A stretch of DNA of 59,942 nt from assembly GCA_938006875.1 (NCBI GenBank), contig CALLMJ010000025.1, positions 1-59,942 of the forward strand, written 5' to 3'. Below the pieces are notes generated by a model, which did not search any database, was not told the origin of the DNA, and saw only the letters and a list, made by a program, of their open reading frames with translations. The translations under genes were made by a program, and so were the position numbers. Source of the DNA: an uncultured Bacteroidia bacterium. GTDB taxonomy: Bacteria > Bacteroidota > Bacteroidia > J057 > CALLMJ01. This document shows, in pieces, positions 1 to 59,942 of the stretch; within the stretch, counting starts at the first letter, position 1, and every line of letters begins with the position of its first letter.

Positions 1-2844
1 AACTCTAGAAAAATTTATGTTTTGGGTAATCAGTTTTATGTTAGTACTGATAGTACCTTAGTTTTTTATGATGGAAAAGAACTTCAAGAATGCACATTAG
101 GAAATCCAGTTTCTTGGAATAAAAACCAAACATTGATTGTGCATCATAAATGGGGTTTAGGTGCAGTTCAAAATCAAACATTTCAACCGATTCAACAAAC
201 TCAAAATTTATCTAATAAAAAATTAGTTTCCTTAGTAAAAATTGATGAAGGAAATTATTTAATTTGTTCGCAAGAAAGGATTTGGAATTTTAAAAATGGT
301 GTAGTATTACCGTTTCCTAATAAAGCGGAAAATATTTACAAAGCTGGAATTATTACGGATATTAGACGTTCTCAAAATGGATATTTGATTATTTCTACTT
401 TACGTTCAGGTGTTTTAGTATTAACTTCAAAAGGAGATTTACAATATTGGTTAAATAGAAATGCAGGCTTAGAGTCAGAAGCAGTTTTTGGAACCATGGT
501 AGATGACCGTGAGCATTTGTGGATGGCAACAGAAATGGGTATTTCTTATGCAGATTTAAACCCCGGTATAACCTTTTTTTCTGAACGTTCTGGTTTAAAA
601 GGAAGTGTAAATCAAATTTTTAAAAAAGATAAAAATCTTTACGCAGCCACTGATAGAGGGTTGTTTATTCTTTCTATAGAAAATCAAATTCCTATTTTTA
701 AGCCTATAAAAGGTATAGCTTCAACTACCTTTAAAATCAAGGAATTTCAAAAACAACTTTTTGTTGCTTCTTTTTCGGGTTTGTTTCGTTTAGAAAAAGA
801 CTCTGCTATTGTCGTTACAAAAGAACCTACTTTTGATTTATGTTTATCAAAATCTGGAAAATTTTATGCAGTTACAGAAAATCGTATTATTAAAATTCAG
901 AAAGATTTAAAGTCTAAAAAGTTTGAAATTCAAACCTTAGACACACTTACTCAAAATATAGAATTTTTTATTGAAGACAATAAACGGAGAGATTGGTTTT
1001 GGTTAGGAAATTCAAAGTTTGTTGCTATTATTCAAATTCAAAATGATAGTATTATAAAGCAAATTCCTTTTCAAGTCAATGCAAGTGACTTAAAACCTGC
1101 TCAAACTACTAATAAAATATTATTGAGTAACGAAGGGATTTTTAAATTTGATAATCAAAAATGGCGTTTTACGAAAGATTCTTCTTTTGGTGAAAATTGG
1201 CTTTCACAGCCTGTTTCCTTTTTGTATAAAGACCCTAAAGGCTATTTATGGCTAAATTCTAATGAAAAACTTTTTCAAGCTGCTTGGAGTGAACAAAGTA
1301 AAGAATACCAATGGAAGCAAGTACCTATAAAAAAACTCAAAAATTTAAATGTCAATGACTTTTATCGTGAAAATGATGTAGTTTTTTGGTTAGGAACTAC
1401 ACAAGGCTTAGTGCGTTTTGAGCCAAGAGCAAAAGAAATTCAATCCACTAAGTTTTTTGTTTTACCTCGTAAAATTTTTATTAACCGTGATTCTTTAATT
1501 TTTGCGGGAAATTTTTTTGATAAAAATCATTTCGTACTTAATCAAACGGAAATTGATAAAAATTCTACTAAATTTTATACTGATTTACAATCTATTGAGT
1601 TTCATTTTACTGCTACTACTTACGAAGATCCCGCTGGTACTTATTTTCAATATAGGCTTATTGGATTAGATTCTACTTGGAAAAACTGGTCAAAAAATAA
1701 TATTTTTAGTTTTAATAACTTACCAATTGGCAAATATACTTTACAAGTAAGAGCCAAAAATATTTTAGAAGAAATTTCTCCAATATATAGTTACGAATTT
1801 GAAATTCAACCTTTTTGGTACCAAACCACCTTAGCAAAAGTTATTTTTGGGTTATTAGGAATTGTATTTTTAGGAGGTATCATTTGGTTAGGAATAGAAA
1901 TCAATACTAAGCGTTTAAAAGCTCAAAATGAGTGGTTGCAATCAGAAATAAATAAAGCTACCGCAGAAATTCAACAACAAAAATCAGAAATTGAAAAACA
2001 AAACCAAAAATTATTAGAAACCAATCAAATTATTTTAGAACAAAAATCAGAAATTGAGAAAGATAAACATATCATTGAAGAAAAAAATCAAGAAATCTTG
2101 GATAGTATAACTTACGCCAAAAGAATACAAAATGCTTTGATTCCATCTGACGAAAGTTTAACCAAAGCTTTTGGAAATGAATATTTTGTAGTATTTTTTC
2201 CTAGAGATATTGTATCAGGGGACTTTTACTGGCTAACAGAAGAAAACGGAATTTATATCATGGCGGTTGCTGATTGTACAGGGCATGGTGTTCCAGGTGG
2301 TTTTATGACTATGATTGGTAACACTCTCCTAAATCAAATTGTTGGACTTTATAATATTTTAGAACCTCATAAAATTCTTAATCAATTACACGTTGAAATT
2401 CGTACTGCTTTGAAACAAGATGAAGAAGGTTCCGAAGTGCGTGATGGTATGGATTTAACCATTTTGGTTTATCATAAAGATAAAAATTTATTACAGTTTG
2501 CTTCCGCTCAAAGACCCGTCTATTATGTCAATTCCGATGGAATATTAGAAGAAATAAAAGGTGATAAATTCCATATTGGTGGTAAAGACCCCGAAAGAAA
2601 TTATACTTTAAAAGAATTTCAAGTAAAAAAAGGTGATGCCTTTTATTTTAGTTCTGATGGTTATGCAGACCAATTTAATCCAGATAATAAAAAATTCTCA
2701 ACAGGTCGTCTTAAAAAACTCATTCAAGAGCTATATCCTTTACCCATGAAAGAACAAGGAAAAATACTTGCTCAAACTTATTTAGACTGGAAACAAGACT
2801 CAGAACAAATAGATGATGTTTTACTTTTCGGCGTAAAATTTTAA
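1..2844 (+). CDS. Sensor protein with two-component-regulator propeller, Y_Y_Y domain and SpoIIE-type phosphatase (5' partial)
   Basis: The frame is open through base 1, so the N-terminus lies outside the window; an internal TTG at 22 gives 940 residues, counted here. Residues about 1-450 show propeller-like repeats (for example DREHLWMATEMGISY, KGYLWLNSNEKLF). A Y_Y_Y-type domain follows at about 520-600, then one membrane helix near 605-628, a coiled coil near 630-700 rich in repeated KSEIEK blocks, and a PP2C/SpoIIE domain from about 715 (DIVSGDFYWL, VADCTGHGVPGG, DGYADQF, terminal DDVLLFG). The acidic residues expected to bind metal are present. The layout suggests an outer-surface or periplasmic sensor controlling a cytoplasmic serine/threonine phosphatase that may act on an anti-sigma-factor antagonist. 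Ligand and target are unknown. It ends one base before mnmD. Confidence 0.88.
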   Translation, partial: NSRKIYVLGNQFYVSTDSTLVFYDGKELQECTLGNPVSWNKNQTLIVHHKWGLGAVQNQTFQPIQQTQNLSNKKLVSLVKIDEGNYLICSQERIWNFKNGVVLPFPNKAENIYKAGIITDIRRSQNGYLIISTLRSGVLVLTSKGDLQYWLNRNAGLESEAVFGTMVDDREHLWMATEMGISYADLNPGITFFSERSGLKGSVNQIFKKDKNLYAATDRGLFILSIENQIPIFKPIKGIASTTFKIKEFQKQLFVASFSGLFRLEKDSAIVVTKEPTFDLCLSKSGKFYAVTENRIIKIQKDLKSKKFEIQTLDTLTQNIEFFIEDNKRRDWFWLGNSKFVAIIQIQNDSIIKQIPFQVNASDLKPAQTTNKILLSNEGIFKFDNQKWRFTKDSSFGENWLSQPVSFLYKDPKGYLWLNSNEKLFQAAWSEQSKEYQWKQVPIKKLKNLNVNDFYRENDVVFWLGTTQGLVRFEPRAKEIQSTKFFVLPRKIFINRDSLIFAGNFFDKNHFVLNQTEIDKNSTKFYTDLQSIEFHFTATTYEDPAGTYFQYRLIGLDSTWKNWSKNNIFSFNNLPIGKYTLQVRAKNILEEISPIYSYEFEIQPFWYQTTLAKVIFGLLGIVFLGGIIWLGIEINTKRLKAQNEWLQSEINKATAEIQQQKSEIEKQNQKLLETNQIILEQKSEIEKDKHIIEEKNQEILDSITYAKRIQNALIPSDESLTKAFGNEYFVVFFPRDIVSGDFYWLTEENGIYIMAVADCTGHGVPGGFMTMIGNTLLNQIVGLYNILEPHKILNQLHVEIRTALKQDEEGSEVRDGMDLTILVYHKDKNLLQFASAQRPVYYVNSDGILEEIKGDKFHIGGKDPERNYTLKEFQVKKGDAFYFSSDGYADQFNPDNKKFSTGRLKKLIQELYPLPMKEQGKILAQTYLDWKQDSEQIDDVLLFGVKF

Positions 2845-2845
2845 T

Positions 2846-3505
2846 ATGAAACTAGAAATTGAAATCACAAATGATGGCTCTTCCACGATTTTTATCCCTG
2901 AATGGAACGAAAGATACCATTCTAAAAATGGAGCTTTACAAGAATCTCTTTACATATATATTCAAAATGGACTTCATTATTTACAAAAAGATGTAATTCG
3001 TATTCTTGAAATTGGATTTGGTACGGGTTTGAATGTTTTACTTACTCATGCTCATCAGAAACCCAATACTTTTATTGATTATATAACTTTTGAGCCTTTT
3101 CCATTATCCCAAGATATTTACAACCAATTGAATTTTTCAGGTTTAAAGGGTTTAGAAAATTCTAAATATTTGCTAGATATATTGCATGAACTACCTAATA
3201 AGGAACCACTAAATCTTAATAAATTTTTTTCGTTTATGAAATACTACCAAACTATACAAGAATTTCAAACCACCCAAAAGTTTGATTTGGTTTATTGGGA
3301 CGCTTTTGGACCTAGGGTTCAACCAGAAATGTGGTCTTTAGAATTATGTCAAAAGATTTATCAATTATTAGAAAATGAAGGAATTATTGTTACTTATTGT
3401 TCACAAGGGCAGTTTAAGAGAAATTTAAAACAAGTAGGTTTTGAAGTAGAAGTTTTACCGGGTCCTCCATTTAAAAGAGAAATGACAAGAGCCATAAAAA
3501 AATAA
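2846..3505 (+). CDS. mnmD: tRNA 5-methylaminomethyl-2-thiouridine(34) methyltransferase, standalone MnmD
   Basis: 219 residues corresponding to the methyltransferase half of MnmC. It shows the SAM-binding motif EIGFGTG near residue 53 and the conserved DLVYWDAFGPRVQPEMWS segment near 147. The FAD oxidoreductase half of proteobacterial MnmC is absent, as is usual in Bacteroidota. The family methylates nm5s2U at the tRNA wobble position to mnm5s2U. Translation starts one base after the stop of the sensor-phosphatase gene, so the two are probably cotranscribed. The A-rich bases at its stop codon double as the U-run of the convergent structured RNA at 3504-3708. Confidence 0.9.
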   Translation: MKLEIEITNDGSSTIFIPEWNERYHSKNGALQESLYIYIQNGLHYLQKDVIRILEIGFGTGLNVLLTHAHQKPNTFIDYITFEPFPLSQDIYNQLNFSGLKGLENSKYLLDILHELPNKEPLNLNKFFSFMKYYQTIQEFQTTQKFDLVYWDAFGPRVQPEMWSLELCQKIYQLLENEGIIVTYCSQGQFKRNLKQVGFEVEVLPGPPFKREMTRAIKK

Positions 3506-3708
3506 AAAAAGCGTGTGGTGCGATTGGGTTATTTTGAAAACCTTCAATCAGACAAGATTTAAGAGCGTCTATAGCTTTGTAATCTTCCGTGTACTAACCA
3601 TTAAAGGTAATTCATACAAACTCATTGAGTTGAAGCCCGCCATTACTATAGGAATATCTCTATATTTCGTTTTGGTATAGGTTCAAAAAACGAATTTTCC
3701 CACACGCC
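3504..3708 (-). ncRNA. ssrS: Structured small RNA, candidate 6S RNA
   Basis: A 330-base gap between genes holds a rod-like RNA on the minus strand. GCGTGTGG (3707-3700) pairs with CCACACGC (3518-3511), and the latter runs straight into seven U (3510-3504), as in a 6S closing stem plus intrinsic terminator. Nested pairs follow: AGAG 3661-3658 with CTCT 3565-3562, CTATAG 3651-3646 with CTATAG 3574-3569, CTTC 3635-3632 with GAAG 3587-3584, TGTA 3618-3615 with TACA 3593-3590. Both flanks of the central bubble can form local hairpins (3694-3666; 3549-3522) or a long-range 9-bp helix (3688-3680 with 3542-3532), not both. A Bacteroidota promoter sits just upstream. Length (about 205 nt) and shape suit 6S RNA. 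No primary-sequence match was made, so the family name is an inference. Confidence 0.6.
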
Positions 3709-3712
3709 ATCA

Positions 3713-3742
3713 CAAAAATAACTCATTTTTATAAAAAACAAA
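3713..3742 (-). promoter_or_regulatory. Promoter of the 6S-like RNA
   Basis: On the minus strand TTTG (3742-3739) is followed after 18 nt by TATTTTTG (3720-3713), matching the Bacteroidota -33 TTG and -7 TAnnTTTG boxes. The predicted start falls at about 3708-3706, the first bases of the closing stem. This match is the main evidence that the RNA is read from the minus strand. Confidence 0.7.
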
Positions 3743-3835
3743 AATCACCTGATAATTTTTTTATCATTTTCTCAAAGCAAAGTCTTTTTTACCTAATCGT
3801 TTTTTTATTTATTTTGCATAGCCTTTTATCAATTT

Positions 3836-6040
3836 ATGCAATTTTTTAAGTCGTTATCCCTAAAAATTGATGCTATTCTTAATCCTAATCATCGGTTTTA
3901 TCCCATCAGAAAAAAATTATTACGTTTATTGGGGGTAGTAGTGGCTATTCATTTTCTTTTCTTTTTGATTTTGATTTGGGATATTCCATCTTTAAAGACA
4001 TTAGAAAATCCTAATTTGGCTGTTTCTACTCAGGTTTATTCAAGAGATGGAAAATTATTAGGAAATTTTTACGATGACCAATTTCGTATTAATATTCGTT
4101 ATAAAGATTTACCTAAAACACTTATTAACGCTTTAATAGCAACCGAAGATATTAGATTTTATCAACATCAAGGTGTTGATACCAGAGCATTGGGTGCTGT
4201 ATTTTTAGAAATGGTTGAAGGACGTGTTCGTGGAGGTTCAACCATAACCATGCAATTAGCTAGAAATATGTTTGATAATATTGGTAGAAAAAAAAGTATA
4301 TTTAGAAAAATGCGTGAAGCAATTGTTGCATGGCTTTTAGAAAGAAATTATTCCAAAGAGGAAATCTTAATGTTTTATTTTAATACGGTGAATTATGGTG
4401 GAAATATCCATGGAATTCAAACCGCTTCAAGAACTTATTTTAATAAAAATGCCAATGAATTACTCCCTCATGAAAGTGCTTTATTAGTGGGAATGTTAAA
4501 AGGTCCTTCATTATATCACCCCATAAAAAAACCTAAAAATGCCTTAGAAAGAAGAAATGTGGTTTTAAACCAACTTTTTAAATATGGCTATATTTCCAAA
4601 GAAGATTTAGAAAAATATAAATCAAAGCCTCTGGGTGTAGCAAATAAAAGTTCTTATCACGAGTATGTACCTCAAGGCACTGCTTTATATTTTAGGCAAG
4701 CCTTACAACAGTTTTTGAAAGAATGGTGCGAAAAAAATAATTATAACCTTTTTACGGATGGTCTAAAAATTTATACAACACTAGATTCACGTTTACAAGA
4801 ACATGCTGAAAAAGCTATACAAAAGCGTATCCCCTATTTACAGGATTTATTGAATCAAGAATTCAAATCACGAAAACCTTGGGAACAAAATGAACAAATA
4901 TTAATTGCTGCTATGAAACGTTCTCCCCGTTATCATATTGGTAAAAATGCAGGTTTATCAGAAGAAGAAATTAGAAAATCTTTTGATAGACATGTTTTAA
5001 TGAAATTATTTGATTGGAAATCCCCTAATTATGAAAAAGATACCGTTTTGACTCCATGGGATTCCTTAAAATATTTTGCTGGATTAATTCATTCGGGCTT
5101 GATTACTTTAGACCCTAGTAATGGGCATATTTTAGCTTATGTAGGTGGAATTGACTTCAAATTTTTTCCTTTGGATATTATAAAACAAGAAAGAAGGCAA
5201 GCAGGTACTATTTTTATGCCTTTTGTTTATGCTGCTGCTTTTGAAAAAGGTTATGAACCTTGTACCATAGAACAAAATACTCCTATTACTATCAAAACTC
5301 CAGAGGGAGATTTATGGACCCCCAAAAATATTGGTGGTTGGGTTACGGAGCCACTTCCTTTAATTCAAGCCTTTTCTATGATGTATAATATTGTAGTAAC
5401 TAGATTATCAGAAAAAATTTCTGTTGATTTTTTAATTGATATAGCAGGAAAATTAGGAATTACGTCACCTTTAAAGGCAGTACCTTCTCTGGGTATGGGA
5501 ACGGCAGACCTTAATTTATTTGAATTGGTTTCTGCTTATGCACCTTTTGCTAATCAAGGTACTTGGAATCAACCCATTTTTGTTACGAAAATTGAAGATA
5601 AAAACGGAAATTTACTAGCAGATTTTACTTCTAATCAAAGAAAAGCAATTTCTGAAAAAAGTGCTTACAATACTTTGGAATGTTTAAGATATACCGCAAA
5701 TAATGGTACTGCATTTGAGGCAAGAAGTAATTATCGTATTCCTGTAGATATTGCAGGAATGACGGGTAGAACTCAAAGCCATGCAGATAGTTGGTATGTG
5801 GGATTAACACCTAATACCGTTACTGCAATTTGGGCTGGTTGTATAGATAGAAGAGTATTTTTTAAATCGTATTATCACGGACAAGGGGCTTTTATGTGTC
5901 TTCCTATCTGGGGTGACTATATCCAAAATGCTTATTATGATTCTACCATTAACCTACCAGACCGTGCTTTCTATAAAAATTCTGATTATAAAATTTCTTT
6001 GAATTGTTTAAAAACAGAAATCAAAAAGGAAAAACAATAA
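3836..6040 (+). CDS. Class A PBP-like peptidoglycan glycosyltransferase with degenerate transpeptidase domain
   Basis: 734 residues: a cytoplasmic N-terminus, one membrane anchor near 35-52, a GT51 glycosyltransferase domain and a transpeptidase-fold domain. The GT51 motifs are intact: TEDIRFYQHQG with catalytic Glu104, GGSTITMQLARN at 133-144, and KEEILMFYFNTVNYGG. The transpeptidase motifs are not. The SxxK serine and lysine are Thr458 and Met461 (AGTIFMPF), SxN reads MYN (516-518) and KTG reads MTG (642-644), while the surrounding family sequence (LDPSNGHILAYVGG, DSWYVGLTPNTVTAIW) is well kept. The protein probably polymerises glycan strands but cannot acylate stem peptides. The gene stands alone, divergent from the 6S-like RNA. 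ATG 3836 fits the family start. Confidence 0.9.
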   Translation: MQFFKSLSLKIDAILNPNHRFYPIRKKLLRLLGVVVAIHFLFFLILIWDIPSLKTLENPNLAVSTQVYSRDGKLLGNFYDDQFRINIRYKDLPKTLINALIATEDIRFYQHQGVDTRALGAVFLEMVEGRVRGGSTITMQLARNMFDNIGRKKSIFRKMREAIVAWLLERNYSKEEILMFYFNTVNYGGNIHGIQTASRTYFNKNANELLPHESALLVGMLKGPSLYHPIKKPKNALERRNVVLNQLFKYGYISKEDLEKYKSKPLGVANKSSYHEYVPQGTALYFRQALQQFLKEWCEKNNYNLFTDGLKIYTTLDSRLQEHAEKAIQKRIPYLQDLLNQEFKSRKPWEQNEQILIAAMKRSPRYHIGKNAGLSEEEIRKSFDRHVLMKLFDWKSPNYEKDTVLTPWDSLKYFAGLIHSGLITLDPSNGHILAYVGGIDFKFFPLDIIKQERRQAGTIFMPFVYAAAFEKGYEPCTIEQNTPITIKTPEGDLWTPKNIGGWVTEPLPLIQAFSMMYNIVVTRLSEKISVDFLIDIAGKLGITSPLKAVPSLGMGTADLNLFELVSAYAPFANQGTWNQPIFVTKIEDKNGNLLADFTSNQRKAISEKSAYNTLECLRYTANNGTAFEARSNYRIPVDIAGMTGRTQSHADSWYVGLTPNTVTAIWAGCIDRRVFFKSYYHGQGAFMCLPIWGDYIQNAYYDSTINLPDRAFYKNSDYKISLNCLKTEIKKEKQ

Positions 6041-6168
6041 GTTTTCTTTACGATTAAGAAACTATTGAGTAAAAAATTGTTTTTAATGTGATGTTAAAAA
6101 CGAAACAGACTTATCCACATTTATAAAAAAAGCAAGTGAATAAAAGTGTAGATAAAATATAAAAAAAA

Positions 6169-6200
6169 TTTGGAATATAAGGAGAAAAAATGTAATTTTG
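6169..6200 (+). promoter_or_regulatory. Promoter of the ribosomal supercluster
   Basis: TTTG (6169-6172) is followed after 20 nt by TAATTTTG (6193-6200), the Bacteroidota -33/-7 pair. Transcription would begin near 6206, giving a leader of about 45 nt before rpsL. No comparably complete promoter was noticed elsewhere in the cluster. Confidence 0.65.
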
Positions 6201-6250
6201 CGGTTCTAAAATTGAATTTGTAAAATATTCATTATTAAAGAGAAGAAAGT

Positions 6251-6658
6251 ATGCCAACAATACAGCAGCTAGTAAGAAAAGCAAGAAGTCCAAAAGTATG
6301 GAAAAGTAAGTCTCCAGCTTTAGATTCTTGCCCACAAAAGAGGGGAGTATGTACGCGTGTTTATATAACAACGCCAAAAAAGCCAAATTCAGCACAAAGA
6401 AAAGTGGCTAAAGTAAAATTATCAAATGGTATAGAGGTGATTGCTTATATTCCTGGAGAAGGACATAATTTACAAGAACACTCTATTGTATTAGTGAGAG
6501 GAGGTCGTGTTAAAGACTTACCAGGGGTTCGTTATCATATTGTAAGAGGTGCATTAGATACTGCAGGAGTTAACGATAGAAAGCAAGGTCGCTCTAAATA
6601 CGGTACAAAGAAAAATCAAAAAGCTGCAGCGGCAAAAGGAGGCGCTAAGAAAAAATAA
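6251..6658 (+). CDS. rpsL: 30S ribosomal protein S12
   Basis: 135 residues with the universal S12 blocks, including [12 protein letters not shown] and [13 protein letters not shown]. Both lysines whose substitution gives streptomycin resistance in other bacteria are the wild-type residues. S12 sits at the decoding centre of the small subunit. The C-terminus ends in a lysine/alanine-rich tail ([11 protein letters not shown]), a normal lineage-specific extension. It is the first gene of the cluster and is followed by rpsG after 5 nt. Confidence 0.98.
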
Positions 6659-6663
6659 AGTTT

Positions 6664-7131
6664 ATGAGAAATAGAAAAGCTCCTAAAAGATATGTGTTAC
6701 CCGATCCTAAATTCAAATCAGAAGTGGTAACCAAATTTGTTAACAAACTAATGTTACATGGTAAAAAAAATTTAGCTTTTACCATATTCTATGATGCATT
6801 AGACTTAGTAGAAAAAAAATTACAACAGCCTGGTTTAGAGGTATTTCAAAATGCTTTGAATAACGTAATGCCGGTAGTTGAAGTAAAAAGTAGAAGAATT
6901 GGTGGTGCAACTTTTCAAGTTCCTACTGAAGTTAGACCCGAAAGAAGACTCTCTCTTGGCATGATTTGGTTAATCACTTATGCCAGAAAAAGAGGTGAGA
7001 AAACTATGACTGAAAGATTATGTAATGAAATTATTTCTGCTTCCAAAGGTGAGGGTGCCGCTTTCAAAAAGAAAGAAGATACTCACAAAATGGCAGAAGC
7101 CAATAAAGCTTTTTCGCACTTCAAATTTTAA
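6664..7131 (+). CDS. rpsG: 30S ribosomal protein S7
   Basis: 155 residues matching bacterial S7 from [15 protein letters not shown] through [20 protein letters not shown]-like terminal residues (here [16 protein letters not shown]). S7 nucleates assembly of the 16S 3' domain and lines the E-site exit channel. It lies between rpsL (5 nt) and fusA (12 nt), the standard str order, so it should be cotranscribed from the 6169 promoter. Confidence 0.98.
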
Positions 7132-7143
7132 TATTTTTAGACA

Positions 7144-9249
7144 ATGAAAAAAACAGATTTAGCACATTGTAGAAATATTGGTATCATGGCTCACATTGAT
7201 GCCGGTAAGACTACAACAACAGAAAGAATTTTATTTTATACAGGTATAGTTCACAAAATTGGTGAAGTACATGACGGTGCTGCTACTATGGACTGGATGG
7301 TTCAAGAGCAAGAAAGAGGTATTACTATTACTTCTGCTTGTACTACAACCTACTGGAAATATAGAAACGAAGATTATAGAATTAATATAATAGACACTCC
7401 CGGTCACGTTGACTTTACAGTAGAAGTTGAGCGGTCTTTAAGAGTATTAGATGGTGCAATTGCACTATTTTGTTCTGTCGGTGGTGTAGAGCCTCAATCA
7501 GAAACTGTTTGGAGACAAGCTAATAAATATGGAGTACCTCGTATCTGTTTCGTTAATAAAATGGACAGAGCCGGGGCCGATTTCTTTAAAGTGGTAAGTC
7601 AAATTAAAGAAAGACTTGGTGCAAATCCTGTTCCTTTACAAGTTCCAATTGGCGCTGAAGAAAACTTTAAAGGAGTTGTTGATTTAATTACTAGAAAAGG
7701 TATCGTTTGGAATGAAGATGATTACGGAATGACCTATAGAGAAGTTCCTATTCCTGATGATATCATTGATGAAGTAGATCACTGGAGACAACACTTAATT
7801 GAGTCTGTTGCTGAATATGATGATAAATTATTAGAAAAATTCTTTGAGGACCAAGATAGTATTACAGAAGATGAGATTATTGCAGCTTTAAGACAAGCAG
7901 TTTTATCTATGTCTATTTTCCCTGTAATGTGTGGTTCTTCATTTAAAAATAAAGGTGTTCAAGCAGCATTAGATGCGGTTTGTAGATACTTACCTTCTCC
8001 TAGTGATTTACCTCCTGTAAAAGGTATAAACCCAAAAACTGGCGAAGAAGAAACGAGAAAACCTTCTAATGATGATTATTTTACTGGTTTAGCATTTAAA
8101 ATTATGACTGACCCTTATGTTGGTCGTTTAGCGTTTTTTAGAGCTTATTCCGGAGTTTTAAACTCAGGTTCTTACGTTTTAAATACTCGCAGTGGTGATA
8201 AAGAAAGAATTAGTCGAATAGTTCAAATGCATGCTAATAAGCAAAATCCTATTGAATTAGTTGAGGCTGGGGATATTGCTGCTGCTGTAGGTTTCAAAAA
8301 CGTAAGAACAGGTGATACGATTTGTGATGTTGATCATCCCATTGCATTAGAATCAATGGTTTTCCCTGACCCTGTTATTGAAATTGCTGTTGAACCCAAA
8401 ACTCAAGCTGATGCTGATAAAATGTCCAATGCTCTAGCTAAATTAGCAGAGGAAGATCCTACTTTTAAAGTGAAAACTGATGAAGAATCTGGGCAAACTA
8501 TTATTGCAGGTATGGGCGAGCTTCACTTAGAAATTCTTGTTGATAGAATGAGACGTGAATTCAAGGTGGAAGTGAATGAAGGTCAGCCCCAAGTATCTTA
8601 TAGAGAGACTATTACATCAACAGTTCAACATAGAGAAATTTTCAAAAAACAAACTGGTGGTAGAGGTAAATTTGCTGATATTGTAGTAGAATTTTCTCCT
8701 ATTGAAGGTGGAAAAGGCTTTGAGTTTGTTAATGAAATTAAAGGAGGAGTAATTCCGAAAGAATTTATTCCTTCAGTTGAAAAAGGTATCAAAATGGCAA
8801 TGAATGAAGGTGTTTTAGCTGGTTATTTGTGTGAAGGTGTGAAAGTAAGATTGATAGATGGTTCTTACCATGAAGTGGATTCTGATTCATTATCTTTTGA
8901 ATTAGCAGGTAGATACGCTTTTCGTGAAGCATGCTTAAAAGCTAACCCTATTTTATTAGAACCTATTATGAAAGTGGAAGTTGTAACTCCAGAAGAATAT
9001 ATGGGTACAATTGTAGGTGACTTAAATAGAAGACGTGGACAAATTGCATCAATGGATTCAAGAGGTTCAGCTCAAGTTGTGAATGCATTAGTACCATTAT
9101 CAGAAATGTTTGGATACGTTACACAATTAAGAACTATGTCTTCTGGTAGAGCATTTTCAACCATGGTATTTGATCATTATGAACAAACACCAAGAAATAT
9201 ACAGGAAGAGGTAATAGCGAAAGTTAAAGGTTTAAAATCAAAAGCATAA
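7144..9249 (+). CDS. fusA: Translation elongation factor G
   Basis: 701 residues, the full family length. GTPase motifs are intact: G1 [14 protein letters not shown], switch [10 protein letters not shown]3 DTPGHVDF, G4 NKMDRAGAD. Domains II-V follow, including [14 protein letters not shown] and [20 protein letters not shown] catalyses GTP-dependent translocation and, with RRF, ribosome recycling. Unlike the classical str operon, no tuf follows; rpsJ begins 7 nt after the stop, which is the usual Bacteroidota arrangement. No second EF-G paralogue is in the window. Confidence 0.98.
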
Positions 9250-9256
9250 TAAAGAA

Positions 9257-9568
9257 ATGACGCAAAAAATTCGTATTAAACTTAAGTCATTTGACCATAA
9301 TTTGGTAGATAGAAGTGCGGAAAAAATAGTAAAAGCAGTTAAAGCGACACAGGCAGAAATTTATGGTCCTGTGCCGCTTCCTACTGATAAAACTATTATT
9401 ACGGTGAATCGTTCTCCACACGTGAATAAAGAGTCAAGGGAGCAATTTCAAGTAAATGCTCATAAAAGACTTATAGATATAGTGAGTTCAAGCACAAAAA
9501 CGGTAGATGCTCTGATGAAATTAGAGTTACCCAGCGGTGTAGATGTAGAAATTAAAGTTTTAGACTAA
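9257..9568 (+). CDS. rpsJ: 30S ribosomal protein S10
   Basis: 103 residues. The family blocks [23 protein letters not shown] and [12 protein letters not shown] are clear. S10 belongs to the head of the small subunit and in other bacteria also acts in antitermination with NusB. It opens the S10 cluster, 7 nt after fusA and 20 nt before rplC. No SD-like sequence precedes the ATG. Confidence 0.98.
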
Positions 9569-9588
9569 ATTTAAAAAATTTATAAGCA

Positions 9589-10203
9589 ATGCCTGGTTTA
9601 ATTGGAAAAAAAGTAGGAATGACAAGCATATTCGTTGATGATAAAATGCTTGCATGTACACTAGTAGAAGTAGGCCCCTGCGTTGTAACTCAAATCAAAA
9701 CCATTGAAAAAGATGGTTATGAAGCAGTACAAATAGGGTTTGAAGAGAAAAAAGAAAAACACACAACCAAGCCTCTGCAAGCACACTTTAGTAAAGCAGG
9801 AGTAACTCCTAAAAGAGTTGTTAAAGAATTTGATTTTAATCCTGCTGAATATAAATTGGGAGATGTAATCACTACTGATTTCTTTCAAGAAGGTGATATA
9901 GTTTCGGTTGTAGGAAAAACAAAAGGGAAAGGATTTCAAGGGGTAGTTAAAAGACATGGATTTGCGGGTGTTGGGGGTCAAACTCACGGTCAGCATAATC
10001 GTTTAAGACACCCTGGTTCTATGGGAGCATGTTCTTTTCCTTCAAGAGTTTTTAAAGGTAAAAAGTTAGGTGGACAAACAGGAGGTACACAAGTTACCGT
10101 TCAAAATTTAACAGTATTGAAAGTATATCCTGAACAAAATTTATTAGTGATTTCTGGTTCAGTTCCTGGGTCAAATGGTTCATATTTATTAATTAAAAAG
10201 TAA
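9589..10203 (+). CDS. rplC: 50S ribosomal protein L3
   Basis: 204 residues starting [15 protein letters not shown], with the conserved loop [21 protein letters not shown] that reaches toward the peptidyl transferase centre and the [20 protein letters not shown] segment. L3 is an early 23S rRNA binder. The glutamine methylated in E. coli (GGQTHG context) is present at residue about 130. rplD follows after a single base. Confidence 0.98.
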
Positions 10204-10204
10204 A

Positions 10205-10831
10205 ATGCAAGTACCAGTATATAGTATAGAAGGAAAAGAAGTGGGTAAGGTAGAATTAGCAACCACAGTATTTGAAGAAAAAATCAATGAACACGCTGTT
10301 TATTTGGCGGTGAAGCAGTATTTAGCTAATCAAAGACAGGGTACCCATAAAACCAAAACGAGGGGTGAAGTAGCAGGCTCTACTAAAAAACCTTGGAAAC
10401 AAAAGGGTACAGGTGGTGCTAGAGCAGGTCATAAGAGAAGCCCTTTATGGAGACACGGAGGTATCGTTTTTGGTCCACAACCTAGAGATTATTCTCAAAA
10501 ATTAAATGATAAAGTTAAAAAGTTAGCAAGAAGGTCTGCACTTTCTGCTAAACTTAAAGATAATGATATTTTGGTTTTACAAAATTTTACATTTAACGCT
10601 CCTAAAACGAAGTCGTTTTATCAAATTTTAAAGAATTTAGGAATCCAAGGTCAGAAAGTTCTTTTTGTCATGAACAATAATGACTCAAAAGACAATGTTT
10701 ATTTGTCTGGTAGAAATATTCCAAATGTTGAATTAAACAGAGTTTGGGATTTGAATACCTATCAGATTGTGAAATGTGATAAATTAGTTATAATTGAGTC
10801 TGCTGTTGAACAAATCAACCAAAAATTCTAA
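10205..10831 (+). CDS. rplD: 50S ribosomal protein L4
   Basis: 208 residues with the exit-tunnel extension signature KTRGEVAGSTKKPWKQKGTG and RSPLWRHGGIVFGP, followed by the globular domain. L4 lines the nascent-chain tunnel; in E. coli it also autoregulates the S10 operon, but no matching leader structure is recognised here. The rplW start is 4 nt beyond its stop. Confidence 0.98.
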   Translation: MQVPVYSIEGKEVGKVELATTVFEEKINEHAVYLAVKQYLANQRQGTHKTKTRGEVAGSTKKPWKQKGTGGARAGHKRSPLWRHGGIVFGPQPRDYSQKLNDKVKKLARRSALSAKLKDNDILVLQNFTFNAPKTKSFYQILKNLGIQGQKVLFVMNNNDSKDNVYLSGRNIPNVELNRVWDLNTYQIVKCDKLVIIESAVEQINQKF

Positions 10832-10835
10832 TACA

Positions 10836-11135
10836 ATGAAAACTATATTAATAGCACCGATATTTACAGAAGCTACTACAAAGTTAAATGAGAAACATAC
10901 ACAAAAACAATATGTTTTTGAAGTACACGTAGATGCAACAAAACCTCAAATAAAGGATATCATTGAGAAAATGTATAGTGTGAATGTTCAATCAGTGAGA
11001 ACTTCATTATTAATGGGGAAAAGAAAAGTTAGATACACAAAAACCGGAATTTTAGAGGGTAGAAAGAATCATAGAAAAAAAGCTTATATTACTCTTAAAG
11101 AAGGTCAAGAAATTAATTTTTTTGAAAACGCTTAA
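10836..11135 (+). CDS. rplW: 50S ribosomal protein L23
   Basis: 99 residues, starting at ATG 10836 (MKTILIAPIFTEATTK). The same frame stays open upstream to 10794 inside rplD, but those 14 codons are not part of the family, so the internal ATG is chosen. The conserved KMYSVNVQSVRTS and KKAYITLKEG blocks are present. L23 is at the tunnel exit and docks SRP and trigger factor. Confidence 0.97.
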   Translation: MKTILIAPIFTEATTKLNEKHTQKQYVFEVHVDATKPQIKDIIEKMYSVNVQSVRTSLLMGKRKVRYTKTGILEGRKNHRKKAYITLKEGQEINFFENA

Positions 11136-11148
11136 TTAAAAAAGTGAG

Positions 11149-11976
11149 ATGGGAATTAGAAAATTAAAACCGGTAACAGCAGGAACACGATTTAAGTCTG
11201 TTTTAGATTTTAAAGAAATTACGAAATCTAAACCCGAAAAGTCATTATTAGCTCCTATAAAAAAAACCGGAGGTAGAAATAATCAAGGAAAAATGACCAT
11301 GCGTCATATTGGTGGAGGTCATAAACGAAGATATAGAATTATTGATTTTAAGAGAGATAAATTTGATATTCCAGCAGTAGTTAAAGCTATTGAATACGAT
11401 CCAAATAGAACATCTAATATTGCTCTTTTAGAGTATCAAGATGGAGAAAAAAGATATATTATTGCAGCAGATAAACTAAAAGTTGGGCAGACTGTAATTT
11501 CAGGTATAGAAGTTGAGCCAACGGTAGGTAATGCCATGAAATTAAAAAATGTTCCATTAGGTTCTTTGGTTCATAATATAGAAATGACACCGGGAAGAGG
11601 CGGTCAAATAGCAAGATCAGCTGGTAGTTATGCACAATTGACAGGTAAAGAAGGTAAGTATGTTGTTTTACGTATGCCATCAGGAGAAATTAGAAAAATT
11701 TTAGCAGAGTGTATGGCAACAATAGGAGCGGTTGGTAATGCTGATCACTTCAATGTTGTATTAGGTAAAGCAGGAAGAAATAGATGGTTAGGAAGAAGAC
11801 CAAGAGTAAGAGGTGTTGCAATGAATCCAGTAGATCACCCTATGGGAGGTGGTGAAGGTAGGGCATCAGGTGGTCACCCACGTTCAAGAAAAGGTATTCC
11901 TGCTAAAGGTTATAAAACAAGAAATAAAAATAAGAAATCATCGGCTTTAATTATATCAAGAAGACCTAAAAAATAA
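11149..11976 (+). CDS. rplB: 50S ribosomal protein L2
   Basis: 275 residues of normal length. Clear signatures are [32 protein letters not shown] and, near the C-terminus, [19 protein letters not shown], which carries the histidine important for peptidyl transferase function. L2 bridges the subunits. Gaps to its neighbours are 13 nt (rplW) and 8 nt (rpsS). Confidence 0.98.
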
Positions 11977-11984
11977 TTACTAGT

Positions 11985-12263
11985 ATGCCAAGATCATTAA
12001 AAAAAGGTCCATTTATAGATTTAAACTTAGAAAAGAAAATCTTGAAGCTAAATGAGACTGGAAAAAAAGAAACTATCAAAACCTGGGCAAGAAGGTCTAT
12101 GATCTCTCCAGATTTTGTAGGACATGTTATAGCAATTCACAACGGAAAAACTTTTGTTCCGATTCTAATTACAGAGAATATGGTAGGTCATAAATTGGGA
12201 GAATTTGTTCCTACACGTTTATTTAGAGGTCATGCAGGTCAAAAAGATAAAGGCAAAAAGTAA
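11985..12263 (+). CDS. rpsS: 30S ribosomal protein S19
   Basis: 92 residues: [39 protein letters not shown] (quoted separately from longer text) and the [12 protein letters not shown] segment identify S19, which forms part of the head and of bridge B1a with S13. Its stop codon is immediately followed by the rplV ATG with no intervening base. Confidence 0.98.
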
Positions 12264-12737
12264 ATGGAAGCTCGTAAATTAACAAGAAAAGAGAAAGTTG
12301 CTTTAGATAAACAAAACGGTACTTCAACAAAAGGTATCAAGAGATCTAAGGTAAGACAATATAAAAGAAAATTAAAAAGGGAGAGAAATATTGGTGCTGC
12401 TTTGAATAATTATCCATCATCTCCTAGAAAAATGCGATATGTTGCTGATATGATTAGAGGAATGAATGTTGAACAGGCGTTAATACAATTAAAATTGAGT
12501 ACAAAATGGGCTGCAATTCCTTTAAGAAAATTATTGCTAAGTGCAATTAGCAACTGGCAAGAGCGCACGGGTCAAAGGTTAGATTATAATGATGTTTATA
12601 TTAAGACAATAACTGTTGATGGTGGTAGAATGTTAAAGAGAGTTCAACCTGCTCCACAAGGTAGAGCTTATAGAAAACGTAAAAGATCCAATCACGTAAG
12701 AATTATTTTAGATACAATGGCTTCAACTCAAGAATAA
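12264..12737 (+). CDS. rplV: 50S ribosomal protein L22, long N-terminal extension
   Basis: 157 residues against about 110 in E. coli. The L22 core starts near residue 45 ([19 protein letters not shown]) and includes the tunnel hairpin end [18 protein letters not shown]. The first 45 or so residues are very basic ([22 protein letters not shown]). Bacteroidota L22 proteins usually have some extension, but this one appears longer than those I recall. The ATG directly abuts the rpsS stop; there is no ATG nearer the core. Confidence 0.95.
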
Positions 12738-12739
12738 AA

Positions 12740-13513
12740 GTGGGACAAAAAACACATCCAATCGGTTTAAGGTTAGGTATCATTAGAGGATGGGAATCTA
12801 ATTGGTACGGAGGGAAAAATTATACTGAAAAATTAATAGAGGATATAAAAATCCGAGAATATATAGAACACAGAATACAAAGAGGAGGAATTTCAAAAAT
12901 AGTTATTGAAAGGACCCTCAAAAGAATTATTATTACTATTCATACTTCAAGACCCGGCATCATTATCGGTAAAGGTGGTGCAGAGGTAGATAAACTCAAA
13001 GAAGAAATCAAAAAAATTACTCAAAAAGACGTTCAAATTAATATTTATGAAATTAAACGTCCTGAGCTAGATGCTAAATTAGTTGCACAGAATATTTGTC
13101 AGCAACTTGAAGGTCGTATTTCTTTTAGAAGAGCAATGAAATCTGCAATCCAATCTTCTATGAAAATGGGAGCAAAAGGTATTAAAGTAATTTGTTCAGG
13201 AAGACTTGGCGGTGCTGAAATGGCTAGATCAGAAATGTACAAAGAAGGTCAAATTCCCCTTCAGACACTACGAGCAGATATTGATTATTCCATACAAGAG
13301 GCTCTAACTATTTATGGAAAGATTGGGGTAAAAGTATGGATATTTAGAGGAATGATTTACCAAAAACCTGATTTAGCAGCAGACTCGACAATGGCTGGTG
13401 CTTCTGGTACCTCCATGAATAATTCTGTGGGTAATCAAAAAGGTAAAGATAATCGTTTTAATAATAACAGAGGTAATGACTCTGGTAAACGTAATAAAAA
13501 GAAGAAAAAATAA
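12740..13513 (+). CDS. rpsC: 30S ribosomal protein S3, GTG start, low-complexity tail
   Basis: 257 residues. The sequence starts [20 protein letters not shown] after a GTG codon located 2 nt beyond the rplV stop. The KH domain signature [17 protein letters not shown] and the [10 protein letters not shown] region are intact. After about residue 215 the protein continues in a Ser/Gly/Asn/Lys low-complexity tail ([20 protein letters not shown]) ending in lysines. S3 lies at the mRNA entry channel. Confidence 0.97.
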
Positions 13514-13526
13514 TTGAGGAGGCGTT

Positions 13527-13949
13527 ATGTTATTACCAAAAAGAACAAAACATAGAAAAGTACATAAAGGAAGAATAAAAGGAAATGCTACTAGAGGTCA
13601 TTTAGTATCGTTTGGTTCTTTTGCTATAAAATCACTAGATGGAATATGGATAACGAGTCGTCAGATTGAAGCAGCTCGTGTTGCATTGACTCGTTATTTA
13701 AAACGTGAAGGTCAGGTATGGATTAGAATATTTCCAGATAAACCTATTACTAAAAAGCCCGCTGAGGTTCGTATGGGTAAAGGTAAAGGATCTCCTGAAT
13801 ATTGGGCAGCGGTTGTGAAACCTGGAACAATTTTATTTGAAGTTGATGGAGTTAGTCAAGAAAGAGCAGAAGAAGCATTAAGATTAGCTTCACAAAAATT
13901 GCCTTGTAAAACTCGTTTTGTTGTTCGTCAAGATTTAATTAATTCGTAA
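13527..13949 (+). CDS. rplP: 50S ribosomal protein L16
   Basis: 140 residues beginning [16 protein letters not shown], with [16 protein letters not shown] and [20 protein letters not shown]16 organises the A-site side of the large subunit. GAGGAGG (13516-13522) lies only 4 nt before the ATG, an SD-like sequence of unusually short spacing in a genome where SDs are rare. Confidence 0.98.
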
Positions 13950-13953
13950 ATTT

Positions 13954-14151
13954 ATGGAGTTAGAGAAAATTAAAGAACTTAATATAGAAGAATTAGTTGC
14001 AACCATTGCTGAAGAAGAAGCGAGGTTAGAAGCTCTGAGATACAATAATGTAATTTCAAGAGTTGAGAATCCTGCAAAAATTAAGTATATAAAAAGAACT
14101 ATTGCAAGATTAAAAACTATTTACACCCAAAAATTAAACAGCGCTAATTAG
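13954..14151 (+). CDS. rpmC: 50S ribosomal protein L29
   Basis: 65 residues, two helices, with the L29 pattern of acidic N-terminal helix ([19 protein letters not shown]) followed by [22 protein letters not shown]29 borders the tunnel exit beside L23. Located 4 nt after rplP and 2 nt before rpsQ. Confidence 0.95.
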
Positions 14152-14153
14152 TT

Positions 14154-14435
14154 ATGGAAAATTTAAGTTCAGAAGTAAAAGTAGAAAGAAATAGAAGGAA
14201 AGAACGTGTAGGCGTTGTTTCAAGTAATAAAATGCAGAAAACTATAGTAGTTTCTGTAAGAAGAAGAATAAAACACCCTATCTATGGGAAATTTCTTATT
14301 AGAACTACAAAGTTTCATGTTCATGATGAAAAGAATGAAGCAAATGTAGGAGATATAGTAAGAATAATGGAAACAAGACCATTAAGCAAAACCAAACGTT
14401 GGAGATTAGTAGAAATAGTAGAAAGAGCGAAATAG
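14154..14435 (+). CDS. rpsQ: 30S ribosomal protein S17
   Basis: 93 residues with the OB-fold signatures [35 protein letters not shown] and [18 protein letters not shown]17 is a primary 16S binder. It starts 2 nt after rpmC and ends 4 nt before rplN. Two other open frames on the opposite strand here are shadows. Confidence 0.97.
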
Positions 14436-14439
14436 TGAT

Positions 14440-14808
14440 ATGATACAACAAGAAACAAGGCTGAATGTGGCGGATAATAGCGGTGCAAAAGAATTACTTT
14501 GCATTCGTGTATTAGGAGGTTCAGCAAAAAGGTATGGTACTGTTGGCGACGTCATTGTATGTTCCGTCAAAACGGCCGTTCCGAACGGTACAGTCAAAAA
14601 AGGTGATGTAGTAAAAGCCGTAATAGTAAGAACTAAAAAAGAAATTAGAAGAAAAGATGGTTCTTATATACGATTTGATGATAATGCAGCAGTTGTAATT
14701 AATAATGCGGGTGAACCAAGAGGGACTCGTATTTTTGGCCCTGTTGCAAGAGAATTAAGAGAAAAACAATTTACAAGAATTATAACATTAGCACCAGAAG
14801 TTTTGTAA
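14440..14808 (+). CDS. rplN: 50S ribosomal protein L14
   Basis: 122 residues, the universal length. [39 protein letters not shown] (core) and [14 protein letters not shown] identify L14, which contacts 16S h14 and binds the silencing factor RsfS in other bacteria. The stop codon is embedded in TAATTTTG (14806-14813), a possible internal -7 box four bases before the rplX ATG. Confidence 0.98.
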
Positions 14809-14817
14809 TTTTGCAGT

Positions 14818-15135
14818 ATGGAAAAAGAAACTAAAAGAGTAAAGTTGCATATCAAAAAAGGAGATACTGTAAAAGTATTATCTGGCGATGATAAAGGTAA
14901 AATTGGGCAGGTTTTGAAAGTATTCCCTAAAACAAGAAAAGCTATTGTTGAAGGTGTAAATATCATTAAAAAACGACAAAAACCTATGGAAAGAGGTGCA
15001 AAAGGTCAAATTATTGAAACTGAGGCTCCGTTATTTATTTGTAAATTAATGTTGGTTAATCCTTCTACGGGTGTTGCATCCAGAATTAGAAGAGTGAATG
15101 GAGAAAGAGTTTTTGTTAAAACTACTAAAAAATAA
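14818..15135 (+). CDS. rplX: 50S ribosomal protein L24
   Basis: 105 residues with the KOW motif [20 protein letters not shown] and [15 protein letters not shown]24 is an assembly initiator near the tunnel exit. Its ATG follows TAATTTTG by 4 nt, the same spacing seen at recN and at the Ppx/GppA gene, although no clear -33 box is present. Its stop shares one base with the rplE start. Confidence 0.97.
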
Positions 15136-15689
15136 TGGAAAAGTACGTACCTAATTTAAAAAAAGAATATTTAGAGAGAATAGTTCCTGCATTAATGCAA
15201 AAATTTGGATATAAGTCTATTATGCAGGTTCCAAGGTTAGAAAAAATTGTTTTATCAAGAGGTATTGGAGAGGCAATTAACGATAAAAAGCTAATTGAAA
15301 CTTCAGTTCAAGAATTTACAATTATCACTGGTCAAAAGGCTGTTGTCACCAAAGCTAAAAAAGATGTTTCTAACTTTAAATTAAGAAAAGGATATCCTAT
15401 TGGTTGTAAAGTAACCTTAAGAGGTGATAAAATGTATGAATTTCTTGAGCGATTAATTGCAGTTTCTATTCCAAGAACTAGAGATTTTAGAGGATTACCT
15501 TTAAAAGGTTTTGATGGTAGAGGAAATTTTACAATGGGTGTCAAAGAACAAATTATATTTCCTGAAATTGATGTTGATAAAATCAATAAAATTTCAGGAT
15601 TGGATATTACTTTTGTAACCACATCAAAAGAGGATAAAGACGCAATGGAGTTATTGAAAGAATTTGGAATGCCATTTAAAACAAAATAA
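15135..15689 (+). CDS. rplE: 50S ribosomal protein L5
   Basis: 184 residues. Family blocks are [40 protein letters not shown] and the terminal [12 protein letters not shown]5 binds 5S rRNA and forms bridge B1b. The start overlaps the rplX stop as TAATG, an arrangement that favours coupled translation. Confidence 0.98.
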
Positions 15690-15698
15690 TTTAAGAAG

Positions 15699-15968
15699 AT
15701 GTCAAAAAAATCAGTAATAGTAAGGCAACTAAAAAGAGAAAAATTAGTTGCAAAATACGCTGAAAAAAGAAAAAAACTTAAGGAATCAGGTGATTGGATT
15801 TTATTACAAAAACTTCCAAGAGATTCTTCACCTGTTCGTTTAAGAAATAGATGTAAATTAACGGGAAGACCCAGAGGTTACATTCGTAAATTTGGATTAT
15901 GCAGAATTAAGTTCAGAGAATTAGCATTAGAAGGCAAAATTCCAGGAGTAAAAAAAGCAAGTTGGTAA
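15699..15968 (+). CDS. rpsN: 30S ribosomal protein S14, zinc-independent form
   Basis: 89 residues, the long form without the four-cysteine zinc ribbon of the short 61-residue type. [20 protein letters not shown] and [17 protein letters not shown] are characteristic. S14 is a late-binding protein of the small-subunit head. It lies 9 nt after rplE and 22 nt before rpsH, one of the larger gaps of the cluster. Confidence 0.98.
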
Positions 15969-15990
15969 AAATTTAAAATCATATTTAAAG

Positions 15991-16389
15991 ATGTACACAG
16001 ACACAATATCCGATCTTCTAACTAGGATTAGAAATGCAAGTAGAGTGAAACATAGATTTGTAGAAGCACCTTTTTCAAAATTTAAAGTATCTATATTGGA
16101 AGTTTTAAAAGATCAAGGTTATATTGCAAATTTTAAAGTGTTTGAGGATGGTCCTAAGAGAACGATTAAAATTGCGTTACGTTATGATTCACAAACTAAA
16201 GAACCTGCTATAACTGAGATAGTTAGAGTAAGTAAACCGGGTTTAAGAAAATACACAGGTGTGGATTCAATACCATACGTAATGAATGGCTTAGGCGTTG
16301 CAATTTTATCTACTCCAAAAGGAGTTATGACTGATAAAAAAGCAAGAGAGTTAAATGTAGGTGGTGAAATAATTTGTTATGTTTATTAA
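15991..16389 (+). CDS. rpsH: 30S ribosomal protein S8
   Basis: 132 residues. TDTISDLLTRIRNASRVKH at the N-terminus and the C-terminal STPKGVMTDKKAREL with a final GGEIICYVY identify S8, a primary 16S rRNA binder that represses the spc operon in E. coli. The rplF ATG lies 8 nt downstream. Confidence 0.98.
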   Translation: MYTDTISDLLTRIRNASRVKHRFVEAPFSKFKVSILEVLKDQGYIANFKVFEDGPKRTIKIALRYDSQTKEPAITEIVRVSKPGLRKYTGVDSIPYVMNGLGVAILSTPKGVMTDKKARELNVGGEIICYVY

Positions 16390-16397
16390 TTAATGTT

Positions 16398-16958
16398 ATG
16401 TCAAGAGTAGGAAAGAAACCCATAACTATACCCAGTGGAGTAACAGTTGATGTAACTCCAACACAAATAAAAGTGAAGGGTCCTAAAGGCCAATTGGTTC
16501 AGGATTATAACCCTTCCATTAAAATTGTCATGGATAATGGTACAATGAGATTTGAACGTTCTAGTGATAATAAAAGAGATAGAGCGTTGCATGGACTTTA
16601 TCGTGCATTAGTTAATAATATGATTGTTGGCGTAACCGAAGGATATTCTAAAAGATTAGAACTTGTTGGGGTAGGTTACAAAGTGGATTCTAAAGGTCAA
16701 GTATTAGAAATTTCTATTGGTTATTCTCATGGTGTATTTTTTATTGTACCCAAAGAAATCCAAGTTAAGACTGAAACTGTAAAAGGGTCTAATCCATCTA
16801 TAACTTTAACTTGTATTGATAAACAGCTTTTAGGTCAAGTTGCGGCGAAAATAAAAGGTATCAGAGGTCCAGAGCCTTATAAAGGAAAAGGTATAAGAAT
16901 TATTGGTGAACATATTGTAAGAAAAGCGGGTAAATCAGCAGGTAAAGGTAAGAAATAA
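16398..16958 (+). CDS. rplF: 50S ribosomal protein L6
   Basis: 186 residues from ATG 16398 ([15 protein letters not shown]). The frame is open upstream to 16374, inside rpsH, but that would add eight residues foreign to the family. [26 protein letters not shown] (core [10 protein letters not shown]) is the L6 signature. L6 sits near the factor-binding site and sarcin-ricin loop. The last base of its stop is the first base of the rplR ATG. Confidence 0.97.
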
Positions 16959-17323
16959 TGAAAAAAATTAAAGATCCGAGAGTTGCACGTAGATTAAGAA
17001 TTAAAAGAGGTCTTAAGAAAAGAATTTTTGGTACAACCCAAAAACCAAGATTATCAGTATTCAGAAGCAATACTTCAATCTACGCACAAATTATAGATGA
17101 TGTTCAAGGAAAAACCTTAGTGGGTTGTTCTTCAAGAAACAAATCCTTGATTAACGAAAAATTAACAAAAACTGAGTTAAGCAGATTAGTAGGTAAAATG
17201 CTTGCAGAAAAAGCTTTACAAGCTGGTATTACCGAAGTTGTATTTGACAGAAATGGTTTCACTTACCATGGTCGTGTTAAAGCGTTAGCTGATGGAGCAA
17301 GAGAAGGAGGTTTAAAATTTTAA
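16958..17323 (+). CDS. rplR: 50S ribosomal protein L18
   Basis: 121 residues with [38 protein letters not shown] and [21 protein letters not shown]18 binds 5S rRNA with L5. The start overlaps the rplF stop by one base and the gene ends 3 nt before rpsE. Confidence 0.98.
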
Positions 17324-17326
17324 TTT

Positions 17327-17848
17327 ATGGCATTAAATTTTCAATCAAAAAGAGTTCGTTCAGCGGATGCTGAGTTACAAGATAGGTTAGTAGGCGTTCA
17401 ACGTGTAACTAAAGTAGTAAAAGGAGGTAGAAGATTCAGCTTCAGTGCTGTAGTAGTTGTAGGGAATAATAACGGTGTAGTTGGTTATGGATTAGGAAAA
17501 GCATTAGAAGTTACAAATGCTATTGCTAAGGGGGTTGAAGACGCAAAAAAGAACCTCGTTAAAGTAAATATTCATAACGGTACTATACCTCATGATATTG
17601 TAGTAAAATATAAAGCCGCAAAAATTATACTTAAACCCGCAGCTCCTGGTACTGGTGTACTTGCAGGCGGTGCAATGCGTGCTGTTTTGGAAAGTGCTGG
17701 TGTTAAGGACGTTCTTGGGAAATCCTTTGGTTCCTCTAACCCTCATAATGTAGTAAAAGCAACTGTAAAGGCTTTAGCTATGCTTAAAGATCCTTCACAT
17801 GTTGCAAGGTTAAGAAATATTAAAGTTTCAAAAGTTTTTAAAGGTTAA
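17327..17848 (+). CDS. rpsE: 30S ribosomal protein S5
   Basis: 173 residues. The N-terminal double-stranded RNA-binding domain ([20 protein letters not shown]) and the C-terminal domain ([36 protein letters not shown]) are complete. S5 lines the mRNA entry and takes part in decoding fidelity. Stop-to-start distance to rpmD is 4 nt. Confidence 0.98.
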
Positions 17849-17852
17849 TGGT

Positions 17853-18038
17853 ATGAAGGTTAAAGTTAAACAAATCAAAAGTACAATTAAAATTCCTGAA
17901 AATCAAAGAAGAGTAATGGAATCATTAGGTTTAAGAAAAATTAATCAAGAGAAAATTTTTCAACTTAATGCTCCAATTTTAGGAATGATCAAAAAAGTTA
18001 GCCATTTAGTTTTAGTAGAGGAGGTGAAAGAATCATGA
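17853..18038 (+). CDS. rpmD: 50S ribosomal protein L30
   Basis: 61 residues typical of bacterial L30 (KVKQIKSTIKIPENQRRVME, LGLRKINQEKIF). The C-terminal codons for EEVK produce the DNA string GAGGAGGTGA (18018-18027), a near-perfect SD for rplO, whose ATG overlaps the rpmD stop as ATGA. Confidence 0.96.
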   Translation: MKVKVKQIKSTIKIPENQRRVMESLGLRKINQEKIFQLNAPILGMIKKVSHLVLVEEVKES

Positions 18039-18505
18039 AATCTTTAAGTTTAAATAATTTAAGACCCGCTGATGGTTCTGTAAAGAAATCAAAAAGAATT
18101 GGTCGTGGTCAAGGTTCTGGTAAAGGAGGAACGTCTACAAAAGGTCATAAAGGTGGTCAGTCACGTTCTGGTTATAAATTCAAAGCATATTTTGAAGGTG
18201 GTCAGATGCCTATTTCCAGAAGAATACCTAAATTTGGTTTTAATAATATCCATAAAATTGAATATCAAATTATCAACATTGAACAATTGAATGTTCTTGC
18301 TGAAAAAGGTATTACAGAAATTACACCTGAAGTTTTAAAGTCTAATAGATTAGTTGGTAATCTTAAAAAACCTATTAAAGTTTTAGGAAAAGGTGAATTA
18401 AAACATAAGATTACAGTATCAGCTAATAAATTTAGCCAATCCGCTAAAACTGCTATTGAAAATAGCCAAGGAAAAGTAATTGAATTAAGCAATGAAAATT
18501 GTTAG
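18035..18505 (+). CDS. rplO: 50S ribosomal protein L15
   Basis: 156 residues. LSLNNLRPADGSVKKSKRIG, GRGQGSGKGGTSTKGHKGGQ and SRRIPKFGFNN are L15 signatures. L15 is a late assembly protein. The start overlaps rpmD by 4 nt and is preceded by a strong SD-like sequence within rpmD. The 3' end overlaps secY by 14 nt in another frame. Confidence 0.98.
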   Translation: MKSLSLNNLRPADGSVKKSKRIGRGQGSGKGGTSTKGHKGGQSRSGYKFKAYFEGGQMPISRRIPKFGFNNIHKIEYQIINIEQLNVLAEKGITEITPEVLKSNRLVGNLKKPIKVLGKGELKHKITVSANKFSQSAKTAIENSQGKVIELSNENC

Positions 18506-19844
18506 CATATTTAAAGATATTAATGGTATTCCAGATTTAAAACAAAGAATCATTTATACGCTAATTTTACTAGCTGTATTTAGGTTTGGTTCATTTGTTA
18601 TTTTACCTGGGGTTGATTCTTCCACCTTGATGGCATTATTTAATATGTCTCAAGGTGAAGGTATTTTGGGCTTACTCAACACATTTGTTGGTGGTGCTTT
18701 TGCAAGAGGTTCTGTTTTTTCTCTTGGAATTATGCCTTACATTTCTGCATCTATTATTATGCAGTTAATGGCTACAGCAATACCAAGTTTAAAAAAGTTA
18801 CAAGAACAAGAAAATGGTCAGCGTAAAATTAATCAATATACGCGTTATGCAACAATTGCCATTACTTTATTTCAGTCTATTGCTGCTGCAATTAATTTAC
18901 AAACACAGTACCCATCTGCAATTTTTGCAAGTGGTTTTACCTTTATTTTAACAACCGTTTTTTGTATGGTTGCTGGAACTATGTTTTTGGTTTGGTTAGG
19001 TGAAAGAATAACCGATAACGGCATAGGAAATGGTGTAAGTTTAATTATTGCCGTAGGTATTATATCAGAACTTCCTATAGCTATGTTAAATGAAGTAAAA
19101 TCAAGTCCTATTATGTTGTTTTACGCTGAAATGATTGCATTAGGAATAGTTACTATGGGTGTAATTTTATTGACTCAAGGAACAAGAAATATTCCTATTA
19201 ACTATGCAAAAAGAATGGTTGGTGGTGGAAAAGTGGCGGGTGGTATGATGAATACAATTAAAAGTAATATTCCATTAAAAGTAAACTCTGCGGGTGTTAT
19301 GCCAATTATTTTTGCTCAAGCAATTATGTTTATTCCTGCTCAAGTTTCTCTCTTCTTTCAAGATAGTGATTTTTGGATAGCAACGGGTAGTAGTCTGAAT
19401 AATCCTAATAGTTTTATTTATAACTTGATTTTCATATTTTTGATTATTGTGTTTACTTATTTTTACAATACGATTGTGATTGATTCCAATAAGATTGCTG
19501 AAAATTTAAAAGCTAATAACGGCTTTATTCCGGGTATTAAACAAGGTAAAGAAACTGCTAATTTTATTGATGCAATTCTATCTAGAATTACGTTACCTGG
19601 TGCTTTATTTTTAGCATTTGTTGCTATTTTACCCACAATAGTTGTAAATTTGGGAGTTTCTTCGCAATTTGCACAGTTTTTTGGTGGAACGAGTTTGTTA
19701 ATTATGATTTCTGTTGTATTAGAAACTATTAATCAAATTGATAGTTACTTGTTATCCAATAACAAAGAAGGAATTATATCTAAAAAAGAAACTCAATCTA
19801 CAAAATTTGTTGCATCGAATTTAAAATCAAAAGTTACTGCATGA
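18492..19844 (+). CDS. secY: Protein translocase subunit SecY
   Basis: 450 residues with about ten membrane helices. Conserved SecY sequence includes LPGVDSSTLMALF (plug region), GIMPYISASIIMQL, GNGVSLIIAVGI and the cytoplasmic loop FYNTIVIDSNKIAENLKANN leading to GFIPGIKQG. SecY forms the protein-conducting channel of the inner membrane with SecE and SecG, which lie elsewhere. The start ATG 18492 lies inside rplO (14-nt overlap) and the stop overlaps map as ATGA. Confidence 0.98.
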   Translation: MKIVSIFKDINGIPDLKQRIIYTLILLAVFRFGSFVILPGVDSSTLMALFNMSQGEGILGLLNTFVGGAFARGSVFSLGIMPYISASIIMQLMATAIPSLKKLQEQENGQRKINQYTRYATIAITLFQSIAAAINLQTQYPSAIFASGFTFILTTVFCMVAGTMFLVWLGERITDNGIGNGVSLIIAVGIISELPIAMLNEVKSSPIMLFYAEMIALGIVTMGVILLTQGTRNIPINYAKRMVGGGKVAGGMMNTIKSNIPLKVNSAGVMPIIFAQAIMFIPAQVSLFFQDSDFWIATGSSLNNPNSFIYNLIFIFLIIVFTYFYNTIVIDSNKIAENLKANNGFIPGIKQGKETANFIDAILSRITLPGALFLAFVAILPTIVVNLGVSSQFAQFFGGTSLLIMISVVLETINQIDSYLLSNNKEGIISKKETQSTKFVASNLKSKVTA

Positions 19845-20653
19845 GTAAAGGAAGAGCAATTATAAAAACGGAAGAAGAAATTGAACTAATGAGGTTAAGT
19901 AACCAATTAGTATCAAAAGTATTGGGTGAATTGAGCAACCATATTCAACCTGGTATTTCTACTTTGCGTTTGGACCAGATTGCTTATGAGTACATAAAAG
20001 ATCATCATGCTGAACCAGCTTTTTTAAATTATAAACCACATTCCAGCAAAACTGCTTATCCACATACTTTATGTGTTTCAGTGAATGAGTATGTAGTTCA
20101 TGGAATGCCTAAAAAAGATGTTTTTTTGAAAGAAGGTGATGTTGTTTCTGTTGATTGCGGAGTAAAATTGAATGGATATTATGGAGATTCTGCTTACAGT
20201 TTTACTGTGGGTGATGTAGAGCCAGAAATTCAAAAATTATTAAAGGTTACTTTTGAATGTTTGGAACTAGGTGTTCAAAAAGCTATACATGGTAATAGAG
20301 TAGGGGATATTGGTTACGAAGTTCAAACTCATGCTGAAAAACACGGATATGGAGTAGTTAGAGAGTTAGTAGGTCATGGAGTTGGAACATCTCTTCATGA
20401 GGCTCCAGAAGTACCTAATTACGGAAGTCGTGGTAAAGGCATGATGTTAATAGAAGGGCTTGTGATTGCTATTGAACCTATGATTAATATGGGAACTAAA
20501 AAATTGGTATTGGATAATGACGGGTGGTCTTTAAGAACTGCCGATAAATTACCCTCTGCTCATTTTGAGCATACCGTTGTAGTTAGAAAAGGAAAAGCAG
20601 AAAAATTAACAACATTTGAGTTTATAAAAAATGGCAAAACAGCAGTCGTTTAA
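19841..20653 (+). CDS. map: Type I methionine aminopeptidase
   Basis: 270 residues. The two-metal site ligands are visible: Asp in [20 protein letters not shown] (two aspartates), His in [20 protein letters not shown], Glu in [11 protein letters not shown] and Glu in AHFEHTVVV. The enzyme removes initiator methionine from nascent proteins. Map commonly sits between secY and infA in this phylum. The 3' end overlaps infA by 23 nt. Confidence 0.97.
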
Positions 20654-20849
20654 GGTGGATGGTACGATATTAGAAGCATTACCGAATGCTATGTTTCGAG
20701 TAGAATTAGAAAATGGGCATGAAATAATTGCTTATATTTCTGGTAAAATGCGAATGAATTATATAAAAATTCTACCTGGAGATAGAGTAAGTCTTGAAAT
20801 GTCTCCATATGATTTAACAAAAGGAAGAATAACCTATCGTTATAAATAA
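20631..20849 (+). CDS. infA: Translation initiation factor IF-1
   Basis: 72 residues, the exact family length, an OB fold with [37 protein letters not shown] and [14 protein letters not shown]-1 occupies the A site during initiation. Its ATG is inside the 3' end of map (23-nt overlap in a different frame). L36 follows after 16 nt. Confidence 0.98.
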
Positions 20850-20865
20850 TTAAAATTGAAGAGTG

Positions 20866-20982
20866 ATGAAAGTAAGAGCTAGTGTAAAAAAACGTAGTGC
20901 AGAGTGCAAAGTTGTAAAACGAAAAGGTCGTATTTACATAATTAATAAAAAAAATCCAAAATATAAACAGCGTCAAGGATAG
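20866..20982 (+). CDS. rpmJ: 50S ribosomal protein L36, zinc site lost
   Basis: 38 residues ([20 protein letters not shown] to the terminal KYKQRQG). The zinc ribbon C-x2-C-x12-C-x4-H of standard L36 is reduced to one cysteine: the first position is Ser, the third Asn and the histidine Tyr. This is the zinc-free type seen in Bacteroidota. The gene lies between infA (16 nt) and rpsM (6 nt). Confidence 0.95.
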
Positions 20983-20988
20983 AAGAAT

Positions 20989-21372
20989 ATGGCACGTATA
21001 GCGGGAATAGATTTACCAAAAAATAAAAGAGGTGAAATAGGTTTAACCTATATTTATGGAATCGGTCGCCCTACTGCTAATAAAATTTTAGCAGAAGCAG
21101 GTGTAGATAAAAATAAAAAGGTCGGTGAATGGACTGATGATGAAGCTGCAGCAATTCGTGCAATAATTGCTGATAATTACAAAGTTGAAGGTGCTTTAAG
21201 AGGTGAAATCCAATTAAACATCAAAAGGTTAATGGATATTGTATGTTTTCGTGGTTTAAGACACAGAAAAGGTTTACCTGTTCGTGGTCAAAGAACACGT
21301 ACAAATGCAAGAACAAGAAAAGGAAAAAGAAAAACTGTTGCTAATAAGAAAAAAGCAGCTGCTAAAAAATAA
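20989..21372 (+). CDS. rpsM: 30S ribosomal protein S13
   Basis: 127 residues: [34 protein letters not shown] and the C-terminal [20 protein letters not shown] followed by a basic tail that reaches the P-site tRNA. S13 forms the intersubunit bridges B1a and B1b. It opens the alpha cluster 6 nt after rpmJ. Confidence 0.98.
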
Positions 21373-21379
21373 TTAGATT

Positions 21380-21763
21380 ATGGCAAAAACAGTAAAAGTT
21401 AAGAAAAAAATTAAAGTTGAACCCAATGGTCAAGCTCATATTTCTGCTTCATTTAATAATATTATTATAACTTTAACAGATGGAGCAGGAAACGTGATTA
21501 GTTGGTCTTCTGCTGGGAAAGCAGGATTTAGAGGTTCAAAAAAGAACACTCCTTATGCAGCTCAAGTTGCTGCTACTCAGTGTGCTAAAGAAGCTTACGA
21601 TTTAGGACTCAGAAAGGTTGAGGTTTTTGTAAAAGGAACAGGTTCAGGTAGAGAATCTGCTATAAGAGCTATTAATGCTTGTGGTATTGATATAACATTA
21701 ATTCAAGATATTACTCCGCTACCTCATAATGGTTGCAGACCACCAAAACGTAGAAGAGTTTAA
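21380..21763 (+). CDS. rpsK: 30S ribosomal protein S11
   Basis: 127 residues with [40 protein letters not shown] and [16 protein letters not shown]11 lies on the platform at the mRNA exit path. Located 7 nt after rpsM and 20 nt before rpsD. Confidence 0.98.
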
Positions 21764-21783
21764 TTTTTTTAAGTATTCAATTT

Positions 21784-22386
21784 ATGGCAAGATACAGAGG
21801 TCCTAAACAAAAAATTGCGAGAAGATTTAAAGACCCCATTTTTGGGCATAGTAAAGCAGTAGATCGTAAAAACTATGGTCCAGGGCAACATGGAAAAAAT
21901 AAACGTGCTAAGTTATCTAACTATGCAATTCAGTTAATGGAAAAGCAAAAAGCTAAAGCTATTTATGGAATATTAGAAAGACAATTTAGTAATCTTTTTG
22001 TTAAAGCTACCAAAATTCCGGGAGTCACGGGTACTGTGCTTCTTCAATTATTAGAAGCAAGATTAGATAATACCGTATATAGAATGGGTTTCTCTCCAAC
22101 AAGAAGAGGTGCTAGACAGTTAGTTCTTCACAAACATTTTCTTGTAAATGGTAATCCTGTTAATATTCCATCTTATCAATTAAAACCTGGTGATGTTATT
22201 GAAGTAAGAGAAAGAAGTAAATCTCTTGAAGCTATTAATAATTCTATTCAGTCTAGAAATTCTAGATACAATTGGTTAGAAGTGAATAAAGCAAGTTTAA
22301 CCGGGAAGTTTTTACACTATCCTGAAAGAGAAGATATCCCAGAAAATATTAAAGAACAATTAATCGTTGAGTTATACTCTAAGTAA
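21784..22386 (+). CDS. rpsD: 30S ribosomal protein S4
   Basis: 200 residues beginning [20 protein letters not shown]. The S4 RNA-binding domain [20 protein letters not shown] and [20 protein letters not shown] is complete. No N-terminal zinc cysteines are present. S4 is a 16S assembly initiator and in E. coli represses the alpha operon; no such control site is recognised here. Confidence 0.98.
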
Positions 22387-22397
22387 TCATTAAGAAA

Positions 22398-23384
22398 ATG
22401 GCACTATTACATTTTCAAATTCCAGAAAAAGTTACCATGGAAAAAAATGGTGATTTTTTTGGTCGTTTCTTGTTTAAACCCTTAGAACCCGGTTATGGTG
22501 TTACTATTGGTAATGCATTAAGACGTGTTTTGCTTTCATCTTTAGAAGGTTATGCTATCACTTCTATTAGAATTCCGGGAGTAGACCATGAATTCAGTTC
22601 AATAGATGGTGTGATTGAAGATGTAGTAAATATTATTTTAAATCTTAAAGGCGTAAGATTTAAAAAATTGGTGGAAGGTGAACATAAAATTTTTGTTTCA
22701 TTAAAAAATCAATCTGTATTTACTGCTGCGGATATTGCCAAAGCTACTAATGCTTTTGAAATCACTAATCCAGATCATGTAATATGTCATTTTTCAGGTG
22801 ATGTACTATTTGATATTGAACTTACTATTGGTAAAGGTAGAGGTTATGTACCTGCTGAAGAAAATAAACATAAAGATTCTGTTTTTGGCGAAATTGCTAT
22901 TGATTCTATTTTTACTCCCATTAAAAATGTGAAATATTTAGTTCAAAATACTAGGGTTGAACAACGTACAGATTATGAACAACTCATTATTGATGTTGAA
23001 ACAGATGGTACAATTGACCCTGAAAATGCTTTGAAAGAAGCTGCTAATATTTTGATTAAACATTTTATGCTTTTCTCTGATTCTACTTTCCAATTAAAAG
23101 CAGAAACTCAGGCTCCTAGAAAAGAAGTAGATGAAAATTATTTAGCAATGAGGAAGTTATTAAAAACTCCTTTAAATGAATTAGATCTTTCTGTTCGTGC
23201 GTATAACTGTTTGAAAGCTGCTGATATTAAAATACTAGGAGAGTTAGTGAGTTATCAAATTGGCGATATGTTAAAATTTAGAAATTTTGGAAAAAAATCT
23301 TTGGCTGAATTAGAAGAACTAGTTGCAAGTAAAGGTTTAAGTTTTGGAATGGATGTAATTAAATATAAACTTGACGAAGAATAA
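22398..23384 (+). CDS. rpoA: DNA-directed RNA polymerase subunit alpha
   Basis: 328 residues. The N-terminal dimerisation domain contains [20 protein letters not shown] and the C-terminal domain [20 protein letters not shown] with [18 protein letters not shown]. The linker is short. Alpha nucleates polymerase assembly and its C-terminal domain binds activators and UP elements. The stop overlaps the rplQ ATG by one base. Confidence 0.98.
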
Positions 23385-23875
23385 TGAGACATAGAAATAA
23401 AGTTAAACATCTTGGTAAAACCAGTACCCATGTTAAAGCTATGCTTTCAAACATGGCTTGTTCCTTGATTCAACATAAAAGAATTATCACTACGCTTGCG
23501 AAAGCTAAAGTTCTTAGAAGATATGTTGAACCATTAATTACTAAATCTAAAAATGATGTAACGCATTCAAGACGCATCGTTTTTAGTTATTTAAAAAATA
23601 AATACGCAGTGAAAGAGCTTTTTGGGATTGTTGCTCCAGCTATTATGGATAGACCAGGAGGTTATACACGTATATTAAAACTTGGACCCCGTAAAAGCGA
23701 TTCTACTGAAATGGCTTTGATTGAATTGGTTGATTTTAATGAATATTACCAAAAAGATTCTGTAGCAAAAGATAAAAAATCTACTCGTAGAAGAAGAAAA
23801 AAAACTGATTCTAAATCAACAAATGTGGTTGTGAATAATACGGATAATCCTTCTGAGGAAAATTCTGCTGAATAG
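23384..23875 (+). CDS. rplQ: 50S ribosomal protein L17
   Basis: 163 residues. The L17 core [40 protein letters not shown] and MALIELV ends near residue 120; a lysine/serine/asparagine-rich tail of about 40 residues follows ([15 protein letters not shown]), as in other Bacteroidota. It is the last gene of the supercluster, followed by an intrinsic terminator. Confidence 0.97.
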
Positions 23876-23892
23876 TTTTTTAATTACAAACT

Positions 23893-23932
23893 AAAAAGCC
23901 AATTTAAAAAAAAGAAATTGGCTTTTTTTATT
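23893..23932 (+). terminator. Intrinsic terminator of the ribosomal supercluster
   Basis: AAAAAGCCAATTT (23893-23905) pairs with AAATTGGCTTTTT (23915-23927) across a purine loop, followed by more T. It lies 18 nt after the rplQ stop. The rest of the gap to coaX (23933-24173) is AT-rich, apart from the coding-like tail of coaX reported under findings. Confidence 0.88.
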
Positions 23933-24173
23933 TATAAATTTATTGATATTTAACTTTTCAATAAATTACGAAATTTATTTTCAGGGTTATAAATTTTTTT
24001 TAATCAAGATAATGTTTCAGTATAAGGATATAAATTTCCTATTTTGACAAATAATCATAAAATCAAACGGATAAAACTTTTTCTCTCTAGAAATTTTGAA
24101 TGTTAGATTCTTGAATAGGATTTTGAGTTCTTTTCATTGCATAAACTACTACATCAGAAGCTGTAGGTATGGT

Positions 24174-24923
24174 TTATTGTATTCCATATCTTACAAGAAA
24201 ATCTATTCCTTTCAATACCAAATTAGGGTCTAATTCATGTTCAAAATTAACATGACTGCTGAAAAAAAAAGCATCGCCACCCGTTAAAATTACTTTTAAA
24301 GGTTTTACACAAATTGCTTGATAACGAGAAACCATTCCTTCCATTTCTGAAATACTAGATGACTGAACTCCTGTTCTTATAGAATCTTCGGTGGTTTGTC
24401 CTATAAATGGAAAATTTTCATTAAAATTCACTAATGGTAATTTAGCGGTGTATTGATTTAAGACTTTGAATTTTAAGGACATTCCAGGAGTTATTGCTCC
24501 ACCTAAATATTCATTTCTTTCATTCATAAAATCATAAGTAATAGCTGTTCCAGCATCTATAACCAATAAAGGTTGATTAGGATAACTTAAATAAGCACCA
24601 GCAATACCGCATAATCTATCCATTCCTAAAGTTTCAGGAGTTTTATACAAATTGTAAAAAGGTAACTGGGTTTTAGGATGGATTTCCCATAGAACACATT
24701 CTGAAAATTCCGTTAAGAAACTGAGTCTTTCATTTTCTTTAATTCCTACATTAGAAACTCCGATATGCTTAATATTTTTATCAAGAATCCATTGTTCAAA
24801 AGTAATTTGAATAATTCTTAGGTCATCATCTTGAGAGAAAGAAATACCGGATTCATATTGGCCATTATCAAAAACAGCTGCTTTGATTCGGGAGTTACCT
24901 ATATCTAAACATAATAAACGCAC
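24174..24923 (-). CDS. coaX: Type III pantothenate kinase
   Basis: 249 residues from GTG 24923. The ASKHA phosphate loop LCLDIGNSRIKAAVFDNG is at the N-terminus; GMDRLCGIAGAYLSYPNQPLL, VIDAGTAITYDFMN and LGGAITPGMSLKFKVLNQYT follow. The enzyme phosphorylates pantothenate in CoA synthesis and is typically monovalent-cation dependent. The longer reading from TTG 24998 would add 25 residues ahead of the usual family start, and TATTTTTG just upstream of the GTG resembles a -7 box, so the GTG is preferred. The frame continues coding-like for 27 codons after the TAA stop (see findings). Confidence 0.92.
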   Translation of the reverse strand: MRLLCLDIGNSRIKAAVFDNGQYESGISFSQDDDLRIIQITFEQWILDKNIKHIGVSNVGIKENERLSFLTEFSECVLWEIHPKTQLPFYNLYKTPETLGMDRLCGIAGAYLSYPNQPLLVIDAGTAITYDFMNERNEYLGGAITPGMSLKFKVLNQYTAKLPLVNFNENFPFIGQTTEDSIRTGVQSSSISEMEGMVSRYQAICVKPLKVILTGGDAFFFSSHVNFEHELDPNLVLKGIDFLVRYGIQ

Positions 24924-24986
24924 AGAGTATTTTTTGAGCAAAAATAAACGAATTGCAAATAAAACGAATATAAATTTAGAAAAAAA

Positions 24987-25017
24987 TTTTGTTGGCAATA
25001 TAAATTGTTGTAACTTG
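24987..25017 (+). promoter_or_regulatory. Probable promoter of rplM-rpsI-rpsB
   Basis: TTTTG (24987-24991), 19-nt spacer, TAACTTG (25011-25017), one T short of the Bacteroidota -7 consensus. The leader before rplM would be about 25 nt. It overlaps the upstream flank of the divergent coaX gene. Confidence 0.45.
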
Positions 25018-25046
25018 CGGGACTTTTTAAAAAATCATAATAAAAT

Positions 25047-25499
25047 ATGGATAGTGTAAGTTACAAGACCCTTAACGCTAACAAGCAAACGGTCAAGCCT
25101 GAATGGTATTTAGTAGATGCCGAAGGTCAGACGTTGGGGCGTTTAGCTTCTCAAATTGTTAATTATTTGAGAGGTAAACATAAAACCGATTTTACCCCTC
25201 ATGTATTGATGGGTACACATGTTATTGTTATAAACGCCGAGAAGGTGAGATTAACAGGAAAAAAAATGACGGATAAAATCTATTTGCATCATACGGGTTA
25301 CCCAGGTGGACAAAGAGAAAGAACTCCAAAAGAAATTCTCGCAAAAAAACCCTGTGAGTTATTAGAAATTGCGATTAGAAAAATGCTCCCTAAAAATAAA
25401 TTAGGTGCAAAAATTTTTAGTCAGTATTTACATGTTTACGCAGGTGGAAAGCATCCCCATGAAGCTCAAAACCCTCAACTTCTTACTATTAAACTCTAA
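25047..25499 (+). CDS. rplM: 50S ribosomal protein L13
   Basis: 150 residues. WYLVDAEGQTLGRLASQIVN, YLRGKHKTDFTPH, KIYLHHTGYPGGQRERTPKE and MLPKNKLG are L13 signatures. L13 is an early large-subunit assembly protein. The gene pairs with rpsI (14 nt downstream), as in most bacteria. Confidence 0.98.
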   Translation: MDSVSYKTLNANKQTVKPEWYLVDAEGQTLGRLASQIVNYLRGKHKTDFTPHVLMGTHVIVINAEKVRLTGKKMTDKIYLHHTGYPGGQRERTPKEILAKKPCELLEIAIRKMLPKNKLGAKIFSQYLHVYAGGKHPHEAQNPQLLTIKL

Positions 25500-25513
25500 A
25501 TTTATTGATTTTT

Positions 25514-25903
25514 ATGGAACAAATTCATACAGTTGGAAGAAGAAAAACATCCGTAGTAAGATTATATTTTAGAGAAGGTAGTGGTACTTTTATTATTAAT
25601 GGTAGAGATTATAAAGACTATCTTCAAAATGAAGTATTAATTTTGAAAGTTAATCAACCCTTTGAATTAACGGGAGTAGATTTAGCACCTTACAGCATTT
25701 ATATTAATGCATATGGAGGCGGTATTAATGGACAAGCAGAAGCTATTCGTTTAGCTTTAAGCAAAGCATTATGTGAATTAAATCCTGAATTTAGAACCGT
25801 TCTCAAAAAAGCTGGCTTCTTAACCCGCGATTCTCGCGAAGTTGAACGTAAAAAATATGGTCATAAAAAAGCTCGTAAATCATTCCAATTCTCTAAACGT
25901 TAA
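25514..25903 (+). CDS. rpsI: 30S ribosomal protein S9
   Basis: 129 residues from ATG 25514 (MEQIHTVGRRKTSVVRLYF). The frame also reads from a TTG at 25505, but the ATG matches the family start. The C-terminus ends in the invariant SFQFSKR, whose arginine contacts P-site tRNA. GGGINGQAEAIRLALSKAL is also present. It is followed by rpsB after 12 nt. Confidence 0.97.
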   Translation: MEQIHTVGRRKTSVVRLYFREGSGTFIINGRDYKDYLQNEVLILKVNQPFELTGVDLAPYSIYINAYGGGINGQAEAIRLALSKALCELNPEFRTVLKKAGFLTRDSREVERKKYGHKKARKSFQFSKR

Positions 25904-25915
25904 TTTTATCACTTT

Positions 25916-26635
25916 ATGGAACGCGTTACCTATGAACAATTACTAGAAGCAGGGGTGCACTTTGGGCACTTAACTATGAAATGGAACCCTGCTATGGCTC
26001 CTTATATATTCATGCAAAAAAATGGTATTCATATCATTGATTTGTTGAAAACTGAAAAAATGTTAGAAGATGCATGCAAGTTTGTTAAGCAAATAGCTAA
26101 AAATAATAGAAAAATTCTTTTTGTTGGTACTAAAAAGCAAGCACAAGAAATTATTAAATCTGCTGCGGAAAGAACCAATATGCCTTATGTAACTGAAAGA
26201 TGGTTAGGAGGTATGTTAACTAACTTCTCTACAATTCGTAAATCTGTAAAAAAAATGGAAAGTCTTCAAAAAATGGAAACTGATGGTACTTACGAAAATC
26301 TTTCCAAAAAAGAAAAATTAATGATTGGTAGAGAAGTTGAAAAACTTGAAAAAGTTTTAGGTGGTATTTCTGATATGAATCATATTCCAGCAGCTATTTT
26401 TATTATTGATGTAAAAAAAGAACATATTGCAGTAGCAGAAGCCCAAAGATTAAATATCCCTACTATTGGTTTAGTGGATACCAACTCCAATCCTAATGTT
26501 GTTAATTTTCCTATTCCTGGAAATGATGATGCAACAAAATCTATAGCTATTATAACTGAAGCTATTGTTAATGCTATTTTAGAAGGTTACAACGAAAAAA
26601 GAACTGAAAAAGAAATAGTAGATAAAGAAGAATAA
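25916..26635 (+). CDS. rpsB: 30S ribosomal protein S2
   Basis: 239 residues. TYEQLLEAGVHFGHLTMKWN, ILFVGTKKQAQEII, ERWLGGMLTNFSTIRKSVKK and PTIGLVDTNSNPNVVNFPIP identify S2, which binds last to the small subunit and pairs with S1. In most bacteria tsf (EF-Ts) follows directly; here an intrinsic terminator and then a repeat follow. Confidence 0.98.
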   Translation: MERVTYEQLLEAGVHFGHLTMKWNPAMAPYIFMQKNGIHIIDLLKTEKMLEDACKFVKQIAKNNRKILFVGTKKQAQEIIKSAAERTNMPYVTERWLGGMLTNFSTIRKSVKKMESLQKMETDGTYENLSKKEKLMIGREVEKLEKVLGGISDMNHIPAAIFIIDVKKEHIAVAEAQRLNIPTIGLVDTNSNPNVVNFPIPGNDDATKSIAIITEAIVNAILEGYNEKRTEKEIVDKEE

Positions 26636-26656
26636 ATTTTTTCATAAATAAAAATT

Positions 26657-26684
26657 AAACGGTGGGTTATGCCTACCGTTTTTT
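26657..26684 (+). terminator. Intrinsic terminator after rpsB
   Basis: AAACGGTGGG (26657-26666) pairs with CCTACCGTTT (26672-26681) with one G-T pair, followed by T. It closes the rplM-rpsI-rpsB unit 22 nt after the rpsB stop. Confidence 0.85.
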
Positions 26685-26740
26685 ATTTAAGTTTGTTTGT
26701 ATTTTGGGGGAATTAGATTTTTATAATGAATATTTTGTAC

Positions 26741-26834
26741 GATTCCCTTGCTTTGCTGAGTAACGGGATGCTACGTTTACAATTTCGGTGAATCTCAATA
26801 TATCACAATTCTTTTCGCTTCACTCAAAGGCAGT
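26741..26834 (+). repeat. Dispersed repeat, copy A (diverged)
   Basis: Shares GCTACGTTTACA, ATTTCGGTG, TCAATATATCACAAT, CTTTTCGCTTC and TCAAAGGCAGT with the copies at 36840, 40054 and 46524. The left end is eroded; TTTTGGGG(G)AATTAG near 26703 resembles the flank of copy B. It lies between the rpsB terminator and the convergent esterase gene. Confidence 0.7.
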
Positions 26835-26841
26835 CAAACCC

Positions 26842-27483
26842 TTATCTTTGATTCATTTTGTTTACTAATTCTTCTAAAACCTCTTTGGGTATTGTATGAC
26901 CACCTTGAAATAAAATAAGTTCATAATCAATAGATTGTTTATTGAGCCAGTCTTTAATCGTTTGAGGATTAACCCATTGAGCATAAGGGTCATCTTGAGC
27001 ATAGACCAACCATAAATTTTCTACATAAAAAGATTGAAGAGGCTCCATCGGAATACTTCCAGCCCAAACTACTAAATGATGAACAGGAATTTTTTGTTGT
27101 TGAATCCATCTCCATGCTGTGGATACCCCTTGAGAAAAACCCAATACATTCAACTCTTCTAAATTTTTTAAGGGTTTCACTAATTCTTTATAAACTTTAT
27201 TGATATAAATTTGTTGTTCTTGAATATCCAATAAACGGTCATCTTTTGTCATCCAAGAGGCACCCACCTTTTCATATTGAGGGTCTAAATAAAAACGAGA
27301 TAAAGCCTCAGGAACAATAACTAATGTATCTTCATGAAACAAACTTTCTAACTTCGGCAAAAAATATTGCCCTAGCATTCCATAGCCATGAAAACATATC
27401 CAACATTTTTTTATGTTTTGATGGGGTTTTTGGCTAAGGTAAATACGAGCTTGTTTTTCTATCGGTAAATAAATTTTTTCCAT
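26842..27483 (-). CDS. Alpha/beta-hydrolase, phospholipase/carboxylesterase-like
   Basis: 213 residues from ATG 27483; a longer reading from 27507 would place the start upstream of a TATTTTTG -7-like box. The nucleophile elbow is LGFSQGVS, a candidate acid is in YAQDDPYAQW and the catalytic histidine in FQGGHTIP. The N-terminal CWICFHGYGMLGQYF resembles the oxyanion segment of predicted esterases (YpfH/YtaP-type). There is no signal peptide, so it is probably a cytoplasmic serine esterase; the substrate is unknown. Confidence 0.8.
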   Translation of the reverse strand: MEKIYLPIEKQARIYLSQKPHQNIKKCWICFHGYGMLGQYFLPKLESLFHEDTLVIVPEALSRFYLDPQYEKVGASWMTKDDRLLDIQEQQIYINKVYKELVKPLKNLEELNVLGFSQGVSTAWRWIQQQKIPVHHLVVWAGSIPMEPLQSFYVENLWLVYAQDDPYAQWVNPQTIKDWLNKQSIDYELILFQGGHTIPKEVLEELVNKMNQR

Positions 27484-27603
27484 GAGTTTTGTGCAAAAAT
27501 AATACATTGATATGCAATTTGATAGTTTTTTATAAACTTCAGTAATTTTACGTAATTTTAATTAAAAAAACGTGTTAACTAAGAATGGCATAGTAAATTG
27601 TGT

Positions 27604-27611
27604 TAAATTTG
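27604..27611 (+). promoter_or_regulatory. -7 box upstream of the beta-barrel gene
   Basis: TAAATTTG matches TAnnTTTG 27 nt before ATG 27638, supporting that start over the upstream in-frame ATG at 27572. No good -33 box is visible. Confidence 0.4.
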
Positions 27612-27637
27612 TGGCTCAAAATAAATTTTTAAGATTT

Positions 27638-28327
27638 ATGAAAAAAATAGCATTTATCGTAACAATATTAAGCCTATTTAGTTTAAAAACTACAGCTCAA
27701 ATCACAGCGGGTAGAATTTATTTAGGCGGAGGTTTAGGTTTCAGCTCTGGTTCAGGCAAAACCACTGTTAAAACCAGTAACTCTACAACGGAAATTAAAG
27801 ATCCTATCAGAACCACTTTTGAAATAGCACCTGGTGCTGGTTACATTTTGTCTGATAAATTTGGCGTTGGATTAAACTTTGGCTTCAATTCTTCTACTAG
27901 TAAAGAAGATAGTACAAATTATAGTGATAAATCCACTTCTTCTTCTTTTTTCGTTAATCCGTATTTCCGTTATTATATGATGTTGGAAGATAATTTTGGA
28001 TTTACGGGTACTTTAAACATTCGTTTAGGCTCTGGTAGAAGTAAAAGCGAAACCACAATTGCAAATATAACTACTACTGTAGAAGGTCCTAAACTAAGCA
28101 GTATGTCAATTGGTATTACCCCTGGAATTATCTATTTCCCTACAAATAAAATTGGTTTAGAGGCAAATATCGGATTTTTAGGTTTTGCATCTAGTACCTC
28201 TAAACAAGAAACAGTTTTTGGTAATTCTGTTGTTACAACTACAAGTACAAACTCTTCTTTTGGTTTGAATGTAGATACATTTACACCAGCTTTTAATGTA
28301 GGTTTCTTTTATTACATAGGAGAATAA
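27638..28327 (+). CDS. Outer membrane beta-barrel protein
   Basis: 229 residues from ATG 27638 with the signal peptide MKKIAFIVTILSLFSLKTTA ending before Q. The mature part alternates short amphipathic strands, many starting with aromatic or glycine residues (IYLGGGLGFSSGSG, FGVGLNFGFNSST, IGLEANIGFLGFASST), separated by Ser/Thr-rich turns, and the protein ends in an aromatic strand (FNVGFFYYIGE). This is the eight-stranded porin-like type common in Bacteroidota. Function is unknown. An intrinsic terminator follows. Confidence 0.82.
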   Translation: MKKIAFIVTILSLFSLKTTAQITAGRIYLGGGLGFSSGSGKTTVKTSNSTTEIKDPIRTTFEIAPGAGYILSDKFGVGLNFGFNSSTSKEDSTNYSDKSTSSSFFVNPYFRYYMMLEDNFGFTGTLNIRLGSGRSKSETTIANITTTVEGPKLSSMSIGITPGIIYFPTNKIGLEANIGFLGFASSTSKQETVFGNSVVTTTSTNSSFGLNVDTFTPAFNVGFFYYIGE

Positions 28328-28352
28328 TTTTTGAAAGAAATTTTTGAAAGAA

Positions 28353-28379
28353 AAGGGGCTTACTAAAGCCTCTTTTTTT
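28353..28379 (+). terminator. Intrinsic terminator after the beta-barrel gene
   Basis: AGGGGCTT (28354-28361) pairs with AAGCCTCT (28366-28373), one G-T pair, followed by a run of seven T. Confidence 0.85.
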
Positions 28380-28388
28380 ATGATTTTT

Positions 28389-28419
28389 TTTGATAATATT
28401 CTCATTTATACTATTTTTG
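28389..28419 (+). promoter_or_regulatory. Promoter of the isomerase-MCE operon
   Basis: TTTG (28389-28392), a spacer of exactly 19 nt, and TATTTTTG (28412-28419) match the Bacteroidota consensus. The ATG at 28427 is 7 nt beyond the box, so the mRNA has almost no leader. Confidence 0.7.
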
Positions 28420-28426
28420 CCATAGT

Positions 28427-29410
28427 ATGAAATCTTTCATTGAAAATTTTTCTAATCAATTAGAAGAAGCCTCAAGTGTTGCATCTCAAATTTCTATTCA
28501 TTTTCCTTCAAAATCATTTAATAATATTACGATTTTAGGATTAGGCGGTTCTGCATTTGGTGCAGAATTGTTGAAAAATTATACAGAAAAATCTTTATCC
28601 ATTCCTATTACTATCATAAGAGATTATTCCATTCCTAAATATATTAATGAAAACTCTTTAGTGATTGCTAGTTCATATTCAGGTAATACCGAAGAAACTT
28701 TATCGGCTCTTCATGAATGTATTCAAGCAAAAGCTTTTATGGTTTGTATTACTTCGGGTGGAAAATTATTAGAAATTGCCAAACAAAATCATTATCCATA
28801 TATCCAATTACCAACGGGTTATCCGCCAAGAACAGCAGCAGGATTTTCTTTTATTTCCAAAGTAACTATACTTTATAAGTTCCATTTAATTCCTGATTTT
28901 CAAGCAGATTTTCAAGAAACCTTAAATTTAATTCAATCTTTCTCTGATTTTGAATCCGTTCGTAAAATAGCCCAAAATTTTTATCAAACTATACCTGTAA
29001 TTTATAGCTCGCCTGCAAATGAATCTGTTTCTATACGATTAAGACAACAAATACAAGAAAATTCTAAACAACTTTGTTGGCACCATGTCATACCAGAAAT
29101 GAATCATAATGAATTGGTGGGTTGGGAATTGCCTCTTTTTGCTTTTGAAAAAACTCATGTTCTATTGATTAGAAGTAATCATGACCATCAAAGAATTCAA
29201 TATCGTTTAGATTTTGTAAAACAAAAATTAGAATCCAAAGGAGTAAAAGTTTCTGAAATTTATCTAAAAGGAAATTCAAAAATGGCTCAATTAATATATG
29301 GACTTTATTTTTCTGATTGGGTTTCTTACGAACTTGCTTTATTAAACCAAGTTGATCCTACGCCCGTTACGGTGATTGATGAACTGAAAAATAGCCTTGC
29401 GGCTAAATGA
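28427..29410 (+). CDS. Bifunctional phosphoglucose/phosphomannose isomerase, SIS type
   Basis: 327 residues with two SIS domains. ITILGLGGSAFGAELLKNY and the phosphate-binding SSYSGNTEETLSAL lie in the first; PTGYPPRTAAGFSF and EMNHNELVGWELPLF are hallmarks of the archaeal/Bacteroidota PGI/PMI family. It interconverts glucose-6-P or mannose-6-P with fructose-6-P. It overlaps the next gene by 4 nt (ATGA). Confidence 0.88.
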   Translation: MKSFIENFSNQLEEASSVASQISIHFPSKSFNNITILGLGGSAFGAELLKNYTEKSLSIPITIIRDYSIPKYINENSLVIASSYSGNTEETLSALHECIQAKAFMVCITSGGKLLEIAKQNHYPYIQLPTGYPPRTAAGFSFISKVTILYKFHLIPDFQADFQETLNLIQSFSDFESVRKIAQNFYQTIPVIYSSPANESVSIRLRQQIQENSKQLCWHHVIPEMNHNELVGWELPLFAFEKTHVLLIRSNHDHQRIQYRLDFVKQKLESKGVKVSEIYLKGNSKMAQLIYGLYFSDWVSYELALLNQVDPTPVTVIDELKNSLAAK

Positions 29411-30342
29411 AAAATTCTTACAAAATTGGATTAGTTTTTTTGGGTAGCATTCTATTGCTCTATTTATTCATAATCTGGGGTACTCAAACTCAACTATTTC
29501 AGTCTAATACTACTAAATATTTTATTGATTTTGAAAATGTAAATGGACTAAAAGTTTCTGACCCTGTTTTGATTCGTGGTTTAGAAGTAGGAAGAGTTGC
29601 TAATATTGAACTTAAAGATGAATTTTGCCGTGTAGAAATTATTTTAAAAAATTCTTATTCTTTAAAAAATCAAACAAAAGCAGAAATTCAAATTCGAGAA
29701 CTTCTTTCTGGTAAACAATTGGTTTTATTTCCTGATGGTAACCAAATTTTACCTAACGGATCTATCATTAAAGGAAGTTCAACTTTTGATTTTTCTTATG
29801 CACTTTCAAAAATGGGTAAACTTATTCAATTTCTTGAACAACAAAATTTTGATTTTCAAAAGTTTAATTTATGGATTCATAAAATTGATACTTTATTTCA
29901 AAATCCTTACTTGTTTCAATTGCCAGAACAACTCTCTCATACTCTTCTACACATTGACCAAATTACTTTACAATTACAACAAAAAAAACTGATTGTTAAA
30001 TTTGATTCTGTTACTACTCAAATTCAAAATTTACTATCTGATTTTTCTCAAACTCAAAAAAAATTAGATGAAATCCTTCTGTCTTCAAAACCTATTGTTG
30101 GGAAAATGGATACTACTTTCAATCAATTAGATAGTGTTCTTATACAAAGTAAGAGTTTATTAACAAAGCTCAATGAAAGTATAGAAAAAATTCAAAATCA
30201 AGAAACAGCAATGAACGCTATGCTTTTTAAAGAGGATTTTTACAAAGATATTCAAAAAACCTTACAAAACTTAAATATTACATTAGATCACATACGCGAA
30301 AAAAGAATACGTGTATTAGCAAAAATATGGGGTAAGGAGTAA
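29407..30342 (+). CDS. MCE-domain (MlaD-like) lipid-transport protein
   Basis: 311 residues. An N-terminal membrane anchor (IGLVFLGSILLLYLFIIWG) is followed by the MCE domain at about 38-115 (FENVNGLKVSDPVLIRGLEV) and a long helical, Gln/Leu-rich region likely forming a tube or coiled coil. Such proteins carry phospholipids across the envelope with an MlaE/MlaF ABC transporter. No permease or ATPase is adjacent, so the partner must be encoded elsewhere. The gene is translationally coupled to the isomerase. Confidence 0.85.
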   Translation: MKNSYKIGLVFLGSILLLYLFIIWGTQTQLFQSNTTKYFIDFENVNGLKVSDPVLIRGLEVGRVANIELKDEFCRVEIILKNSYSLKNQTKAEIQIRELLSGKQLVLFPDGNQILPNGSIIKGSSTFDFSYALSKMGKLIQFLEQQNFDFQKFNLWIHKIDTLFQNPYLFQLPEQLSHTLLHIDQITLQLQQKKLIVKFDSVTTQIQNLLSDFSQTQKKLDEILLSSKPIVGKMDTTFNQLDSVLIQSKSLLTKLNESIEKIQNQETAMNAMLFKEDFYKDIQKTLQNLNITLDHIREKRIRVLAKIWGKE

Positions 30343-30361
30343 TCTACTAATACGTTTATTT

Positions 30362-30805
30362 TTAGCTACTAAAAAACATTTGAGATAAAGCATGAAGATT
30401 TGAAGGCTTTTCTTTTTGAATGTCATCAAAAGAAAGAAATTGAATATCATTTAAAATTTGATTTTCTAGAAAGAGTTCAGGGTCAAAACCTAAAATATAA
30501 TTTTTGTCATCAGTAGTTACTTCAAAAAAAAGTTCTAATGCATGTAAAGGAAGTTGAATAAATTCATGAAAAGTAATAAACTTATTTACTTGAATTTTTA
30601 ATCCGGTTTCTTCTTTAAACTCTCTTTTTAAACATTCTTCAATGGTTTCACCGTAATTTAAACCACCTCCTGGAGGTGCCCATAAATAATCTTCTCCGAG
30701 GTTTAAATGCTTCAAAAATAAAATTTTATTTTCTTTTTTTAAAATTCCGCAAACTCTGATACGAATTTGCTTACCAAAAAAGTTTTCTATGAATTCTTTA
30801 TTCAA
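30362..30805 (-). CDS. Nudix hydrolase
   Basis: 147 residues. The Nudix box is intact: G-x5-E-x7-RE-x2-EE-x-G is read in the segment around GGLNYGETIEECLKREFKEE, followed by TGL. The preceding WAPPGGG turn is typical. Hydrolyses a nucleoside diphosphate linked to an unknown group. It overlaps the upstream RmlD-like gene by 4 nt and is convergent with the MCE gene, with 19 nt between stops. Confidence 0.9.
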   Translation of the reverse strand: MNKEFIENFFGKQIRIRVCGILKKENKILFLKHLNLGEDYLWAPPGGGLNYGETIEECLKREFKEETGLKIQVNKFITFHEFIQLPLHALELFFEVTTDDKNYILGFDPELFLENQILNDIQFLSFDDIQKEKPSNLHALSQMFFSS

Positions 30806-31716
30806 AGTGAAATTTTTTTAAGTTGTTCATCAACAATTTTTAGACCTTCTAAAAATGTACGGGGATTATAACCTAAAATTTGCTGAGCCTTACGGATATT
30901 TAAGCCTGTGATGGGAGGTCTTTTTGCGGGTTGTTTTATAGTATGAGATAAAGTAGGTTTAATGAGTTGAGTATCTAAATTCCAAAATTTTGCAACTTGT
31001 ATAGCAATTTCAAAGATAGTCATTTTATCAGGGCCACCGATATTAAAAATTCCTTCTGCATTTTTTAAAGCCATTAAAATTAATCCTTGGGCTACATCAT
31101 CCGCTAAAGTAGGCGTTCTGAGTTGGTCAATGACTACATTGATGGTTTTATTTTCTTCTAAGGATTTTTTTACCCACAAAACAATATTGGAACGGCTCAT
31201 GTCTTTACTTACACCGTAAACTAAAATGGTTCTAGCAATAGCCCATGAAATTTTACTTTTTATAATTAATTCTTCTGCTTGTAATTTAGAATTTCCATAA
31301 ATAGAAAGTGGGTTAGGCTTTGCTTCTTCATCATAGGGACCATCTGTACCATCAAAAATAAAATCTGTTGATACATGTATCAGTTTAGAAGCATGTTTTT
31401 CACAAGCTTGAATTAAATATTCAACGGAATCTACATTTCCTTTTTGACATTCTAAGGGATTCAATTCACAATAATCCACATTGGTAATGGCTGCACAATG
31501 AATCACTTGCTGGATAGGAAAATTATCAAAAAGATGATTGATTTCGTTTTTTTGAGTAATATCTAAAGGAATATAAATAGCATTTTGGGTTTCTGGAATA
31601 CGTGAAGGACCTTTGCCTGTTGCTATTACTTGAATGGGCTTTTCATTGAATTGTTCAATAATTTTTTGACCCACTAAGCCATTAGCTCCTGTTACTAAAA
31701 GGGTAGATTTTTCCAT
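30802..31716 (-). CDS. SDR-family sugar-nucleotide reductase, RmlD-like
   Basis: 304 residues. The NAD(P) fingerprint TGANGLVGQKII is at the N-terminus, HCAAITNVDYCELNP and the HVSTDFIFDG strand follow, and the active site is SIYGNSKLQAE (Tyr-x3-Lys). The family includes dTDP-4-dehydrorhamnose reductase; the substrate here is not certain because no rmlA/B/C genes are adjacent. It is the first gene of a two-gene minus operon with Nudix, with its own promoter. Confidence 0.85.
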   Translation of the reverse strand: MEKSTLLVTGANGLVGQKIIEQFNEKPIQVIATGKGPSRIPETQNAIYIPLDITQKNEINHLFDNFPIQQVIHCAAITNVDYCELNPLECQKGNVDSVEYLIQACEKHASKLIHVSTDFIFDGTDGPYDEEAKPNPLSIYGNSKLQAEELIIKSKISWAIARTILVYGVSKDMSRSNIVLWVKKSLEENKTINVVIDQLRTPTLADDVAQGLILMALKNAEGIFNIGGPDKMTIFEIAIQVAKFWNLDTQLIKPTLSHTIKQPAKRPPITGLNIRKAQQILGYNPRTFLEGLKIVDEQLKKISL

Positions 31717-31729
31717 TTTTAAATAATGG

Positions 31730-31760
31730 CAAAAATAAAGTTATAAAAGGGTTTTTCAAA
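31730..31760 (-). promoter_or_regulatory. Promoter of the RmlD-like/Nudix operon
   Basis: On the minus strand TTTG (31760-31757), 19-nt spacer, TATTTTTG (31737-31730). The ATG at 31716 lies 13 nt downstream of the box. Confidence 0.7.
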
Positions 31761-31761
31761 A

Positions 31762-32868
31762 TCAATTTATCCAATATTCTTTGCCTGTTTTATCAATATA
31801 ACCTAATTTTCCATTAATTTCAACTAAAGCAATACCATTTTGGAAACTTCTTTTGATTTCATTGTATTTATTGGGGATAATTATTTTGCCTTGTGGATTG
31901 ATAAAACCCCATTTTCCTTTTAATTGAACGGCAGCTAAACCCTCTGAAAAAGGTTTTGCATCTTCAAAATTTTGAGTAGATATTTTATTTCCTTGTTTAT
32001 CAATAAAATTTATATTGCCAGCACTATCTATTTTTGCATAGCCTTCTTTAAATGGATAAACCTCATCAAAAATAGCAGGTATCACTAAATTTCCTTTTTT
32101 ATCAATAGCACCTTGTCTTCTATTAATTTTAACACTCGCAAGTCCTTCATGAAAATTATAAGCCCAATCATAATTAAAGGGTATTGAAGTAAAATCTAAC
32201 TTATCAATGAAACCATATTTACCATTTTTACTTACAGCCGCTAAACCCTCATTAAAACCTTCACCTTTAAAATTATCGTACTTAAATAAATTGACTACTT
32301 CACGACCATTTTTATCAATAAATCCCCATTTCGTACCGATTCTTACCGCTGCATATTCTTCATTAAATGACTTTACCTCATCATATTGAATAGGAATTAC
32401 TTCTTTTCCATTTTTATCTATAAAGCCCCATTTATATCTTTTGCATACAGCAGCTAAACCTTCTTTAAAGGGTTCTATGCATTCATAAATAGGCTGTATA
32501 ATAAATTTACCGGTTTTATCCACCATTCCAATTTTCCCTTGTTTAACAATTGCATAACCATTAATAAATTCGTACGGATTTTCTATTTCAGCATCTAAAT
32601 CATTAGATAAATCCAGTACTTCAAATTCAAAAGATGTGATAGACTCCCCTTCTTTATTTATCATTGCATAAGCGTCATTTTTTTTTACAAAAGCTACATC
32701 TTCGTGAAAAGGCATCACTTCATCATATTTGCATTCAATAACAATTTTTTTGGTTTTATCAGCAAAACCCCATAAATCACCCTTACGAAATGGAATGAGT
32801 TCATGGTTCTGAGCTATTAATTGAAGAAATCCGAAACTTAATACAAATAGTAAAATCTTTTTCATCAT
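31762..32868 (-). CDS. Secreted WG-repeat protein
   Basis: 368 residues with a signal peptide (MKKILLFVLSFGFLQLIAQ). The rest is a chain of about nine WG (KWG) repeats of roughly 35-50 residues, each with a GFIDKNGK-type strand, a following IP-x-Y/F-D-E and an EGLA/A element (examples KWGFIDKNGKEVIPIQYDEV, GKYGFIDKLDFTSIPFNYD). The repeats form an extended beta structure; function is unknown. Abundant in Bacteroidota. Confidence 0.9.
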   Translation of the reverse strand: MMKKILLFVLSFGFLQLIAQNHELIPFRKGDLWGFADKTKKIVIECKYDEVMPFHEDVAFVKKNDAYAMINKEGESITSFEFEVLDLSNDLDAEIENPYEFINGYAIVKQGKIGMVDKTGKFIIQPIYECIEPFKEGLAAVCKRYKWGFIDKNGKEVIPIQYDEVKSFNEEYAAVRIGTKWGFIDKNGREVVNLFKYDNFKGEGFNEGLAAVSKNGKYGFIDKLDFTSIPFNYDWAYNFHEGLASVKINRRQGAIDKKGNLVIPAIFDEVYPFKEGYAKIDSAGNINFIDKQGNKISTQNFEDAKPFSEGLAAVQLKGKWGFINPQGKIIIPNKYNEIKRSFQNGIALVEINGKLGYIDKTGKEYWIN

Positions 32869-32882
32869 AAGTTTATCAATGG

Positions 32883-32912
32883 CAAAATTATTGCCAAAAC
32901 GAATAAATCAAA
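32883..32912 (-). promoter_or_regulatory. Promoter of the WG-repeat gene
   Basis: On the minus strand TTTG (32912-32909), 18-nt spacer, TAATTTTG (32890-32883), 14 nt before the ATG at 32868. Confidence 0.6.
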
Positions 32913-32999
32913 GAATTAATCTTTTGAAATAATCCACAAAATGAATTTTTAGCAATTTTTAAACTTTAGTTTTGTGAAAAATTTATAGAAAAAACTAAA

Positions 33000-33038
33000 A
33001 AAAACCTATACTGCTTTCACAGCATAGGTATTTTTTAT
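33000..33038 (-). terminator. Bidirectional intrinsic terminator
   Basis: ACCTATnCTG (33004-33013) pairs with CAGnATAGGT (33020-33029), flanked by A on one side and T on the other. It lies 26 nt beyond the stop of the lysine transaminase gene, which reads toward it on the minus strand. Confidence 0.8.
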
Positions 33039-33063
33039 CAAGCTCGCTTAAAATGTTGAAAAC

Positions 33064-34404
33064 TTAAATTTTTAATTCCGATAAAACTTCACGCATTACT
33101 TTTATAGCTATATCGATTTCATTTTTTTGCATAATCAGTGCAGGTCTAAAACGAATAGATTTTTCAGCACAACCTAAAAATAAAACTCCTTTGCTCATTC
33201 CTAACTTAATAAATTGATTTCTTAATTCGGAGTTGGGTAAATCAAAAGCACACATAAAACCTCTTCCACGGATATTGGTTACTTTATGTTCTTTAGAAAC
33301 TTCTTGTAATTGTTGAATAAAGTATTCACCTGTTTTTGCTACGTGGTCAATTAAATGGTCATCATGAATAATTTGAAGAATTTGAGAGGCTCTTACCATA
33401 TCTACAAGATTACCACCCCAAGTGGAATTAATTCTTGAAGGAACTCTAAATACGTTCGTTTCAATTTCATCTACTTTTTTTCCTACTAAAATACCACAAA
33501 CTTGCATTTTTTTACCAAAGCAAACGATGTCTGGTCTTGCATTTTCACCGAAATGTTCATGGCACCAAAACTTTCCAGTTAGCCCTACACCCGTTTGAAC
33601 TTCATCATAAATTAACATACATTCATTTTCATCGGCTAAAACACGAAGTTTCTCAAAGAACTCTTTTCTGAAATGATTATCTCCACCTTCACCTTGAATG
33701 GGTTCAATAATAATTGCACAAATTTCATCAGGATTGGATTTAAAAGCCTGTTTAATTTGTTGAATAGCAATATTTTCACGTTTTAATAAATCTTCATAAC
33801 TTTCATCGGAATAAGGAAAAATAATTTTTGGATTAAGGACACGAGGCCAGTCTGTAAATTTAGCAAACAAATTAATTTTTGCAGGGTCTGTATTCGTTAA
33901 AGACATAGTATATCCCGAACGACCATGGAACGCCTCTTTAAAATGCAATACTTTAGTACCGACTTCTTTGGTATATCCTTTTTGGAAGTTTTTTTGTACT
34001 TTCCAATCCATTGCTACTTTCAAGGCATTTTCAACGGCTAATGAACCCCCTGCAATAAAAAAAGCATGAGGTAAATATTCAGGAATGCCAATTTTAGAAA
34101 AAGTATCAACAAATTGTGCGTATTGAGTGGTATAAATATCAGAATTCGAGGGATTCGTTAAAGCAGAAAGTAATAAATTATGTTTAAAACTTTCATCATT
34201 AACCATTTTTGGGTGGTTATAGCCTATTGGCAATGATGCAAAACACGTAAAAAAATCTAATAAAGTTCTCTCATTTTTTGAATCATAAATAAATACACCA
34301 TGACTTTTTTCTAAATCAAGTACTAAATCCCATCCATCTCTTAAAATATGTTTTTTTAAGGTTGCATCTACTTGTTTTGGGCTTATTGAAATTTGATATT
34401 CCAT
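33064..34404 (-). CDS. lat: L-lysine 6-transaminase
   Basis: 446 residues, class III PLP-dependent aminotransferase. Family-specific sequence includes ALTNPSNSDIYTTQYAQFVD, FFIAGGSLAVENALKVAMDW and FHGRSGYTMSLTNTDPAKI; the PLP lysine lies in CFGKKMQVCGILVG after the DEVQTGVGLTGKFW segment. It transfers the epsilon amino group of lysine to 2-oxoglutarate, giving aminoadipate semialdehyde. TAATTTTG at 34428-34421 (minus) is a likely -7 box. It stands alone, so it probably serves lysine catabolism rather than an antibiotic cluster. Confidence 0.93.
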   Translation of the reverse strand: MEYQISISPKQVDATLKKHILRDGWDLVLDLEKSHGVFIYDSKNERTLLDFFTCFASLPIGYNHPKMVNDESFKHNLLLSALTNPSNSDIYTTQYAQFVDTFSKIGIPEYLPHAFFIAGGSLAVENALKVAMDWKVQKNFQKGYTKEVGTKVLHFKEAFHGRSGYTMSLTNTDPAKINLFAKFTDWPRVLNPKIIFPYSDESYEDLLKRENIAIQQIKQAFKSNPDEICAIIIEPIQGEGGDNHFRKEFFEKLRVLADENECMLIYDEVQTGVGLTGKFWCHEHFGENARPDIVCFGKKMQVCGILVGKKVDEIETNVFRVPSRINSTWGGNLVDMVRASQILQIIHDDHLIDHVAKTGEYFIQQLQEVSKEHKVTNIRGRGFMCAFDLPNSELRNQFIKLGMSKGVLFLGCAEKSIRFRPALIMQKNEIDIAIKVMREVLSELKI

Positions 34405-34477
34405 AACAATATGTTTAATGCAAAATTACAAAAAATGGTTTCTTAAAATCACGATTTGAAAAAAATTTTTTATAAAA

Positions 34478-35440
34478 CTAGGGTTTAATTTTTAGTTTAG
34501 CATATACAGGAACATGATCAGAAATTTGACGAATACTTTTTAAATCAGGAAAAACATTAGGAATATCTTGCGTTAAATCTATTCTATAAGACTCCACAAC
34601 CTCAATCCAAGGTCTTTTGCAATAAATATTATCATAATCGTTAGCATATTGCTGACCATTTGCAGGGTCAGGTTGCATTTTCAAAGTAGTTTTAATACGC
34701 CCATTTAAAGCAGGATGACAATCACCTTTTTTTAAAGCTTCAAATGCTGGCGAATTTTGAGCAGTATTAAAATCCCCCATTATCAATATTTTATCATTAG
34801 GGAATAAAGTATGGAGCCTTGCTAAAGCCTGTATTTCTTTTTCTGGACCTTTGGACTTAGGCACTGTATGAATATTCACCAAACTAATCATAGTGGTTAA
34901 ACCATTTCCTTTAATTTCGAATTTTTGGTAGAAAGGCTCACGGTCAATTTCTTCATCTAATTCTTTAATTAAGAAACCTTTTTGTTTGATACTTACATTT
35001 TTAGTTTTGAAAAGAAAAGCATAACGCTCAGTACCAGGACCATTTGTAGGGTCAGAGATTACATAATCCCATTTTGCACCGGTTCTATTGAGTTCATCTA
35101 CTAATCTTGCAATCGCTTGAGCACCTTTGGGTCCTGTAACCACTTCTTGAATAGCCACAATGTCTGCATTCCTTAATTTTTTTGCTATATAAGCAATTTC
35201 ATTATTATCTTTTGAACCTCCAAAATTAGCGATATTCCAAGAAATAATATTAATAGGTATTCCATCATTTTGAATAGGTTTAGATTTTTTTTTGTTATTT
35301 TGAGAATCATACTTTCTCTCTTCCTCTAAATTTACTGAATGAATTTGTTGTTCAATAACATTTTGAATTTGTTTTTGATTTCTTTCAGAACATGACCATA
35401 AAATTATCATCATGCAATAACATAAAAATTTTTTAACCAT
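34478..35440 (-). CDS. Endonuclease/exonuclease/phosphatase-family lipoprotein
   Basis: 320 residues from ATG 35440 with a lipoprotein signal (MVKKFLCYCMMIILWSCSER, lipobox LWSC); an upstream in-frame start at 35488 would bury the signal. The EEP domain is complete: ISWNIANFGG, DIVAIQEVV, ILIMGDFNTAQNSPAF and SDHVPVYAKL, giving the metal-binding Asn, Glu, Asp and Asp-His residues. It probably cleaves phosphodiester bonds (nucleic acid or lipid) in the envelope. Confidence 0.85.
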   Translation of the reverse strand: MVKKFLCYCMMIILWSCSERNQKQIQNVIEQQIHSVNLEEERKYDSQNNKKKSKPIQNDGIPINIISWNIANFGGSKDNNEIAYIAKKLRNADIVAIQEVVTGPKGAQAIARLVDELNRTGAKWDYVISDPTNGPGTERYAFLFKTKNVSIKQKGFLIKELDEEIDREPFYQKFEIKGNGLTTMISLVNIHTVPKSKGPEKEIQALARLHTLFPNDKILIMGDFNTAQNSPAFEALKKGDCHPALNGRIKTTLKMQPDPANGQQYANDYDNIYCKRPWIEVVESYRIDLTQDIPNVFPDLKSIRQISDHVPVYAKLKIKP

Positions 35441-35534
35441 AATATAGCCGATTTGTGCAAACTTAATGAAAAGGATTAAGTTTGTCAAGAATTTCTATGA
35501 AATAGAATTTAGAAAAAATTATTAATAATCCAAA

Positions 35535-35771
35535 CTAAACCAATTTTCCTACAACATTTAGGTTTTCAAACACGTAATCTGTGTGAGGTGCATCTTTAAG
35601 TTCATCGGTTAAATCTTGGCCAGCCCAATGTTCATAATGTTTACCATTTTTCCAGTAACGACTTTTGGTAACATCATAAATGAAACCTTTAAAAGCTATC
35701 CAAATTTCAGGCTTATCGGTTCCATTTCTTAAAGCCAATTGAAAAACAGTATATTGAGGTAAATTTTCCAT
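35535..35771 (-). CDS. Cytochrome b5-like heme/steroid-binding domain protein
   Basis: 78 residues composed of a single cytochrome b5-like domain: FKGFIYDVTKSRYWKNGKHY, EHWAGQDLTDELKDAPHT. Histidines in GKHYEHWAG and DAPHT are candidate ligands. There is no anchor or signal peptide. The gene starts one base after the obgE stop and is probably cotranscribed with it. Redox partner unknown. Confidence 0.8.
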   Translation of the reverse strand: MENLPQYTVFQLALRNGTDKPEIWIAFKGFIYDVTKSRYWKNGKHYEHWAGQDLTDELKDAPHTDYVFENLNVVGKLV

Positions 35772-35772
35772 T

Positions 35773-36753
35773 TTATTGATTAATTAGTTTCCACAATTGG
35801 TCTTTAAGTTCTTCCAAATTATCTTGGGTAACAGAAGAAATAAAAATAGCATCAGGAAATTTTTTCTTTAATTTTTTTAACGTTTTATCATCTACTAAGT
35901 CGCATTTAGAAATAGCAACTAAATGGTTTTTAAAGTCTAGTTCCTCGTTGTATTGATGAAGTTCATTTTTGAGAATTTTAAGTTCCTTTGATGGATTTTC
36001 GGAGTTTGCGGGAATTAAAAATAGAAGCACTGCATTTCTTTCAATGTGTCTAAGGAATTGTAATCCGAGACCTTTTCCTTTATGTGCGCCTTCAATAATA
36101 CCGGGGATATCAGCGATAGCAAAAGAATGAAAATCTTTATATTTTACTATTCCTAAATTAGGCACCAAAGTAGTAAAAGGATAATCAGCAATCTCAGGTT
36201 TTGCGGAAGTTAAAACGGAAAGTAAAGTAGATTTACCTGCATTAGGAAACCCTACTAATCCAACATCTGCAAGAACTTTAAGTTCTAAAATAATTTTACG
36301 TTCTTTGGCAGCTTCTCCTTTAATAGCAAAATCAGGAGTTTGATTGGTGGAAGAACGAAAATGCCAATTTCCAAGCCCTCCACGCCCACCTTCAACAATA
36401 ACAATTTCTTGTTGGTCTTCTAAAATTTCGCCAATAATTTCTTCCGTATCTGCATCATAAATAATTGTCCCTAAAGGAACTTCCAAAATTTCATCTTTAC
36501 CGGATTTACCTTTTCTTTTAGCACCTTCACCATTTTTACCGTTCTCTGCTTGGATAAACTTTCTATATCTTAAATCCAAAAGTGTCCACATTTGAGAATT
36601 TCCTTTTGCAATGATGGAACCACCTTTTCCTCCATCACCACCATCGGGTCCACCCTTTTCCACAAATTTTTCTCTTCTCCATGAAACAACCCCATCTCCT
36701 CCTTTACCAGAGGTTAAGTATAAAATTACATGGTCAACAAAAGGACTTTTCAT
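35773..36753 (-). CDS. obgE: Obg-family GTPase, ribosome assembly
   Basis: 326 residues. The glycine-rich Obg fold (GGKGGSIIAKG, GGRGGLGNWHF) spans about 1-157, followed by the G domain with VGFPNAGKSTLLSVLTSAKP, ADIPGIIEGAHKGKGLG and ISKCDLVDD. There is no C-terminal OCT domain. It acts in large-subunit assembly and stringent control. A -7 box TATATTTG (36768-36761, minus) is 7 nt before the ATG. Transcribed divergently from recN with repeat copy B between them. Confidence 0.95.
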   Translation of the reverse strand: MKSPFVDHVILYLTSGKGGDGVVSWRREKFVEKGGPDGGDGGKGGSIIAKGNSQMWTLLDLRYRKFIQAENGKNGEGAKRKGKSGKDEILEVPLGTIIYDADTEEIIGEILEDQQEIVIVEGGRGGLGNWHFRSSTNQTPDFAIKGEAAKERKIILELKVLADVGLVGFPNAGKSTLLSVLTSAKPEIADYPFTTLVPNLGIVKYKDFHSFAIADIPGIIEGAHKGKGLGLQFLRHIERNAVLLFLIPANSENPSKELKILKNELHQYNEELDFKNHLVAISKCDLVDDKTLKKLKKKFPDAIFISSVTQDNLEELKDQLWKLINQ

Positions 36754-36839
36754 TTGACTGCAAATATAATAGATTTCTTCTGTATTAGTATAAAACCCAG
36801 CTTATGTTCTTATGTATGTTTATACGAGAAGGATTCGGA

Positions 36840-36956
36840 GGGCACAAAGTGTCAAAAGATTGTGCTCATCGAAATATTGAAACGAATTGAAAGACGCTTC
36901 AGCAAGCTCAGTGTAAACGTAGCAACCCAACTCGAAGCGAATCAAGGGGCACGCCC
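36840..36956 (-). repeat. Dispersed repeat, copy B
   Basis: Read on the minus strand it starts GGGCGTGCCC (36956-36947) and ends GTGCCC (36845-36840). It shares GCTACGTTTACA with copy A and CACTGAGCTTGC with copy C. It fills most of the 271-bp space between the divergent obgE and recN genes. A short open frame through it (36730-37008) is not considered a gene. Confidence 0.75.
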
Positions 36957-37012
36957 TAATCCCCAAAACAGAATTTTATGTAAAGTAACTTTACTTTTTA
37001 TGTTTTAAGATA

Positions 37013-37020
37013 TATTTTTG
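37013..37020 (+). promoter_or_regulatory. -7 box of recN, almost leaderless
   Basis: TATTTTTG ends only 4 nt before the recN ATG (37025); TTTA lies 19 nt further upstream as a weak -33 box. Transcription would begin at or next to the start codon. Confidence 0.5.
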
Positions 37021-37024
37021 CGTT

Positions 37025-38686
37025 ATGATTGAGAGGTTATGGATACAAAATTTTGCTTTGATTGAAAAATCAGAAGTAGAATTTGGTAAAGGTTTAAACA
37101 TTATTACAGGAGAAACAGGTGCAGGTAAATCCATTTTCATTGGTGCATTAAGTGCTTTAATGGGCAAAAAAACTGAAGCTGCGGCTATTTTAGACCCTGA
37201 TAAAAAATCTATTATTGAAGCCAAGTTTTTAATAAAACCTCAACAAATTCCTGATACTCTCTGGCAAGAACTAGATTCGCAACCTGAATCTGAATTGATT
37301 ATACGCAGAGAAATTTCTAATCATGGAAAAAGTCGTTATTTTGTGAATGATACACCTGTAAACCAAACTCTTCTGAAAGAATTGATGGAATATCTCGTAG
37401 AGCTTCATGGGCAACACGATGGTCAAAAAATTCTTTCTAAAGATTTTCAAATGGCTATTATTGACCAATACGGAAATCTACAATCCCTTGTTAATGAATA
37501 TCAAAATCAATTTCAAGAACTCAAATCCAAAGAAAATTTATACAAAGAAATTCAATCTAATGCAAAAAAAATTGAAGAAAGAAAAAATTTCCTTAAATTT
37601 CAATTACAAGATTTTGGTTTATATGAACTCATTGAAAATGAAGATGATGAATTGGAACAGCAACTAAAGATTCTAGAAAATGCAGAACTTATCAAAACTA
37701 CCCTAGAAAAAGCCTGTTGGGTTTTATATGAATCGGATAAATCTATTTATTCCAATTTGATTAATGTTGAAAAAGCCTTAGAAAAAATTGGTAATTTATC
37801 TTCCAAGATTTTATCTGAAAAACAAAAACTCACCGATGCAAGTGCTATTATCTCGGACGTTAGCCAAACTTTAAGAGATTTTTCCGATGAAATTGATTTA
37901 GATAGTTCCCAATTAGAAAAACTTAATGCAAAATGGGATTTTTATAATCGTCTCAAAAAGAAGTACAATGTTCTTAACATTAAAGAGTTAATTTCTATTC
38001 AACAAAACTATAAAAAAGAACTCAAACAATTAGAAAATTATGACCAAGATTTAAGTGAACTACAAATACAAATAGCTCAGCTGGAATTAAAAGTTCAGGA
38101 TATAGGGAATCAACTAGATGAAGAAAGAAAAAAAGTTGCTCAAGAGCTTCAAAACCGAATAAATGAATATTTAAAATCAGTAGCTTTACCGAATGCAAAA
38201 TTTCAAATTGAATTAGAAAAATTATCCCAACCTACTAAGAAAGGACTTTCTGAAATTCAATTTTTGGTAAGTACAAATATTGGTTTACCAGCGGGGTTAC
38301 TATCACAAATTGCATCAGGGGGAGAAATCTCTCGTATTTTATTAGCCATTAAAGCAGCTTTGGCAGAAAAAATGGAACTTTCCACTTTAATTTTTGATGA
38401 AATTGATACAGGTATAAGTGGAGAAGTAGCTTTAAAAGTAGGAAAGGTCATGAAACAATTAGCCCATAAATTCCAAGTAATTACTATTACCCATTTACCA
38501 CAAATGGCTAGCCGTTCAGGAGAACACTTTTTTATTTACAAAGAAATTATACAAGGAAAAACCTATTCCAGAATCAAGCAACTTAATGAAAATGAACGTA
38601 TTGAACAAATCGCAAAAATGCTTTACGGAGAAAATCCGCCATTATCAGCAATAGAAAATGCAAAAACTTTGTTACAAACCTTATAA
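37025..38686 (+). CDS. recN: DNA repair protein RecN
   Basis: 553 residues, an SMC-like ATPase. Walker A GETGAGKSIFIGALSALMG at the N-terminus, the HGQHDGQKIL segment, a central coiled coil (about 160-360), the signature ASGGEISRILLAIKAAL, Walker B LIFDEIDTGISG and the ITHLPQMAS switch. RecN acts in double-strand break repair. It is followed by nhaA after 11 nt. Confidence 0.97.
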   Translation: MIERLWIQNFALIEKSEVEFGKGLNIITGETGAGKSIFIGALSALMGKKTEAAAILDPDKKSIIEAKFLIKPQQIPDTLWQELDSQPESELIIRREISNHGKSRYFVNDTPVNQTLLKELMEYLVELHGQHDGQKILSKDFQMAIIDQYGNLQSLVNEYQNQFQELKSKENLYKEIQSNAKKIEERKNFLKFQLQDFGLYELIENEDDELEQQLKILENAELIKTTLEKACWVLYESDKSIYSNLINVEKALEKIGNLSSKILSEKQKLTDASAIISDVSQTLRDFSDEIDLDSSQLEKLNAKWDFYNRLKKKYNVLNIKELISIQQNYKKELKQLENYDQDLSELQIQIAQLELKVQDIGNQLDEERKKVAQELQNRINEYLKSVALPNAKFQIELEKLSQPTKKGLSEIQFLVSTNIGLPAGLLSQIASGGEISRILLAIKAALAEKMELSTLIFDEIDTGISGEVALKVGKVMKQLAHKFQVITITHLPQMASRSGEHFFIYKEIIQGKTYSRIKQLNENERIEQIAKMLYGENPPLSAIENAKTLLQTL

Positions 38687-38697
38687 ATAAAAACATT

Positions 38698-40047
38698 ATG
38701 TCAAAACTAAAAAAAATTATTCCCGGAAAATCGGTAGCTAATTTTATTAAAAATGAGTCAGCAGGTGGAATTGTATTATTTTTTGCCGTTTTAATTGCTA
38801 TGTTATGGGCAAATTCACCTTGGCACGAAAGTTATCATTGGGTTTGGGACCAATTTTTTATTATTTCATTTGGTGGGTTTGAGCTTAAAAATAATTTACA
38901 TCACTGGATTAATGACGGTTTAATGGCTGTATTTTTCTTTGTTGTAGGATTAGAACTCAAAAGAGAGATTTCCATTGGACAATTATCTTCCGTGAAACAA
39001 TCTATTTTACCCATTACTGCTGCGGCAGCTGGTATGGCAACACCTGCATTAATTTACCTTATATTTAATGGAAAAGCTCCTGAGTCTAATGGTTGGGGAA
39101 TTCCCACTGCCACCGATATTGCTTTTGCTTTAGGTGTTTTATCTTTAGCAGGTAACCGCGTTCCCCTTTCCATTAAAGTTTTTTTAACAGCTTTAGCTGT
39201 TGTAGATGACTTAGGAGCGGTAATTGTCATCGCTTTATTTTATACCTCAGAAATTTCTATGTTCAGCCTTTCATTAGGTGCCTTATTTTTAGCCATTTTA
39301 TTTTTAGGCAATTATCTTAAAATTCATAACACTTATTTTTATGCAGTTTTTGGAATTGGAGGTCTATGGACAGCATTTTTGCTTTCTGGTGTACATTCTA
39401 CGATTGCAGGAGTTTTAGCGGCATTTACTATCCCTATGAGAAACAGTATAGATGAAATCGATTTTGCAACAAAATTAAGAAAACTCATTGATAAATTTGA
39501 AGCTGATGATAACAATAACCTCTATTTACTTTCTAATCAACAAGTGCAAATTATTGATAATATCAATGAACTTACTTTACAAGCTTCTTCCCCTTTACAA
39601 AAATTAGAACATAATTTACACTCTTTAGTCGCATTTGTGATTATGCCTGTTTTTGCATTAGCCAATGCAGGAGTTCATATAGATTTTGCTCATGTCCCCG
39701 ATTTGATTTTTGCACCTATTTCCTTAGGAGTGATTTTTGGGCTCTTCATCGGAAAATTTTTAGGTATATTTACGATTTGTTGGTTGATGGTCAAATTAAA
39801 ATTGGCTAAATTACCAGAAAAATCCAAATGGGGGCACTTGGTGGGAGTTTCTGTGTTAGCAGGTATTGGATTTACTATGTCTATGTTTATTGCAGAATTA
39901 GCTTTTAAAGGAAATACTATATTTATTGAGGAAGCAAAAATTGGTATCATGTTAGCGTCCATTTTGGCTGGAGTTGTAGGAATATTGATTTTAAAACTTC
40001 AAAAACCACTTAAAGAAGAACCTGAAGGAATTTATGAAGTGGAATAA
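38698..40047 (+). CDS. nhaA: Na+/H+ antiporter NhaA
   Basis: 449 residues with about 12 helices. Family sequences are SAGGIVLFFAVLIAMLWANS, FFFVVGLELKREISIGQL, PTATDIAFALGVLSLAG and the ion-binding pair in ALAVVDDLGAVIVIALFYTS. A charged cytoplasmic insert (about 255-300) makes it longer than the 388-residue E. coli protein, as in many Bacteroidota. It exports Na+ in exchange for protons. The stop codon lies 6 nt before repeat copy C. Confidence 0.95.
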   Translation: MSKLKKIIPGKSVANFIKNESAGGIVLFFAVLIAMLWANSPWHESYHWVWDQFFIISFGGFELKNNLHHWINDGLMAVFFFVVGLELKREISIGQLSSVKQSILPITAAAAGMATPALIYLIFNGKAPESNGWGIPTATDIAFALGVLSLAGNRVPLSIKVFLTALAVVDDLGAVIVIALFYTSEISMFSLSLGALFLAILFLGNYLKIHNTYFYAVFGIGGLWTAFLLSGVHSTIAGVLAAFTIPMRNSIDEIDFATKLRKLIDKFEADDNNNLYLLSNQQVQIIDNINELTLQASSPLQKLEHNLHSLVAFVIMPVFALANAGVHIDFAHVPDLIFAPISLGVIFGLFIGKFLGIFTICWLMVKLKLAKLPEKSKWGHLVGVSVLAGIGFTMSMFIAELAFKGNTIFIEEAKIGIMLASILAGVVGILILKLQKPLKEEPEGIYEVE

Positions 40048-40053
40048 GCATAA

Positions 40054-40171
40054 GGGCATGCCTCTCACACTGAGCTTGCCTAAGTGGGCTTCGCTAACGC
40101 TACAGCATTTCGGTGGACTCAATATATCACAATCCTTTGGTTGCTCATACTTTGCTCCCAAAGGCAGTGCC
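40054..40171 (+). repeat. Dispersed repeat, copy C
   Basis: 118 bp from GGGCATGCC to GGCAGTGCC, imperfect terminal inverted repeats. Internal landmarks are CACTGAGCTTGCC, CAGCATTTCGGTGGA and TCAATATATCACAAT. It lies directly between the nhaA stop and the 5' end of the NHL-OmpA gene and is open in that gene's frame. Confidence 0.8.
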
Positions 40172-40183
40172 ACTTCGTGGTCA

Positions 40184-41929
40184 ATGAGTACTAATGAATT
40201 GTGCTCTATCCATACCCCTCGCATTCTTGCATTTTTTTTACTCTTCTTTTCTCTTTCTTTGAACGCTCAAAATTATAGAATTGAAGAAAAAATTATCGTT
40301 TCTACTTATGCAGGTTCAGGAATTAAAGGTTTTGAGGATGGGCATAAAGATAAAGCCAGTTTAGAATCTCCTAACGGCATTAGCATAGATAAATTTGGTA
40401 ATTTATTTATTGCTGATAGTTACAATAACGCCATTCGCAAAGTAACCTCTCTTGGAGAACTCTACACTTTTGCAGGAAACGGTTTGGAAGGTTACAAAGA
40501 TGGTTTCGGAAAAAACGCAATGTTTCATTTTCCAACAGATGCTTACTCCGATAAAAATGGAAACATTTACGTAGCTGACTACTGGAACCACTGTATTCGT
40601 AAAATTACCTCCTACGGATTAGTAACCACCATTGCAGGCGTTCCCGGAAAAAAAGGTTATAAAAATGGAAAAGCCAAAGAAGCTCTCTTTAATAATCCTA
40701 TCGGAGTAATTGTAGATTATACCGACAACCTTTACGTTCTAGATACCAAAAATCATTGTATAAGAAAAATTAGTAATGATGGGGAAGTAACTACATTTGC
40801 TGGTAGTCCTAATCCCGGTTTTGTAGATGGAATTGGTACTGATGCTAAATTTTCAAGCCCTACTGGGCTTTGTGCTGACCGCTACGGTAATTTTTATTTA
40901 ATTGATACCGATAATCGTGCTGTCAGAAAAATCTATCCCGACCAACGTGTTGAAACTGTTTTAGACCATCATTTTTCTTATTTTAAAGATAGTACTCACG
41001 GAAGAAAACTACAATTTTTTAGTTCTGCGGAAGGTGGTGGAATTTGTTCAGGTCCAAGGGATATTTTTTATATCGCTGACGGTGCTTCTCATACCATCTA
41101 TAAAATTGATTTAGAGAAAAGAGTCATTTCAGTGATTGCTGGGACAGGAAAAATGGGTTACAAAAATGGGGAAGGGCATTTAGCTATGTTCGCTCAACCC
41201 GTTGAAATTACTATGGATCCTTCCAACAATATTTATGTAGCTGATTTTGGTAATCATGTTGTTCGGAAAATAGAATTTCAAAAAATCAAAATTGAAGACC
41301 CTCAAATTCCCAAAGAAGTTTCTTACTATCTATATGGTCAAATCTTAAATGCAGAAACCAAAGAAGCTATTCCAAACGTAAATATTGTACTTCAAAAATA
41401 TGAAGGTATTGACCTAATCAAAAAAAATTATTACTTTACACAGAACCAATATAAAATCCCTATTCATCAAGGTGTACATCAAATATTTGTAAAACAGCCA
41501 GGATTTATGCCTTTTCAAGCAGAAATTATAATTCAACCTAATCAAGATTTTCGATACAATATTGAATTAATACCTATTAAAGTAGGAGCAAAAGCCATTT
41601 TAAGAAATATTTACTTTGCACCCAACAGTGCTTCTTTGACTATTGACGCATTAGAAGGATTAGAAAAATTGGTTGAGTTTATGAAAGTTAATCCCAAAGT
41701 AGAAATTTTAATTGCAGGACACACGGATATAGGATCAACTCAAGAATATAATATTAAACTTTCAGAAGCAAGAGCTAAAGCCGTTAAAGATTATTTAATT
41801 CAAATGGGTATTGAACCTTTACGTATTGGACATAAAGGCTATGGAAATTCCAAACCTATTGCAGACAATAATTCTGCTGAAGGCAGAGCTTTGAATCGTA
41901 GAATAGAAATTGAAATCATCAAAATGTAA
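40184..41929 (+). CDS. Secreted NHL-repeat protein with C-terminal OmpA domain
   Basis: 581 residues from ATG 40184; the frame is open further upstream through repeat C to 40034, inside nhaA. The signal-peptide core ILAFFLLFFSLSLNA precedes QNYRIEEK. Five or six NHL repeats follow (NGISIDKFGNLFIADSYNNA, NIYVADYWNHCIRKI), then a carboxypeptidase-regulatory-like domain at about 370-460 (GQILNAETKEAIPNVNI) and an OmpA domain (ILIAGHTDIGSTQEYNIKLS, NRRIEIEI) that binds peptidoglycan. The start is uncertain: ATG 40184 is just past the repeat, TTG 40199 is an alternative, and the n-region lacks the usual lysines. Confidence 0.85.
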   Translation: MSTNELCSIHTPRILAFFLLFFSLSLNAQNYRIEEKIIVSTYAGSGIKGFEDGHKDKASLESPNGISIDKFGNLFIADSYNNAIRKVTSLGELYTFAGNGLEGYKDGFGKNAMFHFPTDAYSDKNGNIYVADYWNHCIRKITSYGLVTTIAGVPGKKGYKNGKAKEALFNNPIGVIVDYTDNLYVLDTKNHCIRKISNDGEVTTFAGSPNPGFVDGIGTDAKFSSPTGLCADRYGNFYLIDTDNRAVRKIYPDQRVETVLDHHFSYFKDSTHGRKLQFFSSAEGGGICSGPRDIFYIADGASHTIYKIDLEKRVISVIAGTGKMGYKNGEGHLAMFAQPVEITMDPSNNIYVADFGNHVVRKIEFQKIKIEDPQIPKEVSYYLYGQILNAETKEAIPNVNIVLQKYEGIDLIKKNYYFTQNQYKIPIHQGVHQIFVKQPGFMPFQAEIIIQPNQDFRYNIELIPIKVGAKAILRNIYFAPNSASLTIDALEGLEKLVEFMKVNPKVEILIAGHTDIGSTQEYNIKLSEARAKAVKDYLIQMGIEPLRIGHKGYGNSKPIADNNSAEGRALNRRIEIEIIKM

Positions 41930-42077
41930 ACTAATAAACCTTAGAATTTATGAAGGTCACTTATTATTGTTTGTTCCTATAAAAAGAAAAGTAATTTTTC
42001 GTTTGAGATATAAGAATTTTTGAAGACTACATTCATAAAATCCAAAAAAGTTTATAAATGCTTGGTTCGCTATTTAA

Positions 42078-42109
42078 TTTGATTTTGAGTTAAATTTTTT
42101 ATAATTTTG
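42078..42109 (+). promoter_or_regulatory. Promoter of the lipoprotein-mscL genes
   Basis: TTTG (42078-42081), 20-nt spacer, TAATTTTG (42102-42109), 17 nt before ATG 42127. The rest of the gap 41930-42077 is AT-rich and shows nothing recognisable. Confidence 0.6.
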
Positions 42110-42126
42110 CCACGAAATACAAGAAA

Positions 42127-42654
42127 ATGTTAAGAAAATTTTTAATTACATGGGTTATTGGAATAACCGCTTTAATGGGTTGTAAAAAAGAAGATACTAC
42201 TCCCAGTAACAACAATAATAACAACAACAATACATCATCAGATAAAAGAGATATGGCGGTTGGAAAATACAATTGTAAACAATATGTTTATATAAAAGCT
42301 GGAGCCATGATGCAGTTAACCGATTCTTCGGCTTATGAAATTGAAATTAAAAAGCATGTTTCTGATACCACCAAAATAGAAATTTATAAAGATAACCAAA
42401 TCCTTCTTAATACTGCAAACGTAAAATATTTAACGGGTAATAATAAAATCATTACTTTTGATATACCTTCTCAAAACTATACCTATCAAGGAACTGCTCG
42501 TACATCTACAGGAGAACCCTATTTCTTTACAGGTAGTGGTTATACTCATGGTGGTTACGATGATAACATTAAAAAATGCCAATTTGCTATTATCCATGCA
42601 GCGGATAGCCCTAGTTTTTCGGTAGTTCACAGGTTTGATTGTAATAAAAAATAA
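42127..42654 (+). CDS. Lipoprotein of unknown function
   Basis: 175 residues. The signal [20 protein letters not shown] carries a lipobox ending at Cys19, followed by KKEDTTPS and an eight-asparagine linker. The remainder looks like a small beta-rich domain ([38 protein letters not shown]). No family was recognised. The mscL start lies 10 nt downstream, so the two may be cotranscribed. Confidence 0.8.
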
Positions 42655-42664
42655 TTTAAAAGTT

Positions 42665-43105
42665 ATGTCATTTATTAGTGAATTTAAAGAGTTTATTTCA
42701 AAAGGAAATGTATTAGATTTAGCTATAGGGGTGATTATTGGCGGAGCTTTTGGTAAAATTGTAAATTCTCTTGTTGCAGATATTTTAACTCCCCCTTTAG
42801 GACTCTTAATCGGTGGTGTTAAGTTTACAGAACTAAAACTCACTTTAAAACAAGCAGTTATGGATGGAGAAAAAGTAGTTTCAGAAGCCGTTACTGTGAA
42901 TTATGGTACATTTCTACAACATATATTTGATTTTTTGATTATTGCGTTTGCTATCTTTAATCTAATTAGATTTATTAATGCAATAAGAAAGCGTTTAGAA
43001 AAACAACAAAAGGAAGAAGAAGCCCAAGCTCCTGCTCCTGATCCAGAACCCACAAAAGAAGAAATTCTTTTGACAGAAATTAGAGACTTATTAAAAAATC
43101 GTTAA
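42665..43105 (+). CDS. mscL: Large-conductance mechanosensitive channel
   Basis: 146 residues from ATG 42665 ([20 protein letters not shown]). The TM1 sequence [20 protein letters not shown] is diagnostic, TM2 is [20 protein letters not shown] and the C-terminal bundle is charged ([16 protein letters not shown]). The frame begins earlier at 42635, within the lipoprotein gene, but those residues are not part of the family. It relieves osmotic downshock. Confidence 0.96.
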
Positions 43106-43122
43106 TAGGATATTAAAATCTC

Positions 43123-43176
43123 AATCGTAAGAACCTGTTATAAATTTTTATTTCAAGTTCTTACGATTATCTTTTT
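43123..43176 (+). terminator. Terminator with perfect 12-bp stem after mscL
   Basis: AATCGTAAGAAC (43123-43134) pairs perfectly with GTTCTTACGATT (43157-43168) over a 22-nt AT-rich loop, followed by five T at 43172-43176. It lies between mscL and the YggS-family gene. Confidence 0.7.
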
Positions 43177-43182
43177 AAGAGT

Positions 43183-43863
43183 ATGATAGCTGAAAATATT
43201 AGATTAATTCAAGAAAAAATATTAAATTTTTCCGAGAAATATGGAGTAGAACCTCCTAAATTAATTGCTGTTAGTAAAAATCATTCCATTGAAAATATTC
43301 AAATTGCTTATGATTGTGGGATTAGAGACTTTGGTGAAAACCGTGTTCAAGAGTTGATTAGTAAAGTTCCTCATTTACCTAAAGATATTCATTGGCATTT
43401 GATTGGGAAACTTCAAACAAATAAAGTTAAATATATTGTAGAATTTATTTACATGATTCATTCTTTGGATTCTGAAAAGTTATTAAAAGAAATCCAAAAG
43501 CAAGCAGAAAAGCATCAAAGAGTCATTCAAACTTTGATTCAAATTAATATTTCAAATGAAAATCAAAAAAATGGTTGTTCTTACGAAGAGGCTGAATATT
43601 TATTAAAAGAATTACCTAATTATCCGAATGTTAAAGTTTTAGGATTTATGGGGATTGCAGAAGATATAAATGTTTCTAATGTCATTTTTGAACAATTCCA
43701 AAAATTATGGTATTTTTTTGAAAAATGTAAATCATTACAAAACGAACAGATTTTCATGCAAGAATTAAGCATTGGTATGTCTGGAGATTATGAATTGGCT
43801 ATCAAAGCACATAGCACTATGGTTAGGCTGGGGACAGCTATTTTTGGTAATAGAAAATATTAG
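43183..43863 (+). CDS. YggS-family PLP homeostasis protein
   Basis: 226 residues, alanine-racemase-like TIM barrel. The PLP lysine is in LIAVSKNHSIENI; DFGENRVQEL, WHLIGKLQTNKVKYI and the C-terminal LSIGMSGDYELAIKAHSTMV with VRLGTAIFGNR are family hallmarks. It binds PLP and influences amino-acid and vitamin B6 homeostasis; no catalytic activity is established. Convergent with ilvE. Confidence 0.93.
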   Translation: MIAENIRLIQEKILNFSEKYGVEPPKLIAVSKNHSIENIQIAYDCGIRDFGENRVQELISKVPHLPKDIHWHLIGKLQTNKVKYIVEFIYMIHSLDSEKLLKEIQKQAEKHQRVIQTLIQINISNENQKNGCSYEEAEYLLKELPNYPNVKVLGFMGIAEDINVSNVIFEQFQKLWYFFEKCKSLQNEQIFMQELSIGMSGDYELAIKAHSTMVRLGTAIFGNRKY

Positions 43864-43899
43864 AGTTTAAGTAAAATAGAATTTTTCTTAAACAGACTC

Positions 43900-44000
43900 C
43901 CAACCTTTTTTCATGTCTCAATTTTCTTTATTAAAACCTCTGAAACACCTCTTAAAAAAGGTTGGAATTTATTCATCAAAAATGAGTTGATGAATAAATT
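43900..44000. repeat. Two abutting inverted repeats between convergent genes
   Basis: CCAACCTTTTTT (43900-43911) pairs with AAAAAAGGTTGG (43954-43965), a perfect 12-bp stem with a 42-nt loop. Immediately adjacent, AATTTATTCATCA (43966-43978) pairs with TGATGAATAAATT (43988-44000), a perfect 13-bp stem ending at the ilvE stop codon. At least one probably terminates ilvE (minus strand) and the YggS-family gene. Confidence 0.65.
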
Positions 44001-45089
44001 CTATGGATTTACTCGGTTTCCTATTTGAATAACATCATTCCAACCGTATTTGTCTTCAGATTTGCCAGTCCTGATATTATTTAATTGTTCTTTGATTAGG
44101 AACATAAGAGCATTTTCTGAATATGGGGGGAGTTGATATTTTCTGTCATGAATAGTGATAGAACCAATAGGAGCTACAATTGCTGCTGTTCCTGCTCCAA
44201 ATGCTTCTTGAACTTTGTTTTCTTGGAAGAATTTTTCTAATTCTTCAACACTAATTTTTCTTTCTTCTATGGTTATACCCATGTCTTTTGCTAGGGTAAT
44301 TATAGAATCTCTGGTTACACCGTCTAAAATGGAGTCTGTTAAAGCTGGGGTAACTAATTTACCATCAATTACAAACATAACATTCATGGTTCCAGATTCT
44401 TCAACGAATTGGTGAGTAGAGGCATCTGTCCATAAAACTTGGTCAAAACCATTTTGGATAGCAAGAGCAGTAGGATAAAAAGCACCACCGTAATTTCCAC
44501 CACATTTCGCTGTTCCTGTACCACCAGAGGCAGCTCTGGAATAATGAGTTTCTACGTATAAATTTAAAGGTTTTGAATAATATTGCTTTGCAGGAGAACC
44601 TACAATCATAAATAAAAAATGCTCAGCAACTTTTACACGAACCCTATCTTCATAAGCAATCATGAAAGGTCTTAAATATAATGAGCTATCCTCAGCAGAA
44701 GGAACCCAAGCTTCATCAATCATTAAATATGTGTGCAGACCTTCTTGAAAAACTTCAAAGGGTATTTCAGCCATTGCCATTCTTTTTAAGGATTTATTAA
44801 AACGTTCCCAATGCTTTTTTACCCGGAAAACAGAAATATTTCCATCTTGCATTCTGTATGCTTTCATTCCTTCAAATACCGTTTGACCATAGTGCAATGA
44901 TAAGTTAAAAGGACTAATTTGTAAAGGTTGAAAGGGTTCTACTCTAAAATTAGACCAATTTTTTTGATGGTATTCCGCAACAAACATGTGATCCGTTGGA
45001 GTTTTTCCAAATTCAGCGGTATCTAAATTAAATTCATGAAGTTTTGAAGATAAATTTTTTTGGATTTTGATATTCAGGGTATTTCTCAT
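44001..45089 (-). CDS. ilvE: Branched-chain amino acid aminotransferase
   Basis: 362 residues from ATG 45089 (MRNTLNIKIQ). The PLP lysine is in GTGTAKCGGNYGGAFYPT; LSLHYGQTVFEGMKAYR, YLRPFMIAYED and EESGTMNVMFVIDG are typical of BCAT type II. A longer frame to 45134 starts upstream of the -7 box, so it is rejected. The enzyme makes and degrades Leu, Ile and Val using glutamate/2-oxoglutarate. Confidence 0.95.
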   Translation of the reverse strand: MRNTLNIKIQKNLSSKLHEFNLDTAEFGKTPTDHMFVAEYHQKNWSNFRVEPFQPLQISPFNLSLHYGQTVFEGMKAYRMQDGNISVFRVKKHWERFNKSLKRMAMAEIPFEVFQEGLHTYLMIDEAWVPSAEDSSLYLRPFMIAYEDRVRVKVAEHFLFMIVGSPAKQYYSKPLNLYVETHYSRAASGGTGTAKCGGNYGGAFYPTALAIQNGFDQVLWTDASTHQFVEESGTMNVMFVIDGKLVTPALTDSILDGVTRDSIITLAKDMGITIEERKISVEELEKFFQENKVQEAFGAGTAAIVAPIGSITIHDRKYQLPPYSENALMFLIKEQLNNIRTGKSEDKYGWNDVIQIGNRVNP

Positions 45090-45119
45090 AATAAAAAAAT
45101 TTGTGATTGAATGATATTG

Positions 45120-45150
45120 CAAAGCTATATACAAAATTTGTAAATTACAA
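45120..45150 (-). promoter_or_regulatory. Promoter of ilvE
   Basis: On the minus strand TTG (45150-45148), 20-nt spacer, TAGCTTTG (45127-45120), giving a leader of about 25 nt before ATG 45089. Confidence 0.55.
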
Positions 45151-45169
45151 GAAATAAAAGAATTTTAAA

Positions 45170-46702
45170 CTAAGGCTTTGAATAGTCATAAATAAAATTG
45201 GATAAATCAGGATAATTTTTGGGTCTTTTTCTTTCATAATCTAAAATTTTATTTCCTAATTCTTTCAGGAAAGGTAAACCTAAATTAAAATAGTCATAGC
45301 GATCGTCACCAATAATTTGATTTTCATTAACATAAACAGTTGCACTTAAAAAAAATTCCGCTTTTTTCTCAAAATCTATAATATAAGCTACATCCGTCAA
45401 AAAACCGACAGCCATTCCTACTTTATTGAAAATGCGAATATTAGGAATTGTGTCTTTGCCTTGTCCACCGTAAATAAAATATTTCATTCGTCCATTTTCA
45501 TAATAACTGAATTGTTTTTTGTTTAAGTCAGGGTCTTTACTTTCTGAGGGATACATGGACATATATTTACGTATTAAGTTATATTCTTCTTGTTTGAGTT
45601 TAAAACGTTTGGTTTTGGGTAAAGTATTGGGCATTATAATGGCAATCAGCATTTCATGTAAATCTTTTAAGGAAATGTAAGAATATTTATGTGGTTCTAA
45701 CCCACCTTGTACAGCAGTGTAACCGTTCCAAGAAAATTTGCCAATTTTATCCGTTTTTACATGGGGTAGAGCATAAGAAGAGTCACAAACTGTTGCGGGT
45801 TGTTGATAAATAACAGAATCATAGTGGTAAAATTTGATAGGATTGATGTATTTATGTTCTTCAATTTTGCAATACGTAAAAAGCCTTTGAATGATACGAG
45901 TAGATTTATAGCCTCTTGCACGCAAAGTATCATTGATGTAATAGGGTGTAAGAAACTCAAAAAGTCTATCATAGCCCGGATTATCTGAAATAAGGAAAAT
46001 TTTTTTAATGTAACCTTTGATGGTAGGAATACCTGAAGCCATATCAGGGTCTTTGGTTACAGGATCCATTTGGCAATATCGGCTTTTTTCATTTACGATT
46101 TTGGTATCCCAGTTCAAGTTAGGAATATTTAAATTTTTAAGTTTTTCTAAGGCTAAAGCAGTTACAGGCATTTTTAAGCAAGATGCTGGATAAAAGTATT
46201 CTGTGGTATCTAAACGGTAAATGTGGTGAGTAAGTTTGGGTATATTTTTGGAATTTCTATCAATTTGAGTGTAAATAAGTTGAAAACGATATTTTTCAGG
46301 ATTTTGTAAAATTTTTTGAAATTCTGGGGAAAGGTTTTTAAAAAGACTATCCAATAAAGGGGATTTTTTGTCAGGGAAAGTTGGGTATTCTTTTGGATTT
46401 TGGGAGTTATTAGAAGGATTTTTGGTGTTTTTCAGGTTTTGAGTTTTAGATTGATTTTTGATGTTTTGGGGGTAGGAATATAAATGAAAAAATGTAATCA
46501 AAACGAAAAGAAGTAAGGCTTTTGGGCACTGCCTTTGAACGAAGCGAAAAGAATTGTGATATATTGACCTTGCCGAAATGCTGAAACGAAGTGAAACCAG
46601 TATCAGCCTGACTCGCAGCGTAGCATAGCATATCAAGAGACAAGCCCAAATTAAAGGTCTTATTCGTTTGGCTAAAGGAAAATTTGTGTTATTAGGCTTC
46701 AT
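45170..46702 (-). CDS. Secreted serine hydrolase of the class A beta-lactamase fold, N-terminus interrupted by a repeat
   Basis: 510 residues from ATG 46702. Residues 1-18 (MKPNNTNFPLAKRIRPLI) are followed by about 42 residues encoded by repeat copy D, then a signal-like core KALLLFVLITFFHLYSYPQ. The hydrolase domain has SxxK as SCLK (Ser174, Lys177), SDN as ISDNPGYDRLFEF and KxG as KVGMAVGFLTD. The omega-loop glutamate of true beta-lactamases is not apparent, so a peptidase/esterase role is as likely as beta-lactam hydrolysis. The real start is unclear; a TTG within the hydrophobic core is the only later candidate I see. Confidence 0.75.
   Translation of the reverse strand: MKPNNTNFPLAKRIRPLIWACLLICYATLRVRLILVSLRFSISARSIYHNSFRFVQRQCPKALLLFVLITFFHLYSYPQNIKNQSKTQNLKNTKNPSNNSQNPKEYPTFPDKKSPLLDSLFKNLSPEFQKILQNPEKYRFQLIYTQIDRNSKNIPKLTHHIYRLDTTEYFYPASCLKMPVTALALEKLKNLNIPNLNWDTKIVNEKSRYCQMDPVTKDPDMASGIPTIKGYIKKIFLISDNPGYDRLFEFLTPYYINDTLRARGYKSTRIIQRLFTYCKIEEHKYINPIKFYHYDSVIYQQPATVCDSSYALPHVKTDKIGKFSWNGYTAVQGGLEPHKYSYISLKDLHEMLIAIIMPNTLPKTKRFKLKQEEYNLIRKYMSMYPSESKDPDLNKKQFSYYENGRMKYFIYGGQGKDTIPNIRIFNKVGMAVGFLTDVAYIIDFEKKAEFFLSATVYVNENQIIGDDRYDYFNLGLPFLKELGNKILDYERKRPKNYPDLSNFIYDYSKP
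46524..46647 (-). repeat. Dispersed repeat, copy D, inside a coding frame
   Basis: On the minus strand it runs from GGGCTTGTC (46647-46639) to GGCAGTGCCC (46533-46524), 124 bp. It contains CAGCATTTCGGCAAGG and TCAATATATCACAATTCTTT, nearly identical to copies A and C. It is free of stops in two minus-strand frames, one of which is the hydrolase frame. Confidence 0.8.
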
Positions 46703-46705
46703 GAT

Positions 46706-46963
46706 TTACAAAAATAGAGAATTTATAGAATGAATATGAGATTTTTTATACACCTCAAAAGAAAATCGTAATATTTTGAAATCATAAGGATTGAATTCAG
46801 GAATTATGCATAAAAAAGAAAAAATCAAGAAAATAAGTACATGGACAAAGAGGTTCAATGAAAGGTATGTGATAGAAAGGAAAAACCCAAACACATACAA
46901 AACACGTTTATAGGCTTTCTGTGCTCTTGATGAGAAGAAACGCGATTTACCTGCATAATACAA
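46706..46963 (-). CDS. Small hydrophobic membrane protein, hypothetical
   Basis: 85 residues from TTG 46963. RAQKAYKRVLYVFGFFLSIT followed by YLSLNLFVHVLIFLIFSFLC gives one long or two short membrane helices, and the tail contains IIPEFNPYDFKI. The pattern resembles small Bacteroidota membrane proteins with an RAQKxYKxVLYxxGF motif, as far as I recall. No ATG is available near the start. It ends 3 nt before the hydrolase ATG. The 246 bp between it and lolD are AT-rich. Confidence 0.4.
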   Translation of the reverse strand: MYYAGKSRFFSSRAQKAYKRVLYVFGFFLSITYLSLNLFVHVLIFLIFSFLCIIPEFNPYDFKILRFSFEVYKKSHIHSINSLFL

Positions 46964-47157
46964 GAAAAAATTCCCTAATTTCTGGTAATTTTTCTAATAT
47001 TCCTGATTTAAACAAAAAAATACTCAGAAAAAAATTTCCGAGTTTTACAACGGACTTAACACATATGTAAACCTATAAAAACTTTTGATTCTACGAAATT
47101 GAATTCACCCAAATAAATATAAAAATTTAAAGGTTTTTATTTCATCTTGGTTTGATG

Positions 47158-47165
47158 TATTTTTG
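47158..47165 (+). promoter_or_regulatory. -7 box upstream of the LolD-like gene
   Basis: TATTTTTG matches TAnnTTTG, 44 nt before ATG 47210; the -33 region holds only a T-run at 47134-47138. Confidence 0.35.
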
Positions 47166-47209
47166 TGTTTATTGCTTCTTAAAGAAGTGAATTTATAAAA
47201 AATTGATTT

Positions 47210-47863
47210 ATGCTAAAAGCTGAAAATATTACCAAAAAATATGGAGATTTAACCGTTTTAAATGATGTAAGTTTAGAAGTTCAAAAAGCGGAGATGGTGT
47301 GTTTATTGGGTTATTCTGGTGCTGGGAAAAGTACTTTATTGCATATATTGGGGACATTAGATGAACCTAATTCTGGTTCTATATTTTTTCATCAACAAAC
47401 TGTTCATCAGTGGAATGAAAATCAAAAATCTCAATATAGAAACGAAAGTTTAGGATTTGTTTTTCAATTTCATCATTTATTGGAAGAATTTCAAGCGATT
47501 GAGAATGTTGCTATACCCGCAATGATTAAAGGTATACCCCAAAAACAAGCCTTTGAAGAAGCAAAAAAAATTTTGATTCGAGTAGGTTTAAAAGAAAGAT
47601 TACATCATTTACCCTCGCAATTATCTGGGGGAGAACAACAAAGAGTTGCCGTAGCAAGAGCTTTAATCAATAAACCGGAAATCATTTTAGCCGATGAACC
47701 TACTGGAAATTTGGATTCTTATCATACCGATGAACTTTTTAATCTATTTTTAGAACTCAATCAAGAATATCAAATTGCATTTTTAATAGCTACTCATAAT
47801 TTAAAATTGCCTGAACTTGCTCATAGAACCTTAAAAATTCAAAAAGGAAAAATTGTAGAGTAA
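47210..47863 (+). CDS. lolD: LolD-like ABC transporter ATP-binding protein
   Basis: 217 residues. Walker A GYSGAGKSTLLHILG, Q-loop FQFHHLLEEF, signature LSGGEQQRVAVARAL, Walker B EIILADEPTGNLD and the H-loop IATHNLKL are all intact. The FHHLLEEFxAxENVAIP pattern is typical of the LolD group that, with LolC/E, releases lipoproteins from the inner membrane. No permease gene is adjacent, so substrate assignment is by similarity only. Confidence 0.85.
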   Translation: MLKAENITKKYGDLTVLNDVSLEVQKAEMVCLLGYSGAGKSTLLHILGTLDEPNSGSIFFHQQTVHQWNENQKSQYRNESLGFVFQFHHLLEEFQAIENVAIPAMIKGIPQKQAFEEAKKILIRVGLKERLHHLPSQLSGGEQQRVAVARALINKPEIILADEPTGNLDSYHTDELFNLFLELNQEYQIAFLIATHNLKLPELAHRTLKIQKGKIVE

Positions 47864-47900
47864 TTTCAAAGAATGATTTTTAAATTTTATAATCCGTATA

Positions 47901-47908
47901 TAATTTTG
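47901..47908 (+). promoter_or_regulatory. -7 box of the Ppx/GppA gene, almost leaderless
   Basis: TAATTTTG ends 4 nt before ATG 47913, as at recN. The -33 region holds only a T-run near 47877-47880. Confidence 0.45.
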
Positions 47909-47912
47909 TAGC

Positions 47913-49484
47913 ATGGAAAAAGAATCCGTTGCTGTTATTGATATTGGTACCAATACTTTTCATTTGCTTATTACAGAAGTAAACTCGGAAGGTGAATTTT
48001 ATGTAAAACATAAATTTAAAGAAATGGTCAAATTAGGAGAAGGAGGTATTGACACCGATATTATTACTGAGGCTGCTTTTCAAAGAGGTTTAAATGCTTT
48101 AAAGGTTTTTTCTCAATATATTCAACAACACAAATGCAATCGCATCATAGCTTTTGCAACCTCAGCAATTAGAACAGCAAAAAATGGAAAAGATTTTATC
48201 AATAAAGTTTATGAACAAACTGGTATTGAAATTAAAGTAATCAATGGAAATGAAGAAGCCGCTTTAATTTATGAAGGAGTAAGAAATGGAATACAACTAT
48301 CGAACCAAGAACCTGTTTTAATTATGGACATCGGCGGAGGTTCCGTAGAATTTATTGTTGCTAATAGTTTACATCCTTTGTTATTAAGAAGCTTAAAATT
48401 AGGAGCTTCTCGTATTTACGAAACCTTTAAACCTTCTGACCCAATGACCCCTCAACAAATTACCTTAATAGAAAATTTTTATTATCAAGAACTCAAATCT
48501 TTGTTTGAAGAAGTCAAAGAATTTAATATAAAAAAAATTATTGGTACAAGTGGAGCATTTGAAACACTAGCAACTATGATTGCTTACCAAAATGGTGATA
48601 ATTTATCTGCCTCTGGAAATATTAATGGTTATCGATTTTATTCTGAACAATTTTCTAATGTTTTCCAACTATTAATAAATTCTAATCGAGAACAAAGATT
48701 ACAAATTCAAGGTATGGATAAACAAAGAGTAGATTTAATCAATGTTGCCGCTTTGTTGATTGCTACTGTACAAAAACATTTGAATATTGAACAATTTATT
48801 GTTTCTAATTACGCATTAAAAGATGGCATTTTTTATACTCATTTGGGTTCAAAAGTTCATGGAATAGGGGCTTCCTCCGCAAATGAAAAATCTTTAAGAG
48901 ATAAATCAGTTTCCAATTTGTGCAAAAAATATAATTGTGTTGAACAACATACAAACAAAGTTCTTCAAATTGCATTATCTTTATTTGAACAAACCAAAGA
49001 ACTGCATTGGTATGGAGATTTAGAGAAAGAGTTGCTAACTCATTCTGCTTTATTACATGATGTTGGGTATTTTATACATCGCTCTGGGCATCATAAGCAC
49101 GGGCAATATATTATTATGAACTCCCAATTACCAGGTTTTTCTAATGATGAATTGTTATTAATTGGGAATATTGTTCGTTATCATAGAAAAAGTTTACCTT
49201 CTAAAGAACATCCTTACTATAATGTTTTAACTCCTGAACATAAAACCATGGTAAAAAAATTAGCTTCCTTTTTAAGGTTAGCTGACCATTTAGACAAAGG
49301 GCATCGTGGCTTAGTACAAAAATTAATGGTTCATTGCACTCCCCAAATGGTTCATATTGATGTGATTGCTAATGAAGATATTTCTCCAGAATTAGAAGCC
49401 GCAAATAAAGAAAAAGCACTTTTTGAAGATGCTTTTAAAGTGAAATTAACGCTTCAAGCCATTACTCAAAACGTAAATGTTTAA
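47913..49484 (+). CDS. ppx: Ppx/GppA phosphatase with C-terminal HD domain
   Basis: 523 residues. The ASKHA core has AVIDIGTNTFHLLITEV, FATSAIRTAKNGKDF, VLIMDIGGGSVEFIVANS and IIGTSGAFETLATM. From about residue 320 an HD-type helical domain follows (HSALLHDVGYFIHRSGHHKH, LASFLRLADHLDKGHRG). The family hydrolyses polyphosphate and/or pppGpp. It ends 3 nt before trmD, suggesting an operon. Confidence 0.93.
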   Translation: MEKESVAVIDIGTNTFHLLITEVNSEGEFYVKHKFKEMVKLGEGGIDTDIITEAAFQRGLNALKVFSQYIQQHKCNRIIAFATSAIRTAKNGKDFINKVYEQTGIEIKVINGNEEAALIYEGVRNGIQLSNQEPVLIMDIGGGSVEFIVANSLHPLLLRSLKLGASRIYETFKPSDPMTPQQITLIENFYYQELKSLFEEVKEFNIKKIIGTSGAFETLATMIAYQNGDNLSASGNINGYRFYSEQFSNVFQLLINSNREQRLQIQGMDKQRVDLINVAALLIATVQKHLNIEQFIVSNYALKDGIFYTHLGSKVHGIGASSANEKSLRDKSVSNLCKKYNCVEQHTNKVLQIALSLFEQTKELHWYGDLEKELLTHSALLHDVGYFIHRSGHHKHGQYIIMNSQLPGFSNDELLLIGNIVRYHRKSLPSKEHPYYNVLTPEHKTMVKKLASFLRLADHLDKGHRGLVQKLMVHCTPQMVHIDVIANEDISPELEAANKEKALFEDAFKVKLTLQAITQNVNV

Positions 49485-49487
49485 TTC

Positions 49488-50186
49488 ATGCGTATTGATA
49501 TTTTAAGTTGTGTACCCGATTTATTGCATAGCCCATTAAATCATAGCATTTTAAAAAGAGCTCAACAAAAAAAATTATTAGAAGTTTTTGTACATAATTT
49601 AAGAGATTATAGTTTAGATAAACATAAAAGCGTAGATGATTACCCATTTGGTGGCGGTGCAGGTATGGTTTTGACGGCTCCTCCCTTAGCTCATGCCATA
49701 AATTCCTTATGCCAAAATATTCTTTATGACGAAATTATCTTTTTAACTCCAGACGGTGAAACCTTTAATCAAAAAATGGCTAATCAGCTTTCCTTAAAAC
49801 AAAATCTGTTGTTAATAGCTGGTCATTATAAAGGAATTGACCAAAGAATTAGAGATAAGTATATCACCAAAGAAATTTCTATTGGAGATTATGTTTTATC
49901 AGGCGGGGAACTACCTGCTTTAATTCTGGTTGATGCTATTGGTAGATTAATACCCGGTGTCCTTGGAGATGAAACTTCTGCTTTATCCGACTCCTTCCAA
50001 AATATTTTATTAGATGCTCCTTGTTATACAAGACCTGCTATTTTTGAAGGTTTAAAAGTCCCTGAAATTTTATTATCCGGAGACCATCAAAAAATTGAAG
50101 AATGGAGATTAAACCAATCTATTGAAAAAACCCAAAAGTTAAGACCCGATTTATATGCTGAATGGGAAAAGTCCGAGTTGTCCTAA
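49488..50186 (+). CDS. trmD: tRNA (guanine(37)-N1)-methyltransferase
   Basis: 232 residues, SPOUT fold. PFGGGAGMVLTAPPLAHAI, IAGHYKGIDQRIRDKYI, ISIGDYVLSGGELPALILVD and LLDAPCYTRPAIFEGLKVPE are family signatures covering the trefoil-knot SAM pocket. It methylates G37 and prevents +1 frameshifting. Unlike many bacteria it is not next to rpsP, rimM or rplS. Confidence 0.97.
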   Translation: MRIDILSCVPDLLHSPLNHSILKRAQQKKLLEVFVHNLRDYSLDKHKSVDDYPFGGGAGMVLTAPPLAHAINSLCQNILYDEIIFLTPDGETFNQKMANQLSLKQNLLLIAGHYKGIDQRIRDKYITKEISIGDYVLSGGELPALILVDAIGRLIPGVLGDETSALSDSFQNILLDAPCYTRPAIFEGLKVPEILLSGDHQKIEEWRLNQSIEKTQKLRPDLYAEWEKSELS

Positions 50187-50212
50187 AAGATTAATTTAAA
50201 TCTAAAATTTTG

Positions 50213-50220
50213 TATATTTG
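50213..50220 (+). promoter_or_regulatory. -7 box upstream of gene 50237
   Basis: TATATTTG, with TTA 19 nt upstream at 50191-50193. The next in-frame ATG downstream is 50237, supporting that start over 50210. Confidence 0.45.
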
Positions 50221-50236
50221 TAAAGTTATTGTATGT

Positions 50237-51193
50237 ATGATTAAATTTATTTTGAGGTTATTCTTTGGGCTTTTCGGTTTAACAGTTTATTCACAAGATA
50301 GCATTTTTAAAAATAACAATGAAATTATTCAATCCAAGATTTTGGAAGTAAATGAAAAGGATATAAAATACAAACTATTTCATGAACCCGAAGGACCTTT
50401 ATTTATTTTGCCTATTACACAAATCAAAAAAATCCAACTTCAAGGTGGTACTGTAATTCAATTTAATAACAAAAAAAATAATAAAGAAGAAGAATTTCAG
50501 GAACTCACTGATAAAGAAAAACTTATTTTAGAAAAGCAAAAAGCGGTAATGATTGATTTTTTTTCACCTGTTTTTGGTCATGCGGGAGGAGGTTATCAGT
50601 GGTTATTAAATCCCAAAATGATTGGTCAAGTGAAAGTTGGATATATTGGAATTAGTAGTAGTAATGATAGCCTTGATAGAGAAGTATTTACCCAGTACGG
50701 TCTTTATGTTTCGCCATCAATAAAGTTAAAAACAGATTTGGATTTTTTGAAATATGGTTTGATTGCTATCAATCCAATTATTGGGGTTGCTGCTTTGTTG
50801 TTAAATAAAAACAAAAAGAAACTTATGCACCCTTTGAATACTTCTTACATAAAACCACAACTTTCCTTAGCCTATAAAAGAACTACCGAAACTGTTTTTA
50901 TTTCTAACCCACCGGGCGTTTTTCCTCAACATGTAAACAGAAAAGCTGACTTTAATAATTATAGTGCTGCCATCAATGTCTGTTTTGGTCAACAAATTTT
51001 AATTGCGGATTTTTTATTATTTGATTACTTTTTGGGTATGGGTTATGGTTTTTATACAAAACAAATTGTAAGTGGGTTGGGTACACCCATTAATGACGGT
51101 TTTGATTATTTTCATAGTCATATTATTATTAGAACCAATTCTATTCCTTTAACTCTTACTGGAGGATTTAGTTTCGGAATTTTAATGAAATAA
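50237..51193 (+). CDS. Secreted protein of unknown function
   Basis: 318 residues from ATG 50237 with signal peptide MIKFILRLFFGLFGLTVYSQ. An N-terminal domain (IIQSKILEVNEKDIKYKLF, FILPITQIKKIQLQGGTVIQ) is of the type often seen in Bacteroidota proteins that describe themselves by a GGxxIxAKVxEV motif. The rest has alternating strands compatible with an outer-membrane barrel or a lipid-associated fold (QVKVGYIGISSSNDSL, LTLTGGFSFGILMK). Its stop directly abuts that of the convergent antiporter gene. Confidence 0.75.
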   Translation: MIKFILRLFFGLFGLTVYSQDSIFKNNNEIIQSKILEVNEKDIKYKLFHEPEGPLFILPITQIKKIQLQGGTVIQFNNKKNNKEEEFQELTDKEKLILEKQKAVMIDFFSPVFGHAGGGYQWLLNPKMIGQVKVGYIGISSSNDSLDREVFTQYGLYVSPSIKLKTDLDFLKYGLIAINPIIGVAALLLNKNKKKLMHPLNTSYIKPQLSLAYKRTTETVFISNPPGVFPQHVNRKADFNNYSAAINVCFGQQILIADFLLFDYFLGMGYGFYTKQIVSGLGTPINDGFDYFHSHIIIRTNSIPLTLTGGFSFGILMK

Positions 51194-52660
51194 TTAAGGT
51201 GGATAAGCTAAACATTTTCTTACTTCATCAAAATCTTGTTCACTATCTGCAAGAACCATCAATACATCATTGGCTTTAATTACTGTTGAACCACCGGGAC
51301 GTATAAATTCATCATTCCTTTTAATCATGATAATAAAAGCAGATTTTGGAAAATTCAAATCTACAATTTTTTTGTTTATAGAATAATCATGAGGTTGAAC
51401 TGTAATTTCTTGTAGTAAATGTTTGGGTAAATCAAAGAAAAGTTGGTCAATTTCGGTTAAGGGTTTATTGGGGTCTGGAGTAGCTAATTTTAACCATTTT
51501 GCAATTAAGCCAAGCGTAGTGCCTTGAATTAAAACAGATGTTACGGAAATAAAAAATACAATATTAAAAATGCTGTGGGATTTTTCTATTCCAGCTAAAA
51601 GCGGATAAGTAGCAAACACTATAGGTACTGCACCTCTAAATCCCACCCAACCTATAAAAATTTTGGTTTTCCAGTCTAATTTAAAAAGTGATAAAGCGAA
51701 AAAAACACTTAATGGTCTTGCAATAAAAATTAAAAATAAAGAAATCATGATTCCAATACTTATATAATTAACCATCTGAGAAGGAAAAACGAGTAACCCT
51801 AAGGTTAAAAACAAAACAATTTGCATCAGCCATGCCATCCCATCATACATTTTGATAATGGTTTTTTTATGAATTAGTTCTTGATTTCCCAGATAAACAG
51901 AACTTAAATAAATTGCTAAGAAACCATTTCCACCCATAAAATCTGTGGAAGAAAAAGTCATAAACATTAAAGCTATACATAAAACAGGGTATAAACCTTC
52001 AAAATCTAAACGAATATTGTTAATAATCCATTTACTTAATTTCCCCCAAACTAAACCCAAAATTGTACCTAAAATCATTTGTTTTAGAAATAATGGGATG
52101 ATTGAAAAGATGTTTTTTTCAGGGAATTGGATTAAAGACAAGAAAGCAATTGTCAAAACATAAGCCATGGGGTCATTACTACCACTTTCAAGTTCTAAAA
52201 TGGGTCTAATATTATTTTTAAGAGTTAAATTTTTAGAACGAAGTATAGAAAAAACAGCGGCAGCATCGGTAGAAGAAACAATTGCTCCTAATAACATACT
52301 TTCATAAAAATTAAAATCGGTTACAGTATTCACAAATACACCTACTAAAGTAGCAGTGAATAACACACCCAAGGTAGACAAAGCAATCCCTTTTTTCCAT
52401 ATCGGTTTAATAGAATTTAAGTTTGTTTCTAAACCACCAGAAAAAAGAATAAAATTCAAAGAAACTATTCCAATAAATTGAGCAAATTTGGGATTATCAA
52501 AATAAATTCCACCAATTCCATCAGAACCCGCTAACATCCCAACCGTTAAAAATAACAATAAAGTAGGGACACCAAATTTATAAGAAGTTTTTCCAGCTAT
52601 AATACTCAAAAACAAAAGTATGGAACCAATAAAAAGTATATTTTCAGTAGAAAGAGTCAT
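51194..52660 (-). CDS. K+/H+ antiporter, CvrA/NhaP2 type
   Basis: 488 residues. About 12 membrane helices of the CPA1 type include FILFSGGLETNLNSIKPIWK, GAIVSSTDAAAVFSILRSKN and LELESGSNDPMAYVLTIAFL with the ion-coupling Asp residues, and GWVGFRGAVPIVFATYP. A C-terminal RCK_C/TrkA_C domain (about 400-488) would bind a regulator. It likely expels K+ for protons. Confidence 0.9.
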   Translation of the reverse strand: MTLSTENILFIGSILLFLSIIAGKTSYKFGVPTLLLFLTVGMLAGSDGIGGIYFDNPKFAQFIGIVSLNFILFSGGLETNLNSIKPIWKKGIALSTLGVLFTATLVGVFVNTVTDFNFYESMLLGAIVSSTDAAAVFSILRSKNLTLKNNIRPILELESGSNDPMAYVLTIAFLSLIQFPEKNIFSIIPLFLKQMILGTILGLVWGKLSKWIINNIRLDFEGLYPVLCIALMFMTFSSTDFMGGNGFLAIYLSSVYLGNQELIHKKTIIKMYDGMAWLMQIVLFLTLGLLVFPSQMVNYISIGIMISLFLIFIARPLSVFFALSLFKLDWKTKIFIGWVGFRGAVPIVFATYPLLAGIEKSHSIFNIVFFISVTSVLIQGTTLGLIAKWLKLATPDPNKPLTEIDQLFFDLPKHLLQEITVQPHDYSINKKIVDLNFPKSAFIIMIKRNDEFIRPGGSTVIKANDVLMVLADSEQDFDEVRKCLAYPP

Positions 52661-52761
52661 GAAGTTTTGAATTGAAATACAAAATAAACAAAATTAGAAG
52701 ATTATTTTCTTCCATTTACTTCACAAAAATATTTGATTAAGTTCAGAGTCAAATAGCAATT

Positions 52762-53658
52762 TTATATTGATATTTCTTTTCTTTTTTTTAAATATACTTT
52801 TTGAAGTTCCAGTTTCAATGTTTCTTTTTTTTCAAAAATGATTTGTTTATCAATTTTTTCTGAAGCGTAAAAAATACGGTCTTCAAGTTGGCATAACTCA
52901 ATAAATAACTGCTTATTTTCTAATAAAGGAAAATTTTCAATCCATATTTGAAATTCTTTTAAAGTTAAGCTGGCTGGTTGTACTGAATTTTGAACACCTA
53001 AATAATTTTTCCACAATTGATTCAATTCATAAATTAAATTTTTGACATCAGATTTTTCAAATATTAAATCCAATTGATTTTGAATAGTTTTCCACTCGTA
53101 CTGGATTTTTCGTAAAATCAACCATTTCATAATTTTTTTTCTAAAGAAAATAATTACCAAGCTAATCAAAAATAAAGAAATTAAAGTTAGACCAAACCAT
53201 AAAGCATAATCAGGTTCAATAGGAACTTTATAAAGTTCTGTATGTATTAGGTAGGGTGTTTTATCAGAAAAATCAAAAACTTTTCTTTGAAAAGGGATAG
53301 AAGCCACATCACTTTTTAAATGAGTGGTGTCCAATCTAAAAACGTATGAATAAGGCAATTGTATTTTTTGAATACTGTCAATTTGAAAAGAAGTTAAATA
53401 ATATATGACACTATCTTTTGCATAGTTATCTTCAATTTGTGTAAGAAAATATTTTTTTGAGTGTAATTCAAAAGGTACAAAATCTTTGGTGGAATCAGGG
53501 AAAATGATGGTATAACCAATTGGGTAACGAATAGAATAGGATAAAGGAGTTGGATACCCTAATGCAATAGAATCAGAAAGCCAAGTAATTTTAGATTGGA
53601 CTTGAGCTTGTAAAAAAATAGGTATCAATACTAAAATGAAAATCAAAAAATTTTTCAT
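52762..53658 (-). CDS. Membrane protein of unknown function, BatD/DUF4381-like layout
   Basis: 298 residues. A signal peptide (MKNFLIFILVLIPIFLQAQ) precedes an extracytoplasmic beta-rich region up to about 150, a membrane helix (WFGLTLISLFLISLVIIFF) and a cytoplasmic helical domain with LIYELNQLWKNYLGVQNSVQ, SLTLKEFQIWIENFPLLENK and LEDRIFYAS. The same layout is common in proteins of MoxR/DUF58/Bat clusters, and a DUF58 gene lies about 1.2 kb away, divergently transcribed. This assignment is tentative. It lies 58 nt downstream of lptC. Confidence 0.65.
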   Translation of the reverse strand: MKNFLIFILVLIPIFLQAQVQSKITWLSDSIALGYPTPLSYSIRYPIGYTIIFPDSTKDFVPFELHSKKYFLTQIEDNYAKDSVIYYLTSFQIDSIQKIQLPYSYVFRLDTTHLKSDVASIPFQRKVFDFSDKTPYLIHTELYKVPIEPDYALWFGLTLISLFLISLVIIFFRKKIMKWLILRKIQYEWKTIQNQLDLIFEKSDVKNLIYELNQLWKNYLGVQNSVQPASLTLKEFQIWIENFPLLENKQLFIELCQLEDRIFYASEKIDKQIIFEKKETLKLELQKVYLKKRKEISI

Positions 53659-53716
53659 TGAGAATTACCAACAAACATACACATAAATTTTTATTTACTC
53701 AAACTTCATCTTGAAA

Positions 53717-54274
53717 CTAAAATTCTTTAAGATTAGAAATCCTTCCTTTAAGTTTGTAAATTTTATAATTTGTAAATGATGTGTTTGAAACTAATGAGTC
53801 ACCAAATAAAATTTCATCTTGACGAGTAATTTTTACAAAAGCATTGGTGCTAAGTTTATCCAATGATTTATACCAAAAAAGTTTTTCAGTTTCTAGTTTT
53901 TCATTTTTTTCATTCACTACAATAACATTACCTCTTGCTTCTGCATAGCCTTTTCTATTATGATACATTCCACGATTGGCTGTTAACTCAGATTCTTTTT
54001 TACCTTCGGCATTATAAAATATAATCTTAAAACTACTATCAAAATGAACAATGCTATGCCTATTGGTGTCTAAAACTTCACGGAAAAAGGGTGCTTCTAA
54101 AACTGCTTTTAATAAAGTTTGCTCTGTATAATGGTAACGTATATTTTTCCCTTCTTGGACAGGTAATTTTTTACGAACTTCTTCAAAATCTTTTGGAATG
54201 GTTTTATTCTTTTCGTTACAAGCTATAAACATGTTTATAAGCCATAACAAAATAAAAATTTTTTTGTAGTTCAT
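53717..54274 (-). CDS. lptC: LPS export periplasmic protein LptC (lipoprotein form)
   Basis: 185 residues with lipoprotein signal ending LLWLINMFIAC. The LptC/OstA-like domain shows FKIIFYNAEGKKESELTANR, GYAEARGNVIVVNEKNEKLE, LFWYKSLDKLSTNAFVKI and the terminal YKLKGRIS. In Bacteroidota LptC is a lipoprotein rather than a single-helix protein. It bridges the LptB2FG transporter and LptA in LPS transport. It starts 6 nt after the stop of the upstream lipoprotein gene. Confidence 0.85.
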   Translation of the reverse strand: MNYKKIFILLWLINMFIACNEKNKTIPKDFEEVRKKLPVQEGKNIRYHYTEQTLLKAVLEAPFFREVLDTNRHSIVHFDSSFKIIFYNAEGKKESELTANRGMYHNRKGYAEARGNVIVVNEKNEKLETEKLFWYKSLDKLSTNAFVKITRQDEILFGDSLVSNTSFTNYKIYKLKGRISNLKEF

Positions 54275-54280
54275 TCAATT

Positions 54281-54751
54281 TTAAGGAATTATAAAGAAAT
54301 CGGGAGTAAAAACTGTATCACTAACATGACCAGCACGGTCCTTTAAATAAATACCAAAAGAGCATTTTTCTCTGGGTAAAAATGAATTTAAACGTACTAA
54401 ACCTTGTACATTAATTTTGATAGTTCCTTGAATAGAAGGTTTACGGGTTTCAGTAGTCAAATTGGGGATATTGTAACGAATTTTTCCATCATAAAATGAA
54501 GTAGGTAAACCTGGACGTTTATCTAATAAAAACAAATCATAATTCGTACTATCAGAAATTTCATTTCCTAAATCCCCATCTCCATCTTGGTATTTGATTA
54601 CAATATCAAAATCTTCAAATTCTTTAATTTCGGTTTTGCTAATGGATAAAAATTCTATTTTAGGTTCAATAGGAAATACGGGTGCTTTAGAGCCACATCC
54701 ATAGATTATGCCCAAAATGAAAGACAAGAAAATGAAATTTTGAGTTTTCAT
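54281..54751 (-). CDS. Lipoprotein of unknown function
   Basis: 156 residues. Signal MKTQNFIFLSFILGIIYGC (lipobox IYGC) is followed by a single domain with VIKYQDGDGDLGNEISDSTN, a calcium-binding-like acidic loop, and KCSFGIYLKDRAGHVSDTV, reminiscent of an immunoglobulin-like fold. It is probably cotranscribed with lptC. A -7 box TATTTTTG (54764-54757, minus) ends 5 nt before the ATG. Confidence 0.8.
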   Translation of the reverse strand: MKTQNFIFLSFILGIIYGCGSKAPVFPIEPKIEFLSISKTEIKEFEDFDIVIKYQDGDGDLGNEISDSTNYDLFLLDKRPGLPTSFYDGKIRYNIPNLTTETRKPSIQGTIKINVQGLVRLNSFLPREKCSFGIYLKDRAGHVSDTVFTPDFFIIP

Positions 54752-54837
54752 AATTGCAAAAATAATTTTTTTTTAAATTCGTTCTTTTAAACTTCTAAAT
54801 TTCTATATTTTTTTATTACTTTTGCCATAATATCCCA

Positions 54838-55767
54838 ATGAAACCTAATCTTTCCAAATATTTAGACCCTGTGGTCGTTTCTAAAGTATCCAGTTTAGAA
54901 TTGATTGCAAAATTAATTGTTGAAGGCTTTATTACAGGGCTTCATAAAAGTCCCTATCATGGTTTTTCTGTGGAATTTGCTGAACATAAACAATATAACC
55001 CCGGAGATAGCCTAAAAAATATTGACTGGAAAGTTTATGGAAAATCTAATAAATTGTTTACTAAACGCTATGAAGAAGAAACCAATTTAAAATGTTATGT
55101 GTATTTGGATATTTCTGACTCAATGCGTTATCCACAAGAGGGATTAAGCAAATTAGAGTATGGTGTTTATTTAACTGCTGCTTTGCAACATTTAATGATT
55201 AAACAGCGTGATGCTGTTGGTTTAGTTTTAGCTGATGATGAAATTCAAGAATTTATCCCCGCAAAATCTCAATATTCATGGTTAATCAAAAATTTGACTG
55301 CATTAGAAAAAGTATTAGAAGATAAAAATTTATTTACTCATAAAACCAATTCTCCGAACATATTACATCAAATTACTACTCGTCTTGGACGTAGAGGTTT
55401 TGTAATCATCATTTCTGATTTATTAGATGACCCTTCCAAATTGCAAGAATATTTTCATGCACTGCAACACCTAAGACATCAAAAACATGAAATTTTAATT
55501 TTCCATTTATTAGATGAAAAAACTGAAGGTCAATTAGATTTTCCTAATCAACCTATGATTCTAAAAGACATGGAAACCGGAGAAGAACTCAAAATTCAAC
55601 CTCAATACATTCAAAAAGAATATCAAAAATTGTTTCAAAATTATAGAAACCAGTTTGTTCAACATTGCAGAGAATTTAAAATTGATTTGGTTTCTGTGGA
55701 TATAACTAAGTCTTATGACAAAGTTCTTTTGGATTATCTCATCAAAAGAAGAATGTTAGCTAAATAA
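54838..55767 (+). CDS. DUF58-domain protein
   Basis: 309 residues. The DUF58 block SVEFAEHKQYNPGDSLKNID followed by WKVYGKSNKLFTKRYEEETN and LYVYLDISDSMRY-type metal-ion site (here CYVYLDISDSMRYPQEG) identifies the family, related to vWA proteins. These accompany MoxR AAA+ ATPases in Bat-type envelope clusters, but no moxR is adjacent. TACTTTTG at 54817-54824 is a likely -7 box. Confidence 0.88.
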   Translation: MKPNLSKYLDPVVVSKVSSLELIAKLIVEGFITGLHKSPYHGFSVEFAEHKQYNPGDSLKNIDWKVYGKSNKLFTKRYEEETNLKCYVYLDISDSMRYPQEGLSKLEYGVYLTAALQHLMIKQRDAVGLVLADDEIQEFIPAKSQYSWLIKNLTALEKVLEDKNLFTHKTNSPNILHQITTRLGRRGFVIIISDLLDDPSKLQEYFHALQHLRHQKHEILIFHLLDEKTEGQLDFPNQPMILKDMETGEELKIQPQYIQKEYQKLFQNYRNQFVQHCREFKIDLVSVDITKSYDKVLLDYLIKRRMLAK

Positions 55768-55853
55768 AAGATTTTTAAAATTAAGAATGATTTTGTTCTA
55801 ATTGACCAATCAGAAATTTTTTTATAAACTTTTCATAGGAATTTAATTTACTT

Positions 55854-55861
55854 TATTTTTG
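55854..55861 (+). promoter_or_regulatory. -7 box upstream of the ccmE-like gene
   Basis: TATTTTTG ends 22 nt before ATG 55884; TTTC sits 19-20 nt upstream in place of a TTTG. Confidence 0.45.
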
Positions 55862-55883
55862 TAGTTTATAAAAACTTGTCATT

Positions 55884-56255
55884 ATGAACAATAGAACCCT
55901 AATTTTAATTATAGTAACAGCGATATTCATGGTAATTTTAATGTTTAATTTTGCTTCGAATACAAGCATTTATACAGATTTTAAAACTGCAAAAAATTCT
56001 GGTGAAGAAGTACATATTGTAGCAGAATGGGTAAAGAGAGAACAAACTCATTATGATTCTCAAAAAGATGAATTTTCCTTTTTTTTGAGAGATACTTTAG
56101 GGAATGAAGCATTTGTGATTTACCCTGACCCTAAACCTGTTAATTTTGAACAAGCTGATAAAATTGTAGTAATTGGAAAATTTCAATCAGATACATTCTG
56201 GGCAAGTAAAATTTTAATGAAGTGCCCCTCTAAATACGAAGATAAAAATTTATAA
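55884..56255 (+). CDS. ccmE: CcmE-like heme chaperone, CxxxY type
   Basis: 123 residues. An N-terminal anchor ([19 protein letters not shown]) precedes an OB-fold ([57 protein letters not shown]). The heme-attachment motif, normally HxxxY, reads CPSKY (Cys114, Tyr118) here. CcmE passes heme to the apocytochrome c ligation machinery. The rest of the ccm set is not nearby; hutU follows after 5 nt. Confidence 0.8.
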
Positions 56256-56260
56256 GATAT

Positions 56261-57931
56261 ATGCAAGATATTAAATTTCAAATACCAAAAACTCCTACGG
56301 GAACTCAACTAACCTGTAAAAATTGGATTACAGAAGCTGCATACCGTATGCTTTTAAATAATTTAGACCCAGATGTTGCCGAAAAACCTGAAGAACTGAT
56401 TGTTTATGGTGGAATTGGAAAAGCTGCCAGAAATTTTGAAGCATTAGAACTCATCTTAAAAATTTTACCCAAATTAGAGGAAAATCAAACTTTATTAATA
56501 CAATCTGGTAAGCCTGTGGGAGTAATAAAATCCCATAAACACGCTCCAAGAGTATTGATTTCCAATTCTATGTTGGTACCCAACTGGGCAAACTGGGACC
56601 ATTTCCATGAATTAGATAAAAAAGGTTTAATCATGTATGGACAAATGACAGCAGGGTCATGGATTTATATTGGTTCACAAGGAATTGTACAAGGTACCTA
56701 TGAAACCTATGCAGCATTAGCCAAAAAGCATTTCGGTGAAAATGCTTCTTTAAAAGGAAAATTAAATGTAACAGCGGGTTTAGGGGGCATGGGTGGAGCT
56801 CAACCTCTTGCTATTACTATGAATGAAGGAGTTTGTTTAGCTGCTGAAATGGAAGAATGGAGAATCCAAAAAAGATTACAAACTAAATATATTGACTTTC
56901 TATTCTACGATATAGACCAAGCCATTGATTTTGCTTTAAAAGCTAAAGAAGACCAAAAAGCTATCTCTATCGGTGTAGTTTGTAATGCTGTTGATTTATT
57001 AGACCGTTTGATTGATAGAAATATCACTCCTGATACTTTAACTGACCAAACTTCCGCTCATGACCCATTAAATGGTTATTTTCCAGGTAACATGACCGTA
57101 CAAGAAGCCAAATTACTTCGTGAAGTAGACCCCAAAAACTATATAGAGCTTTCTTTGAGAACTATGGCAAGACACGTAGAATTAATGTTAGAATTACAAA
57201 GACGTGGTGCCATTACCTTTGATTATGGAAATAATATTCGTGGTCAAGCATTAACAAAAGGCGTAAAAAATGCTTTTGATTTTCCAGGATTTGTTCCTGC
57301 TTATATTAGACCTTTATTTTGTGAAGGAAAAGGACCTTTCCGATGGGTTGCTTTATCCGGAGACCCTCAAGATATTTACAAAACTGACCAAGCCATTTTA
57401 GAATTGTTTCCTGAAAATCAAGCTTTACATCGTTGGATTAAAATGGCTCAAGATAGAATTGCTTTTCAAGGATTACCCGCAAGAATTTGTTGGTTAGGCA
57501 TGGGTGAAAGAAGATTAGCAGGATTAAAATTCAATGAAATGGTAAAAAACGGTATTTTAAAAGCTCCTATTGTAATAGGAAGAGACCATTTGGATACCGG
57601 TTCTGTGGCTTCACCCAATAGAGAAACAGAAGCAATGTTAGATGGTTCTGATGCTATTGCGGATTGGGCCGTTTTAAATGCTATGGTGAATATTGCAGGA
57701 GGTGCCTCTTGGGTTTCTTTACATCATGGTGGTGGAGTAGGAATGGGATATTCTATTCATGCAGGGCAAGTGATTGTAGCAGATGGTTCTGAAGATGCCG
57801 CTGAACGTCTAGATAGAGTCTTAGATAATGACCCTGCTATGGGTGTATTTAGGCATGCAGATGCAGGTTATGATTTAGCCAAACAAACCGCTTTAAAATT
57901 TGGATTAGATTTAGATAGCTTTTTGAAATAA
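56261..57931 (+). CDS. hutU: Urocanate hydratase
   Basis: 556 residues. [20 protein letters not shown] is the NAD-binding signature; [46 protein letters not shown] and [20 protein letters not shown] are also diagnostic. It converts urocanate to imidazolone propionate in histidine degradation, with tightly bound NAD. hutH, hutI and hutG are not adjacent. The gene ends about 45 nt before the next promoter and CDS. Confidence 0.96.
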
Positions 57932-57963
57932 TTTTGGCTTTTTTACTAATTTATTTAACTTTG
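57932..57963 (+). promoter_or_regulatory. Promoter of the SDR-galE pair
   Basis: TTTTG (57932-57936), exactly 19 nt, TAACTTTG (57956-57963), 13 nt before the ATG at 57977. It starts directly at the hutU stop. Confidence 0.7.
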
Positions 57964-57976
57964 CAACAATTTTTTT

Positions 57977-58912
57977 ATGTCTAAAACCAAAATTTTAATT
58001 ACCGGAGGTGCTGGTTTTATCCCAAGTTCTATCGCTGATAAACTTTCTCAAAATACTAATTATGAATTAGTTTTGGTAGATAATTTATTAACGGGCAATA
58101 TAAACAATGTACCCAGAAAGCCTAACGTCCAATTTATTAAAGCTGATGCAAATGATTTTCATGAAATGGCTTCTATTATGCAATCAAAATCTTTTGATAT
58201 AGTTTTTCATTATGCAGCAGTTGTGGGTGTTAAAAGAACTATTGATAATCCTATTAGCGTTTTAGATGATATTAAAGGTTTTGAAAACATTTTTATGTTA
58301 TCCAAAAACACAGGAGTAAAAAGAATTTTCTTTTCTTCTTCATCTGAAGTTTATGGTGAACCCGTTGAATTTCCTCAAAATGAAGAAACTACTCCTTTGA
58401 ATGCTCGGTTACCTTATGCAGTTGTTAAAAATATAGGAGAATGTTTTTGTAAATCGTATTACCAAGAGCACGGGCTTAATTATACTATATTAAGATTTTT
58501 CAATACTTATGGTCCAAAGCAAAGTACAGATTTTGTAATGTCTAAATTTATAAGAGCCGCTCTAAAAAACGAGCCCATTACCATCTATGGTGACGGTAAA
58601 CAAACTCGTACTTTTTGTTATATTGATGATAATGTTGATTTTACAAACCTCTTACTAGAAAAAAATATAGGTATCAACGAAATTTTTAATGTTGGAAATA
58701 GACATGAAATTCCTATTATTGAATTAGCCCGAAAAGTAATTCAAATGACGAGTTCAAAATCTCAAATTATTCATTTACCACCCTTAAAAGAAGGAGATAT
58801 GACCCGCCGCCAACCGGATACTACTAAAATGCAAGCCATTCTAAATCGCGAAACTCCTTTAGAAGTAGGCATGAAAAAAGTTATTGAAATAGTAAAATCA
58901 CAAATGGCATGA
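57977..58912 (+). CDS. NAD-dependent sugar-nucleotide epimerase/dehydratase
   Basis: 311 residues, extended SDR. The nucleotide fingerprint reads TGGAGFIPSS, with Pro16 in place of the third glycine. HYAAVVGVKRTIDNPISVLD, SSSSEVYGEPVEFPQNEETT and LPYAVVKNIGECF (Tyr-x3-Lys) are present, then RFFNTYGPKQS and GDGKQTRTFCYIDD. It resembles UDP-glucuronate decarboxylases and UDP-glucose 4-epimerases; the exact substrate is not settled. It overlaps galE by 4 nt. Confidence 0.85.
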   Translation: MSKTKILITGGAGFIPSSIADKLSQNTNYELVLVDNLLTGNINNVPRKPNVQFIKADANDFHEMASIMQSKSFDIVFHYAAVVGVKRTIDNPISVLDDIKGFENIFMLSKNTGVKRIFFSSSSEVYGEPVEFPQNEETTPLNARLPYAVVKNIGECFCKSYYQEHGLNYTILRFFNTYGPKQSTDFVMSKFIRAALKNEPITIYGDGKQTRTFCYIDDNVDFTNLLLEKNIGINEIFNVGNRHEIPIIELARKVIQMTSSKSQIIHLPPLKEGDMTRRQPDTTKMQAILNRETPLEVGMKKVIEIVKSQMA

Positions 58913-59934
58913 AAAAAACAATTTTAGTAACAGGAGGAGCTGGTTATATTGGTTCCATAACCATTTTAGAACTTATACGTAATACAGATTTTGAAATTAT
59001 TAGCGTTGATAATTTTTTAAATTCATCCTCCAAAACTTTTCAACGGATAAAAAAAATATCTGGAAAAGAAATTATTAACTATCAAATAGATTTGAGAGAT
59101 TTAGAAAATTTAAAGGAAGTCTTTGAAAATCATAAAATTGATGGGATTATACATTTTGCAGCTTTAAAATCTGTACCAGAATCTGTTGCAAAACCTCATT
59201 GGTATTATGATAATAATTTGAATAGCCAACTGAATATCATGAAATGTTGTGAATTATACTATATTAAAAATTTGATATTTAGTTCTTCATGCTCAGTTTA
59301 TGGTGAAGTACAAAATTTACCAGTTGATGAAAATACACCTTTAAGTGAAGTAAAATGCCCTTATGCTCATACCAAGAAAATAGGTGAAGAAATGCTTGTT
59401 TTCTGGGCAAATCAATCCAAAGTTAATACTATTGCTTTACGTTACTTTAATCCTGTTGGTGCTGATCCATCTGGCTTATTAGGAGAAGATCCAAGAAACA
59501 CTCCTACCAATTTAGTTCCTGTAATTACTGGTAGTGCTATTGGAAATTTACCTCCCGTCAAGGTTTTTGGTTCTGATTATCCAACTCGTGATGGCTCTTG
59601 TATTCGTGATTACGTGCATGTAAATGATATCGCTGATGCTCATATTAAAGCTCTTATTTATTTGTTTGAGAAAAAAAATCATGAATTATTTGATATTATA
59701 AATCTCGGTACAGGTTCTGGTGTAACAGTTTTAGAAATGATCCATTCTTTTATTAAGGTAACAGGAGAAAAATTAAATTATATATTAGCTGAACGAAGAG
59801 AAGGAGACGTCGCACAAATTTATTCTAATCCTCAAAAAGCTAAAGATTTATTAAACTGGGTTCCTAAGTATGATGTTAATCAAATGATGGAAACCGCATG
59901 GAAATGGCAAATTTATCTAAAAAATGACCTTTAA
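58909..59934 (+). CDS. galE: UDP-glucose 4-epimerase
   Basis: 341 residues. TGGAGYIGSITILELI, HFAALKSVPESVAKPHWYYD, SSSCSVYGEVQNLPVDENTP, CPYAHTKKIGEEML (Tyr-x3-Lys), LRYFNPVGADPSGLLGEDPR and RDGSCIRDYVHVNDIADAH are all classical GalE signatures. It interconverts UDP-glucose and UDP-galactose for surface polysaccharide. Coupled to the preceding SDR by an ATGA overlap; the window ends 8 nt later, so downstream genes are unseen. Confidence 0.94.
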   Translation: MKKTILVTGGAGYIGSITILELIRNTDFEIISVDNFLNSSSKTFQRIKKISGKEIINYQIDLRDLENLKEVFENHKIDGIIHFAALKSVPESVAKPHWYYDNNLNSQLNIMKCCELYYIKNLIFSSSCSVYGEVQNLPVDENTPLSEVKCPYAHTKKIGEEMLVFWANQSKVNTIALRYFNPVGADPSGLLGEDPRNTPTNLVPVITGSAIGNLPPVKVFGSDYPTRDGSCIRDYVHVNDIADAHIKALIYLFEKKNHELFDIINLGTGSGVTVLEMIHSFIKVTGEKLNYILAERREGDVAQIYSNPQKAKDLLNWVPKYDVNQMMETAWKWQIYLKNDL

Positions 59935-59942
59935 TCAAAAAA

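Follow-up and report, generated by a model that had tools for sequence, protein, structure and literature searches.

The window, by which we mean the whole 59,942-nucleotide stretch of DNA analysed here, carries on its minus strand an RNA gene of approximately 205 nt (3505-3709) that we read, with a probability of roughly 0.87, as the 6S RNA gene (ssrS) of its genome, encoding a divergent representative of a Bacteroidia family that spans the class, with a two-state cycle of the kind proposed below. 6S RNA clamps onto RNA polymerase and governs the amount of polymerase available. RNAs of this kind are already known; what is unusual in the present case is the evolutionary support for the switch. 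Assignment to the 6S type, which had been suggested in a preliminary description of the locus, is supported by homology (a sub-threshold match to RF01693, and a family that appears to embrace both RF01693 and RF01685), by the architecture of the RNA and by the zapA neighbourhood in which relatives are found. The gene occupies the gap between a Methyltransf_30 gene (2846-3505, plus strand) and a class A penicillin-binding protein gene (3836-6040, plus strand). Elsewhere in the window, an open reading frame on the plus strand (1-2844), open at the contig start, has the look of a beta-propeller sensor with a C-terminal SpoIIE-like phosphatase.

At family cut-offs, no Rfam family passes anywhere in the window. 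In a permissive scan, RF01693, which Rfam labels 'Bacteroidales-1, 6S-Bacteroidales RNA suggested', is the top match (3512-3704; 32.3 bits, E 0.0017 against all Rfam), and this is also the strongest RF01693 match genome-wide. The match runs end to end, with model positions 1-179 aligned and the core retained; its score falls below the gathering cut-off of 60 bits, so that the RNA is homologous to RF01693 yet lies outside the family as Rfam delimits it. Matches about as weak occur in 11 of the 22 genomes of the order, and the cut-off is passed in 8 of 295 class genomes. RF01685 (cut-off 85 bits) has no match at the locus, its best match in the genome lying elsewhere with an E of 3.2. Likewise, RF00013, the general 6S covariance model, has no match in the window's genome. 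Since RF00013 is also silent on the Bacteroidota loci matched by RF01693 or RF01685, it does not delimit 6S RNA in this phylum, and its failure at the window is weak counter-evidence; a match to it is a recognition tool rather than a functional definition of 6S. The search with the Rfam 6S model that the preliminary description proposed succeeded for the 6S-related RF01693, below threshold, and failed for RF00013. A blastn search against plasmids gives no match, and a DNA search across 60 relatives gives a full-length match in the sister genome only.

The RNA has the general 6S architecture, an approximately 200-nt rod with a closing stem, a central bubble and an apical stem, in which P1, P2 and the rod covary. 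The promoter, closing stem, nested rod and U-run that had been described on the minus strand of the gap are all present in their places. Specifically, and with all elements on the minus strand, the predicted -7 promoter element TATTTTTG (TAnnTTTG; 3713-3720) is exact in the window and in the sister genome, at -11 from the RNA start in both, and a candidate -33 element, TTG (3739-3741), precedes it by 18 nt, or 19 nt in the sister. The closing stem P1 is formed by GGCGUGUGG (3700-3708) and CCACACGC (3511-3518), with 3708-3700 facing 3511-3518 and covariation at 12 of 12 model pairs. It is followed by a U-run (3505-3510), the putative terminator, which stands behind P1 in nearly all relatives. 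Between P1 and the central bubble, the downstream helix P2 pairs UUUUGAACC (DNA TTTTGAACC; 3680-3688) with GGUU(UU)CAAAA (3532-3542). The apical rod, supported by fold and covariation, pairs CUAUAGU (3645-3651) with GCUAUAG (3569-3575), and a P2-constrained fold adds a lower apical helix of AGAG (3658-3661) with CUCU (3562-3565). Two internal-loop strands are conserved among relatives, AAUGGCGGGC (3635-3644), whose GGCGGGC region is nearly invariant, and GAUUAC (3579-3584).

Two hairpins compete with P2. The 5' hairpin H5, UUCGUUUU...AAAACGAA (DNA TTCGTTTT/AAAACGAA; 3666-3694), in which 3694-3687 pair with 3673-3666, holds the P2 5' strand in its loop. The 3' hairpin H3, GAUUG(AA)GGUU...AACCCAAUC (DNA GATTG(AA)GGTT/AACC-CAATC; 3522-3549), in which 3549-3539 pair with 3530-3522, uses the P2 3' strand.

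Comparison with relatives supports the closing stem, the rod and the long-range helix; the local hairpins gain such support within the order. In an alignment of 14 relatives (A2, the source of the internal-loop strands above), RNAalifold places 30 pairs, 23 of them with double compensatory changes. The covariance model R1 was built from A2 with pairs at P1 and the apical rod alone, the disputed region being left unpaired; the window sequence is included in it, so that the window's own R1 score (match at 3506-3709) holds by construction. Of 395 class genomes, 121 carry an R1 match, always at exactly one place, and 16 of the 22 genomes of the window's order are matched. The window's genome has one match, with its own promoter (TAnnTTTG) and U-run terminator as read from the sequence, as expected of a single gene. 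Among 100 aligned R1 matches (A3), 91.7% of cells pair and double changes fall at 26 of 27 pairs. When P2 is added to the model (R2), the resulting alignment A6 has double changes at 32 of 34 pairs, although an alignment fitted to the structure leans towards it. The compensatory changes that the preliminary description had asked for in related genomes are thus found. A search of the phylum with R2, in a sample mostly of lineages other than the class, matches 21 of 395. In A3 (columns ~307-319), the 3' strand of the bubble contains a conserved motif like AUNCAUGUCU, a possible '-10'-like element for the Bacteroidota sigma factor.

Shared match positions at two loci also connect the window RNA to both Rfam families. 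At a zapA-RNA-rny locus (L130), R1 matches in the identical place and on the identical strand as a strong RF01685 '6S-Flavo' match (115.9 bits), and at a locus found with RF01693 (L028), RF01685 (49.3 bits) and RF01693 (41.1 bits) match at one place, both below their cut-offs. From these coinciding matches we take the window RNA, Bacteroidales-1 and 6S-Flavo to form one family. RF01685 and RF01693 appear in Rfam as separate families without a clan; they should probably be merged under a structure containing both P1 and P2. The Rfam consensus structure for RF01693 has no pairs at positions 1-54 or at the 3' end and so lacks P1 and P2, a probable reason for the low reach of that model.

Among the 80 loci with enough flanking sequence, 35 have a ZapA gene as the immediate upstream neighbour of the RNA, on the RNA's own strand, and in 32 of these 35 the immediate downstream neighbour is an RNase Y gene (rny); the Pfam check of these neighbours gives E values of 1e-15 to 1e-19 for ZapA and 5e-44 for RNase Y. 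The ssrS gene likewise comes right after zapA in clusters of beta- and gamma-proteobacteria (PMC7641849). In the window's order, zapA, a typical though not obligatory neighbour of 6S genes, is not adjacent to the RNA. The zapA and rny neighbours of the window's genome are on another contig (G000:C22:38148-39093; L155 and L157) with only a short gap between them. This pair without the RNA suggests that, in the window's lineage, the gene moved away from its shared location between zapA and rny; it stands behind a predicted promoter of its own. The neighbours of the RNA differ even between the two species of the window's genus.

TAnnTTTG was considered and rejected as a general promoter of the relatives, being exact in only 13 of 100 (control mean 1.6, maximum 5), and the upstream regions led to another observation. 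GTTCTTT precedes the RNA in 52 of 100 relatives (shuffle controls: mean 0.5, maximum 3), approximately 44 nt before P1 (for example, in L054, L059, L066 and L150), and is absent from the window and the sister. The same GTTCTTTGA is present in the 16S leaders of L159 and L162. This shared occurrence suggests a boxA antitermination element carried by 6S precursors. In 16S leaders of the order (L158, L160, L163 and L164), GAGTTATTTGACAT replaces GTTCTTTGA and is perhaps a lineage-specific boxA variant.

The minus strand beats 199 of 200 dinucleotide shuffles in folding energy (-49.7 kcal/mol, z -3.2). Its single-sequence minimum-energy fold (-50.1 kcal/mol) was rejected as a guide because its 5' arrangement is different and unsupported by relatives, the 5' half being unconserved; folding this one sequence by itself would mislead. 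Forcing the long-range helix gives -45.2 kcal/mol and forcing both local hairpins -47.3 kcal/mol, a gap of 2.1 kcal/mol. The two competing folds of the preliminary description are thus present and in competition, but their roles are reversed with respect to it: the long-range helix, there taken for the alternative, is P2, the conserved ground-state helix, and H5 and H3 are the alternative state.

In a register-free swap test on 71 sequences below 75% identity, in which each species' own strand pair is compared with strands exchanged between species, P2 reaches a z of -12.5, with 0 of 5000 permutations as extreme (P1, the positive control, z -23; negative control, -0.7); shared ancestry is only partly corrected for in these figures and in the hairpin statistics below. 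On A6, P2 has double changes at 6 of 7 model pairs, and 88% of its cells are paired. Additionally, between the window and its sister, two P2 pairs are changed on both sides (A-U to G-C and C-G to U-A), and P2 is kept.

It is possible, though we hold it to be clearly the less probable reading, that the 6S RNA binds polymerase with no two-state switch, P2 being the sole functional arrangement and the hairpins by-products of an AT-rich sequence rich in inverted repeats. Across the class, the signals of H5 and H3 are indeed weak against control windows. H3 has a mean z of -0.94 (se 0.16), with internal controls at +0.10 and -0.19 but flank controls reaching -0.6 and -0.8. In the swap test, H3 (z -3.8) and H5 (z -2.6), in windows that were poorly centred at first, fall only modestly outside the control window pairs (-1.8 to +3.2), and given this spread we do not rely on the class-wide swap scores; a further control pair (columns 14-36 with 336-362; z -7.4) was set aside since it covers the P1-P2 flank. 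Several families, including Bacteroidaceae-type sequences, are without a stable H3, and the sister species loses the inner H3 pairs while retaining P2. Within the order, however, the hairpins stand out. In 15 genomes compared with dinucleotide shuffles, the mean z is -2.35 for H5 and -1.63 for H3, versus +0.26 and +0.18 for two internal control segments. Among nine relatives from the order, 4 of the 6 pairs of H5 carry double changes, a number that 0 of 500 shuffles reach, in a register chosen by eye and with sequences trimmed to fit. The local and long-range energies, moreover, lie within approximately 4 kcal/mol of each other in 14 of the 15 genomes, the exception being the sister species. 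H3 is moderately supported class-wide, and the support for the local hairpins is strongest in the window's order; by a slight balance of the evidence, we favour the view that evolution has maintained both states there, P2 and H5/H3 each with compensatory change and at near equal energy.

A contact in which H5 and H3 coexist with part of P2 as kissing loops, rather than as its alternative, is unlikely. It would suit the sister species, in which the entire P2 3' strand falls inside the loop closed by GAUUGG...CCCAAUC and the P2 5' strand inside that closed by AUUCGUUU...AAACGAAU; most of the order's relatives, by contrast, have the P2 3' strand (GGUUU) in the H3 stem itself, and the states are therefore mutually exclusive. 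Only marginally less improbable is a 6S-related structure with another trans-acting role, either as a binder of core polymerase like Ms1 or as an ordinary base-pairing sRNA. Ms1 shows that 6S look-alikes can have a different partner (PMC9130861), and the silence of RF00013 points the same way, whereas homology to 6S-Flavo and Bacteroidales-1, a zapA neighbourhood as in proteobacterial ssrS and the pRNAs reported for the Bacteroides 6S RNA (PMC7366714) argue against such a role. A chance structured intergenic region or a bidirectional terminator, free of RNA function, would fit a region that is short, AT-rich and 3' to a convergent gene; its single copy per genome across the class, its extensive compensatory change and the presence of both promoter and terminator leave this reading almost no probability, and we regard it as already refuted by the comparative data. 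Our preferred reading remains a 6S RNA with two alternating states.

In known 6S RNAs, polymerase uses the bubble's 5' side and the P2 5' strand as template for a pRNA; P2 unwinds, with a 3' hairpin forming in gamma-proteobacteria, and polymerase is released (PMC8876501). A 6S RNA with pRNAs, which may be the RF01693 locus, has been reported in Bacteroides thetaiotaomicron (PMC7366714), and pRNAs have been predicted in Bacteroidetes (Wehner et al. 2014, as cited by PMC7366714). The anatomy of the window RNA, with the P2 3' strand in H3 and the P2 5' strand in the H5 loop, fits this scheme. By analogy, we infer how the RNA would bind polymerase, template a pRNA and time its switch. The RNA would fold as an open-promoter mimic from P1, P2, the central bubble and the apical rod, and would occupy the active site of the housekeeping RNA polymerase holoenzyme, restraining polymerase as growth slows. 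When nucleotides return, polymerase would make a short pRNA templated by the bubble's 5' side and the P2 5' strand, with a sequence predicted to be that of the plus strand within ~3665-3690. pRNA synthesis would open P2, freeing its 3' strand for H3 while the 5' arm refolds into H5, and the refolded RNA would then be ejected and polymerase released.

A covariation analysis of RF00013 found the alternative 6S helix without support (PMC7657543). If true, the conservation of two states described here would be comparative evidence for an alternative 6S fold, alongside the joining of the window RNA with RF01693 and RF01685 in one family. At present, Bacteroidota 6S RNA is split in Rfam between two families, and most lineages escape both; a merged family with the full structure, P1 and P2 added, would provide a model that can be used across the class. 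A zapA-6S neighbourhood is shared between phyla, and the many natural variants of the family lend themselves to testing pRNA-driven refolding.

Compared with known systems, the window RNA resembles Ms1 of Actinobacteria in its 6S-like structure; Ms1 belongs to another phylum and binds core polymerase (PMC9130861). To 6S-Flavo (RF01685) the RNA is joined through the shared place of the RF01685 and R1 matches at L130, whereas the RF01685 model, which spans only approximately 108 inner positions, is silent at the window locus. Bacteroidales-1 (RF01693) shares its core (AAUGGCGGGC...GAUUACAAA, CUCnnAAAUCUUGUC), has a similar length and layout and matches end to end, but leaves unpaired the P1 and P2 that are clearly conserved in the window family. 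Canonical 6S RNA, as in E. coli and B. subtilis, differs in that its model RF00013 finds no match here, in the extra competing 5' hairpin of the window's order and in the zapA gene, which is not adjacent there. It is alike in its rod, closing stem, central bubble, apical stem, length of approximately 200 nt and single copy, as well as in the zapA neighbour, which is found in relatives of the window RNA. In the canonical cycle, the pRNA opens P2 and the 3' hairpin forms (PMC8876501), and the window RNA has the matching predicted anatomy.
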